Shown here: positions 1-64,000 of the stretch, in pieces | Numbering within the stretch: position 1 is the first letter of the stretch | Layout: each line of letters starts with the position of its first letter | DNA from: Clostridia bacterium | GTDB taxonomy: Bacteria > Bacillota > Clostridia > Oscillospirales > Acutalibacteraceae | Direction: 5' to 3' | DNA: 64,000 bases | Assembly (NCBI GenBank): GCA_017548045.1 | Contig: JAFYNR010000003.1 | Span: forward strand, 1-64,000 | Translations under genes and position numbers: made by a program | Notes under the pieces: generated by a model | Database searches by the model: none | The model's input: only the letters and a program-made list of their open reading frames with translations | Told to the model about the DNA's origin: nothing

Positions 1-150
1 ACAAACCGGGAAACTCTCCTGAAAGCACGAAAAGACCCCGAAAGCTACAGGGATCTTATCGTCAGAGTAGGCGGATATTCGGATTATTTCTGTAATCTGG
101 AAGACAGACTTAAGGATGCCGTCATTGCAAGAACGTTGTTTGAAGTGTAA
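1..150 (+). CDS. Glycyl radical enzyme, C-terminal fragment (GRE-1)
   Basis: Only the last 49 residues of this pyruvate formate-lyase family protein lie in the window; the gene runs off the left edge. The fragment carries the glycyl radical loop RVGGYSDYF, in which the second Gly becomes the stable radical that is passed to an active-site Cys (not visible here). About half of the residues match the tail of the second glycyl radical enzyme in this window (stop at 3888), including the identical loop, so the two are paralogues of the same subfamily. It converges on the activating enzyme at 191-1087, the natural candidate to install the radical. Substrate cannot be told from the tail. Confidence 0.85.
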
Positions 151-190
151 ACGGCAAACCGTTCTGCTGTCTCAGCGGTAAAATATGTTT

Positions 191-1087
191 TTATTTTGAC
201 ACCTTAACATCAGTCCCGTGAGAAGCGAATAATGAACACCATCGTGATATTTCGTCATTGGTCGCACTTTCACGGGCAAAGTCGGAAGCTTTTCCGATTT
301 TTCTTGATTTTTCTGTACCGAGAGCGTGATACGGCATAATTTCCGCATACCTGTATAACGCTTTGTGTTTGTTCAGGAATGAAGAAAGCAACGCAATATC
401 CTCATTGCTGTCGTTGCAACCGGGAATCAGAGGCAGTCTGATAATTGTATCCGCACCTCTTTCCATAAGATAATTGAGATTTGAAATAATATGTGCATTG
501 TCCGATCCCGTAAGCCTGCGGTGGCGTACGGGGTCAATGCATTTTACGTCATAAAGAAAGGTTGTGCCGAGATCAGCGGCTTTTTTGTAGAATTCACGAG
601 AACCTGCACCGCAGGTTTCAATTGCGAAAGAGATTTCTGCATCTTTTGCAAGCGAAAGAAGTTCCAGAGTAAAATCGGGTTGATATGACGGTTCGCCGCC
701 TGTAACGGTGATTCCGCCGCCTGAATTGTCATAGAATATTTTGTCTTTCAGAACTTCGGTCATAATTTCGGATGCAGACATTTCTTTGCCGATTAATTCA
801 TTAGCTCCGTTCAGGCAAAGCTTTGTGCATTCACCGCAATTCAGGCACTTATTGCGGTCAAGCTCGATAGAGTCGGCTTCTACGGAACGGGCAGGACAAA
901 CAGAAAGACACCTGCCGCATAACGTGCATTTATCTTTATTAAACGAAAGTACGGATGATTTCTCAACGCTTTCGGGATTATGGCACCAGATACATCTGAG
1001 AGGACAGCCTTTCAGAAAAACACAGGTTCGGATACCGTCACCATCGTGTATGCAGAATTTTTGTATGTTAAATACAGTTCCGTTCAT
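191..1087 (-). CDS. Glycyl-radical enzyme activating enzyme (radical SAM, 2x[4Fe-4S] insert)
   Basis: Uses S-adenosylmethionine and a reduced [4Fe-4S] cluster to abstract hydrogen from the conserved Gly of a glycyl radical enzyme. The radical SAM motif CxxxCxxC is C28, C32, C35 (CPLRCIWC); a ferredoxin-like insert follows with two four-Cys sets (CTLCGRCLSVCP and CLNCGECTKLC), as in activases of non-PFL members such as CutC or glycerol dehydratase. GGGITVTGGEPSYQ is the family GGE region. An in-frame TTG at 1126 would lengthen the protein by 13 residues, but the -10 box at 1113-1118 lies downstream of it, so ATG 1087 behind GGTGAG is the start (298 aa). Sits between two glycyl radical enzyme genes; likely serves one or both. 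Confidence 0.9.
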   Translation of the reverse strand: MNGTVFNIQKFCIHDGDGIRTCVFLKGCPLRCIWCHNPESVEKSSVLSFNKDKCTLCGRCLSVCPARSVEADSIELDRNKCLNCGECTKLCLNGANELIGKEMSASEIMTEVLKDKIFYDNSGGGITVTGGEPSYQPDFTLELLSLAKDAEISFAIETCGAGSREFYKKAADLGTTFLYDVKCIDPVRHRRLTGSDNAHIISNLNYLMERGADTIIRLPLIPGCNDSNEDIALLSSFLNKHKALYRYAEIMPYHALGTEKSRKIGKASDFARESATNDEISRWCSLFASHGTDVKVSK

Positions 1088-1112
1088 TTCAAACTCACCA
1101 GCCTCGAAAGTC

Positions 1113-1142
1113 ATTATATCACTCAAACAAGCAAAAATGCAA
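1113..1142 (-). promoter_or_regulatory. Sigma-A promoter of the activase gene
   Basis: On the minus strand, TTGCAT (1137-1142), an 18-bp spacer and TATAAT (1113-1118), with a TG making an extended -10 (TGATATAAT). The block from ACTGTTGC through the -10 is nearly identical to the promoter of the second glycyl radical enzyme at 6150-6179, including much of the spacer, which suggests shared regulation or a duplicated unit. Confidence 0.75.
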
Positions 1143-1323
1143 CAGTTAAAACCGTCTTTTAAGCTATCCTCACAAAAACACAGAACCGCCTCCTTCCGAT
1201 GCTTACATCAGCATCGATTGAGGTGGTTTTTCTGATTCCCTTGTTGTAACGGTATGTGCATTTTCGGAAAGTGCAGGTTTTTTTACAACATATGGAAATG
1301 CAGATTAACGTAATGTTTGCAGG

Positions 1324-1353
1324 TTGATTTATTCGGGATGAGTGTGTTATAAT
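1324..1353 (+). promoter_or_regulatory. Promoter for the beta-propeller gene
   Basis: TTGATT (1324-1329), 18-bp spacer, TATAAT (1348-1353) preceded by TGT (extended -10, TGTTATAAT). The predicted transcript would carry the palindromic repeat at 1369-1443 in its 5' leader. The space between activase and propeller (1088-1534, about 450 bp) otherwise holds only the activase promoter and this repeat. Confidence 0.55.
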
Positions 1354-1368
1354 TTGTTTGGTTGAAAT

Positions 1369-1443
1369 TGTAGGATGGGATGCCTGCATCCTGCCGTTGA
1401 TTTTCAACGATTTTGCGGCGGCTTGCGGGCAAGCCGCCCTACA
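1369..1443. repeat. 75-bp palindromic intergenic element with TGTAGG/CCTACA ends
   Basis: The element starts with TGTAGG and ends with its inverse complement CCTACA. Inside are three nested hairpins: GGATG/CATCC, CGTTGA/TCAACG, and a strong one with nine-base arms GGCGGCTTG / CAAGCCGCC. This is the form of a short non-coding mobile repeat (MITE or REP-like) of the kind scattered through Clostridia genomes. No second copy is seen in this window and no clear target duplication flanks it. Family assignment is inference. Confidence 0.5.
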
Positions 1444-1534
1444 TTATGATTAATGTTTGATAAAGTATATTCCGATTCGCAAAATCAAATCAATCGAAGT
1501 TATAAAGCAAAAACTGATCGAAGAGGTGATTTTG

Positions 1535-2593
1535 TTGGAGAAAAGCCGAAATTTCACACCTATCCTTACAGGTGCATGGGGCAACTGCCATATTCAAGGG
1601 ATAGCTGTTGACCGAAAAAAAGGATATATTTATTACTCTTTCACAACAAAGCTGATAAAAGCGACGCTTGACGGCAAAATAATCGGCACTCTTGACGGCC
1701 TTGCAGGTCATCTCGGTTGCATTGCATTCAATGAAAGCGACGGCTGTGTTTACGGCTCGCTTGAATACAAAAACGATATAATCGGCAGAGATATACTGAA
1801 CGCCATCGGTTCTGAGCGTACCTTTGACGATGCGTTTTACATTGCAAGATTTGATGTTGATAAAATCACAAAGCCCGATATGAATGCAGACAGCAGCGGC
1901 ATAATGACTGCAGTATATCTGCCCGAAGTTGTCAGCGATTACAAATGGACGGATTTTAACGGCATTAATCACAAATACGGGTGCAGCGGTATTGACGGAA
2001 TAACCTTTGCTCCGCTTCCGGGTAAACCGCCCGATGACGGTATGTATCTTTATGTCGCTTACGGAATTTACAATGATGTAAAACGAAACGATAACGATTA
2101 TCAGGTTATCCTCTGCTATGATATGTCGGAGTGGAAAGCATACTCTCTCCCCCTTTCGCAGAATAATATGCATAAATCCGGCTTCGAAAAACCCCTTCAT
2201 AAATTTTTTGTTTATACGGGAAACACGGAATGGGGCGTTCAGAATCTTGAATATGACAAATATACGAACTCAATGTTTATGGCCGTATATGAGGGATTCA
2301 AAGAGATTTTTCCGAATTACACTCTGTTCTGCGTTGATATGTCGATCCCGCCGAAAAAAGAAATGCTGAACGGAACAAATGAAAAAGCAGAAATGCTCAC
2401 ACTTTCCGAAAAAGGATTATGCGACAAAAAAACAGGAATACACGGCTGGTATTTTCCGCTCGGAAGCACAGGACTGTTTTCTTTCGGAAACGGAGAATGG
2501 CTTATCTGCAGACATTTCAGAACAGATGAAGGTCAATGCGGAGAAATTGCACACTATGAATGGGACGAAAAAACTCCGTTTGTTAAATCATAA
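1535..2593 (+). CDS. Predicted beta-propeller protein, function unknown
   Basis: A roughly 350-residue soluble protein with repeated strand motifs of the form GxxYYSF, GCIAFNESDGCVYGSL and GIAVDRKKGYIYY, which resemble YncE or SMP-30-like propellers. No catalytic signature is evident and no signal peptide is visible, so it is probably cytoplasmic. The open frame extends upstream to a TTG at 1457 (378 aa), but AAGAGGTG at 1521-1528 sits six bases before TTG 1535, which gives a 352-aa product beginning MEKSRNF; I prefer that start. It has its own promoter, is followed by a weak hairpin and then by the metallophosphoesterase gene. The neighbourhood suggests carbohydrate or phosphoester metabolism, but I do not assign a function. 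Confidence 0.6.
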   Translation: MEKSRNFTPILTGAWGNCHIQGIAVDRKKGYIYYSFTTKLIKATLDGKIIGTLDGLAGHLGCIAFNESDGCVYGSLEYKNDIIGRDILNAIGSERTFDDAFYIARFDVDKITKPDMNADSSGIMTAVYLPEVVSDYKWTDFNGINHKYGCSGIDGITFAPLPGKPPDDGMYLYVAYGIYNDVKRNDNDYQVILCYDMSEWKAYSLPLSQNNMHKSGFEKPLHKFFVYTGNTEWGVQNLEYDKYTNSMFMAVYEGFKEIFPNYTLFCVDMSIPPKKEMLNGTNEKAEMLTLSEKGLCDKKTGIHGWYFPLGSTGLFSFGNGEWLICRHFRTDEGQCGEIAHYEWDEKTPFVKS

Positions 2594-2623
2594 AAATCTG
2601 TATTTTTCTGCTCGGTAACAGCC

Positions 2624-2641
2624 ATCGGTAAAACCGATTTT
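2624..2641 (+). terminator. Weak hairpin terminator after the propeller gene
   Basis: ATCGGT / ACCGAT around a three-base loop, followed by a short T run. Stem only six pairs; could be partial. Confidence 0.35.
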
Positions 2642-2686
2642 ATGAGTGGAGCGGTGAAACAAAAATTTGAAACAGGAGATTTTTGT

Positions 2687-3829
2687 ATGGACAAGTATTT
2701 AAAGTATGACCCTGCGATTTTTGCGGTTGGCAAATATTATCAGATTATGGTGCCGTGCAAAAAAAATTGTTTTTTCTTTGTTAAGGTTGGCGATAAATGT
2801 TATTATGACGAGTCAAACGGCATTATGTGTTCAAGAAATAAAATTCACAAGGTTGAAGTGCCTGCAGATGAACTTGACAAGGCAAAAGAATATACCGTTT
2901 GTATTCGCCCCATAATCATAAGAAAAGCGTATTTTTCGAAAACAAAAAACGTGCTTGAAAAAACATATAAATTTCATCCTGTTCCCGAAAAAAACATCAG
3001 AGCATATCATATTGCAGATGCTCACAACAATGTGGAAGAACCGATAAAAGCCGCTGAAGCTTTCGGTGATATAGACTTTTTGATTTTGAACGGTGATGTT
3101 ATTGAGGATAGCAGTAAACCGTCAAATTTTATGAACATATATAAAATTTGCTCCGGATTGACAAAGGGTGAAAAACCATCCGTTTTTTCAAGAGGCAACC
3201 ACGATTTAAGAGGTAATTTTGCTGAGAAATTTGCAGACTATACGCCCACCTGTCTTGGCAACACTTATTACAGCTTTCGGCTCGGTAACATCTGGGGAAT
3301 TCTGCTTGACTGCGGCGAAGACAAAAACGACGATCACCCTGAATACGGCCACACTGTTGCCTGCCACGTTTTCAGAGAGCGTCAGATCGGTTTCCTTAAA
3401 AAGATAATCGAAGAAAAAGAAAATGAATATGAAGCAGAGGGAGTTAAACACAAAATTGTTATTTCCCACAACGCTTTTGTTCACAGATATCATCCCCCGT
3501 TCGACATTGAGCAGGATATTTTCGCTGAATGGTCAAAGCTTCTCAGAGAAAACGTGAAGCCTGAAATTATGATTTGCGGTCACGCACACGAGCTTAATAT
3601 TTATTATCCCGAAAACAGCAAATGGAACACCAACGGCAGCATTTGCCCCGTTGTAATCGGCAGCACAATCAAAAAGAAAAAGCCTGTTTATTTTGCAGGC
3701 TGCGGATATATTTTTAATGATAAAAATATTCAAATTGTTTTCACGGACAGCAAAGGCATGATATTAAGGAATGAAAGATTGCAGCTTGGCAACCCGACGA
3801 ATTCCGATTTGTTGACAGACATCATATAA
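2687..3829 (+). CDS. Calcineurin-like metallophosphoesterase
   Basis: Hydrolyses a phosphoester with a dinuclear metal centre; the substrate is unknown. The five family blocks appear in order: ADAH (D-x-H), NGDVIED, RGNHD, ISHNAF and CGHAHE. An N-terminal region of about 110 residues looks like an all-beta domain that precedes the phosphoesterase fold. No signal peptide is seen, so cytoplasmic. The frame is open back to 2642, but AGGAGA sits at proper spacing before ATG 2687, giving 380 aa. Preceded by the propeller gene on the same strand and ends at a strong terminator shared with the convergent glycyl radical enzyme gene. Confidence 0.85.
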   Translation: MDKYLKYDPAIFAVGKYYQIMVPCKKNCFFFVKVGDKCYYDESNGIMCSRNKIHKVEVPADELDKAKEYTVCIRPIIIRKAYFSKTKNVLEKTYKFHPVPEKNIRAYHIADAHNNVEEPIKAAEAFGDIDFLILNGDVIEDSSKPSNFMNIYKICSGLTKGEKPSVFSRGNHDLRGNFAEKFADYTPTCLGNTYYSFRLGNIWGILLDCGEDKNDDHPEYGHTVACHVFRERQIGFLKKIIEEKENEYEAEGVKHKIVISHNAFVHRYHPPFDIEQDIFAEWSKLLRENVKPEIMICGHAHELNIYYPENSKWNTNGSICPVVIGSTIKKKKPVYFAGCGYIFNDKNIQIVFTDSKGMILRNERLQLGNPTNSDLLTDII

Positions 3830-3833
3830 ACGG

Positions 3834-3880
3834 CAAGCCGCTTCATCAATGCAACGCATCGGTGAAGCGGCTTGTTTAAT
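3834..3880. terminator. Convergent terminator hairpin
   Basis: Perfect 12-bp arms CAAGCCGCTTCA (3834-3845) and TGAAGCGGCTTG (3863-3874), with T-rich sequence on the plus strand after it. Lies between converging stop codons, so may serve both strands. Confidence 0.75.
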
Positions 3881-3887
3881 TATACAG

Positions 3888-6053
3888 TTACACATTCGAA
3901 AATGTTCTTTCGATGACATTATCCTGAAGCTCGGCATCGAGATTCACGAAATAATCGCTGTAGCCTCCCACACGGACAATAAGATTGCGGTAGTTCTCGG
4001 GATGCTCTTTTGCATCAAGAAGATCTTCGGGTGAAACAACTGTAACGGTATACTGCTGTCCGCCGCCTGCAAAGTATGCCTTTGCAAGTGCAACAAAAGA
4101 GGCTTTACCCTTCTCACCGTCAAACAGTTTCTTATCAAACTTATTCTGAAAAACAAATCCGCTGCAGGCATCGGTATGGTTGAATCTTAAAACGGATTTG
4201 ATTTGCGCTGTCGGCCCGTTTGTGTCGCGCCCGGGGGTTGCGGCAATGCTGTCTGCAAGAAGCGGCTCTCCTTTCAGCTTTCCGTTGGGCAGTGCCGCCG
4301 TCTGACTGCCGTAGCTTGCCGCACGATTGAAGGTACTGCAGCCGCCGGTAAACACTCCGCCTCTGTATGTGTTGTTACGCTTGAGAACGGTAAAGAAACG
4401 GTTAAGTGCTCTTGCGGTTATTATGTCAACGCTTTCAATATCATTGCCGAATTTTTCACAATTCTTGAAATCGCAGTGAAGCTGTTCGTATCCCTCGAAG
4501 TTAGCATTGAGTGCAGCTATCAGCTCCGACATCGTATATTTCTTTTCGTCAAAAACAAGTTTTTTAACAGCATAAAGACTGTCGCCCGTGTCAGCGATAC
4601 CTTCAGCCAAAATCTGTCCGTGATTGTAAATCGGACCGCCGTTTCTGTAATCACGACCGTTTTCAAGGCATCCCTCGATAAGACAAGAACGGAGAGGATG
4701 GGGTTCAAACACACCGCGAAGATGCTGATACGAGTTTGCGCTGCTGCAAGAATTATAGGTTACGAACTCAAGCTGCTCCATAAAAGCGCGCTCAAATCTT
4801 TCGTAAGTTTCAAAATCTGTCGGGTCGCCTGTTCTGATTGAAATTAATTCACCCGTCATTGCATCAACACCGTTGTGCAAAGCAAATTCAAGGCATTTGG
4901 CAAAAATAACCTCACCGTCTTCAAGACCCATATGACTCTTGCCGAAAATATCAATCTGGTTACAGCCATTCATACAGTAATCGTGGCTGTCCTCAGGAGG
5001 AATACCTATCTTTTCAAGTGCGGTACACACAACATCATCATTGTAAAGTGCAGGAAGCCCCGTTCCGATTGCAAGGGTGTCGGCAATTTCGCTCCAGAGC
5101 TTATGAGGAGTGTTTTTGTGAACACGGCAGGTCAGGTTGGGAGTATTGTAACCTTTTTTTCTCACCATAGCGAGAATATCATATGTAAGACCGTTGCTTT
5201 CGTCATTAAATTTTTCATCACTTCCCGAAATGCAGAGATTCCACGAACGGTGTTCGTAAAAATAATCCCACAGCCTGTCAAGCAGGTCGGTTATTTCTTC
5301 CTTATTCTCGGTTTTCAAGTATGACGGATACATATATTGGTCAAATCTGCCGGGCGAATCGCTGCCGTCAAGGGCAAAGATGAGCATAAAAGAGCACATT
5401 GCCGAAGTGAAATCGTAAGCGGGCTTTTTCGGAACCGTTTCAAATGCTTTTGCCATACGCATAAGAAATGCCTTGTCGTCATCGTTTTCACAGCTTTCAG
5501 CCTTTTCAACAGCGGCTAAACGATATCTTTCACCGACAATGTCAATTGCATCGAGTGCACAGGAGCACGAACGGTAAAACCAAGCTTCGTCGGGATATTT
5601 ATCGCGGTTTTCGGCAATAATTGAACGGATATGGTCTGTTCCGAAATTGATTATTCTGCCGTAATCCGGGTTGGAATGACCTCCCCAACCGCCTCCCCAT
5701 TCAGCACCTGAACGATTAAGATTGTCGGTAACTCCGCAATTAAGCAGTTTTGCTTTGCTTCGGAACATATTTATCTCTTCAACATATCGGTGAAGCGTTT
5801 CTTTATGTTCAGGGAATTCATCGGCAAGCCTCATAATATTATCGGTATTAAACCAAAGCCCCTCTGAAGGGCTGTATCCCGAACTGCCGTATTTTGTTTC
5901 AAATGCCGTTTCGGGAAGCAGACGACGGGAAAATCTAAGCTCAATATTCTTTGCGGCATAAAGCAGGGCAAGACCCACTCTCTCGCCGTGTTCAAGTGTT
6001 TCATCAAGAAAATACCCGTAAAGGAACGGGTCGATTTTTACTATATCTTTCAT
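3888..6053 (-). CDS. Glycyl radical enzyme of the pyruvate formate-lyase family, unknown substrate (GRE-2)
   Basis: Radical enzyme of about 720 residues. The radical loop RVGGYSDYF is at the C-terminus (radical Gly codon 3963-3965). The active-site Cys loop reads CMNGCNQIDIF with the predicted thiyl Cys at codon 4962-4964. In diol dehydratase, CutC and related eliminases this loop is GCVEP, where Glu two residues after Cys is the catalytic base; here that position is Gln, and PFL itself has CCVSP. The chemistry is therefore not readily assigned to a known class. Start: ATG 6131 gives 747 aa behind a weak AAGAG, while ATG 6053 follows AAAGAGG; I chose 6053 (721 aa, starting MKDIVKID). A paralogue tail is at 1-150 and an activase at 191-1087. 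Confidence 0.85.
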   Translation of the reverse strand: MKDIVKIDPFLYGYFLDETLEHGERVGLALLYAAKNIELRFSRRLLPETAFETKYGSSGYSPSEGLWFNTDNIMRLADEFPEHKETLHRYVEEINMFRSKAKLLNCGVTDNLNRSGAEWGGGWGGHSNPDYGRIINFGTDHIRSIIAENRDKYPDEAWFYRSCSCALDAIDIVGERYRLAAVEKAESCENDDDKAFLMRMAKAFETVPKKPAYDFTSAMCSFMLIFALDGSDSPGRFDQYMYPSYLKTENKEEITDLLDRLWDYFYEHRSWNLCISGSDEKFNDESNGLTYDILAMVRKKGYNTPNLTCRVHKNTPHKLWSEIADTLAIGTGLPALYNDDVVCTALEKIGIPPEDSHDYCMNGCNQIDIFGKSHMGLEDGEVIFAKCLEFALHNGVDAMTGELISIRTGDPTDFETYERFERAFMEQLEFVTYNSCSSANSYQHLRGVFEPHPLRSCLIEGCLENGRDYRNGGPIYNHGQILAEGIADTGDSLYAVKKLVFDEKKYTMSELIAALNANFEGYEQLHCDFKNCEKFGNDIESVDIITARALNRFFTVLKRNNTYRGGVFTGGCSTFNRAASYGSQTAALPNGKLKGEPLLADSIAATPGRDTNGPTAQIKSVLRFNHTDACSGFVFQNKFDKKLFDGEKGKASFVALAKAYFAGGGQQYTVTVVSPEDLLDAKEHPENYRNLIVRVGGYSDYFVNLDAELQDNVIERTFSNV

Positions 6054-6149
6054 AAAGAGACCTCTTTTATCCTGATACTTTGATATCTGTGCCGTGTAAA
6101 GGGATAACCAACGGGAATACGGTTCCGACATTCATCTGACTCTTAATTC

Positions 6150-6179
6150 ATTATATCACTCGGATAAGCAAAAAAGCAA
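6150..6179 (-). promoter_or_regulatory. Promoter of the glycyl radical enzyme gene
   Basis: Minus strand TTGCTT (6174-6179), 18-bp spacer, extended -10 TGATATAAT (hexamer 6150-6155). Spacer and flanks closely match the activase promoter at 1113-1142. Just upstream, GCGACAG / CTGTTGC form an imperfect inverted repeat that could be an operator. Confidence 0.75.
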
Positions 6180-6233
6180 CAGTAAACCTGTCGCTTAATA
6201 AAAACCGCAATGATTATTTATTGGTATTTGAAG

Positions 6234-6261
6234 TTGTTTTTTGCAATATTTGTGATATAAT
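6234..6261 (+). promoter_or_regulatory. Promoter of the MATE-GH5-kinase-murQ operon
   Basis: TTGTTT (6234-6239), 16-bp spacer, TATAAT (6256-6261) in the extended form TGATATAAT. Divergent from the glycyl radical enzyme promoter. Confidence 0.6.
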
Positions 6262-6293
6262 TAGCACATTAGTTAAAAAAAAGAGGAAAACGT

Positions 6294-7671
6294 ATGTCTG
6301 AACAAAAATCAAATATGGTCACTGACCTGACAAACGGCAGTGTCACCGGGCTGCTGCTTAAATTCGCATTCCCGTTATTCATTTCAAACGCACTTCAGGC
6401 CATATATAACATCGTTGATATGATCGTTGTTGGGCAGTATATCGGAGGCGACGGTATGTCAGCCGTTTCTATCGGAGGCGACGTTCTGCATCTGCTGACC
6501 TTCGTAGCAATGGGCTTTTCATCCGCAGGTCAGGTGCTCATTTCACAGGACGTTGGTGCAAAACGTACCGATGCCGTCCGAAAGACAATAGGCACCATGT
6601 TCACCTTCCTGCTGGGTATATCGGTTGTTATTTCCGTGGTTTGTTATTTCATCCGCAGCTCAATGCTTGATTTGCTCAACACTCCGGTTGAGTCCTACGC
6701 TTATACAATGGACTATACCGTTACCTGCATTTTCGGTCTGTTCTTCATTTACGGATATAACATCATAAGCGCAATTCTTCGCGGTATGGGTGACAGCCGT
6801 CGACCATTCGTATTCATTGCCATTGCCGCAGTAGTCAATATGGTACTCGACCTGTGGTTTGTAGCAGGGCTGAATATGGAGGTTTTCGGTGCGGCATTGG
6901 CAACGGTAATTTCACAGGGATTAAGTTTTATCATTGCGTTAACGTATCTGAACATAAACAAAGAAAGCTTCGGTTTTGATTTCAAGCCTGCCTCTTTCAG
7001 AATAGACCATCAGGCATTCAGAAAGCTTGGTTGCCCTCGGTGTGCCTATGGCAATACAATCTGCGGCAATTAACCTTTCAAAAATCGTTCTTACGTCGTG
7101 GATTAATCTTTACGGTGTTGTTTTCTCGGCACTATCGGGGCTTTACAACAAAATCAATATGATGATCGGCATTGTTTCTCAGTCATTCACCACCGCAGGC
7201 AGCACTATGGTAGGTCAGAATCTCGGTGCAAAAAAATATGACCGTATACCTAAAATTCTGAAGGTGGTTTTATACTGCAGTATTCTTATTTCAACAGTTC
7301 TTGCCGCAGCACTGTTTTTCTTCTCCGAGTCCATCTTCAGAATGTTCACCGGTGATGAGGAAGTGCTTGCCGTGGCGTCCATAGTTGTTCTTCCCGCAAT
7401 TCTCAATATATACGGTTCCGCCACCCGTTCCGTAAGTTTTTCGCTTATGAACGGCTCAGGCAATGCCAAACTGAATTTTGCCGTTGCTGTCATTGATGGT
7501 ATGATAAGCCGTATAGGCATCTCCGCTCTGCTTGGCTTTGCAGTCGGAATGGGCTGTCAGGGTTTCTGGTACGGCGATGCGTTGGCAGGCTTTATGCCTA
7601 TGGTTATCGGCATCATCTTCTTTTTATCGGGAAGGTGGAAAAGGACGAAGTCAACGATAAAAACACAATAA
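6294..7671 (+). pseudogene. MATE family efflux transporter, interrupted by a +1 frameshift
   Basis: Together the two reading frames encode about 459 residues of a multidrug/toxin extrusion antiporter with 12 predicted membrane segments, the usual MATE size. The first part (6294-7073) begins with GLLLKFAFPLFISNALQAIYN, typical of MATE helix 1; the second continues as VALGVPMAIQSAAINLSK. Homology switches frame at about 7029-7030: reading cttggttgcc with one G fewer restores AFRKLVALGVPMAIQ. The break is a single extra G in an otherwise intact gene, so it may be a recent inactivation or a sequencing or assembly error. First gene of an operon with a GH5 enzyme, a sugar kinase and MurQ, with 34 bases to GH5. 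Confidence 0.8.
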
Positions 7672-7705
7672 TCCGAAAATTTATATCGAAAAGGAAGTGT
7701 GCAAT

Positions 7706-8851
7706 ATGAGTCTCAGTATGCTGCACTGTGAGGGTAAAAAAATTATCAATGCGGAAGGGAAGCAAGTGTTTTTGCGCGGAACAAATCTGGGCGGATGGCT
7801 GCTCGATGAATTATGGCAGGGCTTCTTCAAAGGCGGAGAAGCACAATGGGATATCGTTACAACACTTGAAAATCGTTTCGGCAAAGAAGAAGCTGACCGA
7901 CTCATTAAAATCCGCGAGGATAACTATATCACCGACTACGACCTCGACTATCTTCAGTCGCTGGGGTTTACCTGTTTGCGCGTACCGTTCTGGTACCGTA
8001 ATTTCCAGACGGATGATTCAGGCACCTGGAAACGCAAGGAAAACGGCGAAATTGATTTTTCACGTCTTGACCGAATTGTTGAGGAATGCGAAAAAAGAGG
8101 AATGTACGTTATTCTCGATATGCACGGTGTACCCGGTCATCAGAGCATTGCTCACCACTGCTGCCGCGTTAATCACTGCAGACTTTATGACGAAACCGAA
8201 GAAGGTGCCTTTTTCCGTTCGCTTGCCTGTGATTTATGGAGCGAAATCGCCGCTCATTTTGCAGGTAACGGCACGGTTGCCGCCTACGACCTGATGAATG
8301 AGCCGATGTGCGATTATGAAGGCGAGGACAAGGTTAACAGTAAATATCACGACGTTTATTCCATGCTTTACGATGCGGTCAGAGCAAAAGATCCCGAGCA
8401 CATCATAACTCTCGAGGCCATCTGGACTCCCGACGATATACCCCACCCCTCAGAACGCGGGTGGGAAAACGTGATGTATCAGTATCACCTCTATGACGAT
8501 TCAAATGAGAGTTTTAAAGAAGTTATTCTGCACCACGAAAGCAAAAACTTCAACGTACCTGTGCTTGCAGGTGAATTTTCACCCTGCCGCGGAACCGCAA
8601 CCTGGGAATACATACTTAAGCTTTTCAACGAGCATTCAGTTAACTGGCAGACGTGGACTTATAAAGGCCATTGTGCCGAAGGAAAAACGAGCGAATGGTT
8701 TATGATGGGCTCGGATGACCCTGATAACGTTGTTGATATTAATAACGATACAGCCGAGGAAATCGAGCGCAAATGGTCATCGATAAGAACGGAAATCTGC
8801 TGTAAGCCTATGAACGACCATTCGTTGCTTTCGGAATATGCAAAAGCATAA
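7706..8851 (+). CDS. Glycoside hydrolase family 5 (cellulase-like)
   Basis: Retaining beta-glycosidase with a TIM-barrel fold. Visible signatures are RGTNLGGWL near the N-terminus, YDLMNEP with the acid/base Glu199, the YQYHLYDD strand, and AGEFSP with the nucleophile Glu290. NLGGWL resembles exo-1,3-glucanase-like and beta-glucosidase-like GH5 subfamilies. There is no signal peptide, so it probably acts in the cytoplasm on imported oligosaccharides. A GTG at 7697 is in frame, but AAGGAAG at 7691-7697 is correctly spaced for ATG 7706 (381 aa). It is followed 20 bases later by the amino-sugar kinase. Exact substrate is unknown. Confidence 0.85.
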   Translation: MSLSMLHCEGKKIINAEGKQVFLRGTNLGGWLLDELWQGFFKGGEAQWDIVTTLENRFGKEEADRLIKIREDNYITDYDLDYLQSLGFTCLRVPFWYRNFQTDDSGTWKRKENGEIDFSRLDRIVEECEKRGMYVILDMHGVPGHQSIAHHCCRVNHCRLYDETEEGAFFRSLACDLWSEIAAHFAGNGTVAAYDLMNEPMCDYEGEDKVNSKYHDVYSMLYDAVRAKDPEHIITLEAIWTPDDIPHPSERGWENVMYQYHLYDDSNESFKEVILHHESKNFNVPVLAGEFSPCRGTATWEYILKLFNEHSVNWQTWTYKGHCAEGKTSEWFMMGSDDPDNVVDINNDTAEEIERKWSSIRTEICCKPMNDHSLLSEYAKA

Positions 8852-8871
8852 ATCATCAAGGTGAAAATAAT

Positions 8872-9762
8872 ATGAATTGCAATATTGTAAAATATTTTCT
8901 CGGCATTGACGGCGGAGGAACAAAAACCGAATTTCTGCTTACTGACACATCGGGGAAAGAAATCGCAAGGTTGTTTTCGGGTGCCTCAAACCCCGTAAGT
9001 ACAGGTATTGAAAATACACTCCTCACCCTTAATAGCGGAATCAAGCAGATATGCAATAAAATTGATTTTTCGGAAATATCTGTTTTCGCAGGCATTGCAG
9101 GTGCAAAAGCCCAAGAAAATCAGAAGCGAATCAACAGCCTTCTTTCCGGATTCGGCTTTGCTTCGTACGGCTGCGGAAGCGATATTGAAATTGCACTTGA
9201 AGCCGCACTGAAGGGTGAAGACGGCACTGCAGTGATAATGGGAACGGGAATTGTTGCCTACACACAATCGGATGAAAAGTTTTACCGTACAGGCGGCCGC
9301 GGTTACCTGATTGATAAAGGCGGAAGCGGCTTTCATCTCGGCTCGGATGCACTCAACTCCGCATTTGAATTTATTGACGGCAGAGGCGGAAGCGAAACGA
9401 TTCTCAAGCTGGTTGAAAACAAGCTCGGTAAAAGCCTTGAAGAATCGGTTGCGGAAATATACGGCGGCGGCGCATCATACATCGCCTCTTTTGCTCCCGT
9501 AGTTTTCGAAGCATACAGTCTCGGCGATACATCAGCTTCGGATATCATTGACCGAAACGCATATGAAGCGGCAAAAATCATTAACGCCGCAATAAAGAAT
9601 TCAAACGGAAAAATCGTTATCTGCGGCGGATTATGCAGTCAAAAAGAAATACTCCTTCCTTTTCTGATGAAATACACAAAAGACGATGCCTTACCCACGT
9701 TTCTTGATGAGCCCGTTGTAAACGGTGCAATATTGCTTGCAAGGAGAGCCGAAAAATGTTAA
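8872..9762 (+). CDS. BadF/BadG/BcrA/BcrD-type sugar kinase (GlcNAc/MurNAc kinase)
   Basis: ATP-dependent kinase of the ASKHA fold. FLGIDGGGTKTEFLL is the phosphate-1 loop, GTAVIMGTGIVAY the phosphate-2 region, and GGRGYLIDKGGSGFHLG matches N-acetylglucosamine kinases. It overlaps murQ by seven bases. A kinase of this family paired with MurQ is known in Clostridium acetobutylicum (MurK), where it phosphorylates MurNAc and GlcNAc without a phosphotransferase system. By that analogy this 296-aa enzyme likely makes MurNAc-6-phosphate for the downstream etherase. GlcNAc alone is the alternative. Confidence 0.82.
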   Translation: MNCNIVKYFLGIDGGGTKTEFLLTDTSGKEIARLFSGASNPVSTGIENTLLTLNSGIKQICNKIDFSEISVFAGIAGAKAQENQKRINSLLSGFGFASYGCGSDIEIALEAALKGEDGTAVIMGTGIVAYTQSDEKFYRTGGRGYLIDKGGSGFHLGSDALNSAFEFIDGRGGSETILKLVENKLGKSLEESVAEIYGGGASYIASFAPVVFEAYSLGDTSASDIIDRNAYEAAKIINAAIKNSNGKIVICGGLCSQKEILLPFLMKYTKDDALPTFLDEPVVNGAILLARRAEKC

Positions 9763-10562
9763 AAACCGAAATGAGGAATCCCGATACGTACGGCATTGAC
9801 AAAATGTCAACCGTCGAAATGCTCGGAATAATTAATAAAGAAAACGCCAAGGTTACCGCTGCGGTTGAGGCCGCTTTGCCCGATATTGCCGAGGTCTGCG
9901 ATGCGGTTGCTGATGCAATAAAATCGGGCGGCAGAATATTCTGTATGGGAAGCGGTACCTCGGGCAGACTGGCAGTATGTGACGCGGCTGAATGTCCGCC
10001 CACCTTCGGAGTACCTTATGACCTTTTCAACGGAATCATTGCAGGCGGTGAAAAATGTATGTTCAAAGCCGCTGAAAATGCAGAGGATAATCCCGTTGCA
10101 GGCATCGAAGATTTGAAAAGCAGAGATTTCTGCAATAAAGATATATTAATCGGAATTTCCGCTTCGGGTTCCGCCGCCTACGTTATATCGGCAACAGAAT
10201 ATGCAAAAAGCACAGGCGCAAAAGCATTCTCGATCACAAACAACCCCGATTCCGAGCTGGGCAGGATTGCAGATATCGACATCTGTGCCGATACGGGTCC
10301 GGAGGTTATCACCGGCTCAACCCGTATGAAAGCGGGAACGGCACAGAAGATTATTCTTAATATGATTTCAACCTCGTCTATGGTAAAATGCGGCTGTGTT
10401 TATGAAAATATGATGATTAATCTCAGACCCACCAACAAGAAGCTCCGCAGAAGAATGATTGGTATTGTTACCGAAATTCTCGGATGTACGCAGGATGAGG
10501 CAGAGAGAATCCTTGAGAATAATGATTGGAGCATTCGATCTGCTGTTGAAAAGAGAATATAA
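9756..10562 (+). CDS. murQ: N-acetylmuramic acid 6-phosphate etherase
   Basis: Cleaves the D-lactyl ether of MurNAc-6-phosphate to give GlcNAc-6-phosphate and lactate, in peptidoglycan salvage. SIS domain. Visible family motifs are MSTVEMLGIINKEN, GSGTSGRLAVCDAAECPPTFG, AAENAEDN, GISASGSAAYV and TGSTRMKAGTAQK; the Glu in the AECPPTFG segment corresponds to the catalytic region. At 268 aa it is a little shorter than the usual near-300 of MurQ, being trimmed at the C-terminus. Translationally coupled to the kinase. The operon ends at the hairpin at 10570-10607. Confidence 0.93.
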   Translation: MLKTEMRNPDTYGIDKMSTVEMLGIINKENAKVTAAVEAALPDIAEVCDAVADAIKSGGRIFCMGSGTSGRLAVCDAAECPPTFGVPYDLFNGIIAGGEKCMFKAAENAEDNPVAGIEDLKSRDFCNKDILIGISASGSAAYVISATEYAKSTGAKAFSITNNPDSELGRIADIDICADTGPEVITGSTRMKAGTAQKIILNMISTSSMVKCGCVYENMMINLRPTNKKLRRRMIGIVTEILGCTQDEAERILENNDWSIRSAVEKRI

Positions 10563-10569
10563 ATGTAAA

Positions 10570-10607
10570 ACCGACAAACCTCCGCTGAGATTTGTCGGTC
10601 TTTTTTA
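10570..10607. terminator. Rho-independent terminator after murQ
   Basis: ACCGACAAA / TTTGTCGGT with a 12-base loop and a T6 tract on the plus strand. It abuts the convergent GNAT gene and may be bidirectional. Confidence 0.85.
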
Positions 10608-11162
10608 TCTGAGTTTCAGCCCGTAAACGGCACAGTTTTTCGTTTCTTCAAGCAAGGTGAAACCGTATTTGTCATAAAATCCCCTGCCCTTTTCGTTCTT
10701 AATCCAGGTGGTAAGCATAATTCCTTCAACACCTTTTTGTCGGAGATGTTCAAGAAGCGCATCCGTCATTTTGTGACCCAGACCCATACGCTGATATTCG
10801 GGAAGAACGTCAATATGAAGATGTGCGGGATATTCTTCTTTGTATTTTTCGTGCGGAACAATGGAATTCAAAGCAGATTTTCTGCGTCTGAATTCCCATT
10901 TGTATATTTTCGGATAGTATTCTTCAATAAATCTTTTTTTGAAAACATCAAAATCTTCCGTGCAGATAACGTAACCGATTGCTTTGTCGTTTTCATCGGC
11001 TGCCACAAAACAGTTTTCGGGCTCTTTCTCTATGTAATAATCGCAGTAAACCGCAAGCCCGAAATTTATTCCTCTCTTTGAGCTTTTGCACGGACCTTCA
11101 CTGTTAAGGCACACGAAACGCACGTTTTCTTTATCTTTTGCCTGATACGGTCTTACCTTCAT
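10605..11162 (-). CDS. GNAT family N-acetyltransferase
   Basis: Acetyl-CoA-dependent acyltransferase of 185 aa. The acetyl-CoA loop YQRMGLGHKMTDALL is near residue 120, followed by the beta4-beta5 region EGIMLTTW and FYDKYGFTLLEE, typical of the fold. Substrate cannot be inferred; it could be a protein N-terminus, polyamine or antibiotic. A promoter lies just upstream and the gene stands alone, convergent with murQ. Confidence 0.85.
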   Translation of the reverse strand: MKVRPYQAKDKENVRFVCLNSEGPCKSSKRGINFGLAVYCDYYIEKEPENCFVAADENDKAIGYVICTEDFDVFKKRFIEEYYPKIYKWEFRRRKSALNSIVPHEKYKEEYPAHLHIDVLPEYQRMGLGHKMTDALLEHLRQKGVEGIMLTTWIKNEKGRGFYDKYGFTLLEETKNCAVYGLKLR

Positions 11163-11186
11163 TCAAACAACCCCTTTTCCGATAAA

Positions 11187-11215
11187 AGTTTATCATTAAA
11201 ACGCACAAAAATCAA
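11187..11215 (-). promoter_or_regulatory. Promoter of the GNAT gene
   Basis: Minus strand TTGATT (11210-11215), 17-bp spacer, extended -10 TGATAAACT (hexamer 11187-11192). Confidence 0.5.
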
Positions 11216-11240
11216 GGCATAATATGTACCGATTTGATAA

Positions 11241-11269
11241 TTGTATTTCGGAATAAATTGTTGTATCAT
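11241..11269 (+). promoter_or_regulatory. Promoter of the GH84 operon
   Basis: TTGTAT (11241-11246), 17-bp spacer, TATCAT (11264-11269). The ribosome binding site AAGGAGGG at 11278-11285 follows, so the leader would be about 15 bases. Confidence 0.5.
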
Positions 11270-11291
11270 TGTTAGTAAGGAGGGTTTAATT

Positions 11292-12866
11292 ATGAGTAAC
11301 AGATTAAATCCGTCAACTGCTTTTGAAAAGCTTTTCGGAAACATTGCCGATGACTTTAATATTGACATTGTCTATGAAAATTCACAGCTGATAACGTACT
11401 GTGAAAAAACGCACAGGGTTACCGATGAGAAATATATTCTTTCTGTTTCGGGCAAAGAAATAAAAATTCGTTGCTCGTGCGAAAAAGGTGCATTTTACGC
11501 ACTCTGCGATTTGGGAAAACGCATTGATGAGGGCACTGTTTCCGACGGAGAATATATATGCTCACCCCGCTTCAGGGTAAGAGGCTGCATTGAGGGCTTT
11601 TACGGCACACCCTGGAGTCATGCAAGCCGAAAATCCGTTATGGAAATCACGGCAAAAAACAGAATGAACACTGTTTATTACGCACCGAAGGACGATTTAT
11701 ACCACCGTGAAAGGTGGCGTGAGAATTATCCCGAGGATGAGCTTGCAAGGCTGAAGGAGCTTGTTGACTGTGCCGAAGAATACTACGCAGATTTCTTCTG
11801 GTGCATTGCCCCCGGTCTTTCGATGAAATATTCCGATAATACCGAGTTTGATACACTTATGAGTAAGACAAAGCAGCTTTACTCAATCGGAATTCGATGT
11901 TTCGGTCTGCTTCTTGATGATATTGACGACGAGCTTGCCTTTGACGAAGACAAAAAGGTTTTCGATGAAACGGTCAATGCACATATTGAGCTTATCAACA
12001 GATACTATTCTGCTTTGAAAGAAATCGATTCATCGGTGCGCCTCACCGTTTGTCCTACACTGTACCACGGCAAAGGTAACGAATACTACATTTCAAAGCT
12101 CGGCAGAAACATACCCTCACTTGTTTCTCTTTTCTGGACAGGCAGAGATATCTGCTCCCGTGAGCTGACAAGTCCCGAAGCGGTCAGATTCATTGAAAAC
12201 ACATATCACAAGCCCCTTTATTGGGACAATTATCCCGTAAACGACTGTTCGATGTTTAACGAAATGCATATTTCACCGATTATAAACCGCGACACGGATT
12301 TATATAAGTATTCGGAGGGCATCATTTCAAACTGTATGGAATATGCGGAGTGCTCAAAAATCCCCTTGATCACGTTCGCCGATTATCTTTGGGACAGCGA
12401 AAATTATAATCCGCAGAAATCCTGGGAAGGTGCAATAAAACAGGTTGTCGGAAAAGAAAATGCCGAACACTTTATTGCTTTTGCAGATCACCTGTATACG
12501 TCGTGCCTTAAAGATATAAATTCACGGCGTATGTATGCGGTGTTTGATGAAATTGAAGCTGCATATAAATCGGGTGACAGAGAAAAAGCCTTTGTTATTG
12601 CAGAGAATTATCTTAAAAAAATGAACAGGTGCAGAGAGTATCTTTGCCGTGATTTACCGCTTTGCCGCGAAATTTCAAAATGGTCGAAAAAGTATTTTGT
12701 TATGTGCGATATTCTGAACAAGGTTTTTGAATACGTAAAAACAAAAGATGAAACGGTTTTTGATGAGTTGCTTATGCTTGCCGAAAAATACGAGGCAATG
12801 CCTGCAAAGCTTTCAAACGATACGGATATACGTGCAGAGCTTAAAAATCTGCATAAAATAAATTAA
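11292..12866 (+). CDS. GH84 beta-N-acetylglucosaminidase (O-GlcNAcase-like)
   Basis: Removes terminal GlcNAc by substrate-assisted catalysis. The family signature RGCIEGFYGTPWSH starts the catalytic barrel, and the catalytic Asp pair is D209-D210 in LLLDDIDDEL. An N-terminal alpha/beta domain (residues 1-95) precedes it, as in other GH84 enzymes, and a helical C-terminal part follows. No signal peptide is seen, so this form may act on imported or intracellular glycans. The strong AAGGAGGG fixes ATG 11292 (524 aa), even though the frame is open further upstream. First gene of an operon with two ceramidase-like proteins, with 13 bases to the next. Confidence 0.9.
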   Translation: MSNRLNPSTAFEKLFGNIADDFNIDIVYENSQLITYCEKTHRVTDEKYILSVSGKEIKIRCSCEKGAFYALCDLGKRIDEGTVSDGEYICSPRFRVRGCIEGFYGTPWSHASRKSVMEITAKNRMNTVYYAPKDDLYHRERWRENYPEDELARLKELVDCAEEYYADFFWCIAPGLSMKYSDNTEFDTLMSKTKQLYSIGIRCFGLLLDDIDDELAFDEDKKVFDETVNAHIELINRYYSALKEIDSSVRLTVCPTLYHGKGNEYYISKLGRNIPSLVSLFWTGRDICSRELTSPEAVRFIENTYHKPLYWDNYPVNDCSMFNEMHISPIINRDTDLYKYSEGIISNCMEYAECSKIPLITFADYLWDSENYNPQKSWEGAIKQVVGKENAEHFIAFADHLYTSCLKDINSRRMYAVFDEIEAAYKSGDREKAFVIAENYLKKMNRCREYLCRDLPLCREISKWSKKYFVMCDILNKVFEYVKTKDETVFDELLMLAEKYEAMPAKLSNDTDIRAELKNLHKIN

Positions 12867-12879
12867 AGGAGATATAAAA

Positions 12880-14346
12880 ATGGCAGTAGTTATCAGATGG
12901 ATTTCAGCGATTATGGCGGTGCTTCTGGGATTACCTACACTTCTCGGTGCAGTTTTCCAAAGCCTTACAAAAACAGGTTATGACGAAAGACCCGTTGCAG
13001 AAATCTCAGAAAATTTTCTTGAAGGAAATTCAGAATTCATTGACGAAGCTGTATCGGAATATTGGTCGGCGGGCTACGCACGCAGGGTTCTTACCCCCGA
13101 AGATATCGACGAAACAAGATATTTCCTCGGCGGATACCTCAAGTTTCCCGCACAGGAGGCAACAGGTGTTATTGACGATTTGTACGTAAGAGCAGTTGTG
13201 CTTGACGATAACAGCGGAAGAGGTGCGGCGGCATTTGCGTGGATTGACGCCGTCGGCTTTATGAATGCCGATATCAAGGATATCCGCGAAAAACTCAGCG
13301 ATATAACAGGCAACGGCAAGCTGATAAGCATTGACGTCGGCTCAACCCATAACCACAGCGCCGTTGACACTCAGGGTCTGTGGGGAAACATACCCAAAAC
13401 CGGCAGAAATCAGGAATATATCGATGCGGTCATTCAGAAAACAGCCGATGCTATAAGAGAGGCATACAACAACCGTACCGAAGGCACTCTTTACTATTCT
13501 TCAAAAACCTGCCCTGAAATGTTTTACGACGGCAGAGACCCTTATTCAATCGATGAAAAAATACATCTTTTCCGTTTTGTTCCCAATGCAGAGGGTAAAA
13601 AAGAAATTTACATAGCCAATTTCGGCGCTCACCCCGTTAATCTGGGTTGGGGCAACACCGAAATTTCAGGCGATTATCCGTATTACGTTGAAAATGAAGT
13701 TATAACCGAAAAGAATGCGGATTTCATATTTGTTCAAGGTGCAATCGGCGGTGCAATCCACGCTGATATGGGTACCGATAAAGGAATACCTGCGGAGCTT
13801 ACCTCGTTTGAAAAAACAAAAGAGTACAGCAAAATTGTTGCAGATATCCTTTACGAGCTTGCCGAAAAAGGCGAAGCTGTTGAACCCATACTCAACGTAA
13901 AGCACGCTCAGGTTGATTTTGAAGTCAACAACTTTATTTTCCTTCTTGCTGAGCGCGCCGGTCTTTGCAACGTAAAGGCCTTCAAAGAAGACGGCAAGGT
14001 ATATCTTACAAGCGAAATCGGCTACGTTGAAATCGGCAAGAACGTAAAAATTGTTGAGGCGCCCGGCGAAGTAATGCCCGAAATTATTTACGGCGGATTT
14101 TATTCGGCTGAAGAAGCATATAACGGCACCGAATATCCTTACGAAGGCATTGCAACCCGTTTCGGTGAAAACGATGAAGTTCTTGTTTTCGGTCTTTGCA
14201 ACGATGCGGTAGGTTACATTGTACCCGATAACGATTATTCTGCTTCAAACGAAGAAGGCCATTATGAAGAAACCGTTTCAACGGGTTCAAAAAGCGCAAC
14301 CGCATTTTCAAAAGCAGTCTTCACTCTTCTGGAGGAGGTTAATTAA
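12880..14346 (+). CDS. Neutral/alkaline ceramidase-like protein, copy 1
   Basis: 488-aa protein resembling the N-terminal catalytic domain of neutral/alkaline non-lysosomal ceramidases, zinc amidases that cleave N-acyl-sphingosine. The metal-binding-type motif STHNHSAVDTQGLWG is in the expected place, preceded by DDLYVRAVVLDD and followed by ANFGAHPVNLG, which supplies a further candidate His ligand. A hydrophobic N-terminus of about 25 residues with one Arg looks like an anchor or signal sequence. The C-terminal ceramidase domain is not evident. Amide hydrolysis of ceramides is only one possibility; many bacterial members of this fold have no known substrate. Paralogous to the next gene. Confidence 0.65.
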   Translation: MAVVIRWISAIMAVLLGLPTLLGAVFQSLTKTGYDERPVAEISENFLEGNSEFIDEAVSEYWSAGYARRVLTPEDIDETRYFLGGYLKFPAQEATGVIDDLYVRAVVLDDNSGRGAAAFAWIDAVGFMNADIKDIREKLSDITGNGKLISIDVGSTHNHSAVDTQGLWGNIPKTGRNQEYIDAVIQKTADAIREAYNNRTEGTLYYSSKTCPEMFYDGRDPYSIDEKIHLFRFVPNAEGKKEIYIANFGAHPVNLGWGNTEISGDYPYYVENEVITEKNADFIFVQGAIGGAIHADMGTDKGIPAELTSFEKTKEYSKIVADILYELAEKGEAVEPILNVKHAQVDFEVNNFIFLLAERAGLCNVKAFKEDGKVYLTSEIGYVEIGKNVKIVEAPGEVMPEIIYGGFYSAEEAYNGTEYPYEGIATRFGENDEVLVFGLCNDAVGYIVPDNDYSASNEEGHYEETVSTGSKSATAFSKAVFTLLEEVN

Positions 14347-14348
14347 AA

Positions 14349-15830
14349 ATGGAAATACTTCGTTTTCTCCGCCTCCCGGATTTGGTCAGAGGAATTATAT
14401 CGGGTCTGCTTTCTCTGATAATTCTCTTTATTCCCAATTCAACGTACACAACCGTTGACGAAACGTCGGAATATATGCTTACGGGCGATGAAACGTTTTC
14501 TTACAGCGGCGAAAAATGGACCGTCGGTTTTGCAAAAGAGGTTCTTACTCCCGACAACGTTGAGGAAGGAACGTACTACATCGCAGGCTATAACACAAAC
14601 AATCCCGCGCAGTCGGTTCTTGACGATATGTATGCCAAGGCGGTTTACCTTGACGATAACAGCGGCAGAGGCGGAGTCGTCATCTGTGCAATTGACTGTG
14701 TAGGTATAAGCCGCAAGGATATCAACGATATCAGAAGGCTCGTTATTGAAAGCGGTAAAATTCCCAATCTCAAATCAATTAACATATGTGCAACGCATAC
14801 TCATTCCGCCATTGACACGCAGGGACTTTGGGGTAAAAACTTCCTCTCCGACGGTAAAGACGAGGAATTTATGAACTCTCTTAAAGAAAAGACGGCAAAG
14901 GCTATTATTGATGCGTATGCGGCAAGAAAAGACGGCAGCCTTTATTTCGGAACAGCAGAATCAGAAGGGCTTCTGATTGATACAAGAAACCCCGACGACT
15001 ATGACGCAACGCTGACAAGAATCCGATTTGACCCTTCTGACGGCAGTGACGACACGTTTATAGTTAATTTTGCGTGCCACGCCGAATGTCTCGGAGCAAG
15101 AACCACCGTTGTAAGTGCGGATTTCCCTGCTTATATGGAAAAAGAAATTGTCGAACAGACAGGCGGTGCAAACGTTGTTTTCATAAATGGGGCTATCGGA
15201 GGACTTATAACCTGCGAAAAGCTTGACGACGTTCTGCGCAATTTTGAGCTTGGTCTTGAATACGTGAAGGAATTCGGCAAGGATGTCGGCGAGGTCGTTA
15301 TGAGCATAAATAACGAAACTGCCATTGAGCCTGCAATCAACGTAAAAACCGAAGCAATCGAACTGAAATGCGACAATACCGCTTTGACGCTTGTACGTTT
15401 TCTCTGTGTTCTCAATAACGACGTCGCAAAGGATGAAGATAACAATATCTTTATTATATCCGAGGTTTCATATATGGAGCTGGGTAACAAACAGATAGGT
15501 ATTTATATGATACCCGGCGAGCTTTCGCCCGAGCTTGAAAGCGGAAATTTCTTAACTGCGGAAGAATCTGCAAACGGCACGCAGGCAGATTACAAATCTC
15601 TTTCGGAAATGTCTCGCTGCAAACATAATTTCGTGATGGGTCTGTGCAATGATGAGCTGGGTTATATCATACCCGAAAACGATTTCTATCTTCACGAATG
15701 GTTCCCCTATTTCAACACCACGGTTGATGAAGCAGGCAGAAATCATTATGAGGAAACAAATTCACTCGGTCCCTGTGCGGCAGGAGCAATTCTTGATGCC
15801 ATGGATGAGCTTACAGGTTCACTCGGTTAA
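14349..15830 (+). CDS. Neutral/alkaline ceramidase-like protein, copy 2
   Basis: A 493-aa tandem paralogue of the preceding gene, two bases downstream behind GGAGGAGG. Shared blocks are FAKEVLTPDNVEEGTYYIAGY, LDDMYAKAVYLDDNSGRGG and ATHTHSAIDTQGLWG. It has the full THTHS motif, whereas copy 1 has THNHS. VNFACHAECLG aligns with the ANFGAHPVNLG of copy 1 and keeps the His. The hydrophobic N-terminus (residues 12-29) is a likely membrane anchor or signal. The pair shows divergent sequences over a common scaffold, suggesting old duplication and perhaps different substrates. Operon ends at the hairpin at 15857. Confidence 0.65.
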   Translation: MEILRFLRLPDLVRGIISGLLSLIILFIPNSTYTTVDETSEYMLTGDETFSYSGEKWTVGFAKEVLTPDNVEEGTYYIAGYNTNNPAQSVLDDMYAKAVYLDDNSGRGGVVICAIDCVGISRKDINDIRRLVIESGKIPNLKSINICATHTHSAIDTQGLWGKNFLSDGKDEEFMNSLKEKTAKAIIDAYAARKDGSLYFGTAESEGLLIDTRNPDDYDATLTRIRFDPSDGSDDTFIVNFACHAECLGARTTVVSADFPAYMEKEIVEQTGGANVVFINGAIGGLITCEKLDDVLRNFELGLEYVKEFGKDVGEVVMSINNETAIEPAINVKTEAIELKCDNTALTLVRFLCVLNNDVAKDEDNNIFIISEVSYMELGNKQIGIYMIPGELSPELESGNFLTAEESANGTQADYKSLSEMSRCKHNFVMGLCNDELGYIIPENDFYLHEWFPYFNTTVDEAGRNHYEETNSLGPCAAGAILDAMDELTGSLG

Positions 15831-15856
15831 ACTGATTTGATTTTGAATAAAACTTT

Positions 15857-15897
15857 GGGGTTCTGCAAGGTAATCACACTTGCAGAACCCCTTTTCT
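15857..15897. terminator. Strong terminator after the ceramidase-like pair
   Basis: Perfect 13-bp arms GGGGTTCTGCAAG (15857-15869) and CTTGCAGAACCCC (15879-15891), then TTTTCTT. Shared with the convergent PHP gene. Confidence 0.9.
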
Positions 15898-16682
15898 TAT
15901 ATCTTAAACTTATATTCTTCCGTAAGATCGAGCTGTGTAATAACATCCTCAAAGTTTTCTTTTGCACAGTCAAGCGCACTTGCTTTGTGTGAATCGCTTC
16001 CCAGATAGAATTTGCATCCGCATTCCTTGGCAATAAAATAAGGTCTGAGAAAAATCTCTTTTTGCTGTTGCGTCATATTCATCGTTTTTACATTCAGCTC
16101 TATACCTGCGCCCTTGTACGAACATTCCTTGAATAAATCATAAAGAGATGAATCCGAAAGAAGCTGCAGCACTTCATCAGTTCTCCCCTTCAGAATATGC
16201 CCTGTTGTAAGGTGAGCAATCCCGATTTTCTTAAACGGCAAATCTTTGCTGAGCAAGCTTTCAAACTTATCAAGCCAGTAAAAAGCTGCTTCTTCGGGTG
16301 TTAATATTTGTTTTTTCACCGTATTGCCGCTGAGATGAAGATGAGTTGTTGCAACAATAACAAAATCGAACACGTCAAGCCTTTCTTTGCTGACACCGAT
16401 AACGTTATTGAAATCCATATCGGTTTCACATCCGAAGAGAAATTCAACATTTTCAGAAGACGGCAAAGGCAAAACAGATGACACTGCCTCAAAATTATGC
16501 TCATCGCACCATTCCGCTTCGCTTTTTACCCTTTCATCCCAGAAATGATTTGTAAGACAAATTTTTTTGAATCTGTTTTTTTCTGCATAATCAAGAATCG
16601 CTTCGGGTGTCTGATTACCGTCGTGACAGCAAAGCGAAACGGTTGAATGAATATGAAAATCGTGATCGGCAATATATCTCAT
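15897..16682 (-). CDS. PHP-domain phosphoesterase
   Basis: Trinuclear-metal phosphoesterase of the histidinol-phosphatase-like PHP superfamily. DHDFHIHSTVS gives the first HxH metal pair, CLTNHFWDE a later ligand, and GSDSHKASAL near the end is the closing D-x-H motif. At 261 aa it fits HisK-type or PHP nucleotidase proteins; no his genes are nearby, so the substrate is open. The frame extends upstream to 16739, but that region contains the promoter, so ATG 16682 behind AAGGGTGGTG is the start. Confidence 0.82.
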   Translation of the reverse strand: MRYIADHDFHIHSTVSLCCHDGNQTPEAILDYAEKNRFKKICLTNHFWDERVKSEAEWCDEHNFEAVSSVLPLPSSENVEFLFGCETDMDFNNVIGVSKERLDVFDFVIVATTHLHLSGNTVKKQILTPEEAAFYWLDKFESLLSKDLPFKKIGIAHLTTGHILKGRTDEVLQLLSDSSLYDLFKECSYKGAGIELNVKTMNMTQQQKEIFLRPYFIAKECGCKFYLGSDSHKASALDCAKENFEDVITQLDLTEEYKFKI

Positions 16683-16710
16683 ACGAACACCACCCTTGCG
16701 TTTTTCTTCT

Positions 16711-16739
16711 ATTATAAATTTAACTGTCAAGCTTGTCAA
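16711..16739 (-). promoter_or_regulatory. Promoter of the PHP gene
   Basis: Consensus-like TTGACA (16734-16739), 17-bp spacer, TATAAT (16711-16716) on the minus strand. It excludes the upstream in-frame start. Confidence 0.8.
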
Positions 16740-16817
16740 ACAACAAAATGAAATTCAACACCGTTTCACAGGCAGTTTTGCAGCACCTGATTTTTTCCGA
16801 AAAAGCACCTTTACGTA

Positions 16818-16845
16818 TTGTAATATGTTACATTTGTGTTATAAT
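16818..16845 (+). promoter_or_regulatory. Promoter of the GPH symporter gene
   Basis: TTGTAA (16818-16823), 16-bp spacer, TATAAT (16840-16845) with extended TGTTATAAT. Confidence 0.55.
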
Positions 16846-16877
16846 TTATCCGAACACCCAAAGAAAGGTTGATAAAA

Positions 16878-18266
16878 ATGTCCGCAACATTGCCAAAAAG
16901 AAAAATGTACCGCTATTGCCTTGCAGATATCGCAAAAGGCTTGTTTACAGGTATGATAAGCAACTACCTTCTTTATTTCTTCCAGCCCACCGCTAAAAGC
17001 GGTCTTCCCGTTCTTCTGCCTCAGAACAAGCTTCTCGGTTTCATTACGATTATGGCACTTATAACCGCACTGGGCAAAATAGTCGATGCCGTTACCGATC
17101 CTCTGGTTGCATCGCTTTCGGATAAGTGCACACATAAAGATGGAAGAAGAATGCCCTTCCTGCGCTATGCCGCACTCCCCTATGCTCTTTCGGTTCTGCT
17201 TATATTCTACGCCCCCTTCTCTCAAGGCTCGGTTGCAAATGCGGTTTGGGTCGGCTTCTTTCTGATTACATATTACACTGCCTACACGCTTTTCTTTATT
17301 CCGAGAAACGCTCTTGTTCCGGAAATAATCCCCGATGCCAAAGTCAGAGTAGGATATTACGGCATAAGCACAGTGTTCTTTATGGGTTCAAGCTCATTTA
17401 TGTATGCAGCAACACTGTTTGTTGATATGCTTAAAAACGCAGGTCTTTCCCCTCTCTGGGCATGGCGTACCGTATTCACCTTCTTTGCACTTATCGGCAT
17501 AATCTGCCTTCTTCTGAGCGCATATGCATTCAATGAAAAGGATTACGTTCTTGAAAACACCAAGCCCAAAGAGTCAATGCTCAAATCGTTTTCTTTGGTT
17601 TTTAAAAACAAGAACTTTGTAATTTTCAGCCTCGGTGATTTATTCAGCGGCGTATCGATGGCATTTTTCCAGACCGCAATGCTCTACTATATAACAATGC
17701 TTCTGAACGTTCCGGAATCTCAGTCATTCCTTGTTATGCTTGCCGCTATTGCCGTTGCCATCTGTCTTTTCCCGCTTATCATAAAAATCAGCCGCAAATA
17801 TAACAAAAAAGTTCCTCTCATCATCGCAAGTGTAGTTTTCACTGTTGTTTTCGGTCTTATTTATTTCGGTGACAGAATTGCGGCGCTTGCACCCGGCAAC
17901 GAGCTTTTTATTGGTCTTGCGATGGGCGTAATAGTTTCATTCCCCTTTGCGGCAATCAACATTCTTCCCCAATCGGTTATTTCGGATATAATTCAGTGTG
18001 ACTGCCTTGTAAACGGAGTTAACCGTGAAGGAATCTTCTCCGCAGTAAAAACCTTTATAGAAAAAATTGCTTCGGCAATAGCTATGATGGGGGTTTCAAG
18101 CATACTTGCAATCGGAGCCGCCTCGGGTGAATCGGTCGGGCTTGAAGGCGTTAAGCTTACGGGTGTATTCGCCGGCATATTCAGCCTGCTTTCACTGTTT
18201 ATTTTCTTCTTCTACAACGATAAAAAAGTTACCGAAACCATCGAAAAGCACAGAAACAAACAATAA
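16878..18266 (+). CDS. GPH-family sugar:cation symporter (MelB-like, MFS)
   Basis: Twelve-helix integral membrane protein of 462 aa. The pattern DAVTDPLVASLSDKCTHKDGRR after helix 2 is the signature of glycoside-pentoside-hexuronide:cation symporters, and RNALVPEIIPDAKVRVGYYG is the equivalent of the central conserved loop. Substrate would be a small glycoside or uronide. ATG 16878 follows AAAGG. Immediately after its stop lies the C-terminal remnant of another member of the same family, suggesting that a second transporter gene was lost by deletion here. Glycerol dehydrogenase follows on the same strand. Confidence 0.85.
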   Translation: MSATLPKRKMYRYCLADIAKGLFTGMISNYLLYFFQPTAKSGLPVLLPQNKLLGFITIMALITALGKIVDAVTDPLVASLSDKCTHKDGRRMPFLRYAALPYALSVLLIFYAPFSQGSVANAVWVGFFLITYYTAYTLFFIPRNALVPEIIPDAKVRVGYYGISTVFFMGSSSFMYAATLFVDMLKNAGLSPLWAWRTVFTFFALIGIICLLLSAYAFNEKDYVLENTKPKESMLKSFSLVFKNKNFVIFSLGDLFSGVSMAFFQTAMLYYITMLLNVPESQSFLVMLAAIAVAICLFPLIIKISRKYNKKVPLIIASVVFTVVFGLIYFGDRIAALAPGNELFIGLAMGVIVSFPFAAINILPQSVISDIIQCDCLVNGVNREGIFSAVKTFIEKIASAIAMMGVSSILAIGAASGESVGLEGVKLTGVFAGIFSLLSLFIFFFYNDKKVTETIEKHRNKQ

Positions 18267-18666
18267 TCACGGCAACAAATTTTTTACAGACAAAGCTGCA
18301 AAGCGGAATACGAGTGGAAAAACGGCTACCGTACAGAAGGTATGACAGGCGTTGCAAAAGACCTTGCGAAAAAACTTGTCGGTACGGTAGGTGCTTCAAT
18401 CAAAGCATTTATATTAAGTAAAATCGGTTACGTCGAAGGTGCAGGCTACGGCAATCAGTCAAAAAAACGAATATCTGCTCTTTATGATGTGCACCTTACT
18501 GCCCACCGTCACCTGCATATTCGGTCTTATCCCCAAATTCTTCTATGACCTTTCGGGCGAAAAGAAAGAGCGTATGTACCGTGAGCTTGCAGAGAGAAGA
18601 CGCAGTATAATTACGCAGTTAAACGAGCTTAACGACAATGAATCCGACAAAACGGATCAAGAATAA
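18267..18666 (+). pseudogene. Remnant of a second GPH/MelB-type sugar symporter (C-terminal part)
   Basis: Conceptual translation gives EYEWKNGYRTEGMTGVAK and KLVGTVGASIKAFILSKIGY, then in another frame YLLFMMCTLLPTVTCIF and IPKFFYDLSGEKKERMY, which together match the C-terminal third of a MelB-type symporter. The frames join at a run of seven A (18461-18467); one A fewer restores the frame. The N-terminal two thirds are missing, and the fragment begins directly after the stop of the intact symporter, so it is a decayed or recombined copy rather than a gene. No promoter or start is visible for it. Confidence 0.8.
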
Positions 18667-18690
18667 AAACATAACTTAAGGAGTAAAACT

Positions 18691-19788
18691 ATGGCAAAAA
18701 TTCTTATCAGCCCCGGCAAATACGTTCAGGGCGCAGGCGAAATGAAAAAGCTTTATGACTATGCAAAGGGTTACGGCAAAAAAGCCCTCGTTCTCATAAC
18801 CGAATCAGGTTACAAGAGAATCGGCGCAACCGTTGAAAGCAGCTTTGCAGGTCAGGAATTCGAGCTTGTTTTTGACTATTTCAACGGCGAATGCTCAAAG
18901 AATGAAATCAACAGACTTATCGGTATTATGGAAGAAAAGGGCTGTGATCTTGTTATCGGTATCGGCGGCGGCAAAATCCTTGACACGTCAAAGGCTGTTG
19001 CATATTACTGCAAAACACCCGTTCTTATCTGCCCCACAATAGCATCAACAGATGCACCCTGCAGTGCACTTTCCGTTATTTACACTGATGACGGTGTGTT
19101 TGAAGAATATCTTTTCCTCCCTGCAAACCCCAATATGGTTCTTATGGATACTGATATCATTGCCGCTTCACCTGCCCGCCTCACTGTTTCGGGTATGGGC
19201 GATGCACTTGCAACCTATTTTGAAGCAAGAGCAGTTACGGCAAAGGATGCAGGCACCTGTGCAGGCGGCAAGGTAACCTGTGCCGCAATGGCACTTGCAA
19301 AGCTCTGCTTTGATACGCTTATGGACGAAGGCGTAAAGGCAAAGATTGCTCTTGAAGCCGGTGCTTGCACCGAGGCTGTTGAAAAAGTAATTGAAGCAAA
19401 CACACTTCTCAGCGGTATCGGCTTTGAAAGCGGCGGTCTTGCAGGCGCACACGCAATTCACAACGGCCTTACGGTTCTCCCCGAATGTCACCATATGTAT
19501 CACGGTGAAAAGGTTGCTTTCGGTACTCTTACACAGCTTGTTCTCGAAAACGTTGACGGCGACGAGCTTGAAAGAATTATCAGTTTCTGCATTGAACTCG
19601 GTCTTCCCGTAACCTTCAAAGAACTTGGTATTACCGATGTTACGGATGAAAAGCTTATGGCAGTTGCAACAGCAGCCTGCGCAGAGGGCGACACTCTTCA
19701 CAATATGCCTTTCGAAGTAACACCCGAAAAGGTATGCGCCGCACTCAAAGCAGCAGATGCATACGGCAGATACTTCCTCGGTGAATAA
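18691..19788 (+). CDS. gldA: Glycerol dehydrogenase
   Basis: NAD-dependent oxidation of glycerol to dihydroxyacetone, or the reverse. Iron-containing alcohol dehydrogenase-like fold: SPGKYVQGAGEM at the N-terminus, the nucleotide-binding GIGGGKILDTSKA near residue 90, PTIASTDAPCSALSV, and metal ligands in SGMGDALATY (Asp), GLAGAHAIHNG (His) and HMYHGEKVAFG (His). The 365 aa length is normal for GldA. The ribosome binding site AAGGAG is well placed. No dihydroxyacetone kinase lies nearby, but a glycerophosphodiesterase at 26.7-27.4 kb could supply glycerol phosphate. Confidence 0.93.
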   Translation: MAKILISPGKYVQGAGEMKKLYDYAKGYGKKALVLITESGYKRIGATVESSFAGQEFELVFDYFNGECSKNEINRLIGIMEEKGCDLVIGIGGGKILDTSKAVAYYCKTPVLICPTIASTDAPCSALSVIYTDDGVFEEYLFLPANPNMVLMDTDIIAASPARLTVSGMGDALATYFEARAVTAKDAGTCAGGKVTCAAMALAKLCFDTLMDEGVKAKIALEAGACTEAVEKVIEANTLLSGIGFESGGLAGAHAIHNGLTVLPECHHMYHGEKVAFGTLTQLVLENVDGDELERIISFCIELGLPVTFKELGITDVTDEKLMAVATAACAEGDTLHNMPFEVTPEKVCAALKAADAYGRYFLGE

Positions 19789-19805
19789 AAACTCATAAAA
19801 TGACA

Positions 19806-19840
19806 AGAACCGTTTCGCAGTGAAACGGTTCTTTCTTTTA
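19806..19840. terminator. Terminator after gldA
   Basis: AGAACCGTTTC / GAAACGGTTCT with a short loop and TTCTTTTA after it; convergent with the sialidase gene. Confidence 0.88.
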
Positions 19841-19841
19841 T

Positions 19842-20912
19842 CTATTTTATTTTCCACTTCTGCTGATAAACATTACAAGGCGAACCTTCACTTTCAGCCG
19901 CATAAAAAACGGTGACAAGCGTGCCGTCATCAAGTTCAACCGTTGAAGGATATCCCAGATCGTCCGTTGCAAGATTATTGCAAATCGGAATATCCGTCTG
20001 CCAGGTTTCGCCGCCGTCCTCACTCACCATAATCATAATACCGTAAGGCGGTTTCCTTCTGCCGTATGCAGAAATCAGCAGACCCGATTTAAGCAGAAGC
20101 AAATGCGGCGGTGCTCCGCCTGTTTTATCAAGAAGCATTTCGGGCTCGGACCAGGTTTTTCCTCCATCGTCGGAAACACTCTGAAAAACAGTGAAAAGTA
20201 TTTCATCGCCTCCGTCAAAAAGCTCTGAATTTTCACCTCTGATATGACATATAAGCCTGCCGTCCGGCAGTTCAACCATATGAGGCTCATTGAGAACAAC
20301 ATTCTTGTCCGACGACGTTATTTTGCCTAAAAGCTCGGTTTCTCCGCTTTCGGTATCAAGCAGACGCACCTCAATGCCTCCGAAAATATTATCAAATCTT
20401 GTTCCTGCCCACATAATTTTTCCGTTTCTTAGCTGAATGGGTCCGTGGGGTGACGTTACGGGTGAATGATATATTTTTCCGAAAGTGATTCCGCAGTCAT
20501 TACTGATTCTGAAAAGGGCTCCCAGATATTTTTCTTCATCCTCGGCAGTTATCGTATCAATATAATTCTGAACGTAAGCATTATCCTTATTGTATCCCCT
20601 TTGCATCTGCGCAGAATTATTGAAGGTTGTGAAAATCACACCTTTCTCTCCGAAAGTACATATACCTGCATCCCTGTCATCAAGAGGTGTATCAATAACA
20701 GGTGCGGGTAAGGTGTAGGTTTCTCCCCCGTCACTGCTGTATGAGATAACCGATTTGCCGAAAGGACACACGTGCTCAATTCTGAAGCCCGACGCACCTA
20801 CCGCCAATCTGCCGTCCTGCAGTTTTGCAATGGTAGGCCACGCAAAATATCCGTGATGGCTGTGGGGATTTGACATTACGGTTTTCAGATTTCCTATAAG
20901 TTCAATTTTCAT
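19842..20912 (-). CDS. BNR-repeat exo-sialidase-like enzyme
   Basis: Predicted six-bladed propeller of the sialidase superfamily, releasing sialic acid or a related sugar from glycans. Three Asp boxes are visible (SSDGGETY, SDDGGKTW, SEDGGETW), and GASGFRIEH near residue 40 may supply an arginine of the carboxylate-binding triad. No signal peptide, so it would be cytoplasmic, unlike most mucin-attacking sialidases. 356 aa. The start overlaps the end of the PnuC-like gene by 11 bases, and the operon begins with a GH95-like fucosidase. A sialidase-fold enzyme of different specificity cannot be excluded. Confidence 0.78.
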   Translation of the reverse strand: MKIELIGNLKTVMSNPHSHHGYFAWPTIAKLQDGRLAVGASGFRIEHVCPFGKSVISYSSDGGETYTLPAPVIDTPLDDRDAGICTFGEKGVIFTTFNNSAQMQRGYNKDNAYVQNYIDTITAEDEEKYLGALFRISNDCGITFGKIYHSPVTSPHGPIQLRNGKIMWAGTRFDNIFGGIEVRLLDTESGETELLGKITSSDKNVVLNEPHMVELPDGRLICHIRGENSELFDGGDEILFTVFQSVSDDGGKTWSEPEMLLDKTGGAPPHLLLLKSGLLISAYGRRKPPYGIMIMVSEDGGETWQTDIPICNNLATDDLGYPSTVELDDGTLVTVFYAAESEGSPCNVYQQKWKIK

Positions 20913-21606
20913 TTTTCACCTCTGCCTGCTGGCTGTCATAAAGCTTTCTCGCCTTAAAAAACGCAAAGACAATACATATGAAGGAATAAACCGAAAAAAT
21001 AAGATAGGTCGTCATTTCAGGCGTTTCGGGAAGCATTGTAACATAGAGTGCTATGCCTATAATTCCGTTGACAATCATAAGAAAGGTATATTCAACGTAG
21101 GCAAACATCGTGAGGAAATAGATAAGAATTCCCAGCATATTCGTCAGGCTGTCAAGAAAAACATACTGAGAACCGATAAGCGGAAGAATTATCCACATCG
21201 CAATCAGTGCGGCAACAAATCCCGCCAGAATGAGCAGACGCTGTTTCGTGCTGAGTTTGCGCAGCTTTGTTGAATGCTTCCACTTGTTTTTATTCCATCT
21301 GATAAACGTTAAAAGCTGAATGGGGCACGAAAAAAGAATTGCCGAAAAAGCGGAACCGTAGAGGCTGTAATACACGTAAACCGCACCGTAAAGCAAGGAG
21401 TTTATACTGCCCATAAGGCTGGCATAACGGTTCACCCTTGATTGAAGCATAGCGATTATCAAAGAAATATACAGCGGAAGGATATTCAGAAAATCCTGCT
21501 TGAAGTATATTCCTGCTGCCGTAATCAGAATTGCCGTGCATCCCATAAGCACGAAAATGAATATATCGTTTTTTGAGAACTTTGTTTTTTGCATTTCGCC
21601 GTTCAA
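20902..21606 (-). CDS. pnuC: PnuC-family nicotinamide riboside/vitamin transporter
   Basis: Seven-helix membrane protein carrying the PnuC-type motif IRWNKNKW after helix 3, with hydrophobic segments throughout and a short charged tail. The family imports nicotinamide riboside or related pyridine compounds by facilitated diffusion coupled to phosphorylation. The open frame begins at GTG 21615 inside AAAGGTG; TTG 21606 is better spaced (about 234 aa), with ATG 21594 a further option. It lies 23 bases after a GH95-like gene and overlaps the sialidase, an unusual place for a vitamin transporter. Confidence 0.72.
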   Translation of the reverse strand: MNGEMQKTKFSKNDIFIFVLMGCTAILITAAGIYFKQDFLNILPLYISLIIAMLQSRVNRYASLMGSINSLLYGAVYVYYSLYGSAFSAILFSCPIQLLTFIRWNKNKWKHSTKLRKLSTKQRLLILAGFVAALIAMWIILPLIGSQYVFLDSLTNMLGILIYFLTMFAYVEYTFLMIVNGIIGIALYVTMLPETPEMTTYLIFSVYSFICIVFAFFKARKLYDSQQAEVKNEN

Positions 21607-21629
21607 GATTATCACACCTTTCCGCGAAA

Positions 21630-24293
21630 TCAGAACGTTACCGTTACGGTTTCACCTGCTTCAAAAGACACGGTTTCTGTTTTATCGGATATACCGCAGG
21701 AAACGGTGACGGTCTGCTCAACATCCGAGGTGATCGTCACACTTGCCGTACCGTCTTCAAGATTCCACTTTATTTCATCAATCGTTGCAAGCGTTCTTGC
21801 TTTTAGACCTGTAATTTTACCGCTTTCGAAGCCCGATTCGGGTAATGCAGGGAGAATTTCAATCTCACCCGTATTTGAATAAAGCAGGCTTTCATTAATA
21901 ATTCCCAGATAACCTATTGCAAAATCGGTGCAGTAACAGCTGTTGCGGTCATAATCGTGATTGGTCATAAGCGAATCATAATAAATCCAATGATTCATAA
22001 GGTTTGCAAGTGCATCGGTAACGCTTGCACTGTCTTTAAGCCTTGCGGCAATAAGCGCTCTGTGAACAAGTGCATGGCTCGCTTCATTTTCACTGGCTCT
22101 GTTGGCAATAGCCTGAATGCAGGCAGCGGTAAGTTCGGGGTCATCCTGCGTTTCAAACAAAGGCCATACACAGTAAAGATGACTCAGGTGACGGTGAAGG
22201 TTATTTTCTTCAAAATCCGCTGTTGCCCACTCCTTCAGTGCGCCTGTTTCATCGTACATATAAACAGGCAGCTTACTCATAAGATATTCCCAATGTGAAA
22301 CATCTGCCTCCGGCTCAATACTCTTAATGATATTTATAAGCATTTCAAGGTTGTTTCTGCAAGCCGCAATATCAATGGCGGTATTTGCTGCTGAAGGGCT
22401 GGGATAATTCGAAGGATTATTCTCGGGCGAGTAACTGGGAAGGATGGTATATGTTTCGTCGTCTTTAAGCTCCGTTTTACCTTTTTCGTAACAAAGCTTG
22501 CCGTCCTTATCGGTATAGTATTCGGGTGTCATAAGCTGTGCCCAATAATTTGCGGATTTTGTGAGCATGGGAAGAAGAATTTCCGTTCTTAAATCAAGAT
22601 ATCCCTTACTTCCAAGCTCTGCAACCTGCGAATCCGTAAGGTCATCTGCAGTTGCCGAAAGCACCGATTTAAGGTTATTCAAATCAAATTCGCCGTTCAG
22701 CGGAATCTGAACGTCGCCGTAGCACATAAGGGTTTCATAAAGAGGCTGAAGCATCCAGCTTGTTCCTGCGTTCCAGTATCTGAAGGGATACGGATAACAG
22801 GTTTCAGTAATTACAGCCTTATCGCCGTCTGTATTGACGGGTGCCTGAAGCGCATCGGTGAAGCCATGGGTTGCAAGTGCGTTTTCTTCCCAATCGGGCG
22901 CCTGACGGAGAATGAAGCTTGCATAACCGATATAAGCGCTCTCCATATTGCCCGTATTCATCGAAGACGTCTGAAGATTAACGTTTGCGTCCATGGTATA
23001 TTTACTTCCCCAGCCGGGTGCCCACTCGCCTGTCCACATTCCGTAAAGGCGTGAGGTTGAGTAACCTGCACAGCAAAGGTAAGCGTATCTGCCCGAATAA
23101 TAAGCTCTTTCGGCAAGGTCTGAATTGATTTTTGATTTGCCGTATTGGTCAAGCACAAGCTGTTCATTTGCTTTAGTGCTGTCCGAATCACCGAGTGAAA
23201 ACGTTACGGCATTATACTGCGGAGTAAAGATATCGGTATGTGCTTTGAGAGCTTTACCGTAATCAAACGAACCTGCCGAAGTATACTTTTCCGCAACCGT
23301 TTCGGTATAATCGGCAAGTGAATCAACAAGTGCATATTCTTCCGTGTCTGCAAAATCTTCATATGCACCCATATCGTACGTTCTGTCAGACACGGCAATA
23401 AGATAAACGTTATCCGCATCTTCAATTTTAATCTGAGGATTGGTTTCGCCGCAATACTGAGCATCTTTTACGGTTTTACCATCTTTGAGTGTTTTGCTTC
23501 CGCCTTCGGCAATAATACGGATAACGGTTGCATAACCTCCGTCTTTAAGCTCGCTGTTTTCATAATCCGGATAGTGTGCAACCAAAGCCAGATAATCACA
23601 GTCACCGCCTGCAAGTTTTTTGTATTTAAGGTCAACCTCACTGCCGTTGCCGTAATTTGCAAAAGCACTGATATTATCCAACGAAAGAGTTATATCAACC
23701 TTGCTTGCGTTTGACGATGAACCGATTTTGGTTATCGTTATGCCGTCTGCCTGCGAGGTAAAGGTTGTTCTTTCCCAGGTGCCGCCGATATCAGTATATT
23801 TCACGCCTGCCTGTGCGGTTTCATAATCGGTGTATCTTGCATATCCCATACACCAGAGTTTATTCTGCTTTATACGCAGAGAAGCACCGGGATGATAGGC
23901 ATAAACATCGTCATAGCTTGCGTTATCAACGATATCCTCGCCTGCCGTAATGTTCTGCTTTACCTGTTCAAGCTCTGCAGACGTATCGGGACAGTAGCGC
24001 ACATTTTTATTGGGCATAATGAAATGGATGTTCTGGTAGATAAGTGTGTCGCTGTAAGGTGAACCGCTTGTGATAACACCCTGCAGACCGTTACCTGAAA
24101 CCATTCCCTGACGCCAGGTCTCCGTATTGTTTGATTTTTCACCCACTTCATAATAAAGCTCGGAATAGGAAGCCTTTGAAGTATCTGAAAATTCACATTC
24201 AACGCCCTCGTATACGTCAACGGGGCTGAAAATTGAACCTATGAGCGAGAAAAAAGTAAGAATCATACTGATAATACGCATTACCGTACCCAT
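21630..24293 (-). CDS. GH95-like alpha-L-fucosidase, secreted
   Basis: 887-aa enzyme with an N-terminal beta domain opening into ELYYEVGEKSNNTETWRQG and GNGLQGVITSG, then an (alpha/alpha)6 barrel. GMWTGEWAPGWGSKYTMDAN and HRHLSHLYCVWPLF match GH95 blocks, and the C-terminal beta domain runs to EILPALP. GH95 inverts alpha-1,2-linked fucose (or galactose in some members). The N-terminus has a hydrophobic stretch (MRIISMILTFFSLIGSIF), so export or anchoring is likely. It precedes pnuC and the sialidase in one operon, fitting stepwise removal of fucose and sialic acid caps from host glycans. Confidence 0.8.
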   Translation of the reverse strand: MGTVMRIISMILTFFSLIGSIFSPVDVYEGVECEFSDTSKASYSELYYEVGEKSNNTETWRQGMVSGNGLQGVITSGSPYSDTLIYQNIHFIMPNKNVRYCPDTSAELEQVKQNITAGEDIVDNASYDDVYAYHPGASLRIKQNKLWCMGYARYTDYETAQAGVKYTDIGGTWERTTFTSQADGITITKIGSSSNASKVDITLSLDNISAFANYGNGSEVDLKYKKLAGGDCDYLALVAHYPDYENSELKDGGYATVIRIIAEGGSKTLKDGKTVKDAQYCGETNPQIKIEDADNVYLIAVSDRTYDMGAYEDFADTEEYALVDSLADYTETVAEKYTSAGSFDYGKALKAHTDIFTPQYNAVTFSLGDSDSTKANEQLVLDQYGKSKINSDLAERAYYSGRYAYLCCAGYSTSRLYGMWTGEWAPGWGSKYTMDANVNLQTSSMNTGNMESAYIGYASFILRQAPDWEENALATHGFTDALQAPVNTDGDKAVITETCYPYPFRYWNAGTSWMLQPLYETLMCYGDVQIPLNGEFDLNNLKSVLSATADDLTDSQVAELGSKGYLDLRTEILLPMLTKSANYWAQLMTPEYYTDKDGKLCYEKGKTELKDDETYTILPSYSPENNPSNYPSPSAANTAIDIAACRNNLEMLINIIKSIEPEADVSHWEYLMSKLPVYMYDETGALKEWATADFEENNLHRHLSHLYCVWPLFETQDDPELTAACIQAIANRASENEASHALVHRALIAARLKDSASVTDALANLMNHWIYYDSLMTNHDYDRNSCYCTDFAIGYLGIINESLLYSNTGEIEILPALPESGFESGKITGLKARTLATIDEIKWNLEDGTASVTITSDVEQTVTVSCGISDKTETVSFEAGETVTVTF

Positions 24294-24315
24294 AAATCAA
24301 CCTGCCTTTCATAGC

Positions 24316-24353
24316 AAAAAACCAAGCCCGTCGGCAAAAATGTCGATGGGCTT
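24316..24353 (-). terminator. Terminator of the tsaE-tsaB-rpiB-upp operon
   Basis: Minus-strand stem AAGCCCATCG / CGACGGGCTT (one G:T-type mismatch) followed by GGTTTTTTG. It separates upp from the GH95 operon downstream. Confidence 0.75.
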
Positions 24354-24361
24354 TTGTAATT

Positions 24362-24991
24362 TTATTTTGTGCCGAAAATTCTGTCACCCGCATCGCCGAG
24401 ACCGGGAACAATATATCCGTGGTCGTTAAGGTGGTCGTCAAGGGCGCCCACATAAATATCAACATCGGGATGTGCGTTTTTAAGAGCTTCAAGACCTTCG
24501 GGTGCAGCAATAATGCACATAAATTTTATATCCTTGGGACTTCTTTTCTTAATCTGCGAAATCGCATCAATCGCAGAACCTCCGGTTGCAAGCATCGGGT
24601 CGAGAACAATTACCTCTCGCTCCTCAATATCGGCAGGAAGCTTGCAGTAATATTCAACAGGCATAAGGGTTTCAGGGTCTCTGTAAAGACCGATATGTCC
24701 TACCCTTGCAGAAGGTACAAGAGCAAGCACACCGTCAACCATACCCAGACCTGCTCTGAGAATGGGAACAAAAGCAAGCTTTTTACCTGCAATAACCTTT
24801 GTCTTGGCCACGGCAACGGGAGTTTTGGTTTCAATCTCTTTCAGAGGAAGATCTCTTGTTGCTTCATAGCACATAAGCATTGCAATTTCGCTTACAAGAC
24901 TTCTGAATTCCATTGAGGTTGTTTTTTCGTTTCTGAGAAACGTAAGCTTATGCTGAATAAGGGGATGTTCCATTATCATTACTTTTGCCAT
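24362..24991 (-). CDS. upp: Uracil phosphoribosyltransferase
   Basis: Converts uracil and PRPP to UMP in pyrimidine salvage. The protein is 209 aa, the normal family length, with [22 protein letters not shown] at the start, [14 protein letters not shown], the PRPP loop [10 protein letters not shown], and the uracil-binding C-terminal region [18 protein letters not shown]. Lies 19 bases downstream of rpiB and is the last gene of the operon. Confidence 0.97.
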
Positions 24992-25010
24992 ATCTCTGTC
25001 CTCCGATTAA

Positions 25011-25454
25011 TTAAAATCTGTTTTCAAGGTCTGTAATCTGGTCAATTCTTCTCTGATGGCGTTCCTCACCGCTGAAGGGAGTATCAAGGAAGATATCAAC
25101 AAGCTCCTTTGCCTTTTCGGGGGTAACAACTCTGCCGCCCAGGCAAAGAATATTTGCGTTGTTGTGAAGTCTTGTCATTTCTGCCGAGAACAAATCCGAA
25201 CAGCAGCAGGCACGGATTCCTCTCACCTTGTTTGCCGCCATTGAGATACCTACGCCCGTACCGCAGAAAAGCAGACCCAATTCACATTCGCCGTCTGCAA
25301 CGGCTCTTGCGGTTTTCTCAGCGAAAACAGCATAGTCGCAGGAATCGGTTGAATACGTGCCGTAATCCTTATATTCGATTTTTCTTTCTTCAAGATGCTT
25401 GATGATAACCTGCTTAAGCTCATAGCCTGCATGGTCACTTCCGAGTGCAATCAT
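25011..25454 (-). CDS. rpiB: Ribose-5-phosphate isomerase B
   Basis: Interconverts ribose 5-phosphate and ribulose 5-phosphate. GSDHAGYELK at the start, the catalytic Cys in LLFCGTGVGISMAANKVRGIRA, and HNNANILCLGGRV are family signatures. 147 aa. Its start overlaps the end of tsaB by four bases and upp follows, so ribose phosphate supply and nucleotide salvage are co-transcribed with the t6A genes. Confidence 0.96.
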   Translation of the reverse strand: MIALGSDHAGYELKQVIIKHLEERKIEYKDYGTYSTDSCDYAVFAEKTARAVADGECELGLLFCGTGVGISMAANKVRGIRACCCSDLFSAEMTRLHNNANILCLGGRVVTPEKAKELVDIFLDTPFSGEERHQRRIDQITDLENRF

Positions 25455-26164
25455 AATGATTCTCCTTTTCTTAATTTCAGTTCACGTTCTGCCTGCGGAA
25501 GCCTGAGATAGACGGGTGCAAGCAAAGCGGAATCAATAAATTCATTCTTATTTTCGGCTGCAAGAGCTGTGCCGAATGCGCGCTGATAACGGCGGTTTTC
25601 ACCTGAAAGCTTTGCGTTGGGAATTTTATCTCCGAAAGCCTTGAAGCAAAGCTCCGCACCGTCACCTGCAAGATATATTTTATCAACATAATCTGCAAGT
25701 TCGTCACCGAGTTCGTCTATAGACATCGCCTTATCCTCGCATATGCGGCTTACGTTAACACCGTCACAGCGGAAAAGTGCAGTATAAACCTGATTACATC
25801 TGGCATCCATTGCGGCACATACGATGCATTCCTCATCAGCGAAATTATAAGCAATACACTCAAGAGTTGATACTCCCGCACAAGGAATATTATCGCACAT
25901 TGCAAGGCCTTTAACCGCCGCAACACCGATTCTGATACCGGTAAATGAACCGGGACCTGCATTGACGCAGATTGCATCAATGTCCTTCAGGGTAAGATCA
26001 ACCTGTGAAAGTGCATTTTCAACCATAGGCATAAGAGTTCTGCTGTGAGTCAGTGCATTGTTGACAAAGCATTCGCTTATCAATCTGCCGTTTTCGGCAA
26101 CCGCAACGCCTGCGGATTTCGCCGACGAATCAACCGCCAGTATTTTCAAGGAATTCAGCTCCAA
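25451..26164 (-). CDS. tsaB: tRNA threonylcarbamoyladenosine biosynthesis protein TsaB
   Basis: ASKHA-fold protein that, with TsaD and TsaE, transfers threonylcarbamoyl to A37 of ANN-decoding tRNAs. Family signatures are ILAVDSSAKSAGVAV, LTHSRTLMPMVENAL and NAGPGSFTGIRIGVAAVKGLA. 237 aa. It overlaps tsaE by 35 bases and rpiB by four. TsaD is not in the window. Confidence 0.95.
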   Translation of the reverse strand: MELNSLKILAVDSSAKSAGVAVAENGRLISECFVNNALTHSRTLMPMVENALSQVDLTLKDIDAICVNAGPGSFTGIRIGVAAVKGLAMCDNIPCAGVSTLECIAYNFADEECIVCAAMDARCNQVYTALFRCDGVNVSRICEDKAMSIDELGDELADYVDKIYLAGDGAELCFKAFGDKIPNAKLSGENRRYQRAFGTALAAENKNEFIDSALLAPVYLRLPQAERELKLRKGESL

Positions 26165-26576
26165 TTATTTCAATATTTCTTTCATCCGGATTTTCCGTTT
26201 TTGTTATGGTGACTCTGACACAGTCATCGGGCAGAATTGCCTCAATATTTTCGCTCCATTCAATAATAAGGCATCCGCCTGCATCAAGATAATCAAAATA
26301 GCCGGTGGAGTAAAGGTCATCCCAACCGGAAATACGGTACATATCAAAATGATAAAGGGTTCTCTTATCGCCTCTGTATTCGTTTACCAGCGCAAACGTG
26401 GGGCTGCTTACGTCGCAGAAAATCCCCATTCCTCTCGTAAAGCCTCTGGTGAAAGCCGTTTTGCCCGCACCAAGGTCGCCGAACATTGCAACAACCGAAC
26501 CGTCTTTAATATTTTTGCCCAGCATTTCACCGATTTTTTCGGTTTCGGCAGGGCTTTGCGTCTTAAAAATAGCCAT
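26130..26576 (-). CDS. tsaE: tRNA t6A biosynthesis ATPase TsaE
   Basis: Small ATPase that drives cycling of the TsaBD complex. The P-loop is GDLGAGKTAFTRG, followed by VSSPTFALVNEY, and the Walker B-like region is LIIEWSENI. The frame is open to 26603, but the -10 box at 26594-26599 lies inside that extension, so ATG 26576 (148 aa) is used. First gene of the tsaE-tsaB-rpiB-upp operon. Confidence 0.95.
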   Translation of the reverse strand: MAIFKTQSPAETEKIGEMLGKNIKDGSVVAMFGDLGAGKTAFTRGFTRGMGIFCDVSSPTFALVNEYRGDKRTLYHFDMYRISGWDDLYSTGYFDYLDAGGCLIIEWSENIEAILPDDCVRVTITKTENPDERNIEIIGAEFLENTGG

Positions 26577-26593
26577 AGTTACCACCGTATAGG

Positions 26594-26622
26594 AGTATAG
26601 CACATTTATCTTCCTATTTCAA
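26594..26622 (-). promoter_or_regulatory. Promoter of the tsaE operon
   Basis: TTGAAA (26617-26622), 17-bp spacer, TATACT (26594-26599) on the minus strand, giving a leader of roughly ten bases. Confidence 0.75.
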
Positions 26623-26633
26623 CAATTATAATC

Positions 26634-26666
26634 AAAAAATTCCCGACTCAAAAAAGCCGGGAATTC
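26634..26666 (-). terminator. Terminator of the glycerophosphodiesterase gene
   Basis: Minus strand AATTCCCG / CGGGAATT followed by TTTTTTG. Confidence 0.82.
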
Positions 26667-26673
26667 ACCTGTA

Positions 26674-27438
26674 TTATCCTTCAAATCTTTCAACAAGCGC
26701 ATTTACCATCTGAGGCACGTCGGTAATAAGACCGTCAACACCCATTTTGAGGAGTTTATTGACTGTTTCGGGCTTGTTTACCGTCCACACGTTAACCTTT
26801 ATACCGTGCTTATGAAGTCTCTTTACATAGATTTTTGTAACGCTTAAGAAATGGGGGTGAAGATAATCTGCTTTGATTTTCTTAGCAAATTCAACATAAC
26901 CGAACAGCATCTGCTTGTAGAAATGAGTTTTATTGGGTGCGTAGAGATAACCCGTTTTGCACTGAGGGTCAACGTTTTTACACTCAATAAGCACGTTATG
27001 GTCAAAGCTCGAAATAAGAAGCTTATCGAAAAGATTATGTGCCTTAACCGCATCAATCGTTTTTGCTACGATTTCCATATTGCCGTCACGGGGAGGCTTT
27101 ATTTCGATATTCATTATTTCAATGTCAGCACTCTCGCAAAGGGTAAGGAATTCTTCGAGCGTGGGAATTTTCGTACCCGTAAACTTCTCGTGAAAATAAG
27201 CACCGAAATCGTATTTGAGAAGTTCCTCATAGGTAAGCTCGTTGATATCACCCTGACCGCTTGACGTTTCGTCAATGGTATAGTTATGACACACAACAGG
27301 CACTCCGTCTTTTGAAAGATGGATATCTGTTTCAAAGCCGTCAACACCTATTTCTATTGACTTTTCGAAGGCGGGAAGAGTATTCTGCGGCGCTTCTCTG
27401 TTGGCACCTCTGTGAGAAATAACCTTACATTTTGACAT
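26674..27438 (-). CDS. Glycerophosphodiester phosphodiesterase
   Basis: Hydrolyses glycerophosphodiesters to glycerol 3-phosphate and an alcohol. VISHRGANREAPQNTLPAFEKS with its HRG-x-N-T signature, GFETDIHLSKDGVPVVCHN and IEIKPPRDGN supply the metal and catalytic residues of the TIM-barrel GDPD family. No signal peptide, so cytoplasmic (UgpQ-like). ATG 27438 after AAGGATG is preferred over ATG 27447, which lies too close to the AAGG; 254 aa. Single-gene unit with its own promoter and terminator. Confidence 0.92.
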   Translation of the reverse strand: MSKCKVISHRGANREAPQNTLPAFEKSIEIGVDGFETDIHLSKDGVPVVCHNYTIDETSSGQGDINELTYEELLKYDFGAYFHEKFTGTKIPTLEEFLTLCESADIEIMNIEIKPPRDGNMEIVAKTIDAVKAHNLFDKLLISSFDHNVLIECKNVDPQCKTGYLYAPNKTHFYKQMLFGYVEFAKKIKADYLHPHFLSVTKIYVKRLHKHGIKVNVWTVNKPETVNKLLKMGVDGLITDVPQMVNALVERFEG

Positions 27439-27472
27439 TTCAATCATCCTTAACGTATATTTTTACCAGCCC

Positions 27473-27501
27473 ATTTTAACAGAAATAACAGTTATTTGCA
27501 A
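27473..27501 (-). promoter_or_regulatory. Promoter of the glycerophosphodiesterase gene
   Basis: TTGCAA (27496-27501), 17-bp spacer, TAAAAT (27473-27478) on the minus strand. The divergent araA promoter is not clear; a TTGACA occurs at 27528-27533 without a well-spaced -10. Confidence 0.6.
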
Positions 27502-27586
27502 GATGGAATTTGTAACGTCAAGTTTTCTTGACATAAGCTGATTCAAATGTTAATATTGAACTATATTATAACAGAGGGTGATTTTT

Positions 27587-29062
27587 ATGTACATGGAAAA
27601 CTATGAATTTTGGTTTGTTGTGGGAAGTCAGTTCCTTTACGGACCCGAGGTTCTTGACACCGTTGCCGAAAGAGCTGCGGAAATGGCTGAAAAAATGAAC
27701 GAAAGCGGTCTGCTTCCCTGCAAGGTTGTCTATAAAGTAACCGCAAAAACATCGGAAGAAATCAGCGAAGTTGTAAAAGAAGCAAACTTCAATGACAGAT
27801 GTGCAGGTATCATTACCTGGATGCACACCTTCTCCCCTTCAAAGATGTGGCTCAACGGTCTTAAAAATCTGCAGAAGCCTTACTGCCACTTTGCAACACA
27901 GTACAACAGAGATATCCCCAACGAAGAAATAGATATGGACTTTATGAACCTTAACCAGGCCGCACACGGTGACAGAGAGCACGGCTTTATTGCCGCAAGA
28001 CTCCGCACCCCCCGTAAGGTTATTATGGGTTACTGGCAGGATGAAAGAGTTCTCAACGAGCTTGGCAAGTGGATGCGTTCCGCAGTAGGTGCCGCATTCT
28101 CAAAGCAGCTTAAGGTTATGCGATTCGGTGACAATATGAGAAACGTTGCTGTTACCGAAGGCGATAAGGTAGGCGTTCAGGAAGTTCTCGGTTGGGAGGT
28201 CAACACCTGGCCCGTAGGCACACTGGTTGAATATATCAACGCCGTAACAGAAGCCGAAGTTGACGCACTTATGGCTGAATATGCTGAAAAATATGAATTT
28301 GCGACAGATAATATTGATGCTGTGCGCTATCAGGCAAAAGAAGAAATTGCAATCAAAAAGATGATGGACGAACAGGGTTGCAAGGCCTTTACAAACACTT
28401 TTGAGGACCTTTACGGAATGGAGCAGCTTCCCGGTCTTGCAAGCCAGCGTATTATGGAGCAGGGCTACGGCTACGGCGGCGAAGGCGACTGGAAGGTTTC
28501 GGCAATGACCGCAGTTATGAAGGCAATGACCGAAGGTATGAGCGGCGGCACTGCTTTTATGGAGGATTACACTTACAACCTTGCACCCGGTGCGGAATAC
28601 TCACTCGGCGCTCATATGCTTGAAGTATGCCCCACACTTGCCGCAGATAAACCCAGAATTGAAGTTCATCCTCTCGGCATCGGCGGAAAGAGCGACCCTG
28701 CAAGACTTGTGTTTGAAGGCAAGGCAGGCAGTGCAATCGTGGTCAGCCTTGTTGATATGGGTGGCAGACTGAGAATGATTTGCCAGGATATTGAATGTGT
28801 AAAGCCTATTCTTCCTATGCCCAATCTTCCCGTTGCAAGAGTTATGTGGCGCGCAATGCCCGACCTTTGCACAGGCGCAAAATGCTGGATTATTGCGGGC
28901 GGTGCACATCACACCGTGCTTTCATACGATGCAGATGCAGAAATGATGCGTGACTTCGCAAGAATTATGGATATTGAATTCGTTCACATAAGCAAAGACA
29001 CAACTCCCGAAAAGCTTGAAAACGAGCTTTTCCTTAACGAACTTGCAAGAAAACTCAAATAA
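27587..29062 (+). CDS. araA: L-arabinose isomerase
   Basis: Converts L-arabinose to L-ribulose. YEFWFVVGSQFLYGPEVLD at the N-terminus, ITWMHTFSPSKMW, QYNRDIPNEEIDMDFMNLNQ, MRFGDNMRNVAVTEGDK and HMLEVCPTLAADKP are AraA blocks; metal ligands Glu and His fall in FTNTFEDLYG, MLEVCP and HHTVLSYD. 491 aa from ATG 27587, behind GAGGG; GTG 27578 is too close to the ribosome binding site. No araB or araD is next to it, so ribulokinase and epimerase must be elsewhere. Confidence 0.95.
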   Translation: MYMENYEFWFVVGSQFLYGPEVLDTVAERAAEMAEKMNESGLLPCKVVYKVTAKTSEEISEVVKEANFNDRCAGIITWMHTFSPSKMWLNGLKNLQKPYCHFATQYNRDIPNEEIDMDFMNLNQAAHGDREHGFIAARLRTPRKVIMGYWQDERVLNELGKWMRSAVGAAFSKQLKVMRFGDNMRNVAVTEGDKVGVQEVLGWEVNTWPVGTLVEYINAVTEAEVDALMAEYAEKYEFATDNIDAVRYQAKEEIAIKKMMDEQGCKAFTNTFEDLYGMEQLPGLASQRIMEQGYGYGGEGDWKVSAMTAVMKAMTEGMSGGTAFMEDYTYNLAPGAEYSLGAHMLEVCPTLAADKPRIEVHPLGIGGKSDPARLVFEGKAGSAIVVSLVDMGGRLRMICQDIECVKPILPMPNLPVARVMWRAMPDLCTGAKCWIIAGGAHHTVLSYDADAEMMRDFARIMDIEFVHISKDTTPEKLENELFLNELARKLK

Positions 29063-29068
29063 ACCATA

Positions 29069-29098
29069 AAGAGCCTCACGTATAATGAGGCTCTTTGA
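29069..29098 (+). terminator. Hairpin after araA
   Basis: Perfect ten-bp arms AAGAGCCTCA / TGAGGCTCTT followed only by TGATT. The next gene starts 22 bases later with no visible promoter, so the hairpin may attenuate rather than stop transcription. Confidence 0.65.
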
Positions 29099-29119
29099 TT
29101 CAGAAATAACGGTGATCAT

Positions 29120-31279
29120 ATGGAAATGATTTTCACAAGATTAACGGCTGTATTTATGTCATTGATTACTTGGTTCAATGTTGTGTTTTTTCCTCAGAAT
29201 ATTGAAGGAATTTTCACAGAACCCGATGAAGAAATTGTTCAGACCCAATTTGATGAAGGCAAATTCATTATGGGGGAATTTGATATTGTCGTTGCGCCAA
29301 ACGGTGACGATTCAAACCCCGGCACGCAGGAATTACCTTTAAAAACACCCGAAGGTGCAAAAGAAAAAGCAAAAGAGCTTGTCGGTGTTACTGATAATAC
29401 TGTTACGGTATGGTTCAGAGAAGGCACTTATATTCTGACCGGACCTCTCAATTTCACATCGGAAGACCTTAGCAACGTTACATACCGTTCATATCCCGAC
29501 GAAGAAGTTTCGTTCACAGGCGCAAAGGAAATTTCAGGCTGGAATGAAACCGTGATAAACGGTGTCAAGGCTTTTGTGACTGATGTACCTATGGAAAACG
29601 AAAACGATTATTTTCACTCACTTTTCAAAGGAAGTAAAAGACTTTCACGCCCCAATTATCCCAAAGAGGGATTGTTACAGGTAGCCGATCCCAAAACAGA
29701 CGAGGCAACGGTACCTGAAAATGAAGCGCAGTTTTTTACAAAATCTGTTGTCTTCTATGCAAAACCCGGTGATGTTCTTGACTTTGCAAATGTTAAAGAT
29801 GTTTCCGTAAGAATTATGCATTTCTGGTGCGATGAGCTTCTTCCTCTTAATTCGGTTAACCCTGAAACGGGCAGAATAGAAACAAGAAAACCCACGGCAA
29901 TGACAATAAGGGTTGAAGATAATTATGTTTTTGAAAATGTGAAAGAAGCACTTTCTCTTCCCGGCGAGTGGTATCTTGACCGCACAGAGGAAAAGCTTTA
30001 CTATATTCCCGAAGACGGCGATACCGTTGATAACACCGTCCTTTACGCAGGCATTACAGAAAAACTTATGAACATTGATGGTACGGAGAACATTTCATTC
30101 CAAGGTATAAATTTTGAAAATACCGACTGGGATTATGTCGGAAAAGACGGCTCATTTTCAGGAAAGGTTTTCAACGAGTCACACCCCTTATATAAAAACA
30201 TTGAGTACGGCGCAACTCATCCGCAGGCAGCGTTTGAAACTCCTTCTGCAATCAATATCACCTCTTCATCCGAAATCAACTTTACAGATTGCCGTTTTGA
30301 AAACATTTCAAACACTGCAATAAAGTTTGATAAAGCGGCAACAGACTGCAAAATTACGAGCTGCATGTTCAACGAAATCGGTGCAAACGCAGTGTTTATC
30401 CACGGCGATTTTGTTGTTCCTGCATCAACCCGTAACATTGATGTAGTTGATTGTCATATAAGTAGCTATGGCAGAATTTTCAACAATGCAATCGGAATTC
30501 TTCTGACCCATGCAATCGATTGCGACCTTACAAATAATGAAATTCATGACGGCTGGTACACAGGAATTTCAGTCGGCTGGAACTGGGGATATTCACCCAA
30601 CTCTACCAATAACATAAAAATCTGTGATAACCTTATCTATGATATCGGTAACGGTTGGCTTTCCGATATGGGAGCGATTTACACTCTGGGAATTCAGCCG
30701 GACACGGTTATCAGCGGAAATGTTATCTACAATGTGGGCTGTGACGAAGGCAGATATGGTTACGGCGGATGGGGCATATATCTTGACGAAGGTTCAAGCG
30801 GTATGCTTGTTGAAAATAACCTTGTTTATGATTGCTCATCCCAAACTTTCCATCAGCATTACGGCAAGGATAACGTTATCAGAAACAATATATTTGCCTT
30901 CGGCGGTGACGGCGCATTCAGAATCACCAGAAATGAAGAACATAATTCGCTTACTCTTTCGAACAACATTCTCGTTACCGACAATGCAACAATGTATGCT
31001 CTTACAACCGACCCGGATTGGTTTGTTGACGACAGCAATCTCTACTGGGATTATAAACACGGAGGTAATGTTTATTCAGGCGATTCAATGAACTTCTTTG
31101 AAAGAAAGTCTCTTGTGATAATGACCGCAAGGGGCTACTACAAAAACGCTGTTTTCGCTGACCCTCTGTTCAGAGATGCCCAGAGCAGAGATTTTACTCT
31201 TGCCGATAACAGCCCTGCACTTGATACAGGCTTCAAGCCCTTCAGTTACAGCGCAGGAACGTTAACAAAATTCAATTAA
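29120..31279 (+). CDS. Secreted right-handed parallel beta-helix protein (GH141-like or lyase-like)
   Basis: 719 aa. A hydrophobic N-terminus (residues 8-25) suggests export. VVAPNGDDSNPGTQELPLKTP near residue 57 is the start typical of beta-helix carbohydrate enzymes, followed by a beta domain and many helix rungs of the type ITSSSEINFTDCRFENISN and GISVGWNWGYSPNSTNN. GH141 and related polysaccharide-active enzymes have this architecture. I see no residues that settle hydrolase versus lyase. Being adjacent to araA suggests action on arabinose-containing or pectic glycans, which is inference. Confidence 0.7.
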   Translation: MEMIFTRLTAVFMSLITWFNVVFFPQNIEGIFTEPDEEIVQTQFDEGKFIMGEFDIVVAPNGDDSNPGTQELPLKTPEGAKEKAKELVGVTDNTVTVWFREGTYILTGPLNFTSEDLSNVTYRSYPDEEVSFTGAKEISGWNETVINGVKAFVTDVPMENENDYFHSLFKGSKRLSRPNYPKEGLLQVADPKTDEATVPENEAQFFTKSVVFYAKPGDVLDFANVKDVSVRIMHFWCDELLPLNSVNPETGRIETRKPTAMTIRVEDNYVFENVKEALSLPGEWYLDRTEEKLYYIPEDGDTVDNTVLYAGITEKLMNIDGTENISFQGINFENTDWDYVGKDGSFSGKVFNESHPLYKNIEYGATHPQAAFETPSAINITSSSEINFTDCRFENISNTAIKFDKAATDCKITSCMFNEIGANAVFIHGDFVVPASTRNIDVVDCHISSYGRIFNNAIGILLTHAIDCDLTNNEIHDGWYTGISVGWNWGYSPNSTNNIKICDNLIYDIGNGWLSDMGAIYTLGIQPDTVISGNVIYNVGCDEGRYGYGGWGIYLDEGSSGMLVENNLVYDCSSQTFHQHYGKDNVIRNNIFAFGGDGAFRITRNEEHNSLTLSNNILVTDNATMYALTTDPDWFVDDSNLYWDYKHGGNVYSGDSMNFFERKSLVIMTARGYYKNAVFADPLFRDAQSRDFTLADNSPALDTGFKPFSYSAGTLTKFN

Positions 31280-31283
31280 AAAG

Positions 31284-31322
31284 AACCCCGTAAGCTTGAA
31301 GATAAGCTTACGGGGTTTGTTT
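31284..31322. terminator. Terminator between convergent genes
   Basis: Fourteen-bp perfect arms AACCCCGTAAGCTT / AAGCTTACGGGGTT, then TGTTTT. Serves the beta-helix gene and possibly the MFS gene. Confidence 0.9.
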
Positions 31323-31333
31323 TATGTTCGGTT

Positions 31334-32776
31334 TTAATCCCACTCACTGCCGGTGACAGTATCCATATCAATTCCCTTTGTATCGTGGGTTTTACGCACA
31401 AGCGCAAAGAATGCGGCAATGAAGCCGGGAACGAGAAGCGCAAAGCTGACAACTCCCGTAACACTGTTGCCGAGTATGGTAATAAGCGGCAGACTGATAA
31501 TATAAGAAATTGCAACACCGATGGCAGTAACAATAAACTGTGCTGACATCGTTGATGAACGAAGGTTTGTAGGCGATGATTCGCCTATCATCATAATCAG
31601 AACGTCGTTTGTTGAATAGTAACTGCCTATGCAGGCACCGCAAAGGAAGCCTACAAGATATGGATTCCAGGCCATTCTTGAGCCTATTGAGAAACCGATA
31701 AACGCAAGCAGACAGTTGATTGCCGTTGTGATTGCAGCCGCTTTTCTGCCCTTTGAATCGGAAATGAAGCCCATTATAACCTGAGAAACCGCACAACCTA
31801 CCGGAAACATAAACAATGCTGTTGTTACGGAACCTACGCTGACGAAGTTCATTACTTCATCACCCAACGAAGCAAACATACCGTTTGCTATGTAATTCTG
31901 AGCATAACCGTACGACATAATAACCTGGTAATTGATTGTTCCGATAAAGCCGAGATTTGCAAGTGCGGACGTAATATAAAGCCAGCGAAGCTGATTGTGC
32001 TTCCACGCAAATTTGAGTGCGTGGATAAGACCGCCCTGAGCATTTTCCGAGCTTTTGCGTGCTTTTTCGGCTTCGCGTTCTTCATCCGTCATTTTAAGAT
32101 AACGCAGACGTGAATCGATAAATGAGTCCGTTTCTCTGGCTGTAACCAAAGCAATAAGTGCCGTAACAACACCAACAACCGCAGGCACAAAGTAAACAAG
32201 ACGCCACTGGGTTGCATCCTGCATAAGAGTTCTTCTCATAAACGGGATAAGCATAACCGCCATATTTGCAAAGAACTTTATGGATGAATATATCCTTGCT
32301 CTGTGCTTTGACGGTGAAGACTCCATAATGTAGACAACGTGCATATCGTGAGGCACGAAAAACTGAACCAGCACGGCACCAATAAAATAAAGGAAAAGGT
32401 TATTTGAAAGGAAAATAACCAGCATTGCAAGGCTCATTCCGAAGGTGTTTATCAAAAGGAATTTACGCCTGCCCCAACGGTCGGCAAGAGGTCGGTAAAG
32501 CAGACCCAGTGCCTGAAACGGCACAACGAGAATTGAGAGAATATCAAGCAAACCTACGGAGCTTTCACCGAAATTTGAAAACAGGTCATTGGCAATCTCT
32601 GTTTTCATAAGTGTACCTATCTGCGATGCAATTTCATCGGTTGCATAGATAAGCGAAATAATAAGAACAAGATAAGCAAAATATGTTTTCTTTTTGGGTC
32701 TTGCCTTTTCTTTTTCCCATTTCAGAATTTCTTTTTCTCTTTTTAACTGAATTTTCCGAAGCTTTTCGGTTGTCAT
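31334..32776 (-). CDS. MFS transporter (sugar-porter-like)
   Basis: About 480 aa with twelve predicted helices. The N-terminal cytoplasmic stretch before the first helix is highly charged (KLRKIQLKREKEILKWEKEK) and probably a short helix. The MFS loop 2-3 motif appears as RPLADRWGRRKFLL and the equivalent in the second half as GFISDSKGRKAAA, both typical of the superfamily. Substrate unknown. In-frame GTG 32794 and TTG 32785 compete with ATG 32776, which I use. Its promoter lies inside the terminator of the upstream sdpI gene. Confidence 0.82.
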   Translation of the reverse strand: MTTEKLRKIQLKREKEILKWEKEKARPKKKTYFAYLVLIISLIYATDEIASQIGTLMKTEIANDLFSNFGESSVGLLDILSILVVPFQALGLLYRPLADRWGRRKFLLINTFGMSLAMLVIFLSNNLFLYFIGAVLVQFFVPHDMHVVYIMESSPSKHRARIYSSIKFFANMAVMLIPFMRRTLMQDATQWRLVYFVPAVVGVVTALIALVTARETDSFIDSRLRYLKMTDEEREAEKARKSSENAQGGLIHALKFAWKHNQLRWLYITSALANLGFIGTINYQVIMSYGYAQNYIANGMFASLGDEVMNFVSVGSVTTALFMFPVGCAVSQVIMGFISDSKGRKAAAITTAINCLLAFIGFSIGSRMAWNPYLVGFLCGACIGSYYSTNDVLIMMIGESSPTNLRSSTMSAQFIVTAIGVAISYIISLPLITILGNSVTGVVSFALLVPGFIAAFFALVRKTHDTKGIDMDTVTGSEWD

Positions 32777-32813
32777 TTCTTTCAAACCTGTCACCTCACA
32801 ATGAATTTAGACA

Positions 32814-32843
32814 ATTATATCACATACCGCAACAAAAAAGCAA
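32814..32843 (-). promoter_or_regulatory. Promoter of the MFS gene, overlapping an upstream terminator
   Basis: Minus strand TTGCTT (32838-32843), 18-bp spacer, extended -10 TGATATAAT (hexamer 32814-32819). The -35 hexamer is made of the last stem bases and first T residues of the sdpI terminator. Same -35, spacing and -10 as the glycyl radical enzyme promoter. Confidence 0.7.
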
Positions 32844-32866
32844 CTCGGAATTAAAACTCCGAGTTG
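32834..32866 (-). terminator. Terminator of the sdpR-sdpI unit
   Basis: Minus strand AACTCGGA / TCCGAGTT followed by GCTTTTTTG. Confidence 0.85.
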
Positions 32867-32873
32867 TTCCTTT

Positions 32874-33971
32874 TCAATTCATTTTCCCGATTATATCGTT
32901 ATATATTTCACGGGTCTTGTCATCATTCTCTCCGCCAAGAACAAGAATATTTCCGTCATCCTCAATAACGATGCAAAGCTTACTTTTGACGTAGGTATAT
33001 CTTGTATATTTTCCGAATTCATCATTTGTAAAAGTTCCGAGCAAAAGTTTTGCAGAATTAAAACCGTTTGTTTTCATTCCGGATTTTACATTATCGCGAA
33101 GAACAATACTGTCAATATCTTCATATTTAACGGATATATCGCTCCAATAATCGGCATTTATTTCAACGGCGGTATCCCCGCAGACAATTTCAACATCTCC
33201 CGTTCTCATTAATACAAACGAAAAAATGAGTATCAGGGAAACAACTATCGCTGAAATAACTATTGCCTTTTTGCTGTATCCTCCCCACGGTGCGGTTTTT
33301 TGGGGGATAAAATCTCCGCTTGCAAGCATTTTGCGGTAAATTGAATATGAATAAACCGTAGGTACAATTGCCGCAACAGCTATTGATGTAACCATAACGG
33401 GAATTACGAACTTCAACGGCAGGAAAGCAGCAGCAATCATGATAAGACCGCATATGAACCACACAATGCCGCCCAGACGGTGGGTTTTATTCCAGTTTTC
33501 TTCGTTTTCGAGTGTCCATTTTATTTTTATTCCCAAGGTGAAATTCTGCTTACATTTGGGAAGATAATTACCGATAACGCAAAAAAGCAAACCCAGAAGC
33601 AAAAAACACACAGTCATTACGTTTGCAACGTCAGACTCCTTTTCAAAAGAAGTAAAATACATCGAGCCGCTTAAAAGCCAGGTGATTACGGGAACAATCC
33701 AAAGCACTATTTTCTGCATCTTCGGATTTTGATTTTTATTTCTCTTATCTCTGTCAGTTACAATAACGCAAATCCAATGAATCACAAGAAGAATAAGCGG
33801 TATTCCGAAAACTGCAAAGGCCTTTGAAGCAACACCGTTACCGGTTCCCGCAACGTTCCAATGAATTACCATTGTATCGGGCAATTTGTCCCACAGAATC
33901 ACACCTGCAACAATCGGCATAAGAACTGCAATTGATGAAAGTGCCAAGGTAATCTTGTTATTTTTAATCAT
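32874..33971 (-). CDS. SdpI-family (DUF1648) integral membrane protein
   Basis: 365-aa membrane protein. LPDTMVIHWNVAGTGNGVASK after helix 1 is the DUF1648 signature, and the following helices with GNYLPKCKQNFTLGIKIKWT are the SdpI core (the Bacillus immunity protein against the SdpC toxin). After an additional hydrophobic segment at about 230-250 there is a soluble C-terminal domain of about 110 residues, beyond the usual SdpI length, of unknown role. RBS AAAGGAG. It overlaps the regulator by eight bases, as in sdpRI pairs. A true toxin gene is not seen nearby. Confidence 0.78.
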   Translation of the reverse strand: MIKNNKITLALSSIAVLMPIVAGVILWDKLPDTMVIHWNVAGTGNGVASKAFAVFGIPLILLVIHWICVIVTDRDKRNKNQNPKMQKIVLWIVPVITWLLSGSMYFTSFEKESDVANVMTVCFLLLGLLFCVIGNYLPKCKQNFTLGIKIKWTLENEENWNKTHRLGGIVWFICGLIMIAAAFLPLKFVIPVMVTSIAVAAIVPTVYSYSIYRKMLASGDFIPQKTAPWGGYSKKAIVISAIVVSLILIFSFVLMRTGDVEIVCGDTAVEINADYWSDISVKYEDIDSIVLRDNVKSGMKTNGFNSAKLLLGTFTNDEFGKYTRYTYVKSKLCIVIEDDGNILVLGGENDDKTREIYNDIIGKMN

Positions 33972-34239
33972 TATTGTTCTCTCCTTTCAGATCGGAAATC
34001 CAAAGCATAATTTCTTCAAGAACCGATGCATTAAGCTCGTAATAAATATATTTCCCCTCTCTTGTGTCGCGTATTAAATCCGCATCTTTAAGAACCGAAA
34101 GATGACGTGACACTGATGCTCCCGTGACGGGAAATTTTTCGGATATATCTCCTGCCGACATTCTGCCGCTTTTAAGCATATTGAGAATTTCACGGCGGAT
34201 GGGATCGGCAAGAGCCTTGAGAGTATTATTGATTCCCAA
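33964..34239 (-). CDS. ArsR/SdpR-family winged-helix repressor
   Basis: 91-aa DNA-binding protein. KALADPIRREILNMLKSGRMSAGDISEKF, SVSRHLSVLKDADLI and REGKYIYYELN are ArsR-fold blocks (recognition helix GASVSRHLSVL). There are no metal-binding cysteines, so it is of the SdpR autorepressor type. Start is TTG 34239 behind AAAGGAG at about eight bases. A perfect palindrome covers its predicted transcription start, strongly suggesting autoregulation of the regulator-immunity pair. Confidence 0.88.
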   Translation of the reverse strand: MGINNTLKALADPIRREILNMLKSGRMSAGDISEKFPVTGASVSRHLSVLKDADLIRDTREGKYIYYELNASVLEEIMLWISDLKGENNND

Positions 34240-34257
34240 GCAATCATCTCCTTTTGT

Positions 34258-34286
34258 CGCTTAACATTTAACCTAAATGTTAAGCG
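34258..34286. promoter_or_regulatory. Palindromic operator of the ArsR/SdpR-type regulator
   Basis: Perfect 13-bp arms CGCTTAACATTTA (34258-34270) and TAAATGTTAAGCG (34274-34286) with a three-base centre. It is immediately downstream of the -10 of the minus-strand promoter, placing bound repressor over the start site. Confidence 0.82.
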
Positions 34287-34287
34287 T

Positions 34288-34316
34288 ATGATATCACATT
34301 ATTCATCGGTTGTCAA
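34288..34316 (-). promoter_or_regulatory. Promoter of the sdpR-sdpI-like operon
   Basis: TTGACA (34311-34316), 17-bp spacer, TATCAT (34288-34293) with TGA before it, on the minus strand. Confidence 0.8.
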
Positions 34317-34324
34317 TACGGTTA

Positions 34325-34357
34325 CAAAAAATTTACCCCGAAGCAAAATCTTCGGGG
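34325..34357 (-). terminator. Terminator of the GH43-like gene
   Basis: Minus strand CCCCGAAG / CTTCGGGG followed by TAAATTTTTTG, about 80 bases after the stop. Confidence 0.75.
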
Positions 34358-34438
34358 TGGTTATCTACTGTATGCATAAGCAATTTCCAGAAACTAATTT
34401 TTGATTTATGACGTTTCACAAAAATAATTCTTGTAATA

Positions 34439-35383
34439 TCAAGTTTTACCGAAATTATTTCGGCTGTTCAATTTTTCAAATTCTTCATCGGTAATTTCAA
34501 TTACCCTGCCGTGTTTGAAGCCGTACGGGAAAGAAAACTGCTCGGGCACACACTGAAAATTCATATCTCCTGCCGAGGATGACACAAAAGGCACGTAGCC
34601 CATTTTCTCTTTTTCACATCCGAAAAAATCCAGCATAAGGCACCATCTTCCGTCAGGTAAAGTATAAACCGTCGGACCTTCATAGGAACCGGGATTATGT
34701 ACTTCCCCGTCCATATATATTTCAAATTCTTTATCGTGCTCAAAGGGTCCGTAAAGACACTCTGAGGTTGCGTGCATATTCATTGAAGGATTGTGAGCAT
34801 TCTTATAAAAAAGATGGTACGTATCGCCCACCTTCTGTATATGAGAATCCAGAATCTCATTATCCTTGGTGAAGTAAAGCTCGGGCATTGAAAACATTTC
34901 AAAATCCTTGGTTCTACTGCAATAAATCGACATATGCTTATAATCCGTTTCGGCAACGGTTGAACCCCAATGAATCAGATATTCTCCGTTTTCTTCATCA
35001 TAAAACACCTCAGGCGCCCACATACAGCCGAAATCATCTCTGCCGAAATAAACCAGCTTTTCCTCGGAAAAATCAACAAGATTGTCAGTTTTCCACATTC
35101 TCAGACACTTACTTCCCGTTCTGTTGACATTGTGCCAATCAACATTATGGTTTTCATCCATCCGATTGACAATGCACAAATCGGTTGTGACAATCATAAA
35201 TCCGCCGTTGTGAAGCCTTACAACCTCTATGTCACGGCATCCCTTTTCGCCAAGCTGTGCCGTCAGTACGGGATTGCCGCCGTTAACCGCCTGCCAGTTA
35301 TAACCGTCACGGCTTATTCCGAAATAAACCTGCTCGCCGTCGGGTGTAAGTTTTTCTTTGAAGTGTGCAAAAAGATAAGGCAT
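34439..35383 (-). CDS. GH43-like five-bladed beta-propeller glycosidase
   Basis: 314-aa protein with the family pattern of GH43/GH62-type enzymes: YFGISRDGYNWQAVNGG blade, CRDIEVVRLHNGGFMIV, CMWAPEVFYDEENGEYLIHW (the W-APE block), DSHIQKVGDTYHLFYK, and EGPTVYTLPDGRWCLMLD with a candidate catalytic Glu. Typical substrates are arabinosyl or xylosyl residues, but subfamily is not assigned. No signal peptide, so intracellular. The frame continues upstream to 35476; AAGGAG before ATG 35383 and the promoter at 35415-35443 set the start. Confidence 0.75.
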   Translation of the reverse strand: MPYLFAHFKEKLTPDGEQVYFGISRDGYNWQAVNGGNPVLTAQLGEKGCRDIEVVRLHNGGFMIVTTDLCIVNRMDENHNVDWHNVNRTGSKCLRMWKTDNLVDFSEEKLVYFGRDDFGCMWAPEVFYDEENGEYLIHWGSTVAETDYKHMSIYCSRTKDFEMFSMPELYFTKDNEILDSHIQKVGDTYHLFYKNAHNPSMNMHATSECLYGPFEHDKEFEIYMDGEVHNPGSYEGPTVYTLPDGRWCLMLDFFGCEKEKMGYVPFVSSSAGDMNFQCVPEQFSFPYGFKHGRVIEITDEEFEKLNSRNNFGKT

Positions 35384-35414
35384 AACAAACTCCTTGGGTT
35401 TTATTTCAACACAG

Positions 35415-35443
35415 ATTATAACCCAAAATTTTATATAATTCAA
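35415..35443 (-). promoter_or_regulatory. Promoter of the GH43-like gene
   Basis: TTGAAT (35438-35443), 17-bp spacer, TATAAT (35415-35420) on the minus strand. Confidence 0.75.
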
Positions 35444-35469
35444 GCATCTGTCATTGTTCTTCCGTTTTA

Positions 35470-35498
35470 TTGACAAAAAAGATTGCCGATGATATAAT
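35470..35498 (+). promoter_or_regulatory. Promoter of the tandem radical SAM genes
   Basis: TTGACA (35470-35475), 17-bp spacer, extended -10 TGATATAAT (hexamer 35493-35498); near consensus. The leader to ATG 35533 is too short for a cobalamin riboswitch. Confidence 0.82.
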
Positions 35499-35532
35499 GT
35501 TTTAATATTTTATTGATATTTCAGGTGAAATA

Positions 35533-37461
35533 ATGAAGAAGAACATATATCTTGTTCAGGTCAGTGCGGTATACGGCGAATCAGTCAAAACCGCCTATCT
35601 TCCCTATGCATCGGGCTGCCTTGCGGCTTATGCGTGGAACGATAAAAGGATTGCTGATAACTGTAACCTGGGAAGATTCATTTTCATAAGAGAAAACATT
35701 GACCGTGCCATCGACTCATTGGAGGATCCTTTCCTCGTGGGCTTTTCTTCTTACATCTGGAATATGGAATACAACCGCGAATTTGCACGCAGACTCAAAG
35801 AAAAACATCCCGGGTGCATCGTAGTATTCGGCGGCCATAACGTTGACCCTCACGGCAAAGACCTTGCCGATATGCCCTGGTGCGATATCGTTATTCACGG
35901 AGAGGGCGAAAAGCCCTTCAAGGAACTTTTGCTTGCTTTTATCGGCAACGGTTCACTTGCAGAAGTCAGTAATATTTCATACAGAAGCAACGATGAAATT
36001 GTCAATACCAAAAAAACACCTCCCTGCAATATTGAAGATTTCCCATCACCCTATCTTTCGGGTTATTTTGATTCAATCATTGAGGATTCGGGAATTTCAC
36101 CCTCCGTTATATGGGAAACAAACCGCGGCTGTCCCAACCGCTGTGCATTCTGCGATTGGGGTGCACTCAAGGCAAAGGTCCGTCATTTCCCTATCGAGAG
36201 AATAAAAGCCGAGCTTGATTGGATGGTAAAAAACAAAGTCGAGTACGTTTACTGTGCCGATGCGAATTTCGGTCTTTTTCCCAGAGATACCGAGATTGCA
36301 GACCTTATCATAAAGTACCGTGATACCTACGGATATCCGCAGGTTTTCAAAACAAATTACACCAAAAACCGTGATGACGTTGTTTTTGAAATAAGCAGCA
36401 AGCTTATAAATAAAGGAATCGGCAAGTCGCCTACGCTTTCGTTTCAGAGCCTTTCTCCCATGGTGCTCAGCGCAATCGGCAGAAGCAATATGGAGCTTGA
36501 GCATTTCAAGAATCTGATGATAAAATATAACAGCGCAGGTGTACCCGTTTATTCGGAGCTTATTCTCGGTTTGCCCGAAGAAACTTACCATTCCTTTGCT
36601 GACGGAATATGCACTCTGCTTGATTGCGGTCAGCATACCTGCATAGGCATTTATCCCTGCGAGCTTTTACCAAATTCCCTGCTTGCAGACCCTTCCTATA
36701 TGGAGAAATACGGCATTAAAACAGTTCGTACACCCTTCAGTCAGTACCACTGCAAACCTGCTGCCGAAGATGTAAGCGAGCTTTCGAACATTATTGTTTC
36801 AACAAACTCAATGAGCATTGATGATTGGCGCCGTTCATTTATCTTTTCAATCTGCGTCCAGGCATTCCACAATCTCGGTCTTACCCGTGCCGTTGCAATA
36901 TATCTCAGGCATGAAAAAAATATTTCATACAAAGATTTCTATGAAAAGCTCATAGAATGGCTTGATAATCAGCCCGACGATTCAGTAAGCGGCGGTGCAT
37001 ATGCACATCTTAAACAGCTTACCCTGGATGTCAGCGAAGGCAGAGGTACGTTCTCGGTGCCGTACGGTGAAAACGAGATCATCACCTGGAGCTTTGAGGA
37101 GTATCTTTTCTTCCGCATTTCAAAAGAACTCAGCCGATTTTTCGATGAGCTCACCGAATTCATTAAATTGTTCGGTATTGAAGAAAGCATTTCCGACTCA
37201 CTTATTTCATACCAGAAAAGCATTATCAGACAGCCCTTTGAGAGCAGTGTGACAATCACTTCCGAATATGATTTTTACGGTTACTTCAGCCGTATTTATT
37301 CGGGCGAATATGCACCGCTCGAAAAGGAATATACAGCTGTTATTTCCGAAGGCATTGAGCTTAACGGTTGGGATGAATATGCACGAATCTGCATCTGGTA
37401 CGGCAGACGCGATGACGCACAGCTCAACACAGGAAAAAAGAATACTATCAAGAGGTTATAA
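35533..37461 (+). CDS. B12-binding-domain radical SAM protein, copy 1
   Basis: 642-aa protein. Residues 1-150 form a Rossmann-like B12-binding-type domain (FLVGFSSYIWNMEYN, IVVFGGHNV, IVIHGEGEKPFKELL) without the DxHxxG loop, as in class B radical SAM enzymes. The radical SAM cluster is C200, C204, C207 (RGCPNRCAFCDWG), and the barrel contains YCADANFGLFPRD and YSELILGLPEETY. Roughly 240 C-terminal residues are of unrecognised type. Members carry out methylations or other radical reactions on natural products, peptides or lipids; here the substrate is unknown. Its stop overlaps the start of copy 2 by one base. No precursor peptide gene is evident. Confidence 0.8.
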   Translation: MKKNIYLVQVSAVYGESVKTAYLPYASGCLAAYAWNDKRIADNCNLGRFIFIRENIDRAIDSLEDPFLVGFSSYIWNMEYNREFARRLKEKHPGCIVVFGGHNVDPHGKDLADMPWCDIVIHGEGEKPFKELLLAFIGNGSLAEVSNISYRSNDEIVNTKKTPPCNIEDFPSPYLSGYFDSIIEDSGISPSVIWETNRGCPNRCAFCDWGALKAKVRHFPIERIKAELDWMVKNKVEYVYCADANFGLFPRDTEIADLIIKYRDTYGYPQVFKTNYTKNRDDVVFEISSKLINKGIGKSPTLSFQSLSPMVLSAIGRSNMELEHFKNLMIKYNSAGVPVYSELILGLPEETYHSFADGICTLLDCGQHTCIGIYPCELLPNSLLADPSYMEKYGIKTVRTPFSQYHCKPAAEDVSELSNIIVSTNSMSIDDWRRSFIFSICVQAFHNLGLTRAVAIYLRHEKNISYKDFYEKLIEWLDNQPDDSVSGGAYAHLKQLTLDVSEGRGTFSVPYGENEIITWSFEEYLFFRISKELSRFFDELTEFIKLFGIEESISDSLISYQKSIIRQPFESSVTITSEYDFYGYFSRIYSGEYAPLEKEYTAVISEGIELNGWDEYARICIWYGRRDDAQLNTGKKNTIKRL

Positions 37462-39380
37462 TGAAGAATTTATATCTGATACAGGTTGACGTTTCTGCCT
37501 GCACGGGTGCAGAGCAGGCTTACCTGCCTTACACGGCAGGTGTACTTGCGGCAAATGCATTCCGCAGCGAAACCGTCAAGGAAAACTATTGCTTCAAGGA
37601 ATTTATTTTCCTTCGTGAAGATATTGACAAGGTCATATCGAGAATGGATAATCCTGCAGTTGCAGGCTTCTCAAATTACTGCTGGAACACAGAGTATAAC
37701 AAACTTCTTGCAGAAAAAATCAAAGATAAATGGCCCGATTGTATTATTGTTTTCGGCGGCCATAACGTTCCTGAAAACAAAAGCTTTCTCGAAGAATTTT
37801 CATACATTGACATTCTGTGTCACGGCGAAGGCGAAGAAACCTTCCGTGATGTGCTGACCGCCGCACTCAGCGGAGATTTTTCAACAGTTTCTAACATTTC
37901 ATACAGAGAAGGTACTGAAATTATCAGCACCGAAAGAACGGTTCCCGGCGAAATCGCAGACTATCCTTCACCATACGTTGAAGGATGGTTTGACGGCATT
38001 ATCGAAAATCATCCCGAAATAACATTCAACGCCATTCTTGAAACAAGCAGAGGCTGCCCTCATAACTGTGCATATTGTGACTGGGGCTTACTCAAGTCAA
38101 AAACCAGACTTTTCCCTATGGAAAGAGTTCTCGGGGAAATCAGATGGATGTCGGAGCATAAAATCGCATTTGTATGGGGTGCTGATGCAAACTTCGGTCT
38201 TTTTGACCGTGACCTTGAAATTGCACAGGCTCTTGTCAACGCAAAAGAAAGCACAGGATATCCCGAGCGTATGCGAATGAACTATTCAAAAACAAATTTT
38301 GAAAACGTATTTGCAATCGTAAAGAAGTTCAAGGAATGTGAATTTGACCGCATAGGCGCAACTCTTTCGTTCCAGAGTCTTTCGCCCGAGGTTCTTCACA
38401 ACATCGGCAGAAAAAATATGTCCCTCGACTTTTTCAAAAATCTCCTCACCCGTTACAACCAGAACGGTATGAAGGCTTATTCCGAACTCATTCTCGGTCT
38501 GCCCGGTGAAACCTACGAAAGCTTCATAAGGGGTATCGGTCAGCTTTTTGAAATCGGTCAGCACTATGTTTTCGAGGTATACAGCTGCATTCTCCTCCCC
38601 AATTCAATTATGGGTCAGAGCGATTTTGTTGATCGCTTCGGGCTGAAAACCGTGCGTTCCGAAATCATCCGTCACCATTTCATAACCGAGGCATTTGCCG
38701 TGCCGGAATACAACAATATTATAGTCGAAACAGAGTCAATGTCCCGCGAAATGTGGATAAGGGCTACAACGTTTTACTATCTTGCCAAAGCGTTCCACGG
38801 CAACGGTCTTCTCAGAGCATTTGCGATATGGCTTCATTACGAAAAAAACATTCCGTATGAAAAATTCTATGACGGAACTATCGATTACTTTGAAAACAAT
38901 CCCGGTCTTTTCGTTTCGGGAATTTACCGTGAAATAAAATCTCACGCCGATGAAATTTCACAGGGCAAAACCAACAGAAAGCTCGTCTATGACCCTGCAG
39001 GCGATGCTGTATGGGATGACCATGAATATCTTGTATTGAATTATCTTTCGGATAAAAACTTGTTCTTTGAAGAAATGTTGCCTTATCTGAAAAGCTATGA
39101 CATTCCCGAAGATATTTTCGAAAATCTTTTTGTATATCAGAAAAACATTCTCCGTACCCCTTGCGATGAAAGCTCCGAAATAAAGCTGAATTATGACATT
39201 CACGGTTATCTTCAGAATGTGTACGTCAACGAATATAAGCCTCTCTGTAAGCTTTCTCACACATTAAAGCTCACCGATACGGATGTAATGCGCGATTGGC
39301 CCAGCTTCGGAAAGTTTGTTGTCTGGTACGGCAGAATGGGCTGGAAATCATACAAAGACAAGGTTGAAATAACCGAATAA
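37461..39380 (+). CDS. B12-binding-domain radical SAM protein, copy 2
   Basis: 639-aa paralogue of the preceding gene with the same domain order: B12-type Rossmann domain (FGGHNV), radical SAM cluster C199, C203, C206 (RGCPHNCAYCDWG), ADANFGLFDRD, AYSELILGLPGETYESF, and a long C-terminal region that retains the block YLRHEKNISYKDFYEKL-like HYEKNIPYEKFYDG and the ending WYGRMGWK. Extensive similarity along the full length shows tandem duplication followed by divergence. The TAATG junction implies translational coupling, so the two may form a heterodimer or act in sequence. Ends at a strong hairpin. Confidence 0.8.
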   Translation: MKNLYLIQVDVSACTGAEQAYLPYTAGVLAANAFRSETVKENYCFKEFIFLREDIDKVISRMDNPAVAGFSNYCWNTEYNKLLAEKIKDKWPDCIIVFGGHNVPENKSFLEEFSYIDILCHGEGEETFRDVLTAALSGDFSTVSNISYREGTEIISTERTVPGEIADYPSPYVEGWFDGIIENHPEITFNAILETSRGCPHNCAYCDWGLLKSKTRLFPMERVLGEIRWMSEHKIAFVWGADANFGLFDRDLEIAQALVNAKESTGYPERMRMNYSKTNFENVFAIVKKFKECEFDRIGATLSFQSLSPEVLHNIGRKNMSLDFFKNLLTRYNQNGMKAYSELILGLPGETYESFIRGIGQLFEIGQHYVFEVYSCILLPNSIMGQSDFVDRFGLKTVRSEIIRHHFITEAFAVPEYNNIIVETESMSREMWIRATTFYYLAKAFHGNGLLRAFAIWLHYEKNIPYEKFYDGTIDYFENNPGLFVSGIYREIKSHADEISQGKTNRKLVYDPAGDAVWDDHEYLVLNYLSDKNLFFEEMLPYLKSYDIPEDIFENLFVYQKNILRTPCDESSEIKLNYDIHGYLQNVYVNEYKPLCKLSHTLKLTDTDVMRDWPSFGKFVVWYGRMGWKSYKDKVEITE

Positions 39381-39388
39381 AAGACATA

Positions 39389-39430
39389 AAACCGTTTCCT
39401 TCGTGATGAAAGAAACGGTTTGCTTTTTTG
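39389..39430. terminator. Terminator after the radical SAM pair
   Basis: AAACCGTTTC / GAAACGGTTT followed by GCTTTTTTG on the plus strand; mutT converges on it. Confidence 0.87.
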
Positions 39431-39461
39431 TAAATGATATTTGCAATAAACAGAATCGATT

Positions 39462-39845
39462 TCAGAATTCAGCTATAATTTTTCTCAGAATTTCATCATC
39501 TGCCGGGCAAAAATCATAAAGTGGTATCTCATCGGGAGTTATGCATTTTATATCGTTATGTTCAAGCATACGAGGTTCTCCCTCAACAATTTCGGCATTA
39601 AAAAGAGTCAGATGTATGCTTATATCCGGGTATTCGTGGTCAACCTCAGCAAACACGTCTCCCACCTTCACGGTGACACCGATTTCCTCACGGCACTCAC
39701 GGATAAGTGCTTCTTCAAGGCTTTCACCCTTTTCTGCTTTGCCGCCCACAAACTCCCACTGATATGCTCTCGTTTTTGTTGACGGGCGTTGAAATATCAT
39801 AAATTTTCTTCCGTTTCTGATTAAAGCGGCAACTACCTGTACCAT
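39462..39845 (-). CDS. mutT: NUDIX hydrolase (MutT / 8-oxo-dGTP diphosphatase-like)
   Basis: 127 aa. The Nudix box spans GGKAEKGESLEEALIRE with the REEIG ending, and the N-terminus VQVVAALIRNGRKFMIFQRP and WEFVGGK match MutT-type housecleaning enzymes that hydrolyse oxidised nucleotides. Other nucleoside diphosphate substrates remain possible. Stands alone on the minus strand. Confidence 0.88.
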   Translation of the reverse strand: MVQVVAALIRNGRKFMIFQRPSTKTRAYQWEFVGGKAEKGESLEEALIRECREEIGVTVKVGDVFAEVDHEYPDISIHLTLFNAEIVEGEPRMLEHNDIKCITPDEIPLYDFCPADDEILRKIIAEF

Positions 39846-40037
39846 AAAAACCCCTCCGTAACAAGTATAAATTTAATCCATTTTCCGTCAAAAGTCAACA
39901 AAATCCGCTTAAATAAAACACACAAATCCCCCTCTTTTTTCTTGTGCAAACTGCACATATAAATTTCACACATTTTTGCTTTTGTTGTACCTGTATATGA
40001 TTTTTATCCGTATTTCTCCGATACCGGGGATTTTTAA

Positions 40038-40066
40038 TTGACTTTGTCCTTTCTTTTATATATAAT
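40038..40066 (+). promoter_or_regulatory. Promoter of the ten-gene 2-oxoacid operon
   Basis: TTGACT (40038-40043), 17-bp spacer, TATAAT (40061-40066). It lies in a 311-bp intergenic region (39846-40156) that otherwise shows only AT-rich sequence; I see no riboswitch, T-box or attenuator hairpin there. Confidence 0.75.
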
Positions 40067-40156
40067 ATAATGAACCTTATAGTGCATAAGTGTTAATCTA
40101 ACGCAAAAGACGCATTATTCCGTTGGAAAATGCTGTTCAAAAAAGGAGAATTCAGT

Positions 40157-41569
40157 ATGAAAAAAATCACAATCGCAGACGCCACGCTCAGAGAGTGCGC
40201 ACGAAAGGGCGATATCGCCCTCAGCTTCAAGGAGAAAATCGAAATTGCAAAGCTTCTTGATAAGCTCAACATCGACGTTATTGAAGCTGCACCCGTCACA
40301 GACGAAAAAATTGACACACTCGTATTGCGCACTATAAGCCCTCTCCTAATGAACAGCATTCTATCCTGCCCCGTCGGCAGTACGGTTGAAGAAGCAGACA
40401 GAGCCATGAAATCAATTTCAGGTGCAAAGAAGCCCCGACTTCTCGTTTCGCTTCCCGTGTCGGCAGTTCAGATGGAATATTTTTCACATAAAAAGCCTGC
40501 TCAGATGCTTGAGCTTATCGCAACTCTTACCGCACACTGTGCTTCAATCTGCAGTGACGTTGAGTTTGCCGCCGTTGACGCAACAAGAGCGGACAAAGCT
40601 TATCTTTTTGAAGCCATAAAAACTGCAATTGAAAACGGTGCAAAAACAGTTACCGTATGCGACACCGCCGGAGCACTTCTCCCTTCGGAATTTGCAACGC
40701 TTATTGAAGAAATCTGCGAAGCTGTTCCCGCCGCAAAGGAGGTTAACCTCTGTGCAGAGTGCAGCAATGCGCTTGATATGGCAAATGCCTGTGTATTTGC
40801 TTGCATCGGTGCAGGTGCAACACAGATCAAAACCTGCATCGGAAGCGAAGCGCTCCCCAATCTTGAGCACGTTATGAAGGCACTGCAGGTAAAGGGTCAC
40901 ACTCTTGACGTAAGTTATGGTGTGAACTCAATGGCAATCAATCACTCTGCAAACCAGATTCTCAGAATGACAAGCGAAACTCACGGCGGCTCAGTCCTCG
41001 GCAATGCAGCTTCAACAGTTTCGGCAAACGTACTTCTTGACGATACCGCTGATATTGCAAAAGTCAGCAAAGCAATAGTCACTCTCGGCTACGAGCTTTC
41101 TGAAGACGATACATCAAAAGTGTTTGAAGCATTCAAAAACGTTTCCGCAAAGAAGCAGGTCGGCGCAAAAGAACTTGACGCTCTCATTGCTACCGTTGCA
41201 CATCAGGTACCTCCCACGTACAGAGTTCAGAGTTATGTTCTCAATTCGGGAAACCTTATTTCCTCAACGGCAAACATCGTTCTTGAAAAAGGCAGCAGAA
41301 CACTTAAAGCCGTAGGTATGGGTGACGGCCCCGTTGATGCCGCTTTCCGTACAATCGAGCAGATTATAGGACATCACTACGAGCTTGATGATTTCCAGAT
41401 TCAGTCTGTTACCGAGGGCCGTGAGGCTATGGGTGAGGCTCTTGTAAAGCTTCGTTCAAACGGCAAGCTTTATTCGGGCAAGGGTATTTCAACAGACATT
41501 ATCGGTGCAAGCATCATCGCTTACGTAAATGCTTTGAACAAAATCGTTTATGAGGAGGAAAACGTATGA
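40157..41569 (+). CDS. Isopropylmalate-synthase-like protein lacking the HxH metal motif
   Basis: 470 aa with a DRE-TIM barrel followed by a LeuA-type C-terminal regulatory domain (QSYVLNSGNLISSTANIVLE ... GISTDIIGASIIAYVNALN). The usual opening DTTLRDGEQ reads DATLRECARKG: D8 and R12 are kept but E13 replaces the catalytic-loop Asp. The metal-binding HxHNDLG reads CAECSNALD at residues 199-207, so both His ligands are missing. It either uses other residues, has a different reaction, or is a regulatory or scaffold homologue. ATG 40157 follows AAAGGAG. First gene of the operon; overlaps the next by four bases. Confidence 0.78.
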   Translation: MKKITIADATLRECARKGDIALSFKEKIEIAKLLDKLNIDVIEAAPVTDEKIDTLVLRTISPLLMNSILSCPVGSTVEEADRAMKSISGAKKPRLLVSLPVSAVQMEYFSHKKPAQMLELIATLTAHCASICSDVEFAAVDATRADKAYLFEAIKTAIENGAKTVTVCDTAGALLPSEFATLIEEICEAVPAAKEVNLCAECSNALDMANACVFACIGAGATQIKTCIGSEALPNLEHVMKALQVKGHTLDVSYGVNSMAINHSANQILRMTSETHGGSVLGNAASTVSANVLLDDTADIAKVSKAIVTLGYELSEDDTSKVFEAFKNVSAKKQVGAKELDALIATVAHQVPPTYRVQSYVLNSGNLISSTANIVLEKGSRTLKAVGMGDGPVDAAFRTIEQIIGHHYELDDFQIQSVTEGREAMGEALVKLRSNGKLYSGKGISTDIIGASIIAYVNALNKIVYEEENV

Positions 41570-44073
41570 AGCTCTCTTTCTCAACAAACGGCTGGCAGGA
41601 GCTTTCCTGGGCTGAATTCATAAACACCGCCAACGACCTCGGCTTCAGCGGTATTGAAATACACAATATAACAGACGAAAGATTTACAGGCACCGATGCT
41701 CCCTTCAGCAAGGCAAATTCATCGGCAACCGTACACAAGCTTCTTGAAAATTCAATTTCAATTCCCTGTATTGACACATACTGCAACATCGCAGATGAAA
41801 AAATTGCTGACGAAGGATTTGAAGAAATCGCAACGGCAATCGAAATTGCCGCAAGAATCAGATGCCCCTACGTCAGAATTCACGCATACGCAACAGGTGC
41901 TGAAAAGAAAGCGGAGGATGCGGCGGTAATTTCGCTTATCGGCAGACTTATTGAAAAAGCCGAGCAGGATAACGTAGCGCTTCTCGTTGAAACCGTCGGT
42001 CTTTATTCGGACACATCAAGGCTCCGCGACCTTCTCAACATTTTTGCCTGCGACTACCTTGCGGCACTCTGGGATATCAATCATCCTTACAGAGATTTCG
42101 GTGAAGAGCCCGATACAACAATCACCAACCTGGGTGCTTACATCAAGCACGTTCATATCAAGGACTCGGCTGTTGAAGAAGGCGATATCAAATATAAACT
42201 CGTAGGCGAAGGAACACTTCCCATCGGCACAATGATCCGCGCCCTGGGCTCGGTTAACTATGACGGCTTCCTTTCATACGAGTGTCAGCCCGATAAAATG
42301 GAGGATTTCGGCATAGCCGATATCGTATTCCCCCACTTTGTCAACACAATCGCACTTTATGACAACAAGAAAAAAAGCGAAGAACTTCTTTGCACCAACA
42401 GAAGCGGCTCAGGCAAATTTGTTTGGGAAAAGTACAAGCTTATCAACAAAACATTTTCACAAGTGCTTGACACGATGGTTGAAAAGTTCCCCGATCAGCT
42501 TGCATACAAATACACCACTCTTGATTACACAAGAACATATTCCCAGTTCCGTGACGATGTTGACACCTGCGCAAGAGCCCTTATTGCCCTCGGTGTAAAG
42601 CCCGGTGACAAGGTTGCCGTGTGGCTCACAAACCTCCCCCAATGGTTCATCACCTTCTGGGCAACCACCAAAATCGGCGCTGTTCTCGTTACAGTCAATA
42701 CAGCCTATAAAATTCACGAAATCGAGTATCTTCTCAGACAGTCCGATACACACACACTTGTCACAATTGAGTCCTGCCTCGATTCAAACTATGCTCAGTC
42801 TATCGCAGAGCTTTGTCCCGAGCTTGAAGTTGCGGTACCCGGAAAGCCTCTCCATTGCAGAAGGCTCCCCTTCCTTCGCAATATCATCACGGTAGGCTAC
42901 CGTCAGAAGGGATGCCTCACCTGGGAAGAAGCAATGGATATGTCTGTACGTGTTCCTATTGAGGAGGTCTACCGCAGAGCGGCGGCTGTTGACTGCCATG
43001 ACGTTGCAAATATGCAGTATACATCAGGTACAACAGGATTCCCCAAGGGCGTTATGCTGACTCACTATAATATCGTTAACAACGGTAAAACAATCGGTGA
43101 CAGAATGGATATGTCCACCGCAGACCGTATGATGATTCAGGTTCCTATGTTCCACTGCTTCGGCATGGTTCTTTCGATGACGTCAATGATGACTCACGGC
43201 GGCACCCTTTGCCCCCTGCCCTATTTCTCGGCAAAATCATCGTTGGCTTGCATAAATCAAGAACACATCACCTGCTTCAACGGCGTTCCCACAATGTTCA
43301 TTGCAATGTTCCAGCATGAGGATTTTGCAAAAACAGATTTCTCGTATATGAGAACGGGTATTATGGCAGGCGCAAACTGTCCTCCCGACCTTATGAAGCG
43401 CGCCGCAGCAGAAATGAATATGACTGAAATTCTCAGTGTTTACGGCGAAACGGAAGCTTCTCCCGGCTGTACAATGGGCGAAGTCAATGAATCACTTGAA
43501 GACAGAACTGAAACCGTCGGCAGTGCATTCCCCAATGTTGAATGCAAAATCATTGATCCCGAAACCGGCGAAGATTTACCCGACGGAGAAAACGGCGAAT
43601 TCGTTGCACGCGGCTACAATATCATGAAGGGTTATTACAAAATGCCCAAGGCAACCGAGGCTGCCATTGACAAAGACGGATGGCTTCACAGCGGTGATAT
43701 TGCTTGCAGAAGACCCGACGGATATTATCTTATCACCGGCAGACTTAAAGATATGATTATCCGCGGCGGTGAAAATATTTATCCCAGAGAAATTGAGGAA
43801 TTCATTTTCACACACGAATACGTTCAGGACGTTCAGGTTATCGGCGTACCCGACAAGAGATACGGCGAAGAAATTATGGCTTGCGTTATCCTCAAGGAAG
43901 GCTATTCAATGACAGAGGATGAAATGAAGGATTACATCAAATCCCATATGGCAAGACATAAGGTGCCCAGATACATCGAATTTGTTGAGGACTTCCCCAA
44001 AAATGCGGCAGGCAAAATCCTTAAATACAAAATGAGAGAAGATTTCGCAAAGAAATTGGGTCTTTCAAAATAA
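41566..44073 (+). CDS. Fusion: sugar-phosphate-isomerase-like TIM barrel + AMP-forming acyl-CoA ligase
   Basis: 835 aa. Residues about 1-270 match sugar phosphate isomerase/epimerase (AP-endonuclease 2-type) barrels: FSTNGWQELSWAEFINTAND, GIEIHN, LVETVGLY, LWDINHPY and HVHIKD, with the metal-site Glu, Asp and His residues kept. Residues about 290-835 are a complete adenylate-forming ligase: YTSGTTGFPKG (485-495), VYGETEASPGCT, GWLHSGDI, and RGGENIYPREIEE, ending in the catalytic Lys region NAAGKILKYKMRE. No stop or frameshift lies between. The ligase would activate a carboxylic acid to its CoA ester; the barrel's role is unknown. Confidence 0.85.
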   Translation: MKLSFSTNGWQELSWAEFINTANDLGFSGIEIHNITDERFTGTDAPFSKANSSATVHKLLENSISIPCIDTYCNIADEKIADEGFEEIATAIEIAARIRCPYVRIHAYATGAEKKAEDAAVISLIGRLIEKAEQDNVALLVETVGLYSDTSRLRDLLNIFACDYLAALWDINHPYRDFGEEPDTTITNLGAYIKHVHIKDSAVEEGDIKYKLVGEGTLPIGTMIRALGSVNYDGFLSYECQPDKMEDFGIADIVFPHFVNTIALYDNKKKSEELLCTNRSGSGKFVWEKYKLINKTFSQVLDTMVEKFPDQLAYKYTTLDYTRTYSQFRDDVDTCARALIALGVKPGDKVAVWLTNLPQWFITFWATTKIGAVLVTVNTAYKIHEIEYLLRQSDTHTLVTIESCLDSNYAQSIAELCPELEVAVPGKPLHCRRLPFLRNIITVGYRQKGCLTWEEAMDMSVRVPIEEVYRRAAAVDCHDVANMQYTSGTTGFPKGVMLTHYNIVNNGKTIGDRMDMSTADRMMIQVPMFHCFGMVLSMTSMMTHGGTLCPLPYFSAKSSLACINQEHITCFNGVPTMFIAMFQHEDFAKTDFSYMRTGIMAGANCPPDLMKRAAAEMNMTEILSVYGETEASPGCTMGEVNESLEDRTETVGSAFPNVECKIIDPETGEDLPDGENGEFVARGYNIMKGYYKMPKATEAAIDKDGWLHSGDIACRRPDGYYLITGRLKDMIIRGGENIYPREIEEFIFTHEYVQDVQVIGVPDKRYGEEIMACVILKEGYSMTEDEMKDYIKSHMARHKVPRYIEFVEDFPKNAAGKILKYKMREDFAKKLGLSK

Positions 44074-44106
44074 AACCAGATTAAATTTACCGAAAGGGTG
44101 TTATAA

Positions 44107-45171
44107 ATGTTAAACATTAAGATTGAGAGAACAACCGCTCCCAAGCAGAAGCCCGACGAAAACAATCTCGGCTTCGGCAAAATTTTCACAGACCATATGT
44201 TCATTATGAACTACACCGAGGGTCAGGGTTGGCACGACCCCAGAATCGTTCCCTACGGCAACCTTACACTTTCACCTGCCTGTATGGTTTTCCACTACGG
44301 TCAGGAAATGTTTGAAGGTCTTAAGGCTTACAAGGGTGCTGACGGCGAAGTTCGTCTTTTCAGACCCGAAATGAACGCAAAAAGAACAAACGATACCAAC
44401 AAGCGTCTTTGCATTCCCGAGCTTCCCGTTGAGGATTTTGTTCAGGCTGTAAGCGAAATTGTAAGAGTTGATAAGGATTGGATTCCCTCGGCTCCCGGCA
44501 CTTCACTTTACATCCGTCCCTTCATTATTGCAACAGACGATTTCCTTGGTGTTGCACCTTCAAAGACATATCTTTTCATCGTTATCCTTTCACCCTCAGG
44601 CGCTTACTATTCAAGCGGTCTTGCTCCCGTAGGTATCTGGATTGAGGACGACTACGTAAGAGCTGTTAAGGGCGGTATGGGCTTTGCAAAGACAGGCGGT
44701 AACTACGCAGCCAGCCTTGCAGCACAGGTAAAGGCTCACGACGACGGCTACTCACAGGTTCTCTGGCTTGACGGTGTTGAGAGAAAGTATATTGAAGAAG
44801 TTGGCGCAATGAACATCTTCTTCAAGATCAACGGCACAATCGTTACTCCCATGCTCAACGGCAGTATCCTTCCCGGTATCACAAGAAACTCTGTTATCGA
44901 GCTTTGCAAGAGCTGGGGTCTTCCCGTTGAAGAAAGAAAGATTTCCGTTGAAGAGCTTCTTGAAGCACAGAAGAACGGCACACTTGAGGAATGCTTCGGC
45001 ACAGGTACAGCTGCTGTTATTTCACCCGTCGGCAAGCTCCGCTACAAGGATGACGTTATGACCATCAACGGCGGCAACATCGGTGAAATCAGCCAGAAAC
45101 TTTACGATACCGTAACCGGTATTCAGGGCGGAACCTGCGAAGATAAATTCGGCTGGGTAACCGTACTTTAA
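44107..45171 (+). CDS. ilvE: Branched-chain amino acid aminotransferase
   Basis: PLP enzyme exchanging amino groups between branched-chain amino acids and 2-oxoglutarate. GYFAKTGGNYA-like FAKTGGNYAASL carries the PLP Lys, and QVLWLDGVERKYIEEVGAMN plus GSILPGITRNSVIEL are fold IV BCAT signatures. 354 aa, standard for the eukaryote-like (BCAT2) bacterial branch. In this operon it links amino acids to the 2-oxoacids used by the oxidoreductase subunits that follow. Confidence 0.93.
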   Translation: MLNIKIERTTAPKQKPDENNLGFGKIFTDHMFIMNYTEGQGWHDPRIVPYGNLTLSPACMVFHYGQEMFEGLKAYKGADGEVRLFRPEMNAKRTNDTNKRLCIPELPVEDFVQAVSEIVRVDKDWIPSAPGTSLYIRPFIIATDDFLGVAPSKTYLFIVILSPSGAYYSSGLAPVGIWIEDDYVRAVKGGMGFAKTGGNYAASLAAQVKAHDDGYSQVLWLDGVERKYIEEVGAMNIFFKINGTIVTPMLNGSILPGITRNSVIELCKSWGLPVEERKISVEELLEAQKNGTLEECFGTGTAAVISPVGKLRYKDDVMTINGGNIGEISQKLYDTVTGIQGGTCEDKFGWVTVL

Positions 45172-45177
45172 TTCACT

Positions 45178-45873
45178 ATGGAAAGCAAAAGAATAACTCT
45201 TTTTGCAGGTCATTACGGCAGCGGCAAAACAAACATTGCCGTCAATTACGCACTCAGGCTCAAGGTGAAATACGACAAGGTTGTTATTGCCGACCTTGAT
45301 ATCGTAAACCCCTATTTCCGTTCAAAGGACAGCGAAAAACAGCTTGAAGCAAGAGGAATACATCTTATTTCGTCTGAATATGCAAACACAAACGTTGACG
45401 TGCCCGCAATGCCGTCGGAAGCATATTCAATTATTGACGACAAATCAATCAGAGCCGTAATCGATGTGGGCGGTGATGACAGAGGCGCACTTGCAATGGG
45501 CAGATACGCCCCTGCCATTCTCAGTGAAAATGATTACGAAATGTTGCTTGTTATCAACAAGTACAGACCTCTCACCCGTGACTGTGCTTCAACCCTTGCG
45601 GTTATGAATGAAATCGAAACCGCCTGCGGAATGAAATTTACGGGAATTATCAACAATTCAAATCTGGGTGACGAAACAACAGCAGAAGACGTAACATCTT
45701 CTGCGGCGTATGCCGATGAGATTGCAAACGCAACAGGTCTGCCGATAAGAATGACCACTGTAAAAGAAGAATTATACGATACACTTAAAGAAAAAGTTAT
45801 CAACTGCACCCCGATAAAACTTTACGTTAAGCAATCGTGGGCAAAACAGGAGGAAGATTTATGGCAAAAGTAA
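45178..45873 (+). CDS. ParA/MinD-like P-loop ATPase associated with the oxidoreductase
   Basis: 231-aa nucleotide-binding protein with the P-loop GHYGSGKTNIAVN, VVIADLDIVNPYFRSKD (switch/Walker A' type) and VIDVGGDDRGA (Walker B). It is soluble and lies between ilvE and the ferredoxin subunit. ATPases of this fold often handle iron-sulfur cluster delivery or CODH-type maturation, so a cluster-loading role for the oxidoreductase is a reasonable inference, not shown. No ribosome binding site is visible; translation is probably coupled, six bases after the ilvE stop. Overlaps the ferredoxin gene by 13 bases. Confidence 0.72.
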   Translation: MESKRITLFAGHYGSGKTNIAVNYALRLKVKYDKVVIADLDIVNPYFRSKDSEKQLEARGIHLISSEYANTNVDVPAMPSEAYSIIDDKSIRAVIDVGGDDRGALAMGRYAPAILSENDYEMLLVINKYRPLTRDCASTLAVMNEIETACGMKFTGIINNSNLGDETTAEDVTSSAAYADEIANATGLPIRMTTVKEELYDTLKEKVINCTPIKLYVKQSWAKQEEDLWQK

Positions 45874-46067
45874 CTTTTAACACCGACCTTTGCAAGGGCT
45901 GCGGTCTTTGCGTCGGCGCTTGCCCCAAGAAAATTGTGGCACTGCTTAAAGATGAAATTAACGCCAAGGGATATCATCCCGCAGGCATCACAGACCAGTC
46001 CGCTTGCATCGGCTGTGCATTCTGCGCAACAATGTGCCCCGACTGTGTTATCACTGTTGAAAAGTAA
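45861..46067 (+). CDS. 2-oxoacid:ferredoxin oxidoreductase, delta (2[4Fe-4S] ferredoxin) subunit
   Basis: 68-aa protein with two four-Cys sets, CKGCGLCVGACP and CIGCAFCATMCP, each binding a [4Fe-4S] cluster. Such a subunit carries electrons from the catalytic complex to free ferredoxin. AGGAGG at 45848-45853 fixes ATG 45861; the frame upstream belongs to the ATPase region. Next to the alpha, beta and gamma subunits. Confidence 0.92.
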   Translation: MAKVTFNTDLCKGCGLCVGACPKKIVALLKDEINAKGYHPAGITDQSACIGCAFCATMCPDCVITVEK

Positions 46068-46078
46068 GGAGAAGAATT

Positions 46079-47149
46079 ATGGCTGAAAAAGTTTTGATGA
46101 AAGGTAACGAAGCCCTTGCGGAAGCTGCTATAATGGCAGGTTGCCGTCATTACTTCGGATACCCCATTACCCCTCAGACTGAAATTGCCGCATATATGGC
46201 AAAAAGAATGCCCGTTATCGGCGGAACCTTCCTTCAGGCTGAAAGCGAGGTTGCCGCAATCAATATGATTTACGGTGCAGCTGCGGCAGGCAAAAGAGCA
46301 ATGACCTCAAGCTCAAGCCCCGGAATTGCACTTAAGAGCGAAGGTATTTCATACCTTGCAGGTTCAGACCTTCCCGCACTTATCATCAACGTTCAGAGAG
46401 GCGGTCCCGGACTCGGCGGTATCCAGCCCTCACAGTCAGACTACTTCCAGGCAACAAAGAGTGCAGGCCACGGCGACTTCAAGCTCATCGTTCTTGCACC
46501 CGCATCGGTTCAGGAAATGGTTGACCTTACATTCAAAGGCTTTGACCTTGCCGATAAATACAGAATGCCCGCAATGCTTCTTTCAGACGGCACAATGGGT
46601 CAGATGATGGAGCCCGTTTCACTTGATATGGGTGAAGTTAAAGAATATGACAAGTCTTCATGGGCAGCTTGCGGCACAAAGTGCGAGCGTGAACACAACG
46701 TTGTTAACTCTCTGTTCATTCAGCCCGAAGAGCTTGAAAAATATAACTTTGAGCGTTACGAGCGTTACGCACAGATTGAAGCAAACGAAGTTATGTATGA
46801 TGAATATAAAATGGAAGATGCTGAAATCTGTATCGTAGCATACGGCGTTGCTGCCCGTGTTTCACAGAATGCTATTGACAAGGCACGTGAGCAGGGCATC
46901 AAGGTTGGTATGATAAGACCCATCACACTCTGGCCCTTCCCCAAGGCTGTTCTCAATGCCGCCGCAGATAAGGTTAAGGCATTTATCAGCGTTGAGCTTT
47001 CAATGGGTCAGATGATTGAAGACGTTGAGCTTTCAATCCGTTGCAAAAAGCCCGTTCTTCTCTGCAACCGCGTAGGCGGTATGATTCCCACCACAGAGGA
47101 CGTACTTAATTCTATCAACAAAGCAAATTCAGTTGGAGGTGACAAATAA
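46079..47149 (+). CDS. vorB: 2-oxoacid (3-methyl-2-oxobutanoate type):ferredoxin oxidoreductase, alpha subunit
   Basis: 356 aa. MKGNEALAEAAIMAGCRHYFGYPITPQTEIAAY and FLQAESEVAAINM are the VorB/KorA-type substrate and TPP-pocket regions; RGGPGLGGIQPSQSDYFQ and GTMGQMMEP follow. Together with the beta (TPP), gamma and ferredoxin subunits it interconverts a 2-oxoacid plus CoA and an acyl-CoA plus CO2, reducing ferredoxin. Motif wording is closest to the valine-type subgroup, fitting ilvE upstream, but pyruvate or oxoglutarate specificity is not excluded. Confidence 0.85.
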   Translation: MAEKVLMKGNEALAEAAIMAGCRHYFGYPITPQTEIAAYMAKRMPVIGGTFLQAESEVAAINMIYGAAAAGKRAMTSSSSPGIALKSEGISYLAGSDLPALIINVQRGGPGLGGIQPSQSDYFQATKSAGHGDFKLIVLAPASVQEMVDLTFKGFDLADKYRMPAMLLSDGTMGQMMEPVSLDMGEVKEYDKSSWAACGTKCEREHNVVNSLFIQPEELEKYNFERYERYAQIEANEVMYDEYKMEDAEICIVAYGVAARVSQNAIDKAREQGIKVGMIRPITLWPFPKAVLNAAADKVKAFISVELSMGQMIEDVELSIRCKKPVLLCNRVGGMIPTTEDVLNSINKANSVGGDK

Positions 47150-47901
47150 TGATAGTTTTTGAAAAACCCAAGGCACTTGCAGACGTGCCCCTTCATTATT
47201 GCCCCGGCTGCACACACGGCATTATTCACCGCCTTGTTGCCGAAGTTATTGATGAGCTCGGCATTGAAGGCAGAACAGTAGGTGTTGCTCCCGTAGGCTG
47301 TTCGGTATTTGCATATAACTATTTTAACTGCGATATGATTGAAGCAGCTCACGGCAGAGCTCCCGCAGTTGCAACAGGCGTTAAGCGTTCACTCCCCGAA
47401 AACATTGTTTTCACATATCAGGGTGACGGCGACCTTGCCGCTATCGGTACTGCCGAAACAGTCCACTCAGCTGCAAGAGGTGAAAACATCACAATCATTT
47501 TTGTTAACAACGCCATTTACGGTATGACAGGCGGTCAGATGGCTCCCACTACCCTGCCCGGCCAGATTACACAGACCTCACCCTATGGCAGAAACCCTGA
47601 GCAGGTAGGTCTTCCCGTTAAGGTTTGCGAGCTTCTTTCAAATGTTGACGGCGCAACATACCTTGAAAGAGTTGCAGTCAACAATGTAAAAAATGTAAAG
47701 AACGCAAAGAAGGCAATCAAGAAGGCTTTCCAGAATCAGCTTGAAGGTAAAGGCTTCTCTCTTGTTGAAGTTCTTTCAACCTGTCCCACAAACTGGGGTC
47801 TCAAACCCGATAAAGCACTTGAATGGCTTGAAGAAAATATGATTCCTTATTACCCCCTTGGTGTTTATAAGGATAATACAGCAGAAAAGGAGGCCGAATA
47901 A
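47149..47901 (+). CDS. 2-oxoacid:ferredoxin oxidoreductase, beta (TPP-binding) subunit
   Basis: 250 aa. HYCPGCTHGIIHRL carries a Cys ligand of the proximal cluster region, TYQGDGDLAAIGTAET binds Mg-TPP (GDGD ... N), and FVNNAIYGMTGGQMAPTT is the third conserved segment. Start overlaps the alpha stop by one base (TAATG). Works as part of the heterotetramer encoded here. Confidence 0.92.
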   Translation: MIVFEKPKALADVPLHYCPGCTHGIIHRLVAEVIDELGIEGRTVGVAPVGCSVFAYNYFNCDMIEAAHGRAPAVATGVKRSLPENIVFTYQGDGDLAAIGTAETVHSAARGENITIIFVNNAIYGMTGGQMAPTTLPGQITQTSPYGRNPEQVGLPVKVCELLSNVDGATYLERVAVNNVKNVKNAKKAIKKAFQNQLEGKGFSLVEVLSTCPTNWGLKPDKALEWLEENMIPYYPLGVYKDNTAEKEAE

Positions 47902-47903
47902 TT

Positions 47904-48434
47904 ATGACACATGAAATACTTCTTGCAGGCTTCGGCGGTCAGGGCATCCTTTTCTCCGGCAAATTCCTTGCTTATGACGGTCTTCTTGAAGACCGTGAAG
48001 TAAGCTGGCTCCCCTCATACGGCCCCGAAATGAGAGGCGGTACATGTAACTGCTCAATCATTCTCAGCGATACAAAAATCGGCTCACCCATTGTTTCAAA
48101 CCCCAACGTTCTTGTTGCAATGAATCTGCCTTCACTTGACAAATTTGAAGGCGCAGCAGTTCCCGGCGCAAAAATCTTTGTTGACAGTTCACTTGTTGAG
48201 CGCAAGGTTGAAAGGGATGACGTTGAAGTGTATTACATTCCCGCAACAAAACTTGCTTCAGATGAAAATCTTCCCGGTCTTGCAAATATGATTATGATCG
48301 GTCACGTTATCGCAAAGGCAGGCGTTATGCCCTACGAAAACGTTGAAACAACAATGAAGAAGCTTGTTCCTGCCAAAAAGCAGAATCTTATTGAGCTTAA
48401 CATCAAAGCGGTTGAGCTTGGCTACAAATATTAA
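47904..48434 (+). CDS. 2-oxoacid:ferredoxin oxidoreductase, gamma subunit
   Basis: 176 aa of the pyruvate/ketoisovalerate oxidoreductase catalytic-domain type: EILLAGFGGQGILFSGKFLAY at the start, VSWLPSYGPEMRGGTCNCSIILSD and VLVAMNLPSLDKFE. Completes the four-subunit set and follows the beta gene by two bases. Confidence 0.92.
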   Translation: MTHEILLAGFGGQGILFSGKFLAYDGLLEDREVSWLPSYGPEMRGGTCNCSIILSDTKIGSPIVSNPNVLVAMNLPSLDKFEGAAVPGAKIFVDSSLVERKVERDDVEVYYIPATKLASDENLPGLANMIMIGHVIAKAGVMPYENVETTMKKLVPAKKQNLIELNIKAVELGYKY

Positions 48435-48458
48435 TTAAAACAGTTAGGAGAAACCCAC

Positions 48459-49007
48459 ATGCTTGAATTAAAAGAAATTGGCCTGCGAGTTGCTTCCCTG
48501 CGTGATACCTGCGGTCTTACATCCGCAGAAATGGCTGAAAAGCTTGAAATTTCCGAGGAAAACTACATTGCTTTTGAGCATGGTGAGTATGACTTTGCCA
48601 TAAGCACACTTAACAATATTGCACTTATCCTCGGCGTTGATATCCTTGATATTATCAGCGGTGAATCCCCCAGACTCACATCCTGCACAGTTGTTAAAAA
48701 AGGCAGAGGTTATGTTGTTAACAGAAACCCCGGCTATGAATTTTCACACCTTGCATATACCTTCCGCAACAAGAAGGCTGAGCCCTTCCTTGTTACAATC
48801 GACCCTTCGGGCAATCCTCCCGTAATGGACGAGCACGAAGGTCAGGAATTTGACTATGTTCTTTCAGGCAGCCTTCACCTTTATATCGGTGATATCTGTT
48901 ATGAACTCAATGAGGGTGACAGCGCATATTTCGATTCCACAATTCCTCATGCTCACAAAAACGTGGGCGACACTCAGGCGCAGTTCATTGCACTTGTGCT
49001 TAAATAA
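48459..49007 (+). CDS. XRE-family regulator with C-terminal cupin domain
   Basis: 182 aa. Residues 1-65 form a helix-turn-helix (LRDTCGLTSAEMAEKLEIS), and residues 110-180 a cupin barrel (EHEGQEFDYVLSGSLHLYIGD, HAHKNVGD). Such regulators sense a small acid or metabolite in the cupin and control neighbouring acyl-CoA metabolism genes. A plausible regulator of this operon, but it is also encoded inside it; no operator was identified. Confidence 0.88.
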   Translation: MLELKEIGLRVASLRDTCGLTSAEMAEKLEISEENYIAFEHGEYDFAISTLNNIALILGVDILDIISGESPRLTSCTVVKKGRGYVVNRNPGYEFSHLAYTFRNKKAEPFLVTIDPSGNPPVMDEHEGQEFDYVLSGSLHLYIGDICYELNEGDSAYFDSTIPHAHKNVGDTQAQFIALVLK

Positions 49008-49036
49008 GGATAACTAAAAAATCAGGAGTCGGAATA

Positions 49037-50719
49037 ATGGCTATTTATGAAAAATTTATAGGCAGATCAAGAGATTCATTTGTTTCTCTTAAAGACTGTC
49101 AGGAAAACTTTAAGATTACATATGAGCAGAACTTTAATTTTGCTTATGATGTAATAGATGTGCTCGGTACAGAAAAGCCCGATAAGCTTGCTCTCCTCTA
49201 TGTTTCAAACGAACAGGAAGAAAAGCGATTCACATTCGGCGATATGAAGCGTCTTTCAGATAAGGCAGCTAACTATTTTGTGTCGCAGGGTGTAAAGAAG
49301 GGCGACCCCGTACTTCTCATCCTCAAAAGAAGCTATCTTTTCTGGGTTATCACTCTTGCGCTGAACAAAATCGGTGCAATTATGGTACCCGCTTCAAATA
49401 TGCTCAAGGGCAAAGATTACGTTTACCGCTGTAACAAGGCTAAGATAAAATATGCTGTTATTACGGGTGACGATAACTGCACAGAGTATTTCGACGACAG
49501 AAAAGACGAATACGAAACCATCGAAAAGAAGTTTGTTACAAAGCACAAGTCTGTTGAGGGCTGGATTGACTTTGAAGAAGGCTTTGAAAGCGCAAGCGAG
49601 AATTGGACAAGACCTACGGGCGATGCCGACACAACGGTTGATGACACAATGATTATCAACTTCTCATCGGGCACAACCGGTTACCCTAAAATCATTGCAC
49701 ACGATTTCAAGTATCCCCTCGGTCATATTATGACGGGTGTTTTCTGGCACAGAGTTGTTGACGGCGGAATGCATTTCACCGTTTCGGATTCTGGCTGGGC
49801 AAAATCACTCTGGGGTAAATACTACGGTCAGTGGATGGGCGAAACTGCAAACTTCGTTTATGATTTTGACAAGTTTGACGGTGCGGATATTCTTTCAAAG
49901 CTTGAAAAGTACCGCATCACCACCTTCTGCGTTCCTCCCACGATGTACCGCCTTATGCTTCAGAATGATGTAAGCAAATATGACCTTTCATCAATCACGC
50001 ACTGCTGTACCGCAGGTGAAGCACTCAATGCGGATATCTTCAACAAATGGAAGGAAGCAACGGGTCTTGAAATTCACGAAGGCTTCGGTATGAGCGAAAC
50101 TCCCGTAAGCATCTGCACGCTTTATCCCTGGACAAAGCCCGTACCCGGCGCAATCGGTTTCCCCGCACCCGGCCTTAAGGTTCATATAATTGACGAAGAA
50201 GGCAACCACTGCCAGAGAGGTACAATCGGCGAAATCTGCATCAAGGCAGAATCACCTGAGGCACATCCCTGCGGTGTTGTTGCAAGCTATAATTTCAGCG
50301 ATGAAGATACCGCAGAGGCATACAGAGGCGGCTTCTTCCACACAGGCGACCTTGCATACAGAGATGAGCAGGGAAGATTTGTTTACTTCGGCAGAAACGA
50401 CGATGTTATCAAATCATCAGGCTACAGAATCGGACCCTTTGAAATTGAAAGTGTTATGCTTGAGCATCCTTCTGTTCTTGAAGTTGCGGTTACGGGTGTC
50501 CCCGACCCCGTAAGAGGCTTCGTTGTTAAGGCAACGGTTGTTCTTCGACCCGGATTTGAAGGCTCACCCGAGCTTATCAAGGAGCTTCAGACATATGTCA
50601 AGACTAACACTGCGCCTTACAAATACCCCAGAATTATTGAGTTTGTGGACGAGCTTCCCAAAACCTTCAGCGGTAAAGTAAGACGAGTTGAAATCCGTCA
50701 GAACGATTCAAATAAATAA
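49037..50719 (+). CDS. AMP-forming acyl-CoA synthetase (medium-chain/ACSM-like)
   Basis: 560 aa. Adenylation motifs are NFSSGTTGYPKI, GFGMSETPVSI, GFFHTGDLAYRDEQGRF and GRNDDVIKSSGYRIGPFEIES, with the C-terminal catalytic Lys in PKTFSGKVRRVEIR. Converts a carboxylate to its CoA thioester at the cost of ATP to AMP. SDSGWAKSLWGKYYGQWMGE is typical of the acetyl/medium-chain synthetase branch. With the fusion ligase upstream, the operon has two separate acid-activating enzymes, probably for different acids. Last gene of the operon. Confidence 0.88.
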   Translation: MAIYEKFIGRSRDSFVSLKDCQENFKITYEQNFNFAYDVIDVLGTEKPDKLALLYVSNEQEEKRFTFGDMKRLSDKAANYFVSQGVKKGDPVLLILKRSYLFWVITLALNKIGAIMVPASNMLKGKDYVYRCNKAKIKYAVITGDDNCTEYFDDRKDEYETIEKKFVTKHKSVEGWIDFEEGFESASENWTRPTGDADTTVDDTMIINFSSGTTGYPKIIAHDFKYPLGHIMTGVFWHRVVDGGMHFTVSDSGWAKSLWGKYYGQWMGETANFVYDFDKFDGADILSKLEKYRITTFCVPPTMYRLMLQNDVSKYDLSSITHCCTAGEALNADIFNKWKEATGLEIHEGFGMSETPVSICTLYPWTKPVPGAIGFPAPGLKVHIIDEEGNHCQRGTIGEICIKAESPEAHPCGVVASYNFSDEDTAEAYRGGFFHTGDLAYRDEQGRFVYFGRNDDVIKSSGYRIGPFEIESVMLEHPSVLEVAVTGVPDPVRGFVVKATVVLRPGFEGSPELIKELQTYVKTNTAPYKYPRIIEFVDELPKTFSGKVRRVEIRQNDSNK

Positions 50720-50757
50720 AAACAGAGGCTATTCAGTACGAATAGCCTCTGTTTTAT
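50720..50757. terminator. Terminator of the ten-gene operon
   Basis: AACAGAGGCTATTC / GAATAGCCTCTGTT arms with a five-base loop, then TTATTG; abuts the convergent glnN stop. Confidence 0.88.
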
Positions 50758-50759
50758 TG

Positions 50760-52847
50760 TTATCTTATTCCAAAAAGCAAGTCTGCGTATGAGGGGTAGG
50801 GCCAATACTCGGATGACATTGCCCTTTCCGCTTCGTCAACAGCTTTTCTTATTTCATTCATAAGAGGAATGATTGAATCCCTGAACATATTTGCTTCCTC
50901 AACGGTATTTGCCGCTGATTTAACCGAAGCGAGAATCCTTTCAAGCTCATTTGTTTTATTGTAGATAAAAGCTGAAAGTTCCGAAAGCTCTTTGATAATA
51001 TCTTCCTCATATGAACAGTCTGCCGCAAAGAGCTTCTTTCTTTCACCTGTTTTACAAAGCTTTCCTACATACTTGCTGATTGCAGGAAGGATATCCTTAT
51101 TAACCATATCAAGAACGGTGAGCGCTTCAATGTTGAGAGTTTTGCAGTAGCCCTCAAAATATATTTCGTGGCGTGCTTCAAGCTCTTCTCTTGTGAACAC
51201 CTTATGCTCCTCAAAGAGCTTTACGTTCTTTTCGGAAATCATATAGGGAAGGCAGTCGGGAGTTGTGGGCAGATTATAAAGCCCTCTTCTTTCAGCTTCT
51301 TTAATCCACTCGTCATCATAACCGTTGCCGTTGAATATAATGCGCTTATGATCTTTGATGGTCTTTTTGATAAGCTCGTGAAGTGCATCTTCAAAGCTAT
51401 TTACATTTTCAAGTCTGTCTGCATAGGATTTCAGAGATTCAGCAACGGCAGTGTTAAGAACGATATTTGCACTTGCTATCGACTTTGCCGAGCCAAGCAT
51501 TCTGAATTCAAACTTATTACCGGTAAATGCAAAAGGTGAAGTTCTGTTTCTGTCGGTTGCATCCTTTGCAAATCTGGGAAGAACGTGAACACCGACTCTG
51601 AGCTGAACCTTCTCCTTTGCATCGTATGCACTGTCGTTTACGATTGATTCAAGGATTTCGTCAAGCTCATCACCGAGGAACATTGAAATAACCGCAGGAG
51701 GTGCTTCGCCTGCACCCAGACGGTGATCATTGCCTGCACTGGCAACAGAAACACGGAGCAGATCCTGATAATCGTCAACAGCCTTGATAACAGCACAAAG
51801 GAAAAGCAGAAACTGTGCGTTATCATAAGGTGTTTCACCGGGTTCAAGAAGATTTGCGCCCTTATTTGTGGTAATTGACCAGTTGTTATGTTTGCCGCTG
51901 CCGTTAACACCTTCAAAAGGCTTTTCATGAAGCAGGCAGATCATATTATGTCTTTTTGCAACCTTCTGCATAATCTCCATAGTAAGCTGATTATGATCGG
52001 TTGCAATATTTGTTGTTGTGAATATTGGTGCAAGCTCGTGCTGAGCAGGTGCCGCCTCGTTATGCTCTGTTTTTGCAAGAATTCCGAGCTTCCAGAGTTC
52101 TTCATCAAGATCCTTCATATAGGCGGCAACACGTGATTTGATTGAACCGAAATAGTGGTCATCAAGCTCCTGTGTTTTGGGAGGCTTTGCACCGAAAAGA
52201 GTTCTTCCCGTAAATATAAGGTCTTTTCTCTTTGCATACATATCGGCATCAACAAGAAAATATTCCTGCTCTGCGCCGACGGTTGTTTTGACGCTTGTGA
52301 TATCGTTCTGACCGAAAAGACTGAGAATTCTTTTTGCCTGCTTGCTGATTGCCTCCATTGAACGGAGCAAGGGAGTTTTCATATCGAGCGCTTCGCCGCC
52401 GTATGAGCAAAAAACAGTAGGAATACAAAGCACGTCTTCTTTGATAAACGCATATGAGGTGGGGTCCCATGCGGTATATCCCCTTGCCTCAAAGGTCGAA
52501 CGGATACCGCCCGAAGGGAAGCTTGAAGCATCGGATTCGCCCTTTACAAGCTCCTTACCCGAAAACTCCATAATAACAGCACCCTCGCCGCTGGGCGAAA
52601 TAAAGCTGTCGTGCTTTTCGGCAGTGATACCCGTCATAGGCTGGAACCAATGAGTATAATGGGTTGCACCGTTTTCAACAGCCCAATCCTTCATAGCATT
52701 TGCAACAACGTTTGCAAGCGCAATGTCAAGGCGCTTTCCGTCCTGAATAGTCTTTTTCATTGCCTTGTAAGTTTCTTTGGGCAATCTTGACTTCATAGCC
52801 TTATCGTCAAAGACCATACAGCCGAAATATTCGGGAACACTTCTCAT
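50760..52847 (-). CDS. glnN: Glutamine synthetase type III
   Basis: 695 aa, the length of the large GSIII hexamer family. [22 protein letters not shown] and [20 protein letters not shown] are type III signatures; [11 protein letters not shown] carries metal ligands, [16 protein letters not shown] and [16 protein letters not shown] hold the glutamate and ATP sites. Forms glutamine from glutamate and ammonia. ATG 52847 is eight bases after AGGAG; upstream GTG/ATG codons lie too close to the ribosome binding site. Alone with its own promoter. Confidence 0.96.
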
Positions 52848-52876
52848 ACTCATCACTCCTAATTTTAAGACAATTC

Positions 52877-52905
52877 AGTATACTATTTTCATTTTTCAAA
52901 GTCAA
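52877..52905 (-). promoter_or_regulatory. Promoter of glnN
   Basis: TTGACT (52900-52905), 17-bp spacer, TATACT (52877-52882) on the minus strand. Confidence 0.75.
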
Positions 52906-52929
52906 GGTGAAGATTGTATAATAATAGCG

Positions 52930-52960
52930 AAAAAAAGCACCCTCCATATATGGAGAGTGC
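52930..52960 (-). terminator. Orphan hairpin with T tract upstream of glnN
   Basis: A near-perfect 24-base inverted repeat (52937-52960, central CATATATG) followed on the minus strand by TTTTTTT. It has terminator form yet no gene ends here; it lies upstream of the glnN promoter in the divergent 52857-53072 spacer. It could be an operator or end a small transcript. Confidence 0.5.
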
Positions 52961-53004
52961 CTTAGTTACAAAATTACAAGACCGGTTATTGCTTATTTTT
53001 TCTA

Positions 53005-53033
53005 TTGCGTTTCAACAGAATATGTTATATAAT
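53005..53033 (+). promoter_or_regulatory. Promoter of the sugar symporter gene
   Basis: TTGCGT (53005-53010), 17-bp spacer, TATAAT (53028-53033). Confidence 0.65.
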
Positions 53034-53072
53034 ATTTTAAAGACTTCAAAATAACCGCAGGGAGATGAAAAA

Positions 53073-54479
53073 ATGAACAACGCAAAGAGTTCCGTTCGTC
53101 CTTTCGGATGGCGCGACAAATTAGGCTATTCAATGGGTGATATGGGCTGTAACTTTTCATTTCAGCTTGTATCAACGTTTATGCAACTTTTCTATATGCA
53201 GTATATCGGCATATCAGAAGAAGCCTACGCAGTAATTATCCTTATCTCAAAAATCTTTGATGCAATCAACGACATCGTTATCGGTAACCTTGTTGATACA
53301 AAGAGAATAGGCAAAAAGAGCAAGTATATGCCCTGGATACTTCTCGGCGGTGTCACTCTTGTTATCTTTAACGTTATGCTTTTTGCTCCTGTTAAAGATT
53401 TTTCCGAATGGGGTAAATATGCATGGTGCCTTATCGCATACTGCCTCTGGTCTATTGCCTACACAATGGTAAATGTTCCTTACGGCTCGCTTCATTCGGT
53501 TATAACGGATGACCCTCAGGAAAAGGTTTCACTTTCAACCTTCCGCAGCATCGGTGCAGCCCTTCCCGCTATCATTGTTATGATTGTTCTTCCCGGCATT
53601 GTTTACAGCAATACAACCAACAGCGCAGGCGAAGAAGTTCAGATTCTTAAGGGTGAAACCCTGCTTCCTGTTGCGCTTGTTCTTTCGGCTGTTGCCCTTG
53701 TTGTTCTTTGGGGAACAACAAAGCTTGTCAAAGAGCGTGTTGACCACACTTCTACGGAAAATGCAGTTGGCTTCAAGGCTATGATTTCATCTGCAAAATC
53801 ATTCTTCACCAACAGAGCTATGGTCGGCGCAACAATCGCTTCAGTTGCTTCCGTTGCACTTTTCAACTCAACAATGGCTCTCAACAATATGGTTTTCCAG
53901 TATTTCTTCAAAGATACGGGCAAAATCGGCATCGCGATGATAGGCAGTTACGCTCCGATGATTATCTTTATGGCGCTTATCGGTAAACTTACAAAGAAAT
54001 TCGGTAAAAAGAACGTTATCGTAACCGCTATGTTTATCGGCGCAGTTTCCGGAATAATCTCTCTTTTTGCACCAATCACACCGGATTCAAAGGGTATGAT
54101 TATATACGTGCTTTGCCTTATGGGTCTTAACCTTGGTAATGCTGTTTTCCAGATTTCCGTTTGGGCAATCGTAGCCGACTGTATTGAAGTCAGTTACAGA
54201 CAGACCGGCAAAAGCGAAGAAGGTACGCTTTATGCAATCTATTCATTCTTCAGAAAACTTGCTCAGGGTATAGGTCAGGCGGTTGTTTCGCTCGGTCTTT
54301 CAGCCATCGGCTTTATTGAAGGTGCCGACGCCATTCAGCCCGCAACGTTCGGTGAAGACGTTATGTCGCTTTATTTCGTAGTGCTTGCAATCGGCTCACT
54401 CACCGCATTCCTTTCAATGAAATTTATTTATAATATCGGTCAGAAGGAAGAAAAGGAATTTGCACAGACCGCACAATAA
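53073..54479 (+). CDS. GPH-family sugar:cation symporter
   Basis: 468 aa, twelve helices. GWRDKLGYSMGDMGCNFSFQ at the start, ISKIFDAINDIVIGNLVDTK (the Asp-rich cation site of helix 2), and YGSLHSVITDDPQEKVSLSTFRS after helix 4 are hallmarks of glycoside-pentoside-hexuronide:cation symporters. It is closer to the family standard than the symporter at 16.9-18.3 kb. Substrate unknown. An AraC regulator follows after a terminator. Confidence 0.87.
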   Translation: MNNAKSSVRPFGWRDKLGYSMGDMGCNFSFQLVSTFMQLFYMQYIGISEEAYAVIILISKIFDAINDIVIGNLVDTKRIGKKSKYMPWILLGGVTLVIFNVMLFAPVKDFSEWGKYAWCLIAYCLWSIAYTMVNVPYGSLHSVITDDPQEKVSLSTFRSIGAALPAIIVMIVLPGIVYSNTTNSAGEEVQILKGETLLPVALVLSAVALVVLWGTTKLVKERVDHTSTENAVGFKAMISSAKSFFTNRAMVGATIASVASVALFNSTMALNNMVFQYFFKDTGKIGIAMIGSYAPMIIFMALIGKLTKKFGKKNVIVTAMFIGAVSGIISLFAPITPDSKGMIIYVLCLMGLNLGNAVFQISVWAIVADCIEVSYRQTGKSEEGTLYAIYSFFRKLAQGIGQAVVSLGLSAIGFIEGADAIQPATFGEDVMSLYFVVLAIGSLTAFLSMKFIYNIGQKEEKEFAQTAQ

Positions 54480-54487
54480 AGAAAGCT

Positions 54488-54519
54488 GCCTCACGATTGG
54501 TTTCGTGAGGCATTTTTTG
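54488..54519 (+). terminator. Terminator after the symporter
   Basis: GCCTCACGA / TCGTGAGGC with a six-base loop, then ATTTTTT. Confidence 0.9.
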
Positions 54520-54560
54520 CAGACACTATTGCAGCTTTATGTAATTTTTTTATTTTCCTC

Positions 54561-54589
54561 TTGAAATTTTCCAAAAATTATACAATAAT
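54561..54589 (+). promoter_or_regulatory. Possible promoter of the AraC regulator gene
   Basis: TTGAAA (54561-54566), 17-bp spacer, AATAAT (54584-54589), a weak -10. Confidence 0.4.
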
Positions 54590-54634
54590 AGAATTAAGCA
54601 ATCTCACAACTATGATAAAAAGGAGTTTATTGCC

Positions 54635-55855
54635 GTGTTTTACAGTTCAGAGCTTGCATTTTTCCGCCGTGTACTGGCTAATCAGCACATTGATTCATAC
54701 CTGATTTCGGAAAACTCTCCCTTGCCCGACAATATAGATAAAGGACTCCGCAATTTTTTTGAACTGAACGAAAATTATAATAAAATATTTTCTGAACCGT
54801 GGAAAAGAATGAAGCCCAATACCGTATACAGAGCAACAGATAAATTCTTTTGCTCCTACGTTTCATTTCTCCTTCCCGATGCACTTAATACCGTTCTGAT
54901 TGCAGGACCGTATACAGCCTTTGAAATTACAAGAACGATGATACTTGAAGCTGCGGAACAAAATTCATTTCCCGCACAAACCGTATCGCAGATAACAAAA
55001 TATTACGGCAACATTCCTGTCATAAATGACGAAAGCCATCTCTATGCGCTTCTCAACAGCCTCGCCGAAGTTATGTGGGGCAGCAGTACAAATTATTCTG
55101 TGGAAACAATTACGGATCAATTCGACGAAACCTTCTCTGCGGATTCTTTGCATGCATTCAAAGCAAAGTCGGATGATGCATTGCTTTCGATTCAACTTCT
55201 TGAAGAACGCTACGATGCGGAAAGAAAAATGATGCAGGCAGTGTCGCAGGGTAAGGCTCACATTGTTGAGCAGATATTCAGCCACGCTTCAATGAATTCA
55301 CTTGAGAAAAGAACCGATGACCCTATCAGAAACCTGAAAAACTATCTGATTATAAGTAATACTCTTCTCAGAAAAAGTGCTGAAATGGGTTCTGTTCATC
55401 CTTTTTATATCGACAGTGTATCAACGGAATTTGCCCAGAGAATCGAAACCGTTCGTTCACAGCACGACTCTATCGAGCTTATAAAGGAAATGGTCCGCAA
55501 ATATTGCAAGCTCGTTAAAAAACATTCATCAAAGGATTATTCTCTGCTTGTTCAGAAGGTTATCACTATTATAGACGCTGACCTGACAGCAGATTTAAGC
55601 CTGAAAAGATTTTCCTCTCTCCTCAACGTAAATGCAAGCTATCTTTCATCGCTTTTCAAAAAGGAAACAGGCAAGAATCTGACGGAATACGTTGCAGAAA
55701 AACGAATAAAAAATGCCGCCTATCTTCTTACTTCAACCAATCTTCAGATTCAGACAATTGCCCAGCACTGCGGAATTTACGACGTTAATTATTTTGCAAA
55801 AACCTTCAAGAAGATAACAGGCAAGACCCCTAAGGAATACAGAAAAGCATTATAA
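54635..55855 (+). CDS. AraC-family transcriptional regulator
   Basis: 406 aa. The C-terminal 100 residues form the double helix-turn-helix: LSLKRFSSLLNVNASYLSSLFKKETG and IQTIAQHCGIYDVNYFAKTFKKITGKTPKEYRK. The N-terminal 290 residues have no recognised sensor domain and no membrane segment. GTG 54635 follows AAGGAG. Its position next to the sugar symporter suggests control of sugar uptake, which is inference. Confidence 0.9.
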   Translation: MFYSSELAFFRRVLANQHIDSYLISENSPLPDNIDKGLRNFFELNENYNKIFSEPWKRMKPNTVYRATDKFFCSYVSFLLPDALNTVLIAGPYTAFEITRTMILEAAEQNSFPAQTVSQITKYYGNIPVINDESHLYALLNSLAEVMWGSSTNYSVETITDQFDETFSADSLHAFKAKSDDALLSIQLLEERYDAERKMMQAVSQGKAHIVEQIFSHASMNSLEKRTDDPIRNLKNYLIISNTLLRKSAEMGSVHPFYIDSVSTEFAQRIETVRSQHDSIELIKEMVRKYCKLVKKHSSKDYSLLVQKVITIIDADLTADLSLKRFSSLLNVNASYLSSLFKKETGKNLTEYVAEKRIKNAAYLLTSTNLQIQTIAQHCGIYDVNYFAKTFKKITGKTPKEYRKAL

Positions 55856-55861
55856 AAAATT

Positions 55862-55900
55862 GCCTCACGGAATTTTTACTCCGTGAGGCTTTTTATTTTT
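55862..55900. terminator. Convergent terminator after the AraC gene
   Basis: GCCTCACGGA / TCCGTGAGGC arms with T-rich sequence on the plus strand and an A-rich counterpart for the minus-strand GH13 gene. Confidence 0.87.
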
Positions 55901-57584
55901 AGTCAAAAAGGTATACTCTCGTTTCGTAGGGCTTCGTTTCAAAGGTGTTGAGGGTTTTATCCTGCTCAACATCATAGTTTGAAAGCATCAGCTTGCCCTT
56001 TGCCAAATCAAAACCTGCAGGTGCGGTAAAATGAACAGGCTTATCCGTAAACGAGTTTATAACAAGCATACGCTTACCCTCGTAGTTACGCTCATATACG
56101 AAAAGATTGCGGCTGTTCTTATAATGAAGCTTGAAATCACCGTAAATGCATATTTCATTTTCCTTACGGAATTTAAGAAGCCTACGGTAATAGTTGAGAA
56201 TTGAATTTTCATCCTTTTCTGCCGCTTCAACATTTATTTCGGTATAGTTGGGATTAACCTTAAACCAGGCTTCATCCGCAGTTGTAAAGCCCGCATTTTT
56301 CTCTGCACTCCACTGAACGGGAGTTCTTGCATTATCACGGGATGCACGGTTTGAAACCTTAAGGAACATTTTATCCGTAAAACCGAGTTTTTTGAAAAGC
56401 TGATACGTGCTCTTTACCTGGGTATCGGTGTAATCATCAACACTGTTCATCTTAATGTTTACCATACCGATTTCCTGACCTTGATAGATAAAGGGTGTAC
56501 CGCTCTGGCAGATATACATTGTTGCAAGCATTTTACCGCTTTCTGCTCTGTAATTCACATCGCCGTAACGGCTGATAATTCTGGGCTGGTCGTGATTTTC
56601 AATATAGTTGGCATTCCAGGCAATGCCGTAAAGCTTATTCTGCCATCTGTTATATGCATTCTTAAGTTTTTTAAGGCTGAAGGGCATAGGAACCCAGCTT
56701 ACCATAAATGAATCTGCTTCCATATGCTGGAAGTTGAACATCATATTGAGGGTCTGATTTGCACCTTCTTTGATAAAACGGAGCGCAAGCTTCGGAGTCA
56801 TCATAGGCGCTTCGCCTACGGTCATACAGTCATATTCATCCGTAACTGCTCTGAATTCTTTCAGATATTCGTCAAGATGGGGACCGCATTTGTAATGCTC
56901 CATACCGCAGGCAACGGGAATAGGGAAGCCGTTGGGAAGCCCCTCCTTCTTTGAAATGAAAGTAATAACATCCTCACGGAAGCCGTCAACACCCATATCA
57001 AGCCAGAAACGGATAATATCCTTGATTTCTTCGCGAACCTTGGGGTTATCCATATTAAGGTCAGGCTGTTCCTTTGCAAAAAGGGTGAGATACCATTCGT
57101 CAAGGTTTTCATTATAGTGCCAACCGGGACCTGCAAAGGTTGAAAGCCAGTTGTTGGGAGGCATTTTGCCGCCGCTTTTTTTGCCCTTACGCCAGAAATA
57201 ATAGTCATGATAAGGATTATCGTGACCCTTCTGACTTTCCTTGAACCATTCGTGTTCATCGGAAGTGTGATTGATTACAAGGTCCATTATAACTCTCAGA
57301 CCCTTGCTGTGCGCCGCATCAAGAAGCTCTTTGAATTCTTCAAGAGTGCCGTATTCGGGCGCTATTGACTTATAATCGGCAATATCGTAGCCGTAGTCGT
57401 GCTGAGGTGATTTATAGAGAGGTGAAAACCAGATTGCGTCAACACCGATGCTTTTGATGTAATCAAGCTTTTCCATAACGCCCTTGATATCACCTATACC
57501 ATCGCCGTTGCCATCCTTAAAGCTTCGGGGCCATATCTGATAGACCGCCATTTCCTTATACCAATGCTTTTTTATTTCTGCCAT
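55899..57584 (-). CDS. GH13 alpha-glucosidase (oligo-1,6-glucosidase/trehalose-6-phosphate hydrolase type)
   Basis: 561-aa intracellular enzyme cleaving alpha-glucosides from the non-reducing end. WYKEMAVYQIWPRSFKDGNGDGIGDIKG, DLVINHTSDEHEWF, GVDGFREDVI with the nucleophile Asp205, GEAPMM with the acid Glu, and ENHDQPR are GH13 regions; the layout is of subfamily 31 type. Start ATG 57584 is two bases after the subtilase stop, behind GAAGGAG; the frame upstream to 57662 lies inside that gene. Last gene of a three-gene operon. Confidence 0.92.
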   Translation of the reverse strand: MAEIKKHWYKEMAVYQIWPRSFKDGNGDGIGDIKGVMEKLDYIKSIGVDAIWFSPLYKSPQHDYGYDIADYKSIAPEYGTLEEFKELLDAAHSKGLRVIMDLVINHTSDEHEWFKESQKGHDNPYHDYYFWRKGKKSGGKMPPNNWLSTFAGPGWHYNENLDEWYLTLFAKEQPDLNMDNPKVREEIKDIIRFWLDMGVDGFREDVITFISKKEGLPNGFPIPVACGMEHYKCGPHLDEYLKEFRAVTDEYDCMTVGEAPMMTPKLALRFIKEGANQTLNMMFNFQHMEADSFMVSWVPMPFSLKKLKNAYNRWQNKLYGIAWNANYIENHDQPRIISRYGDVNYRAESGKMLATMYICQSGTPFIYQGQEIGMVNIKMNSVDDYTDTQVKSTYQLFKKLGFTDKMFLKVSNRASRDNARTPVQWSAEKNAGFTTADEAWFKVNPNYTEINVEAAEKDENSILNYYRRLLKFRKENEICIYGDFKLHYKNSRNLFVYERNYEGKRMLVINSFTDKPVHFTAPAGFDLAKGKLMLSNYDVEQDKTLNTFETKPYETRVYLFD

Positions 57585-57585
57585 A

Positions 57586-59334
57586 TCACATTTCTCCTTC
57601 AGGAACATCTTCAGTTTCAATAATAAAATCTTCAACAGTAGCAGTCTGACCTGCAATAACAATTATCTCAGTTGTTCCTGCAAGGCTTCCGTCTGCAGAA
57701 TAGATTTCCGCCATATACACACCTTCAGGTGCAACAAAAGAATATGTACCGTCTGAAAATACCGTATGAGAAACTCCGTCAACCGAAATTTCCGCCGCAT
57801 CACCCGTGATTCTACCGGTAACCGTACCTACGGTTGAATCGGTTCGTCTTATCGCTTCTTCAACAGCAAGCTTTGCATTTACCATAGGATATTCGAGGGT
57901 TTCAACGTCATACCAATAATCCCATTCGGTAAACACCTGTGCAACTCTGTTTGTGGATAAGCACAGTATTTCTTTGATCTGAGGACCTGTAAATGAAGGA
58001 TTTACCGACCAGACAAGTGAAGCAATTCCTGTAACAACAGGTGCGGACATTGACGTGCCCGACATATATTCATAGCCGCCGTCAAGGCTGCTGCTGTAAA
58101 TGTTTTCACCGGGTGCCGCAAGGGTAACACTTCTGCCAACGTTGGTAAAGCTCGACTGAGTGAAGGTGCCGTCACCGTTGTTGGTTGCACTTGCTACAAC
58201 AAAAATTCTGTCAAGAATATCGGATGCGGAAACGTTCTTTGAGCCTACGAATATGTTATCTTCGTTCAGTGCACAGAATCTGCCGTTGTTTCTTGCATCA
58301 ACAGGGTCGCCCAGAAAATCTCCGTTACCTGCTGACTGAACAACCACAAAATCGTAGCCTTTCGATAAAAGAGACGCCATCATATACGAGGTTGCTGCAG
58401 TTTCAAACACAGCCTCAAAAAGCCCCATACTGTTGCTTGTTTTCGAGCCGGATGTACCGAGAGAAAGGTTGATTACCTTTGCACCCGATTTTACAAGGGT
58501 TGAAAAGCCGAAGAAAATTGAAATATCCGTGCTCCATAACTGAAGTGTATCGGGCATCCAGTCAATGCATATAAGGTTTGCATTATCGCATATACCTGCA
58601 ACACCCTGACCGTTGTGGTTTGCGGAAACTATACCTGCAACGTGAGTACCGTGATTATCAGGTATGTTTCTGCCTGCCTGCTTACTGTCGGGAAAAACAA
58701 TTTTACCTGCAAGCTCAGGATGGTCTGTTTCAAATCCTGAATCGAGAATTCCTACGTTGATTTTTGAAAAATATTCGGAATAATCCCATGCCTGCCTTGC
58801 ATCAACAGCCTCAAGCCACCAATTGCTTCCCGAGGGAACAAGCTCATTCCAATCAAAATCCGGCTCATTTGCAATATCAAAGCTGTCTGACGGTGTAACG
58901 TTAAGTTGGGTTTTTGATGCCATTACGGGAATGGCAAGTTCAACACCGTTGAGTCTTTCGAGCTTTTCACACCTTGAAACAGCCTGCTCATAGGTCATAA
59001 CGGGATATGATATTACGAAGAGATCCGCAGGCATACACCAGCCCGAAACAACACCTCCGCAGGTGCCGATAAGGCTGACCTTATCCGAAAACTTCATATC
59101 GGAACTTACAAAAACTGCAAGCTTATCTCTGATAAAGCCTTTTTCTTCATTGATTGCAACCACGTCGCCGTCATCAATTTCACTGAAAAAATCATATTTG
59201 ATTGCCTGTGTGGTATACGGTAAGCCGTAAATGAATTCCGAAACCGTATCAATAACACTGTTAAAAGAAGTATACACAAAGCTTGCTGCTGCCATAACGG
59301 CAGACATAATTAACGAAACGATTTTGACAAACAC
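57586..59334 (-). CDS. Secreted S8 subtilisin-like serine protease
   Basis: 582 aa. The catalytic triad is D198 (GILDSGFETDHP), H228 (NHGTHVAG) and S428 (SGTSMSAP), with the oxyanion Asn near SAGNGDF. An N-terminal hydrophobic segment (residues 6-22) suggests export, followed by a 150-residue propeptide-like region, and residues about 510-570 form a carboxypeptidase-regulatory-like beta domain (VTGRITGDAAEISVDG ... YSFVAPEGVYMAEI). Coupled to the alpha-glucosidase gene, an odd pairing of a secreted protease and cytoplasmic glucosidase. Confidence 0.92.
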   Translation of the reverse strand: MFVKIVSLIMSAVMAAASFVYTSFNSVIDTVSEFIYGLPYTTQAIKYDFFSEIDDGDVVAINEEKGFIRDKLAVFVSSDMKFSDKVSLIGTCGGVVSGWCMPADLFVISYPVMTYEQAVSRCEKLERLNGVELAIPVMASKTQLNVTPSDSFDIANEPDFDWNELVPSGSNWWLEAVDARQAWDYSEYFSKINVGILDSGFETDHPELAGKIVFPDSKQAGRNIPDNHGTHVAGIVSANHNGQGVAGICDNANLICIDWMPDTLQLWSTDISIFFGFSTLVKSGAKVINLSLGTSGSKTSNSMGLFEAVFETAATSYMMASLLSKGYDFVVVQSAGNGDFLGDPVDARNNGRFCALNEDNIFVGSKNVSASDILDRIFVVASATNNGDGTFTQSSFTNVGRSVTLAAPGENIYSSSLDGGYEYMSGTSMSAPVVTGIASLVWSVNPSFTGPQIKEILCLSTNRVAQVFTEWDYWYDVETLEYPMVNAKLAVEEAIRRTDSTVGTVTGRITGDAAEISVDGVSHTVFSDGTYSFVAPEGVYMAEIYSADGSLAGTTEIIVIAGQTATVEDFIIETEDVPEGEM

Positions 59335-59349
59335 CGTTAATCCCCCTTT

Positions 59350-60276
59350 TTATTTTGCTTTTTGCTTAAAAGGTTTCAGAAAAATTTCTGTGGGAATCTG
59401 AGTAAACAGAATTGCAACGAACATTATCACACAACCGATAAGCTCTCTTGATGAAAGAGCCTGATTGAGGAGAATCCAGCCGAAAAGCACGGCAAAAACC
59501 GATTCAAGACAAAGAAGCAGTGCCGCAACGGTGGGATTGGAATACTTCTGACCGAAAATCTGTGCAGTAAAGGCAACACCGCAGCTCATAACACCTGCGT
59601 AAGCGATTTCAACGCCTGCACCCTTAATTGCTTCAAGACTCGGGTCTTCAAAAACAAACATAAAGATTGCAGACACAACACCTGCAATAAGATATTGAAC
59701 GCAGGATAACGCAATGTTGTTGACCTTCTTGCAGAAATGGTCAATTACAAGAATGTGCGCCGCAAAAGCAAAGGCACCGCATATTGTTATAAGTTCACCC
59801 GAACCGATTGAAAATCCGCCCGCAGGAACACTGATTATGTATAATCCGATTACTCCGAGAACAACACCGATCCAGATGTTGAAACGAAGCTTCTGCTTGA
59901 GAAAAATACCTGCAATGGGAACAAGCACCATATAAAGTGCGGTTATAAACCCTACTTTACCTGCCTCAAGTCCGAGAAAAAAAGCGTGCTGCTGAAGATT
60001 ACAGCCGATAAAGAAAGGAATTGCACAGCACAGGCTTCCGAAAAGTATTTCCTTTACAGGAATCTTTTTTGCTTCAGTATCGGGCAGTTTCTTTTTATCG
60101 TTCAGAACACTGATGAACGCAAAGGGAATAAGAACAATTCCACCCAGAAGCATTCTTAAAGCATTGAACGTAAACGTGCCTATCTGTGCACCTTCACTTT
60201 GCGCAACAAATGAAAGTCCCCATACAACCGCTGCAAGCAGGCAGAAAAAAGGACCGAGAATCTTTTCTTTTTTTAT
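59350..60276 (-). CDS. DMT-superfamily transporter (EamA)
   Basis: About 308 aa, ten helices in two EamA repeats: PFFCLLAAVVWGLSFVAQSEG with FNALRMLLGGIVLIP, and ICGAFAFAAHILVIDHFCKK with GVAFTAQIFGQKYSNPTVAALLLCLESVFAVLFGWI. Exports an amino acid or metabolite of unknown nature. The frame opens at ATG 60324, but that lies inside the terminator of the upstream gene; GGAG at 60285-60288 is eight bases before an ATA codon at 60274-60276, while no ATG, GTG or TTG suits it. I use ATA as the likely start. First gene of the protease-glucosidase operon. Confidence 0.8.
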   Translation of the reverse strand: MKKEKILGPFFCLLAAVVWGLSFVAQSEGAQIGTFTFNALRMLLGGIVLIPFAFISVLNDKKKLPDTEAKKIPVKEILFGSLCCAIPFFIGCNLQQHAFFLGLEAGKVGFITALYMVLVPIAGIFLKQKLRFNIWIGVVLGVIGLYIISVPAGGFSIGSGELITICGAFAFAAHILVIDHFCKKVNNIALSCVQYLIAGVVSAIFMFVFEDPSLEAIKGAGVEIAYAGVMSCGVAFTAQIFGQKYSNPTVAALLLCLESVFAVLFGWILLNQALSSRELIGCVIMFVAILFTQIPTEIFLKPFKQKAK

Positions 60277-60288
60277 ACGTATCACTCC

Positions 60289-60321
60289 AAAAACAACCGC
60301 CCACAGAAAAACTGCGGGCGG
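60289..60321 (-). terminator. Terminator of the ispH-rpsA gene
   Basis: Minus strand CCGCCCGCAG / CTGTGGGCGG (one mismatch) with a TTTTT loop, followed by TTGTTTTT. It lies just before the DMT ribosome binding site. Confidence 0.82.
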
Positions 60322-60335
60322 CATATAATCAAATA

Positions 60336-62375
60336 TTATTCAGCTGCTTCCTCAGCGGGAGCTTCTTCAACTGCTGCCACTTCTTCAACTGCTTCTTCTG
60401 CTGCTTCCTCAGCGGGCTCGATGAGAGCACGGATTGAAAGGCTTACGCGCTTCTTGTCGTAATCGATAGCGGTAATCTTACAGGTTACTGTTTCGCCAAC
60501 CTTAAGAACATCCTGAGGCTTGCTGATGTGACGGTCAGCAATCTGTGAAATGTGGATAAGGCCGTCAATACCGGGAATAATTCTTGCAAAAGCACCGAAT
60601 GTTGTCATACCAACAACTTCTGCTTCAACAACCGAACCTTCGGGATAGTTCTTCTTGAGAATCTCCCAGGGATTGTCTTCGTCTTTTCTGTATCCGAGAG
60701 AAATCTTCTTCTTCTCAGCATCGAGTGACTTAATGTAAACAACAACTTCCTGACCGATTTCAAAAATCTCTGCAGGGTTCTTGATACGCTTCCATGACAT
60801 TTCTGAAATGTGAACCATACCGTCAACGCCGCCGATATCAACGAATGCGCCGTATGTTGTCATTGACTTAACAGTACCTGTATACTGCTGACCTTCAGCT
60901 GCCTGTGCCCAGAAAGCTTCTGAAGCTTCCTTCTTTGCATCCTTGAGAACTGAACGGATTGAACCGACTGCTCTTCTGCGCTGCTTATTTACTTCAATGA
61001 TGCGGAACTTAACTGTTGTTTTGAGAAGATCTTCAAGATTTTCATCTCTGCGCTCTGTTGCATGTGAAGCGGGAACAAATACGCGTACGCCGTTTGATAC
61101 AACTCTTACGCCGCCTTTAACAACTTCTGCAACCGTGCCTTCAAGAATTCTGCCGTCTTCTTCAGCGGCAATTATCTCAGTCCAGGCATTCTGTGCGTCA
61201 AAACGTCTCTTTGAAAGCATAACGGTTCCTTCGGCATCGTTTGTCTTCATAATAATAAGATCGATTTCGTCACCGATTTTGAGTTCTTTGGCTGCATTTG
61301 CATTGGGGTCTGCGCTGTACTCATCCATAGGAACATAGCCGGCATGCTTTCTGCCGATATCAACCTGGATTTCTGTGGGTGTGATACCCATAACAACGCC
61401 CTTGACTTTCTGGTCTGTGCTCATGCTGCTCAGAGAAGCTTCAAGTGCTTCGGAAAAATCCATATCGTCTGTTATAACTGCTGCTTCAGAAGGCACCTCC
61501 TCTACCTGCATATTTGTGGTTTCGTTTACGATTTCGGACATTTCTAAAAGTACCTCCTTAATTATTGCGGAAGGGGTTGACGCCCCTGCCGTCACGCCGA
61601 TTTCGGCGATTTGGGAAAAATCTATGGTCCTGAGCTCGTCGGCTCTTTCCACCAAATGTGTTTCGCAGTTTTCACTGCACACCGCTTTAAGCTTTACGGT
61701 GTTTGAACTGTGCCGCCCTCCGATGACAATCATCATATCATTTTGCTTTGACAGCTCGGCAGCTTCATCCTGCCTTTTTCGGGTTGCACTGCATATTGTA
61801 TCAAAAATTTTTGGGTTTGTACAGTATATTTTTATTTTTTCTTTACATTTTTTCCATTCTTTTTGCGAAAAAGTTGTCTGTGAAACTGCTATTATTCCTT
61901 TTTCGCACAAAAAACGATTTTTGAGAAGAAAACCCTCAAGCTCATCGGCACTGTTAAAGACATAGGCATCACCGTTACTGTGCCCTCTTATGCCCATAAC
62001 CTCAGGATGATTCGGGTCACCTGCAATAAAAACAGGCACCTCATCCGATGAATTTTCGGCAACTATATCGTGGATTTTCTTTACAAAAGGACAGGTAGCA
62101 TCACATATGTTTGCTCCCGCTTTTTCAAGCTCATCATAAACCTGTCTGCTTACACCGTGAGCACGGATAATAACCGTTTCCCCCTCTTGCGATTGAGAAG
62201 GATTTTCAATCATCCTTACGCCCTTGCTTTCAAGCTCGGAAGTAACCGAATTGTTATGTATAAGCTCGCCCAGAGTTGCAGCAGGAACATTTTTTGAAGC
62301 AAGGTCATACGCCATATTCACCGCACGGTCCACACCGAAGCAGAAGCCGGCTGTTTTGGCAAGGGTTATTCGCAA
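60336..62375 (-). CDS. ispH: Fused IspH (HMBPP reductase) and 30S ribosomal protein S1
   Basis: 679 aa, two functions. Residues 1-280 are 4-hydroxy-3-methylbut-2-enyl diphosphate reductase of the MEP isoprenoid pathway: cluster Cys at C12 (AGFCFGVDRA), in CDATCPFV, and in FDTICSAT, plus HGVSRQVYDELE. Residues about 310-650 carry four S1 RNA-binding domains (GVVMGITPTEIQVDIG, GTVAEVVKGGVRVVSNG, GTVKSMTTYGAFVDIGGVDGMVHIS, AEVVGMTTFGAFARIIPGIDGLIHIS). The C-terminus is Glu/Ala-rich. This fusion is known in Clostridia. Start is a TTG overlapping the plsC end by ten bases. Confidence 0.95.
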   Translation of the reverse strand: MRITLAKTAGFCFGVDRAVNMAYDLASKNVPAATLGELIHNNSVTSELESKGVRMIENPSQSQEGETVIIRAHGVSRQVYDELEKAGANICDATCPFVKKIHDIVAENSSDEVPVFIAGDPNHPEVMGIRGHSNGDAYVFNSADELEGFLLKNRFLCEKGIIAVSQTTFSQKEWKKCKEKIKIYCTNPKIFDTICSATRKRQDEAAELSKQNDMMIVIGGRHSSNTVKLKAVCSENCETHLVERADELRTIDFSQIAEIGVTAGASTPSAIIKEVLLEMSEIVNETTNMQVEEVPSEAAVITDDMDFSEALEASLSSMSTDQKVKGVVMGITPTEIQVDIGRKHAGYVPMDEYSADPNANAAKELKIGDEIDLIIMKTNDAEGTVMLSKRRFDAQNAWTEIIAAEEDGRILEGTVAEVVKGGVRVVSNGVRVFVPASHATERRDENLEDLLKTTVKFRIIEVNKQRRRAVGSIRSVLKDAKKEASEAFWAQAAEGQQYTGTVKSMTTYGAFVDIGGVDGMVHISEMSWKRIKNPAEIFEIGQEVVVYIKSLDAEKKKISLGYRKDEDNPWEILKKNYPEGSVVEAEVVGMTTFGAFARIIPGIDGLIHISQIADRHISKPQDVLKVGETVTCKITAIDYDKKRVSLSIRALIEPAEEAAEEAVEEVAAVEEAPAEEAAE

Positions 62376-63010
62376 TGTCCCATCCCCCAGAGTTCGACTA
62401 TCTTATCCATAACAAGCTTTGCACAGCTTTTAACTTCTTCTCTTGAACCTGCTTCTGTAAAACCGAGTTCCTCGTAAGGAATAATCTCACCGAATCTTAT
62501 GGTAAGTCTTGAGCCTTTTTTCATCTCATCGCAGTTGTAAATCGAAACAGGAAGAATATTTGCCTTTGCTTCTCTTGCTATAAGGCCGATGCCGGACTTG
62601 GCTCTTGAAGGCTTATAATCCTTTGAACGTGTGCCCTCGGGAAAAATGCCGAGAATGTGACCTTCCTTGACTACTCTGATTGCATAATCTACCGCTTCTT
62701 TATCTGCCCTGCCTCTTGCAACCGGGAAACCGTTTGCTTTCTTAAAAAGAGTGCCTATAACAGGCTTGCTGAAAAGCTCCTGCTTACCCATAAAATAAAT
62801 CTGACGCTTTTCAATGCCCAGGGCAATGTACAGAGGGTCAAGCGCTCTGAGATGGTTTGATGCAATGATAAAGCCGCCGTCCTCGGGGATATTCTCCACA
62901 CCGATATAATCTACCTTGTAGCACATCTTTGTAATTTTCTGACCGAGAGGACGGAGTTTATCGTAAAGCTCCTCTTCCTCTTTGACCTTTGAGTAATCGA
63001 AACCTCTCAT
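62366..63010 (-). CDS. plsC: 1-acyl-sn-glycerol-3-phosphate acyltransferase
   Basis: Acylates lysophosphatidate to phosphatidate in membrane lipid synthesis. The HX4D active-site motif is NHLRALD, the substrate-binding motif FPEGTRSKD, and GLIAREAKANILPVSIYN follows. 214 aa. Its start overlaps the cmk stop (TAATG) and its end overlaps ispH-rpsA, so these genes form one compact unit. Confidence 0.93.
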   Translation of the reverse strand: MRGFDYSKVKEEEELYDKLRPLGQKITKMCYKVDYIGVENIPEDGGFIIASNHLRALDPLYIALGIEKRQIYFMGKQELFSKPVIGTLFKKANGFPVARGRADKEAVDYAIRVVKEGHILGIFPEGTRSKDYKPSRAKSGIGLIAREAKANILPVSIYNCDEMKKGSRLTIRFGEIIPYEELGFTEAGSREEVKSCAKLVMDKIVELWGMGHCE

Positions 63011-63681
63011 TATATATTCTCCTTAATGATCTTGATGATTGAATTAACCGAATCCTCAAGCGAAAGACCTGTTGTGTCAAGAATCACGCCGTCTTCCGCA
63101 GGCTTGAGAGGAGCAATTTCGCGGTGGGAATCGTTATAATCCCTTTCAATAAGCTCGGAAAGAACGTCTTCATACTTAACGTCCGTACCTTTTTCGATAA
63201 GCTCCTTGTAACGTCTTGTTGCTCTTTCCTCGGGTGACGCGGTGAGAAAAATCTTAACCTTTGCATCGGGAAGAACAACGGTACCTATATCTCTGCCGTC
63301 CATAATACAGCTGTTTCTTTTAGCGATATCTCTCTGCAGATCAAAAAGGAACGCACGGACCTCGGGCACCGCGGATACGTCTGAAGCAGCCATTGATGCA
63401 GGAGGAGTTCTTATTTCGACAGAAACGTTTTCACCGTTAAGCAAAACCTTCTGTTCTCCGTTTTCAAACACAAGGTCAACACTTATATCGGAAAGACTTG
63501 CGGCTACCGCAGGCTTATCTTTTGTGTCAATACCCTTTCTGAGAGCATTAACGCCTACCGCACGGTAAAGTGCACCGGTGTCAACATAGATAAAACCTAT
63601 TTCTTTTGCCGCCGCACGTGCAACGGTGCTTTTACCTGCACCGGCAGGACCGTCTATGGCAACATTAATAACATTATTCAT
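63010..63681 (-). CDS. cmk: Cytidylate kinase
   Basis: Phosphorylates CMP and dCMP. INVAIDGPAGAGKSTVARAAAKEIGFIYVDTGALYRAVG is the family N-terminus with the P-loop GPAGAGKST, and MDGRDIGTVVLPDAKVKIFLTASPEERATRR matches the nucleotide-binding and lid regions. 223 aa. Overlaps the upstream flavoprotein by eight bases. Confidence 0.95.
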   Translation of the reverse strand: MNNVINVAIDGPAGAGKSTVARAAAKEIGFIYVDTGALYRAVGVNALRKGIDTKDKPAVAASLSDISVDLVFENGEQKVLLNGENVSVEIRTPPASMAASDVSAVPEVRAFLFDLQRDIAKRNSCIMDGRDIGTVVLPDAKVKIFLTASPEERATRRYKELIEKGTDVKYEDVLSELIERDYNDSHREIAPLKPAEDGVILDTTGLSLEDSVNSIIKIIKENI

Positions 63682-64000
63682 AGCTGTACTCCCTGTTTTC
63701 TTTTATTTTTTCAGCAGCACTGAGTGCCGCAAGACGCGCCGTTGAAAAAGCAATCTGCAGATTGAAGCCTCCCGTATACGCATCGGCATCTATAACTTCT
63801 CCCGCAAAATAAAGCCCTTCGGCAAGCTTTGATTCCATTGTTTTGGGATTAATCTGAGATACATCAACGCCGCCCGATGTGATAATTGCCTCCGCAACAG
63901 GTCTGAATCCCGTAACGGTTATACACATTCCTTTGAGAAGCTGAACAAGATTCTGCCTCTGCTCCTTGGTAATCTGATTAACCTTGGTTGAAAGAGGTAT
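63674..64000 (-). CDS. HI0933/BaiN-family flavoprotein, C-terminal fragment
   Basis: 108 residues reach the right edge of the window; the N-terminus is missing. TVTGFRPVAEAIITSGGVDVSQI, TMESKLAEGLYFAGEVIDADAYTGGFNLQIAFSTARLA are the C-terminal signatures of NAD(P)/FAD-dependent oxidoreductases of the HI0933/YhiN/BaiN group. In Clostridia this gene commonly precedes cmk. The exact reaction is not known for most members. Confidence 0.9.
   Translation of the reverse strand: MPLSTKVNQITKEQRQNLVQLLKGMCITVTGFRPVAEAIITSGGVDVSQINPKTMESKLAEGLYFAGEVIDADAYTGGFNLQIAFSTARLAALSAAEKIKENREYSYE

Follow-up and report, generated by a model that had tools for sequence, protein, structure and literature searches.

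Among cobalamin-dependent radical SAM enzymes, TokK and CysS are two characterised methylases with structures that tailor small antibiotics, and KedN5 likewise tailors an antibiotic. TokK (PDB 7kdx/7kdy) is the asparenomycin carbapenem methylase and acts on a carbapenam within a natural-product pathway; CysS (PDB 9n1b-d) is the cystobactamid iterative methylase and acts on a pantetheine-bound aromatic ether. According to the excerpt of PMC12846815 used here, CysS is a B12 radical SAM methylase with iterative methylation chemistry, and a tryptophan (Trp76 in TokK, Trp75 in CysS) lies under the cobalt. The second described system that bears on our locus is the GDP-heptose pathway of Campylobacter jejuni (GmhA, HddA, GmhB, HddC and Cj1427). 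Its heptose modification enzymes, as covered in an excerpt of PMC10680097, comprise a dehydrogenase, dehydratases, epimerases, reductases and mutases, and that excerpt names no radical SAM enzyme.

The window, a stretch of 64,000 nucleotides from an uncultured ruminant-gut bacterium, carries two radical SAM genes in tandem on the plus strand, P1 (35533..37461, 642 aa) and P2 (37461..39380, 639 aa), each predicted to encode a TokK/CysS-type cobalamin-dependent protein and probable C-methylase. The ORF coordinates bear out a preliminary description of two intact paralogues with a one-base stop/start overlap, TAATG (37459..37463, plus strand; TAA 37459-37461, ATG 37461-37463). This overlap is not conserved; judged from ORF ends and starts, SIG555 has 2 bases between the two genes and SIG586 has about 270. 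P1 and P2 are 42-43% identical, and dN/dS between the window and SIG555 is 0.088 for P1 and 0.050 for P2 (0.02-0.09 in the remaining pairs, where synonymous sites are near saturation). A sigma-70-type promoter, TTGACA-17-TATAAT with a TG before the -10, lies upstream at 35470..35498 on the plus strand. It had been called near-consensus and proved to be an exact match (12/12 positions), and both hexamers are identical in 4/4 orthologous loci (window included) within surrounding sequence that varies. Since the totals of promoter-like and terminator-like sites that the scanner reports for the region (12 and 6) are near those of shuffled sequence (8.8 and 4.2), the promoter call rests on the exact match and its conservation.

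Downstream of P2 there is a hairpin of 14 pairs with T tracts (39389..39421). In the scanner's output it appears on the minus strand alone; a T tract follows on the plus strand as well, so it is probably a terminator common to P2 and a convergent NUDIX gene rather than the pair's own, as earlier described. The NUDIX gene stands between P2 and leu-like genes further downstream, and being both convergent and intervening it led us to set aside an operon with either. Tailoring of a RiPP was likewise considered and rejected: the space for a precursor gene is small (81 bases to the next downstream gene; on the upstream side 56 bases, which would widen to about 150 were an internal ATG the true start of the gene there), and RiPP models score far under their cut-offs on P1 and P2. 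In most members of the genus the genes flanking the P1-P2 locus are on separate contigs or one of them is absent; in G449, a genome outside the radical SAM search that may be identical with RGIG2007, the two are 3.2 kb apart.

By sequence, P1 and P2 are both of the TokK/CysS/KedN5 type of cobalamin-dependent radical SAM protein, and their chemistry is likely to be the addition of methyl to carbon. Both exceed the cut-off of 29.5 bits for the PF04055 core (51.0 bits for P1, 51.1 for P2). The cobalamin domain claimed for each is recognised in P1 (PF02310, 41.3 bits, cut-off 32.1); in P2 it scores 25.6 bits, under the cut-off, and the TokK alignment of P2 nonetheless starts at residue 18. TokK matches P1 with E 1.8e-101 over residues 21-586 of 642 and P2 with E 6.1e-96 over 18-494 of 639. 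The C-terminal region, previously reported as unrecognised, is thus TokK-like by sequence to residue 586 in P1 and partly so in P2. The CysS matches are weaker (P1 E 6e-48, P2 E 5e-42), and that to P1 stops at residue 483. NF033712 (KedN5) is the best NCBIfam model for both proteins (P1 E 3.5e-80, 270 bits; P2 E 3.4e-70, 237 bits), but its curated cut-off is 700 bits, which by that rule places both outside the KedN5 family. P1 has the Cx3Cx2CDW [4Fe-4S] motif (36130..36159, plus strand; C200, C204, C207, D208 and W209 by alignment), a CxxxCxxCDWG motif being found in TokK as well, and these residues are invariant in 27/27 aligned copies. W76 of P1 (35758..35760, plus strand) aligns with the tryptophan under the cobalt in TokK and CysS (the TokK number was counted by eye from the alignment start at 21); its column is also invariant in 27/27 copies, P2 included.

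The source genome holds six genes of this type, and among the 37 genomes of the genus that were searched, 20 carry them, with 3-8 matches each. In contrast to TokK and its carbapenam pathway, genes of the P1/P2 type are tied to genes for GDP-sugars. The pair had been described as lacking any glycosyltransferase or transporter, which holds for its immediate neighbourhood only, and as a stand-alone unit acting on a primary metabolite, lipid or tRNA. Against the latter, 35 of the 41 other radical SAM stretches that we fetched also contain genes for sugar activation, a GT2 or linked membrane proteins. A small GT2 is present in 20/20 of the genomes positive for radical SAM genes. An HddC-cluster protein was found in 17/20 and an FKP-like (fucokinase/pyrophosphorylase-like) fusion in the remaining 3, among the genes fetched, and HddC-GmhB at E<=1e-60 occurs in 15/20 positive and 0/17 negative genomes. 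A C4-dehydrogenase-like SDR follows the same distribution (17/20 versus 0/17, p 9e-8, with the caveat that our co-occurrence p values ignore relatedness and many of the genomes are incomplete). This SDR matches PDB 6vo6 with E 6e-106 over residues 3-310 of 311; that entry is named 'putative sugar-nucleotide epimerase/dehydratease' and is presumably Cj1427.

The companions recall the C. jejuni pathway in HddA, HddC-GmhB and the close Cj1427-like dehydrogenase (PMC10680097, in the part used here), and differ from it in that a single protein mostly combines HddC with GmhB and in that B12 radical SAM proteins take part. The HddA, GmhB and HddC homologues fall below the NCBIfam curated cut-offs (HddA 129.2 bits against 600, GmhB 140.7 against 149.6, HddC 181.8 against 300), and these models are still the top-scoring ones for those proteins or domains. 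GmhA is weak evidence, with matches in 9/10 genomes, 0/10 over the cut-off and matches in 9/14 control genomes too. In three genomes of the genus, and in G361, an FKP-like module is present instead, which rules out heptose as a substrate common to the entire family.

We favor the possibility, at a probability of roughly 0.58, that a sugar derived from GDP-heptose and destined for a polyprenyl-linked surface glycan is C-methylated twice in succession, by P1 and then by P2, and that these two enzymes are encoded apart from the main cluster. The clusters could instead make a secreted small molecule, such as a heptose-containing nucleoside or an aminoglycoside-like metabolite, with P1 and P2 as tailoring methylases like TokK, CysS and KedN5. 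We regard this as unlikely. The patchy spread (20/37 genomes of the genus and near absence in draws elsewhere) and variable copy number do resemble a specialised metabolite, a flavoprotein and [2Fe-2S] pair in some clusters also fits, and antibiotics are what TokK and CysS tailor in the excerpt of PMC12846815. However, (i) a Pfam scan of 30 cluster and flank proteins revealed no NRPS or PKS domain; (ii) the GT2 is similar to synthases of polyprenyl-phosphate sugars, matching the dolichol-phosphate-mannose synthase 5mlz with E 2e-5; (iii) there are unannotated proteins with about 7-9 membrane segments and (iv) in G650, from another genus, a stretch with LicD and ABC-2 exporter genes has at its end a gene with its best BLAST match in the P2 class and, after it, a GT2, and BLAST relatives of that exporter lie beside the radical SAM copies of G011.

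P1 and P2 fall in two separate clades, each with an ultrafast bootstrap of 100, in a tree of 58 rows (36 of P1 or P2 class plus every third of the others). The first tree held 119 of the 187 proteins of the radical SAM BLAST cluster, leaving out those under 560 aa, those that aligned with neither P1 nor P2 across 540 residues, duplicate loci and identical proteins; 15 further rows, mostly long branches, were removed for the second. P1 is 42-47% identical to P1-class relatives outside its locus, no closer than to P2, and its specificity may therefore differ from theirs. The coupling of the two genes proposed earlier is real: in 11 of the 12 genomes with both classes the P1 type lies just upstream of the P2 type, in at least three contexts, and a P1-class gene stands directly or one gene upstream of a P2-class gene 10 times against 1.3 expected (0/5000 permutations reach 10). 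Copies under 350 aa were excluded from this test and with them G022, in which the P2-class gene is divided between two stretches; its gene map agrees with the pattern.

Recurrent adjacency would also be expected of a single functional heterodimer with one active and one structural subunit, which we consider very improbable, as both P1 and P2 retain the cluster cysteines and the tryptophan under the cobalt. An obligate heterodimer, one of two options raised in the preliminary description, is rejected on the grounds that 7/19 genomes carry one class only and that the orthologous locus of RGIG2007 has P1 by itself, with nothing more of P2 downstream than a match of 27 residues (E 0.08). Sequential steps, the other option, are plausible. 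Within the 20 genomes the presence of one class shows no association with that of the other (p 1.0). Neither are single copies the rule in most genomes nor is there clear orthology to a characterised enzyme, and the matches to TokK, CysS and KedN5 uphold the original assignment to B12 radical SAM paralogues.

It is also possible that P1-P2 has been recruited to a separate, cluster-independent role on a lipid, cofactor or primary metabolite, in which case ancestry shared with glycan enzymes would be uninformative on the present substrate. We think this quite unlikely. The pair has its own strong promoter, the stem branch of the P1 subclade is long (0.55 changes per column) and cluster genes are absent nearby. 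It also speaks against the favoured reading that the window has no heptose gene close to the pair and that the companion genes are absent from the stretches of the direct P1-P2 tandems in G021, G036, G004 and G010 (contigs end nearby in the last two). Yet within the 20 genomes the P1 class never occurs without the Cj1427-like SDR (16/16, versus 1/4 P1-negative genomes, p 0.0035), even when the two are on different contigs (G000, G021 and G036); the P2 class shows no such association (p 1.0). Furthermore, these same three genomes have P1-P2 at the window's locus and neither class beside the SDR, and RGIG2007 has P1 at this locus and a P2-class copy in its other radical SAM/GT2 cluster, so the locations look interchangeable. 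The main cluster of the source genome itself has the SDR and a membrane protein and no P1- or P2-class gene.

Under the surface-glycan reading, a first SAM would methylate the cobalamin of P1 or P2, and a second would yield a 5'-deoxyadenosyl radical that abstracts hydrogen from an unactivated carbon, which would then take the methyl from methylcobalamin. P1, then P2, would act on a GDP-activated sugar derived from D-glycero-D-manno-heptose, made and oxidised by HddA, HddC-GmhB and the Cj1427-like C4-dehydrogenase. The small GT2 probably transfers the sugar to polyprenyl phosphate, and polytopic membrane proteins would complete a methyl-branched surface glycan. In other species a 'P1-class, (membrane protein), P2-class' module adjoins the dehydrogenase, and P1-P2 may correspond to this module in a displaced position.

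A literature search found no methyl-branched or alkylated heptoses of this kind, and its results for radical SAM enzymes linked to heptose or glycan biosynthesis held nothing evidently relevant; the surface sugar tied to relatives of P1 and P2 is apparently undescribed. More tentatively, and at rather less than even odds, the surface glycan of this lineage of ruminant-gut Clostridia may have as its starting material a GDP-heptose (or a fucose-like sugar) on which several unactivated carbons are methylated. Each of these steps would have a TokK-like B12 radical SAM enzyme of its own, as the several matches per genome might suggest, with P1-P2 as a movable two-step module and methyl-branched or alkylated heptoses as the product. 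The co-occurring GDP-sugar enzymes make the proposed substrate directly testable. If the proposal is true, radical chemistry would rewrite bacterial surface sugars carbon by carbon, through enzyme arrays tied to activated-sugar genes, and the paralogues of the family would be at hand for working out how such an enzyme selects the carbon that it methylates.

P1 and P2 are new members of an already known enzyme kind. Pfam recognizes a radical SAM core in both and a B12-binding domain in P1, the corresponding P2 match falling below the cut-off. The top NCBIfam model for each is the KedN5-type C-methyltransferase (P1, E 3.5e-80; P2, E 3.4e-70; both far under the curated cut-off), and among PDB entries P1 aligns with TokK over residues 21-586 (E 1.8e-101) and with CysS over residues 20-483 (E 6e-48), while P2 aligns with TokK over residues 18-494 (E 6e-96) and with CysS over residues 24-382. 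The C-terminal region, which the preliminary description had called unrecognised, is therefore TokK-like in P1 as far as residue 586; in P2 a match was obtained for just the first part of this region. Trp76 of TokK is described as positioned beneath the cobalt of cobalamin (PMC12846815). Its counterpart is W76 of P1, and neither this column nor the three cluster cysteines vary among the 27 aligned copies. Judged by family membership, P1 and P2 probably catalyze methyl transfer.

In the ORF scan both genes lie on the plus strand (P1, 642 aa, 35533-37461; P2, 639 aa, 37461-39380), and the one-base overlap noticed earlier holds, the end of one and the start of the other meeting at 37461. Upstream of P1 is a perfect TTGACA-17-TATAAT match, whose two hexamers do not differ between the window and the three orthologous loci set against it, and a hairpin (39389-39421; listed by the scanner on the minus strand only) separates P2 from a convergent NUDIX gene. 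Purifying selection acts on both genes: dN/dS against the orthologous locus of genome SIG555 is 0.088 for P1 and 0.050 for P2, the remaining pairs being near saturation. A minus-strand gene (34442-35476) runs divergently next to P1 in four of four orthologous loci. Its product, at most 345 aa long, is matched in 15 of the 41 genus genomes and hit nothing in Pfam (E<=1e-5) or, by sequence, in the PDB. Further along, within a leu-like gene run (HMGL/LeuA-dimer enzyme, class IV aminotransferase, 2-oxoacid oxidoreductase), is a gene (41566-44073) for an 835-aa protein that joins a xylose-isomerase-like TIM barrel to an AMP-binding acyl-CoA synthetase; each of the three orthologous loci has an 835-836-aa protein of the same BLAST cluster in the corresponding position.

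Trees of 119, 104 and 58 copies place P1 and P2 in two different clades, as the preliminary description had thought worth checking, with ultrafast bootstrap values of 100 for both in the 58-copy tree. The P1 clade takes in copies divergent from a Cj1427-like SDR gene and the P2 clade copies immediately downstream of a gene for a 325-aa membrane protein. Across 20 genomes, both classes occur in 12, P1 alone in four, P2 alone in three and neither in one. An obligate pair, as first envisaged, is excluded because seven of 19 genomes have one class only; single copies do not prevail in most genomes, however, and the coupling of the two classes survives. Among 52 ordered neighbour pairs, P1-class then P2-class occurred ten times and the reverse never, where 5000 label permutations within genomes gave a mean of 1.3 and a maximum of 6. 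G022, excluded from this test on technical grounds, is by its map an eleventh case; in G031, the twelfth two-class genome, the classes lie on different short contigs. The P1-P2 order is found (i) at the window locus in G000, G021 and G036; (ii) beside the SDR gene in G006, G017, G027, G011, G008 and G022; and (iii) in G004 and G010, on stretches with neither of these. Where the pair occupies the window locus, the genome has neither class at the SDR. In RGIG2007 the window locus holds P1 without P2, and a P2-class gene lies in that genome's other rSAM/GT2 cluster. All 16 genomes with the P1 class also have the SDR, even where the two lie on different contigs. No association was seen between the P2 class and the SDR (p 1.0), nor, by presence alone within the 20 genomes, between the two classes (p 1.0).

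The pair had been described as stand-alone, a view that does not fit the wider family. The window's genome holds six full-length copies, besides weaker partial matches: P1, P2, a tandem of three on contig C13, grouped with a 2-hydroxyacid dehydrogenase, an HddA-like kinase, a cupin, an HddC-GmhB fusion and the SDR, and a single C13 copy that has a GT2 and a further B12 radical SAM protein beside it. With 39 further stretches fetched from 19 other genus genomes, 35 of 41 rSAM-bearing stretches (window excluded) encode one or more of GT2, HddA, HddC, SDR, cupin and two membrane proteins; the six without include the two window-locus orthologues and, from G010 and G004, the tandem loci. Counting the window's own, 20 of the 37 genus genomes carry the family at E<=1e-60, against none of 23 genomes from other genera of the order. 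Class-wide and order-wide draws (the latter with P2 as query) each yielded one carrier besides the window's own, among 391 and 394 genomes. These outsiders, G361 and G650, also carry copies that adjoin GT2 and sugar-activation or membrane-protein genes; G650 has LicD and ABC-2 exporter genes, then glycosidase genes, a gene with a P2-class protein as its top BLAST match, and a GT2. Two family copies (G031:C78:113-1987 and G011:C4:100996-102900) carry one in-frame stop each, so some copies may be decaying.

The SDR matches PDB 6vo6 over its whole length (E 6e-106), an entry we take to be Cj1427, the GDP-D-glycero-D-manno-heptose C4-dehydrogenase of Campylobacter jejuni. It is found in 17 of 20 rSAM-positive and 0 of 17 rSAM-negative genus genomes; for HddC-GmhB (E<=1e-60) the corresponding figures are 15 of 20 and 0 of 17, all of these counts being uncorrected for relatedness and genome incompleteness. 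The Cj1427 pathway is described in PMC10680097. Among the fetched genes, an HddC-cluster protein occurs in 17 of 20 genomes (in two it is only 231-237 aa and lacks the GmhB part); the other three have a 783-838-aa protein of the HddA cluster, and the one scanned (829 aa) is fucokinase/GDP-fucose pyrophosphorylase-like. The small GT2 is present in all 20, and one representative is similar to dolichol-phosphate-mannose synthase (E 2e-5). The 411-aa and 325-aa proteins have about 7-9 membrane segments each by hydropathy, with no Pfam hit in the members scanned. GmhA-like hits, all short of the curated cut-off, came from nine of ten genomes; they carry little weight, since nine of 14 control genomes gave them as well. 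The glycan clusters also encode ~495-aa and 610-aa proteins (L011:6129-7610; L046:102-3084; L043:11507-13336) of the same BLAST cluster as the rSAM proteins, yet outside the TokK-like group; a 493-aa example from the window's genome has B12-binding and radical SAM domains. A flavoprotein and [2Fe-2S] protein pair recurs beside radical SAM genes (stretch L043:8906-11475, the same region as L085; also L048, L066 and L090) and may supply reductant or carry out a further sugar oxidation.

The simplest account, to which we give a probability of a little under 0.6, is that P1 and P2 catalyze successive methylations, one each, in the pathway of a GDP-heptose-derived glycan. Its main weaknesses are that: (i) P1 is just 42-47% identical to P1-class relatives outside the window locus; (ii) companion enzymes other than the SDR all score under curated cut-offs; and (iii) a fucose-type module replaces the heptose module in some genomes. 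The tandem loci of G004 and G010, being without companion genes, lower our confidence slightly. A literature search that covered few subscription journals found nothing linking TokK/CysS-type enzymes to heptose or surface glycans. Under the heptose-glycan account, co-occurrence with the companion genes points to a GDP-heptose-derived substrate and the gene order suggests that P1 acts before P2; this pair of methylation steps would be encoded at a separate locus under its own strong promoter.
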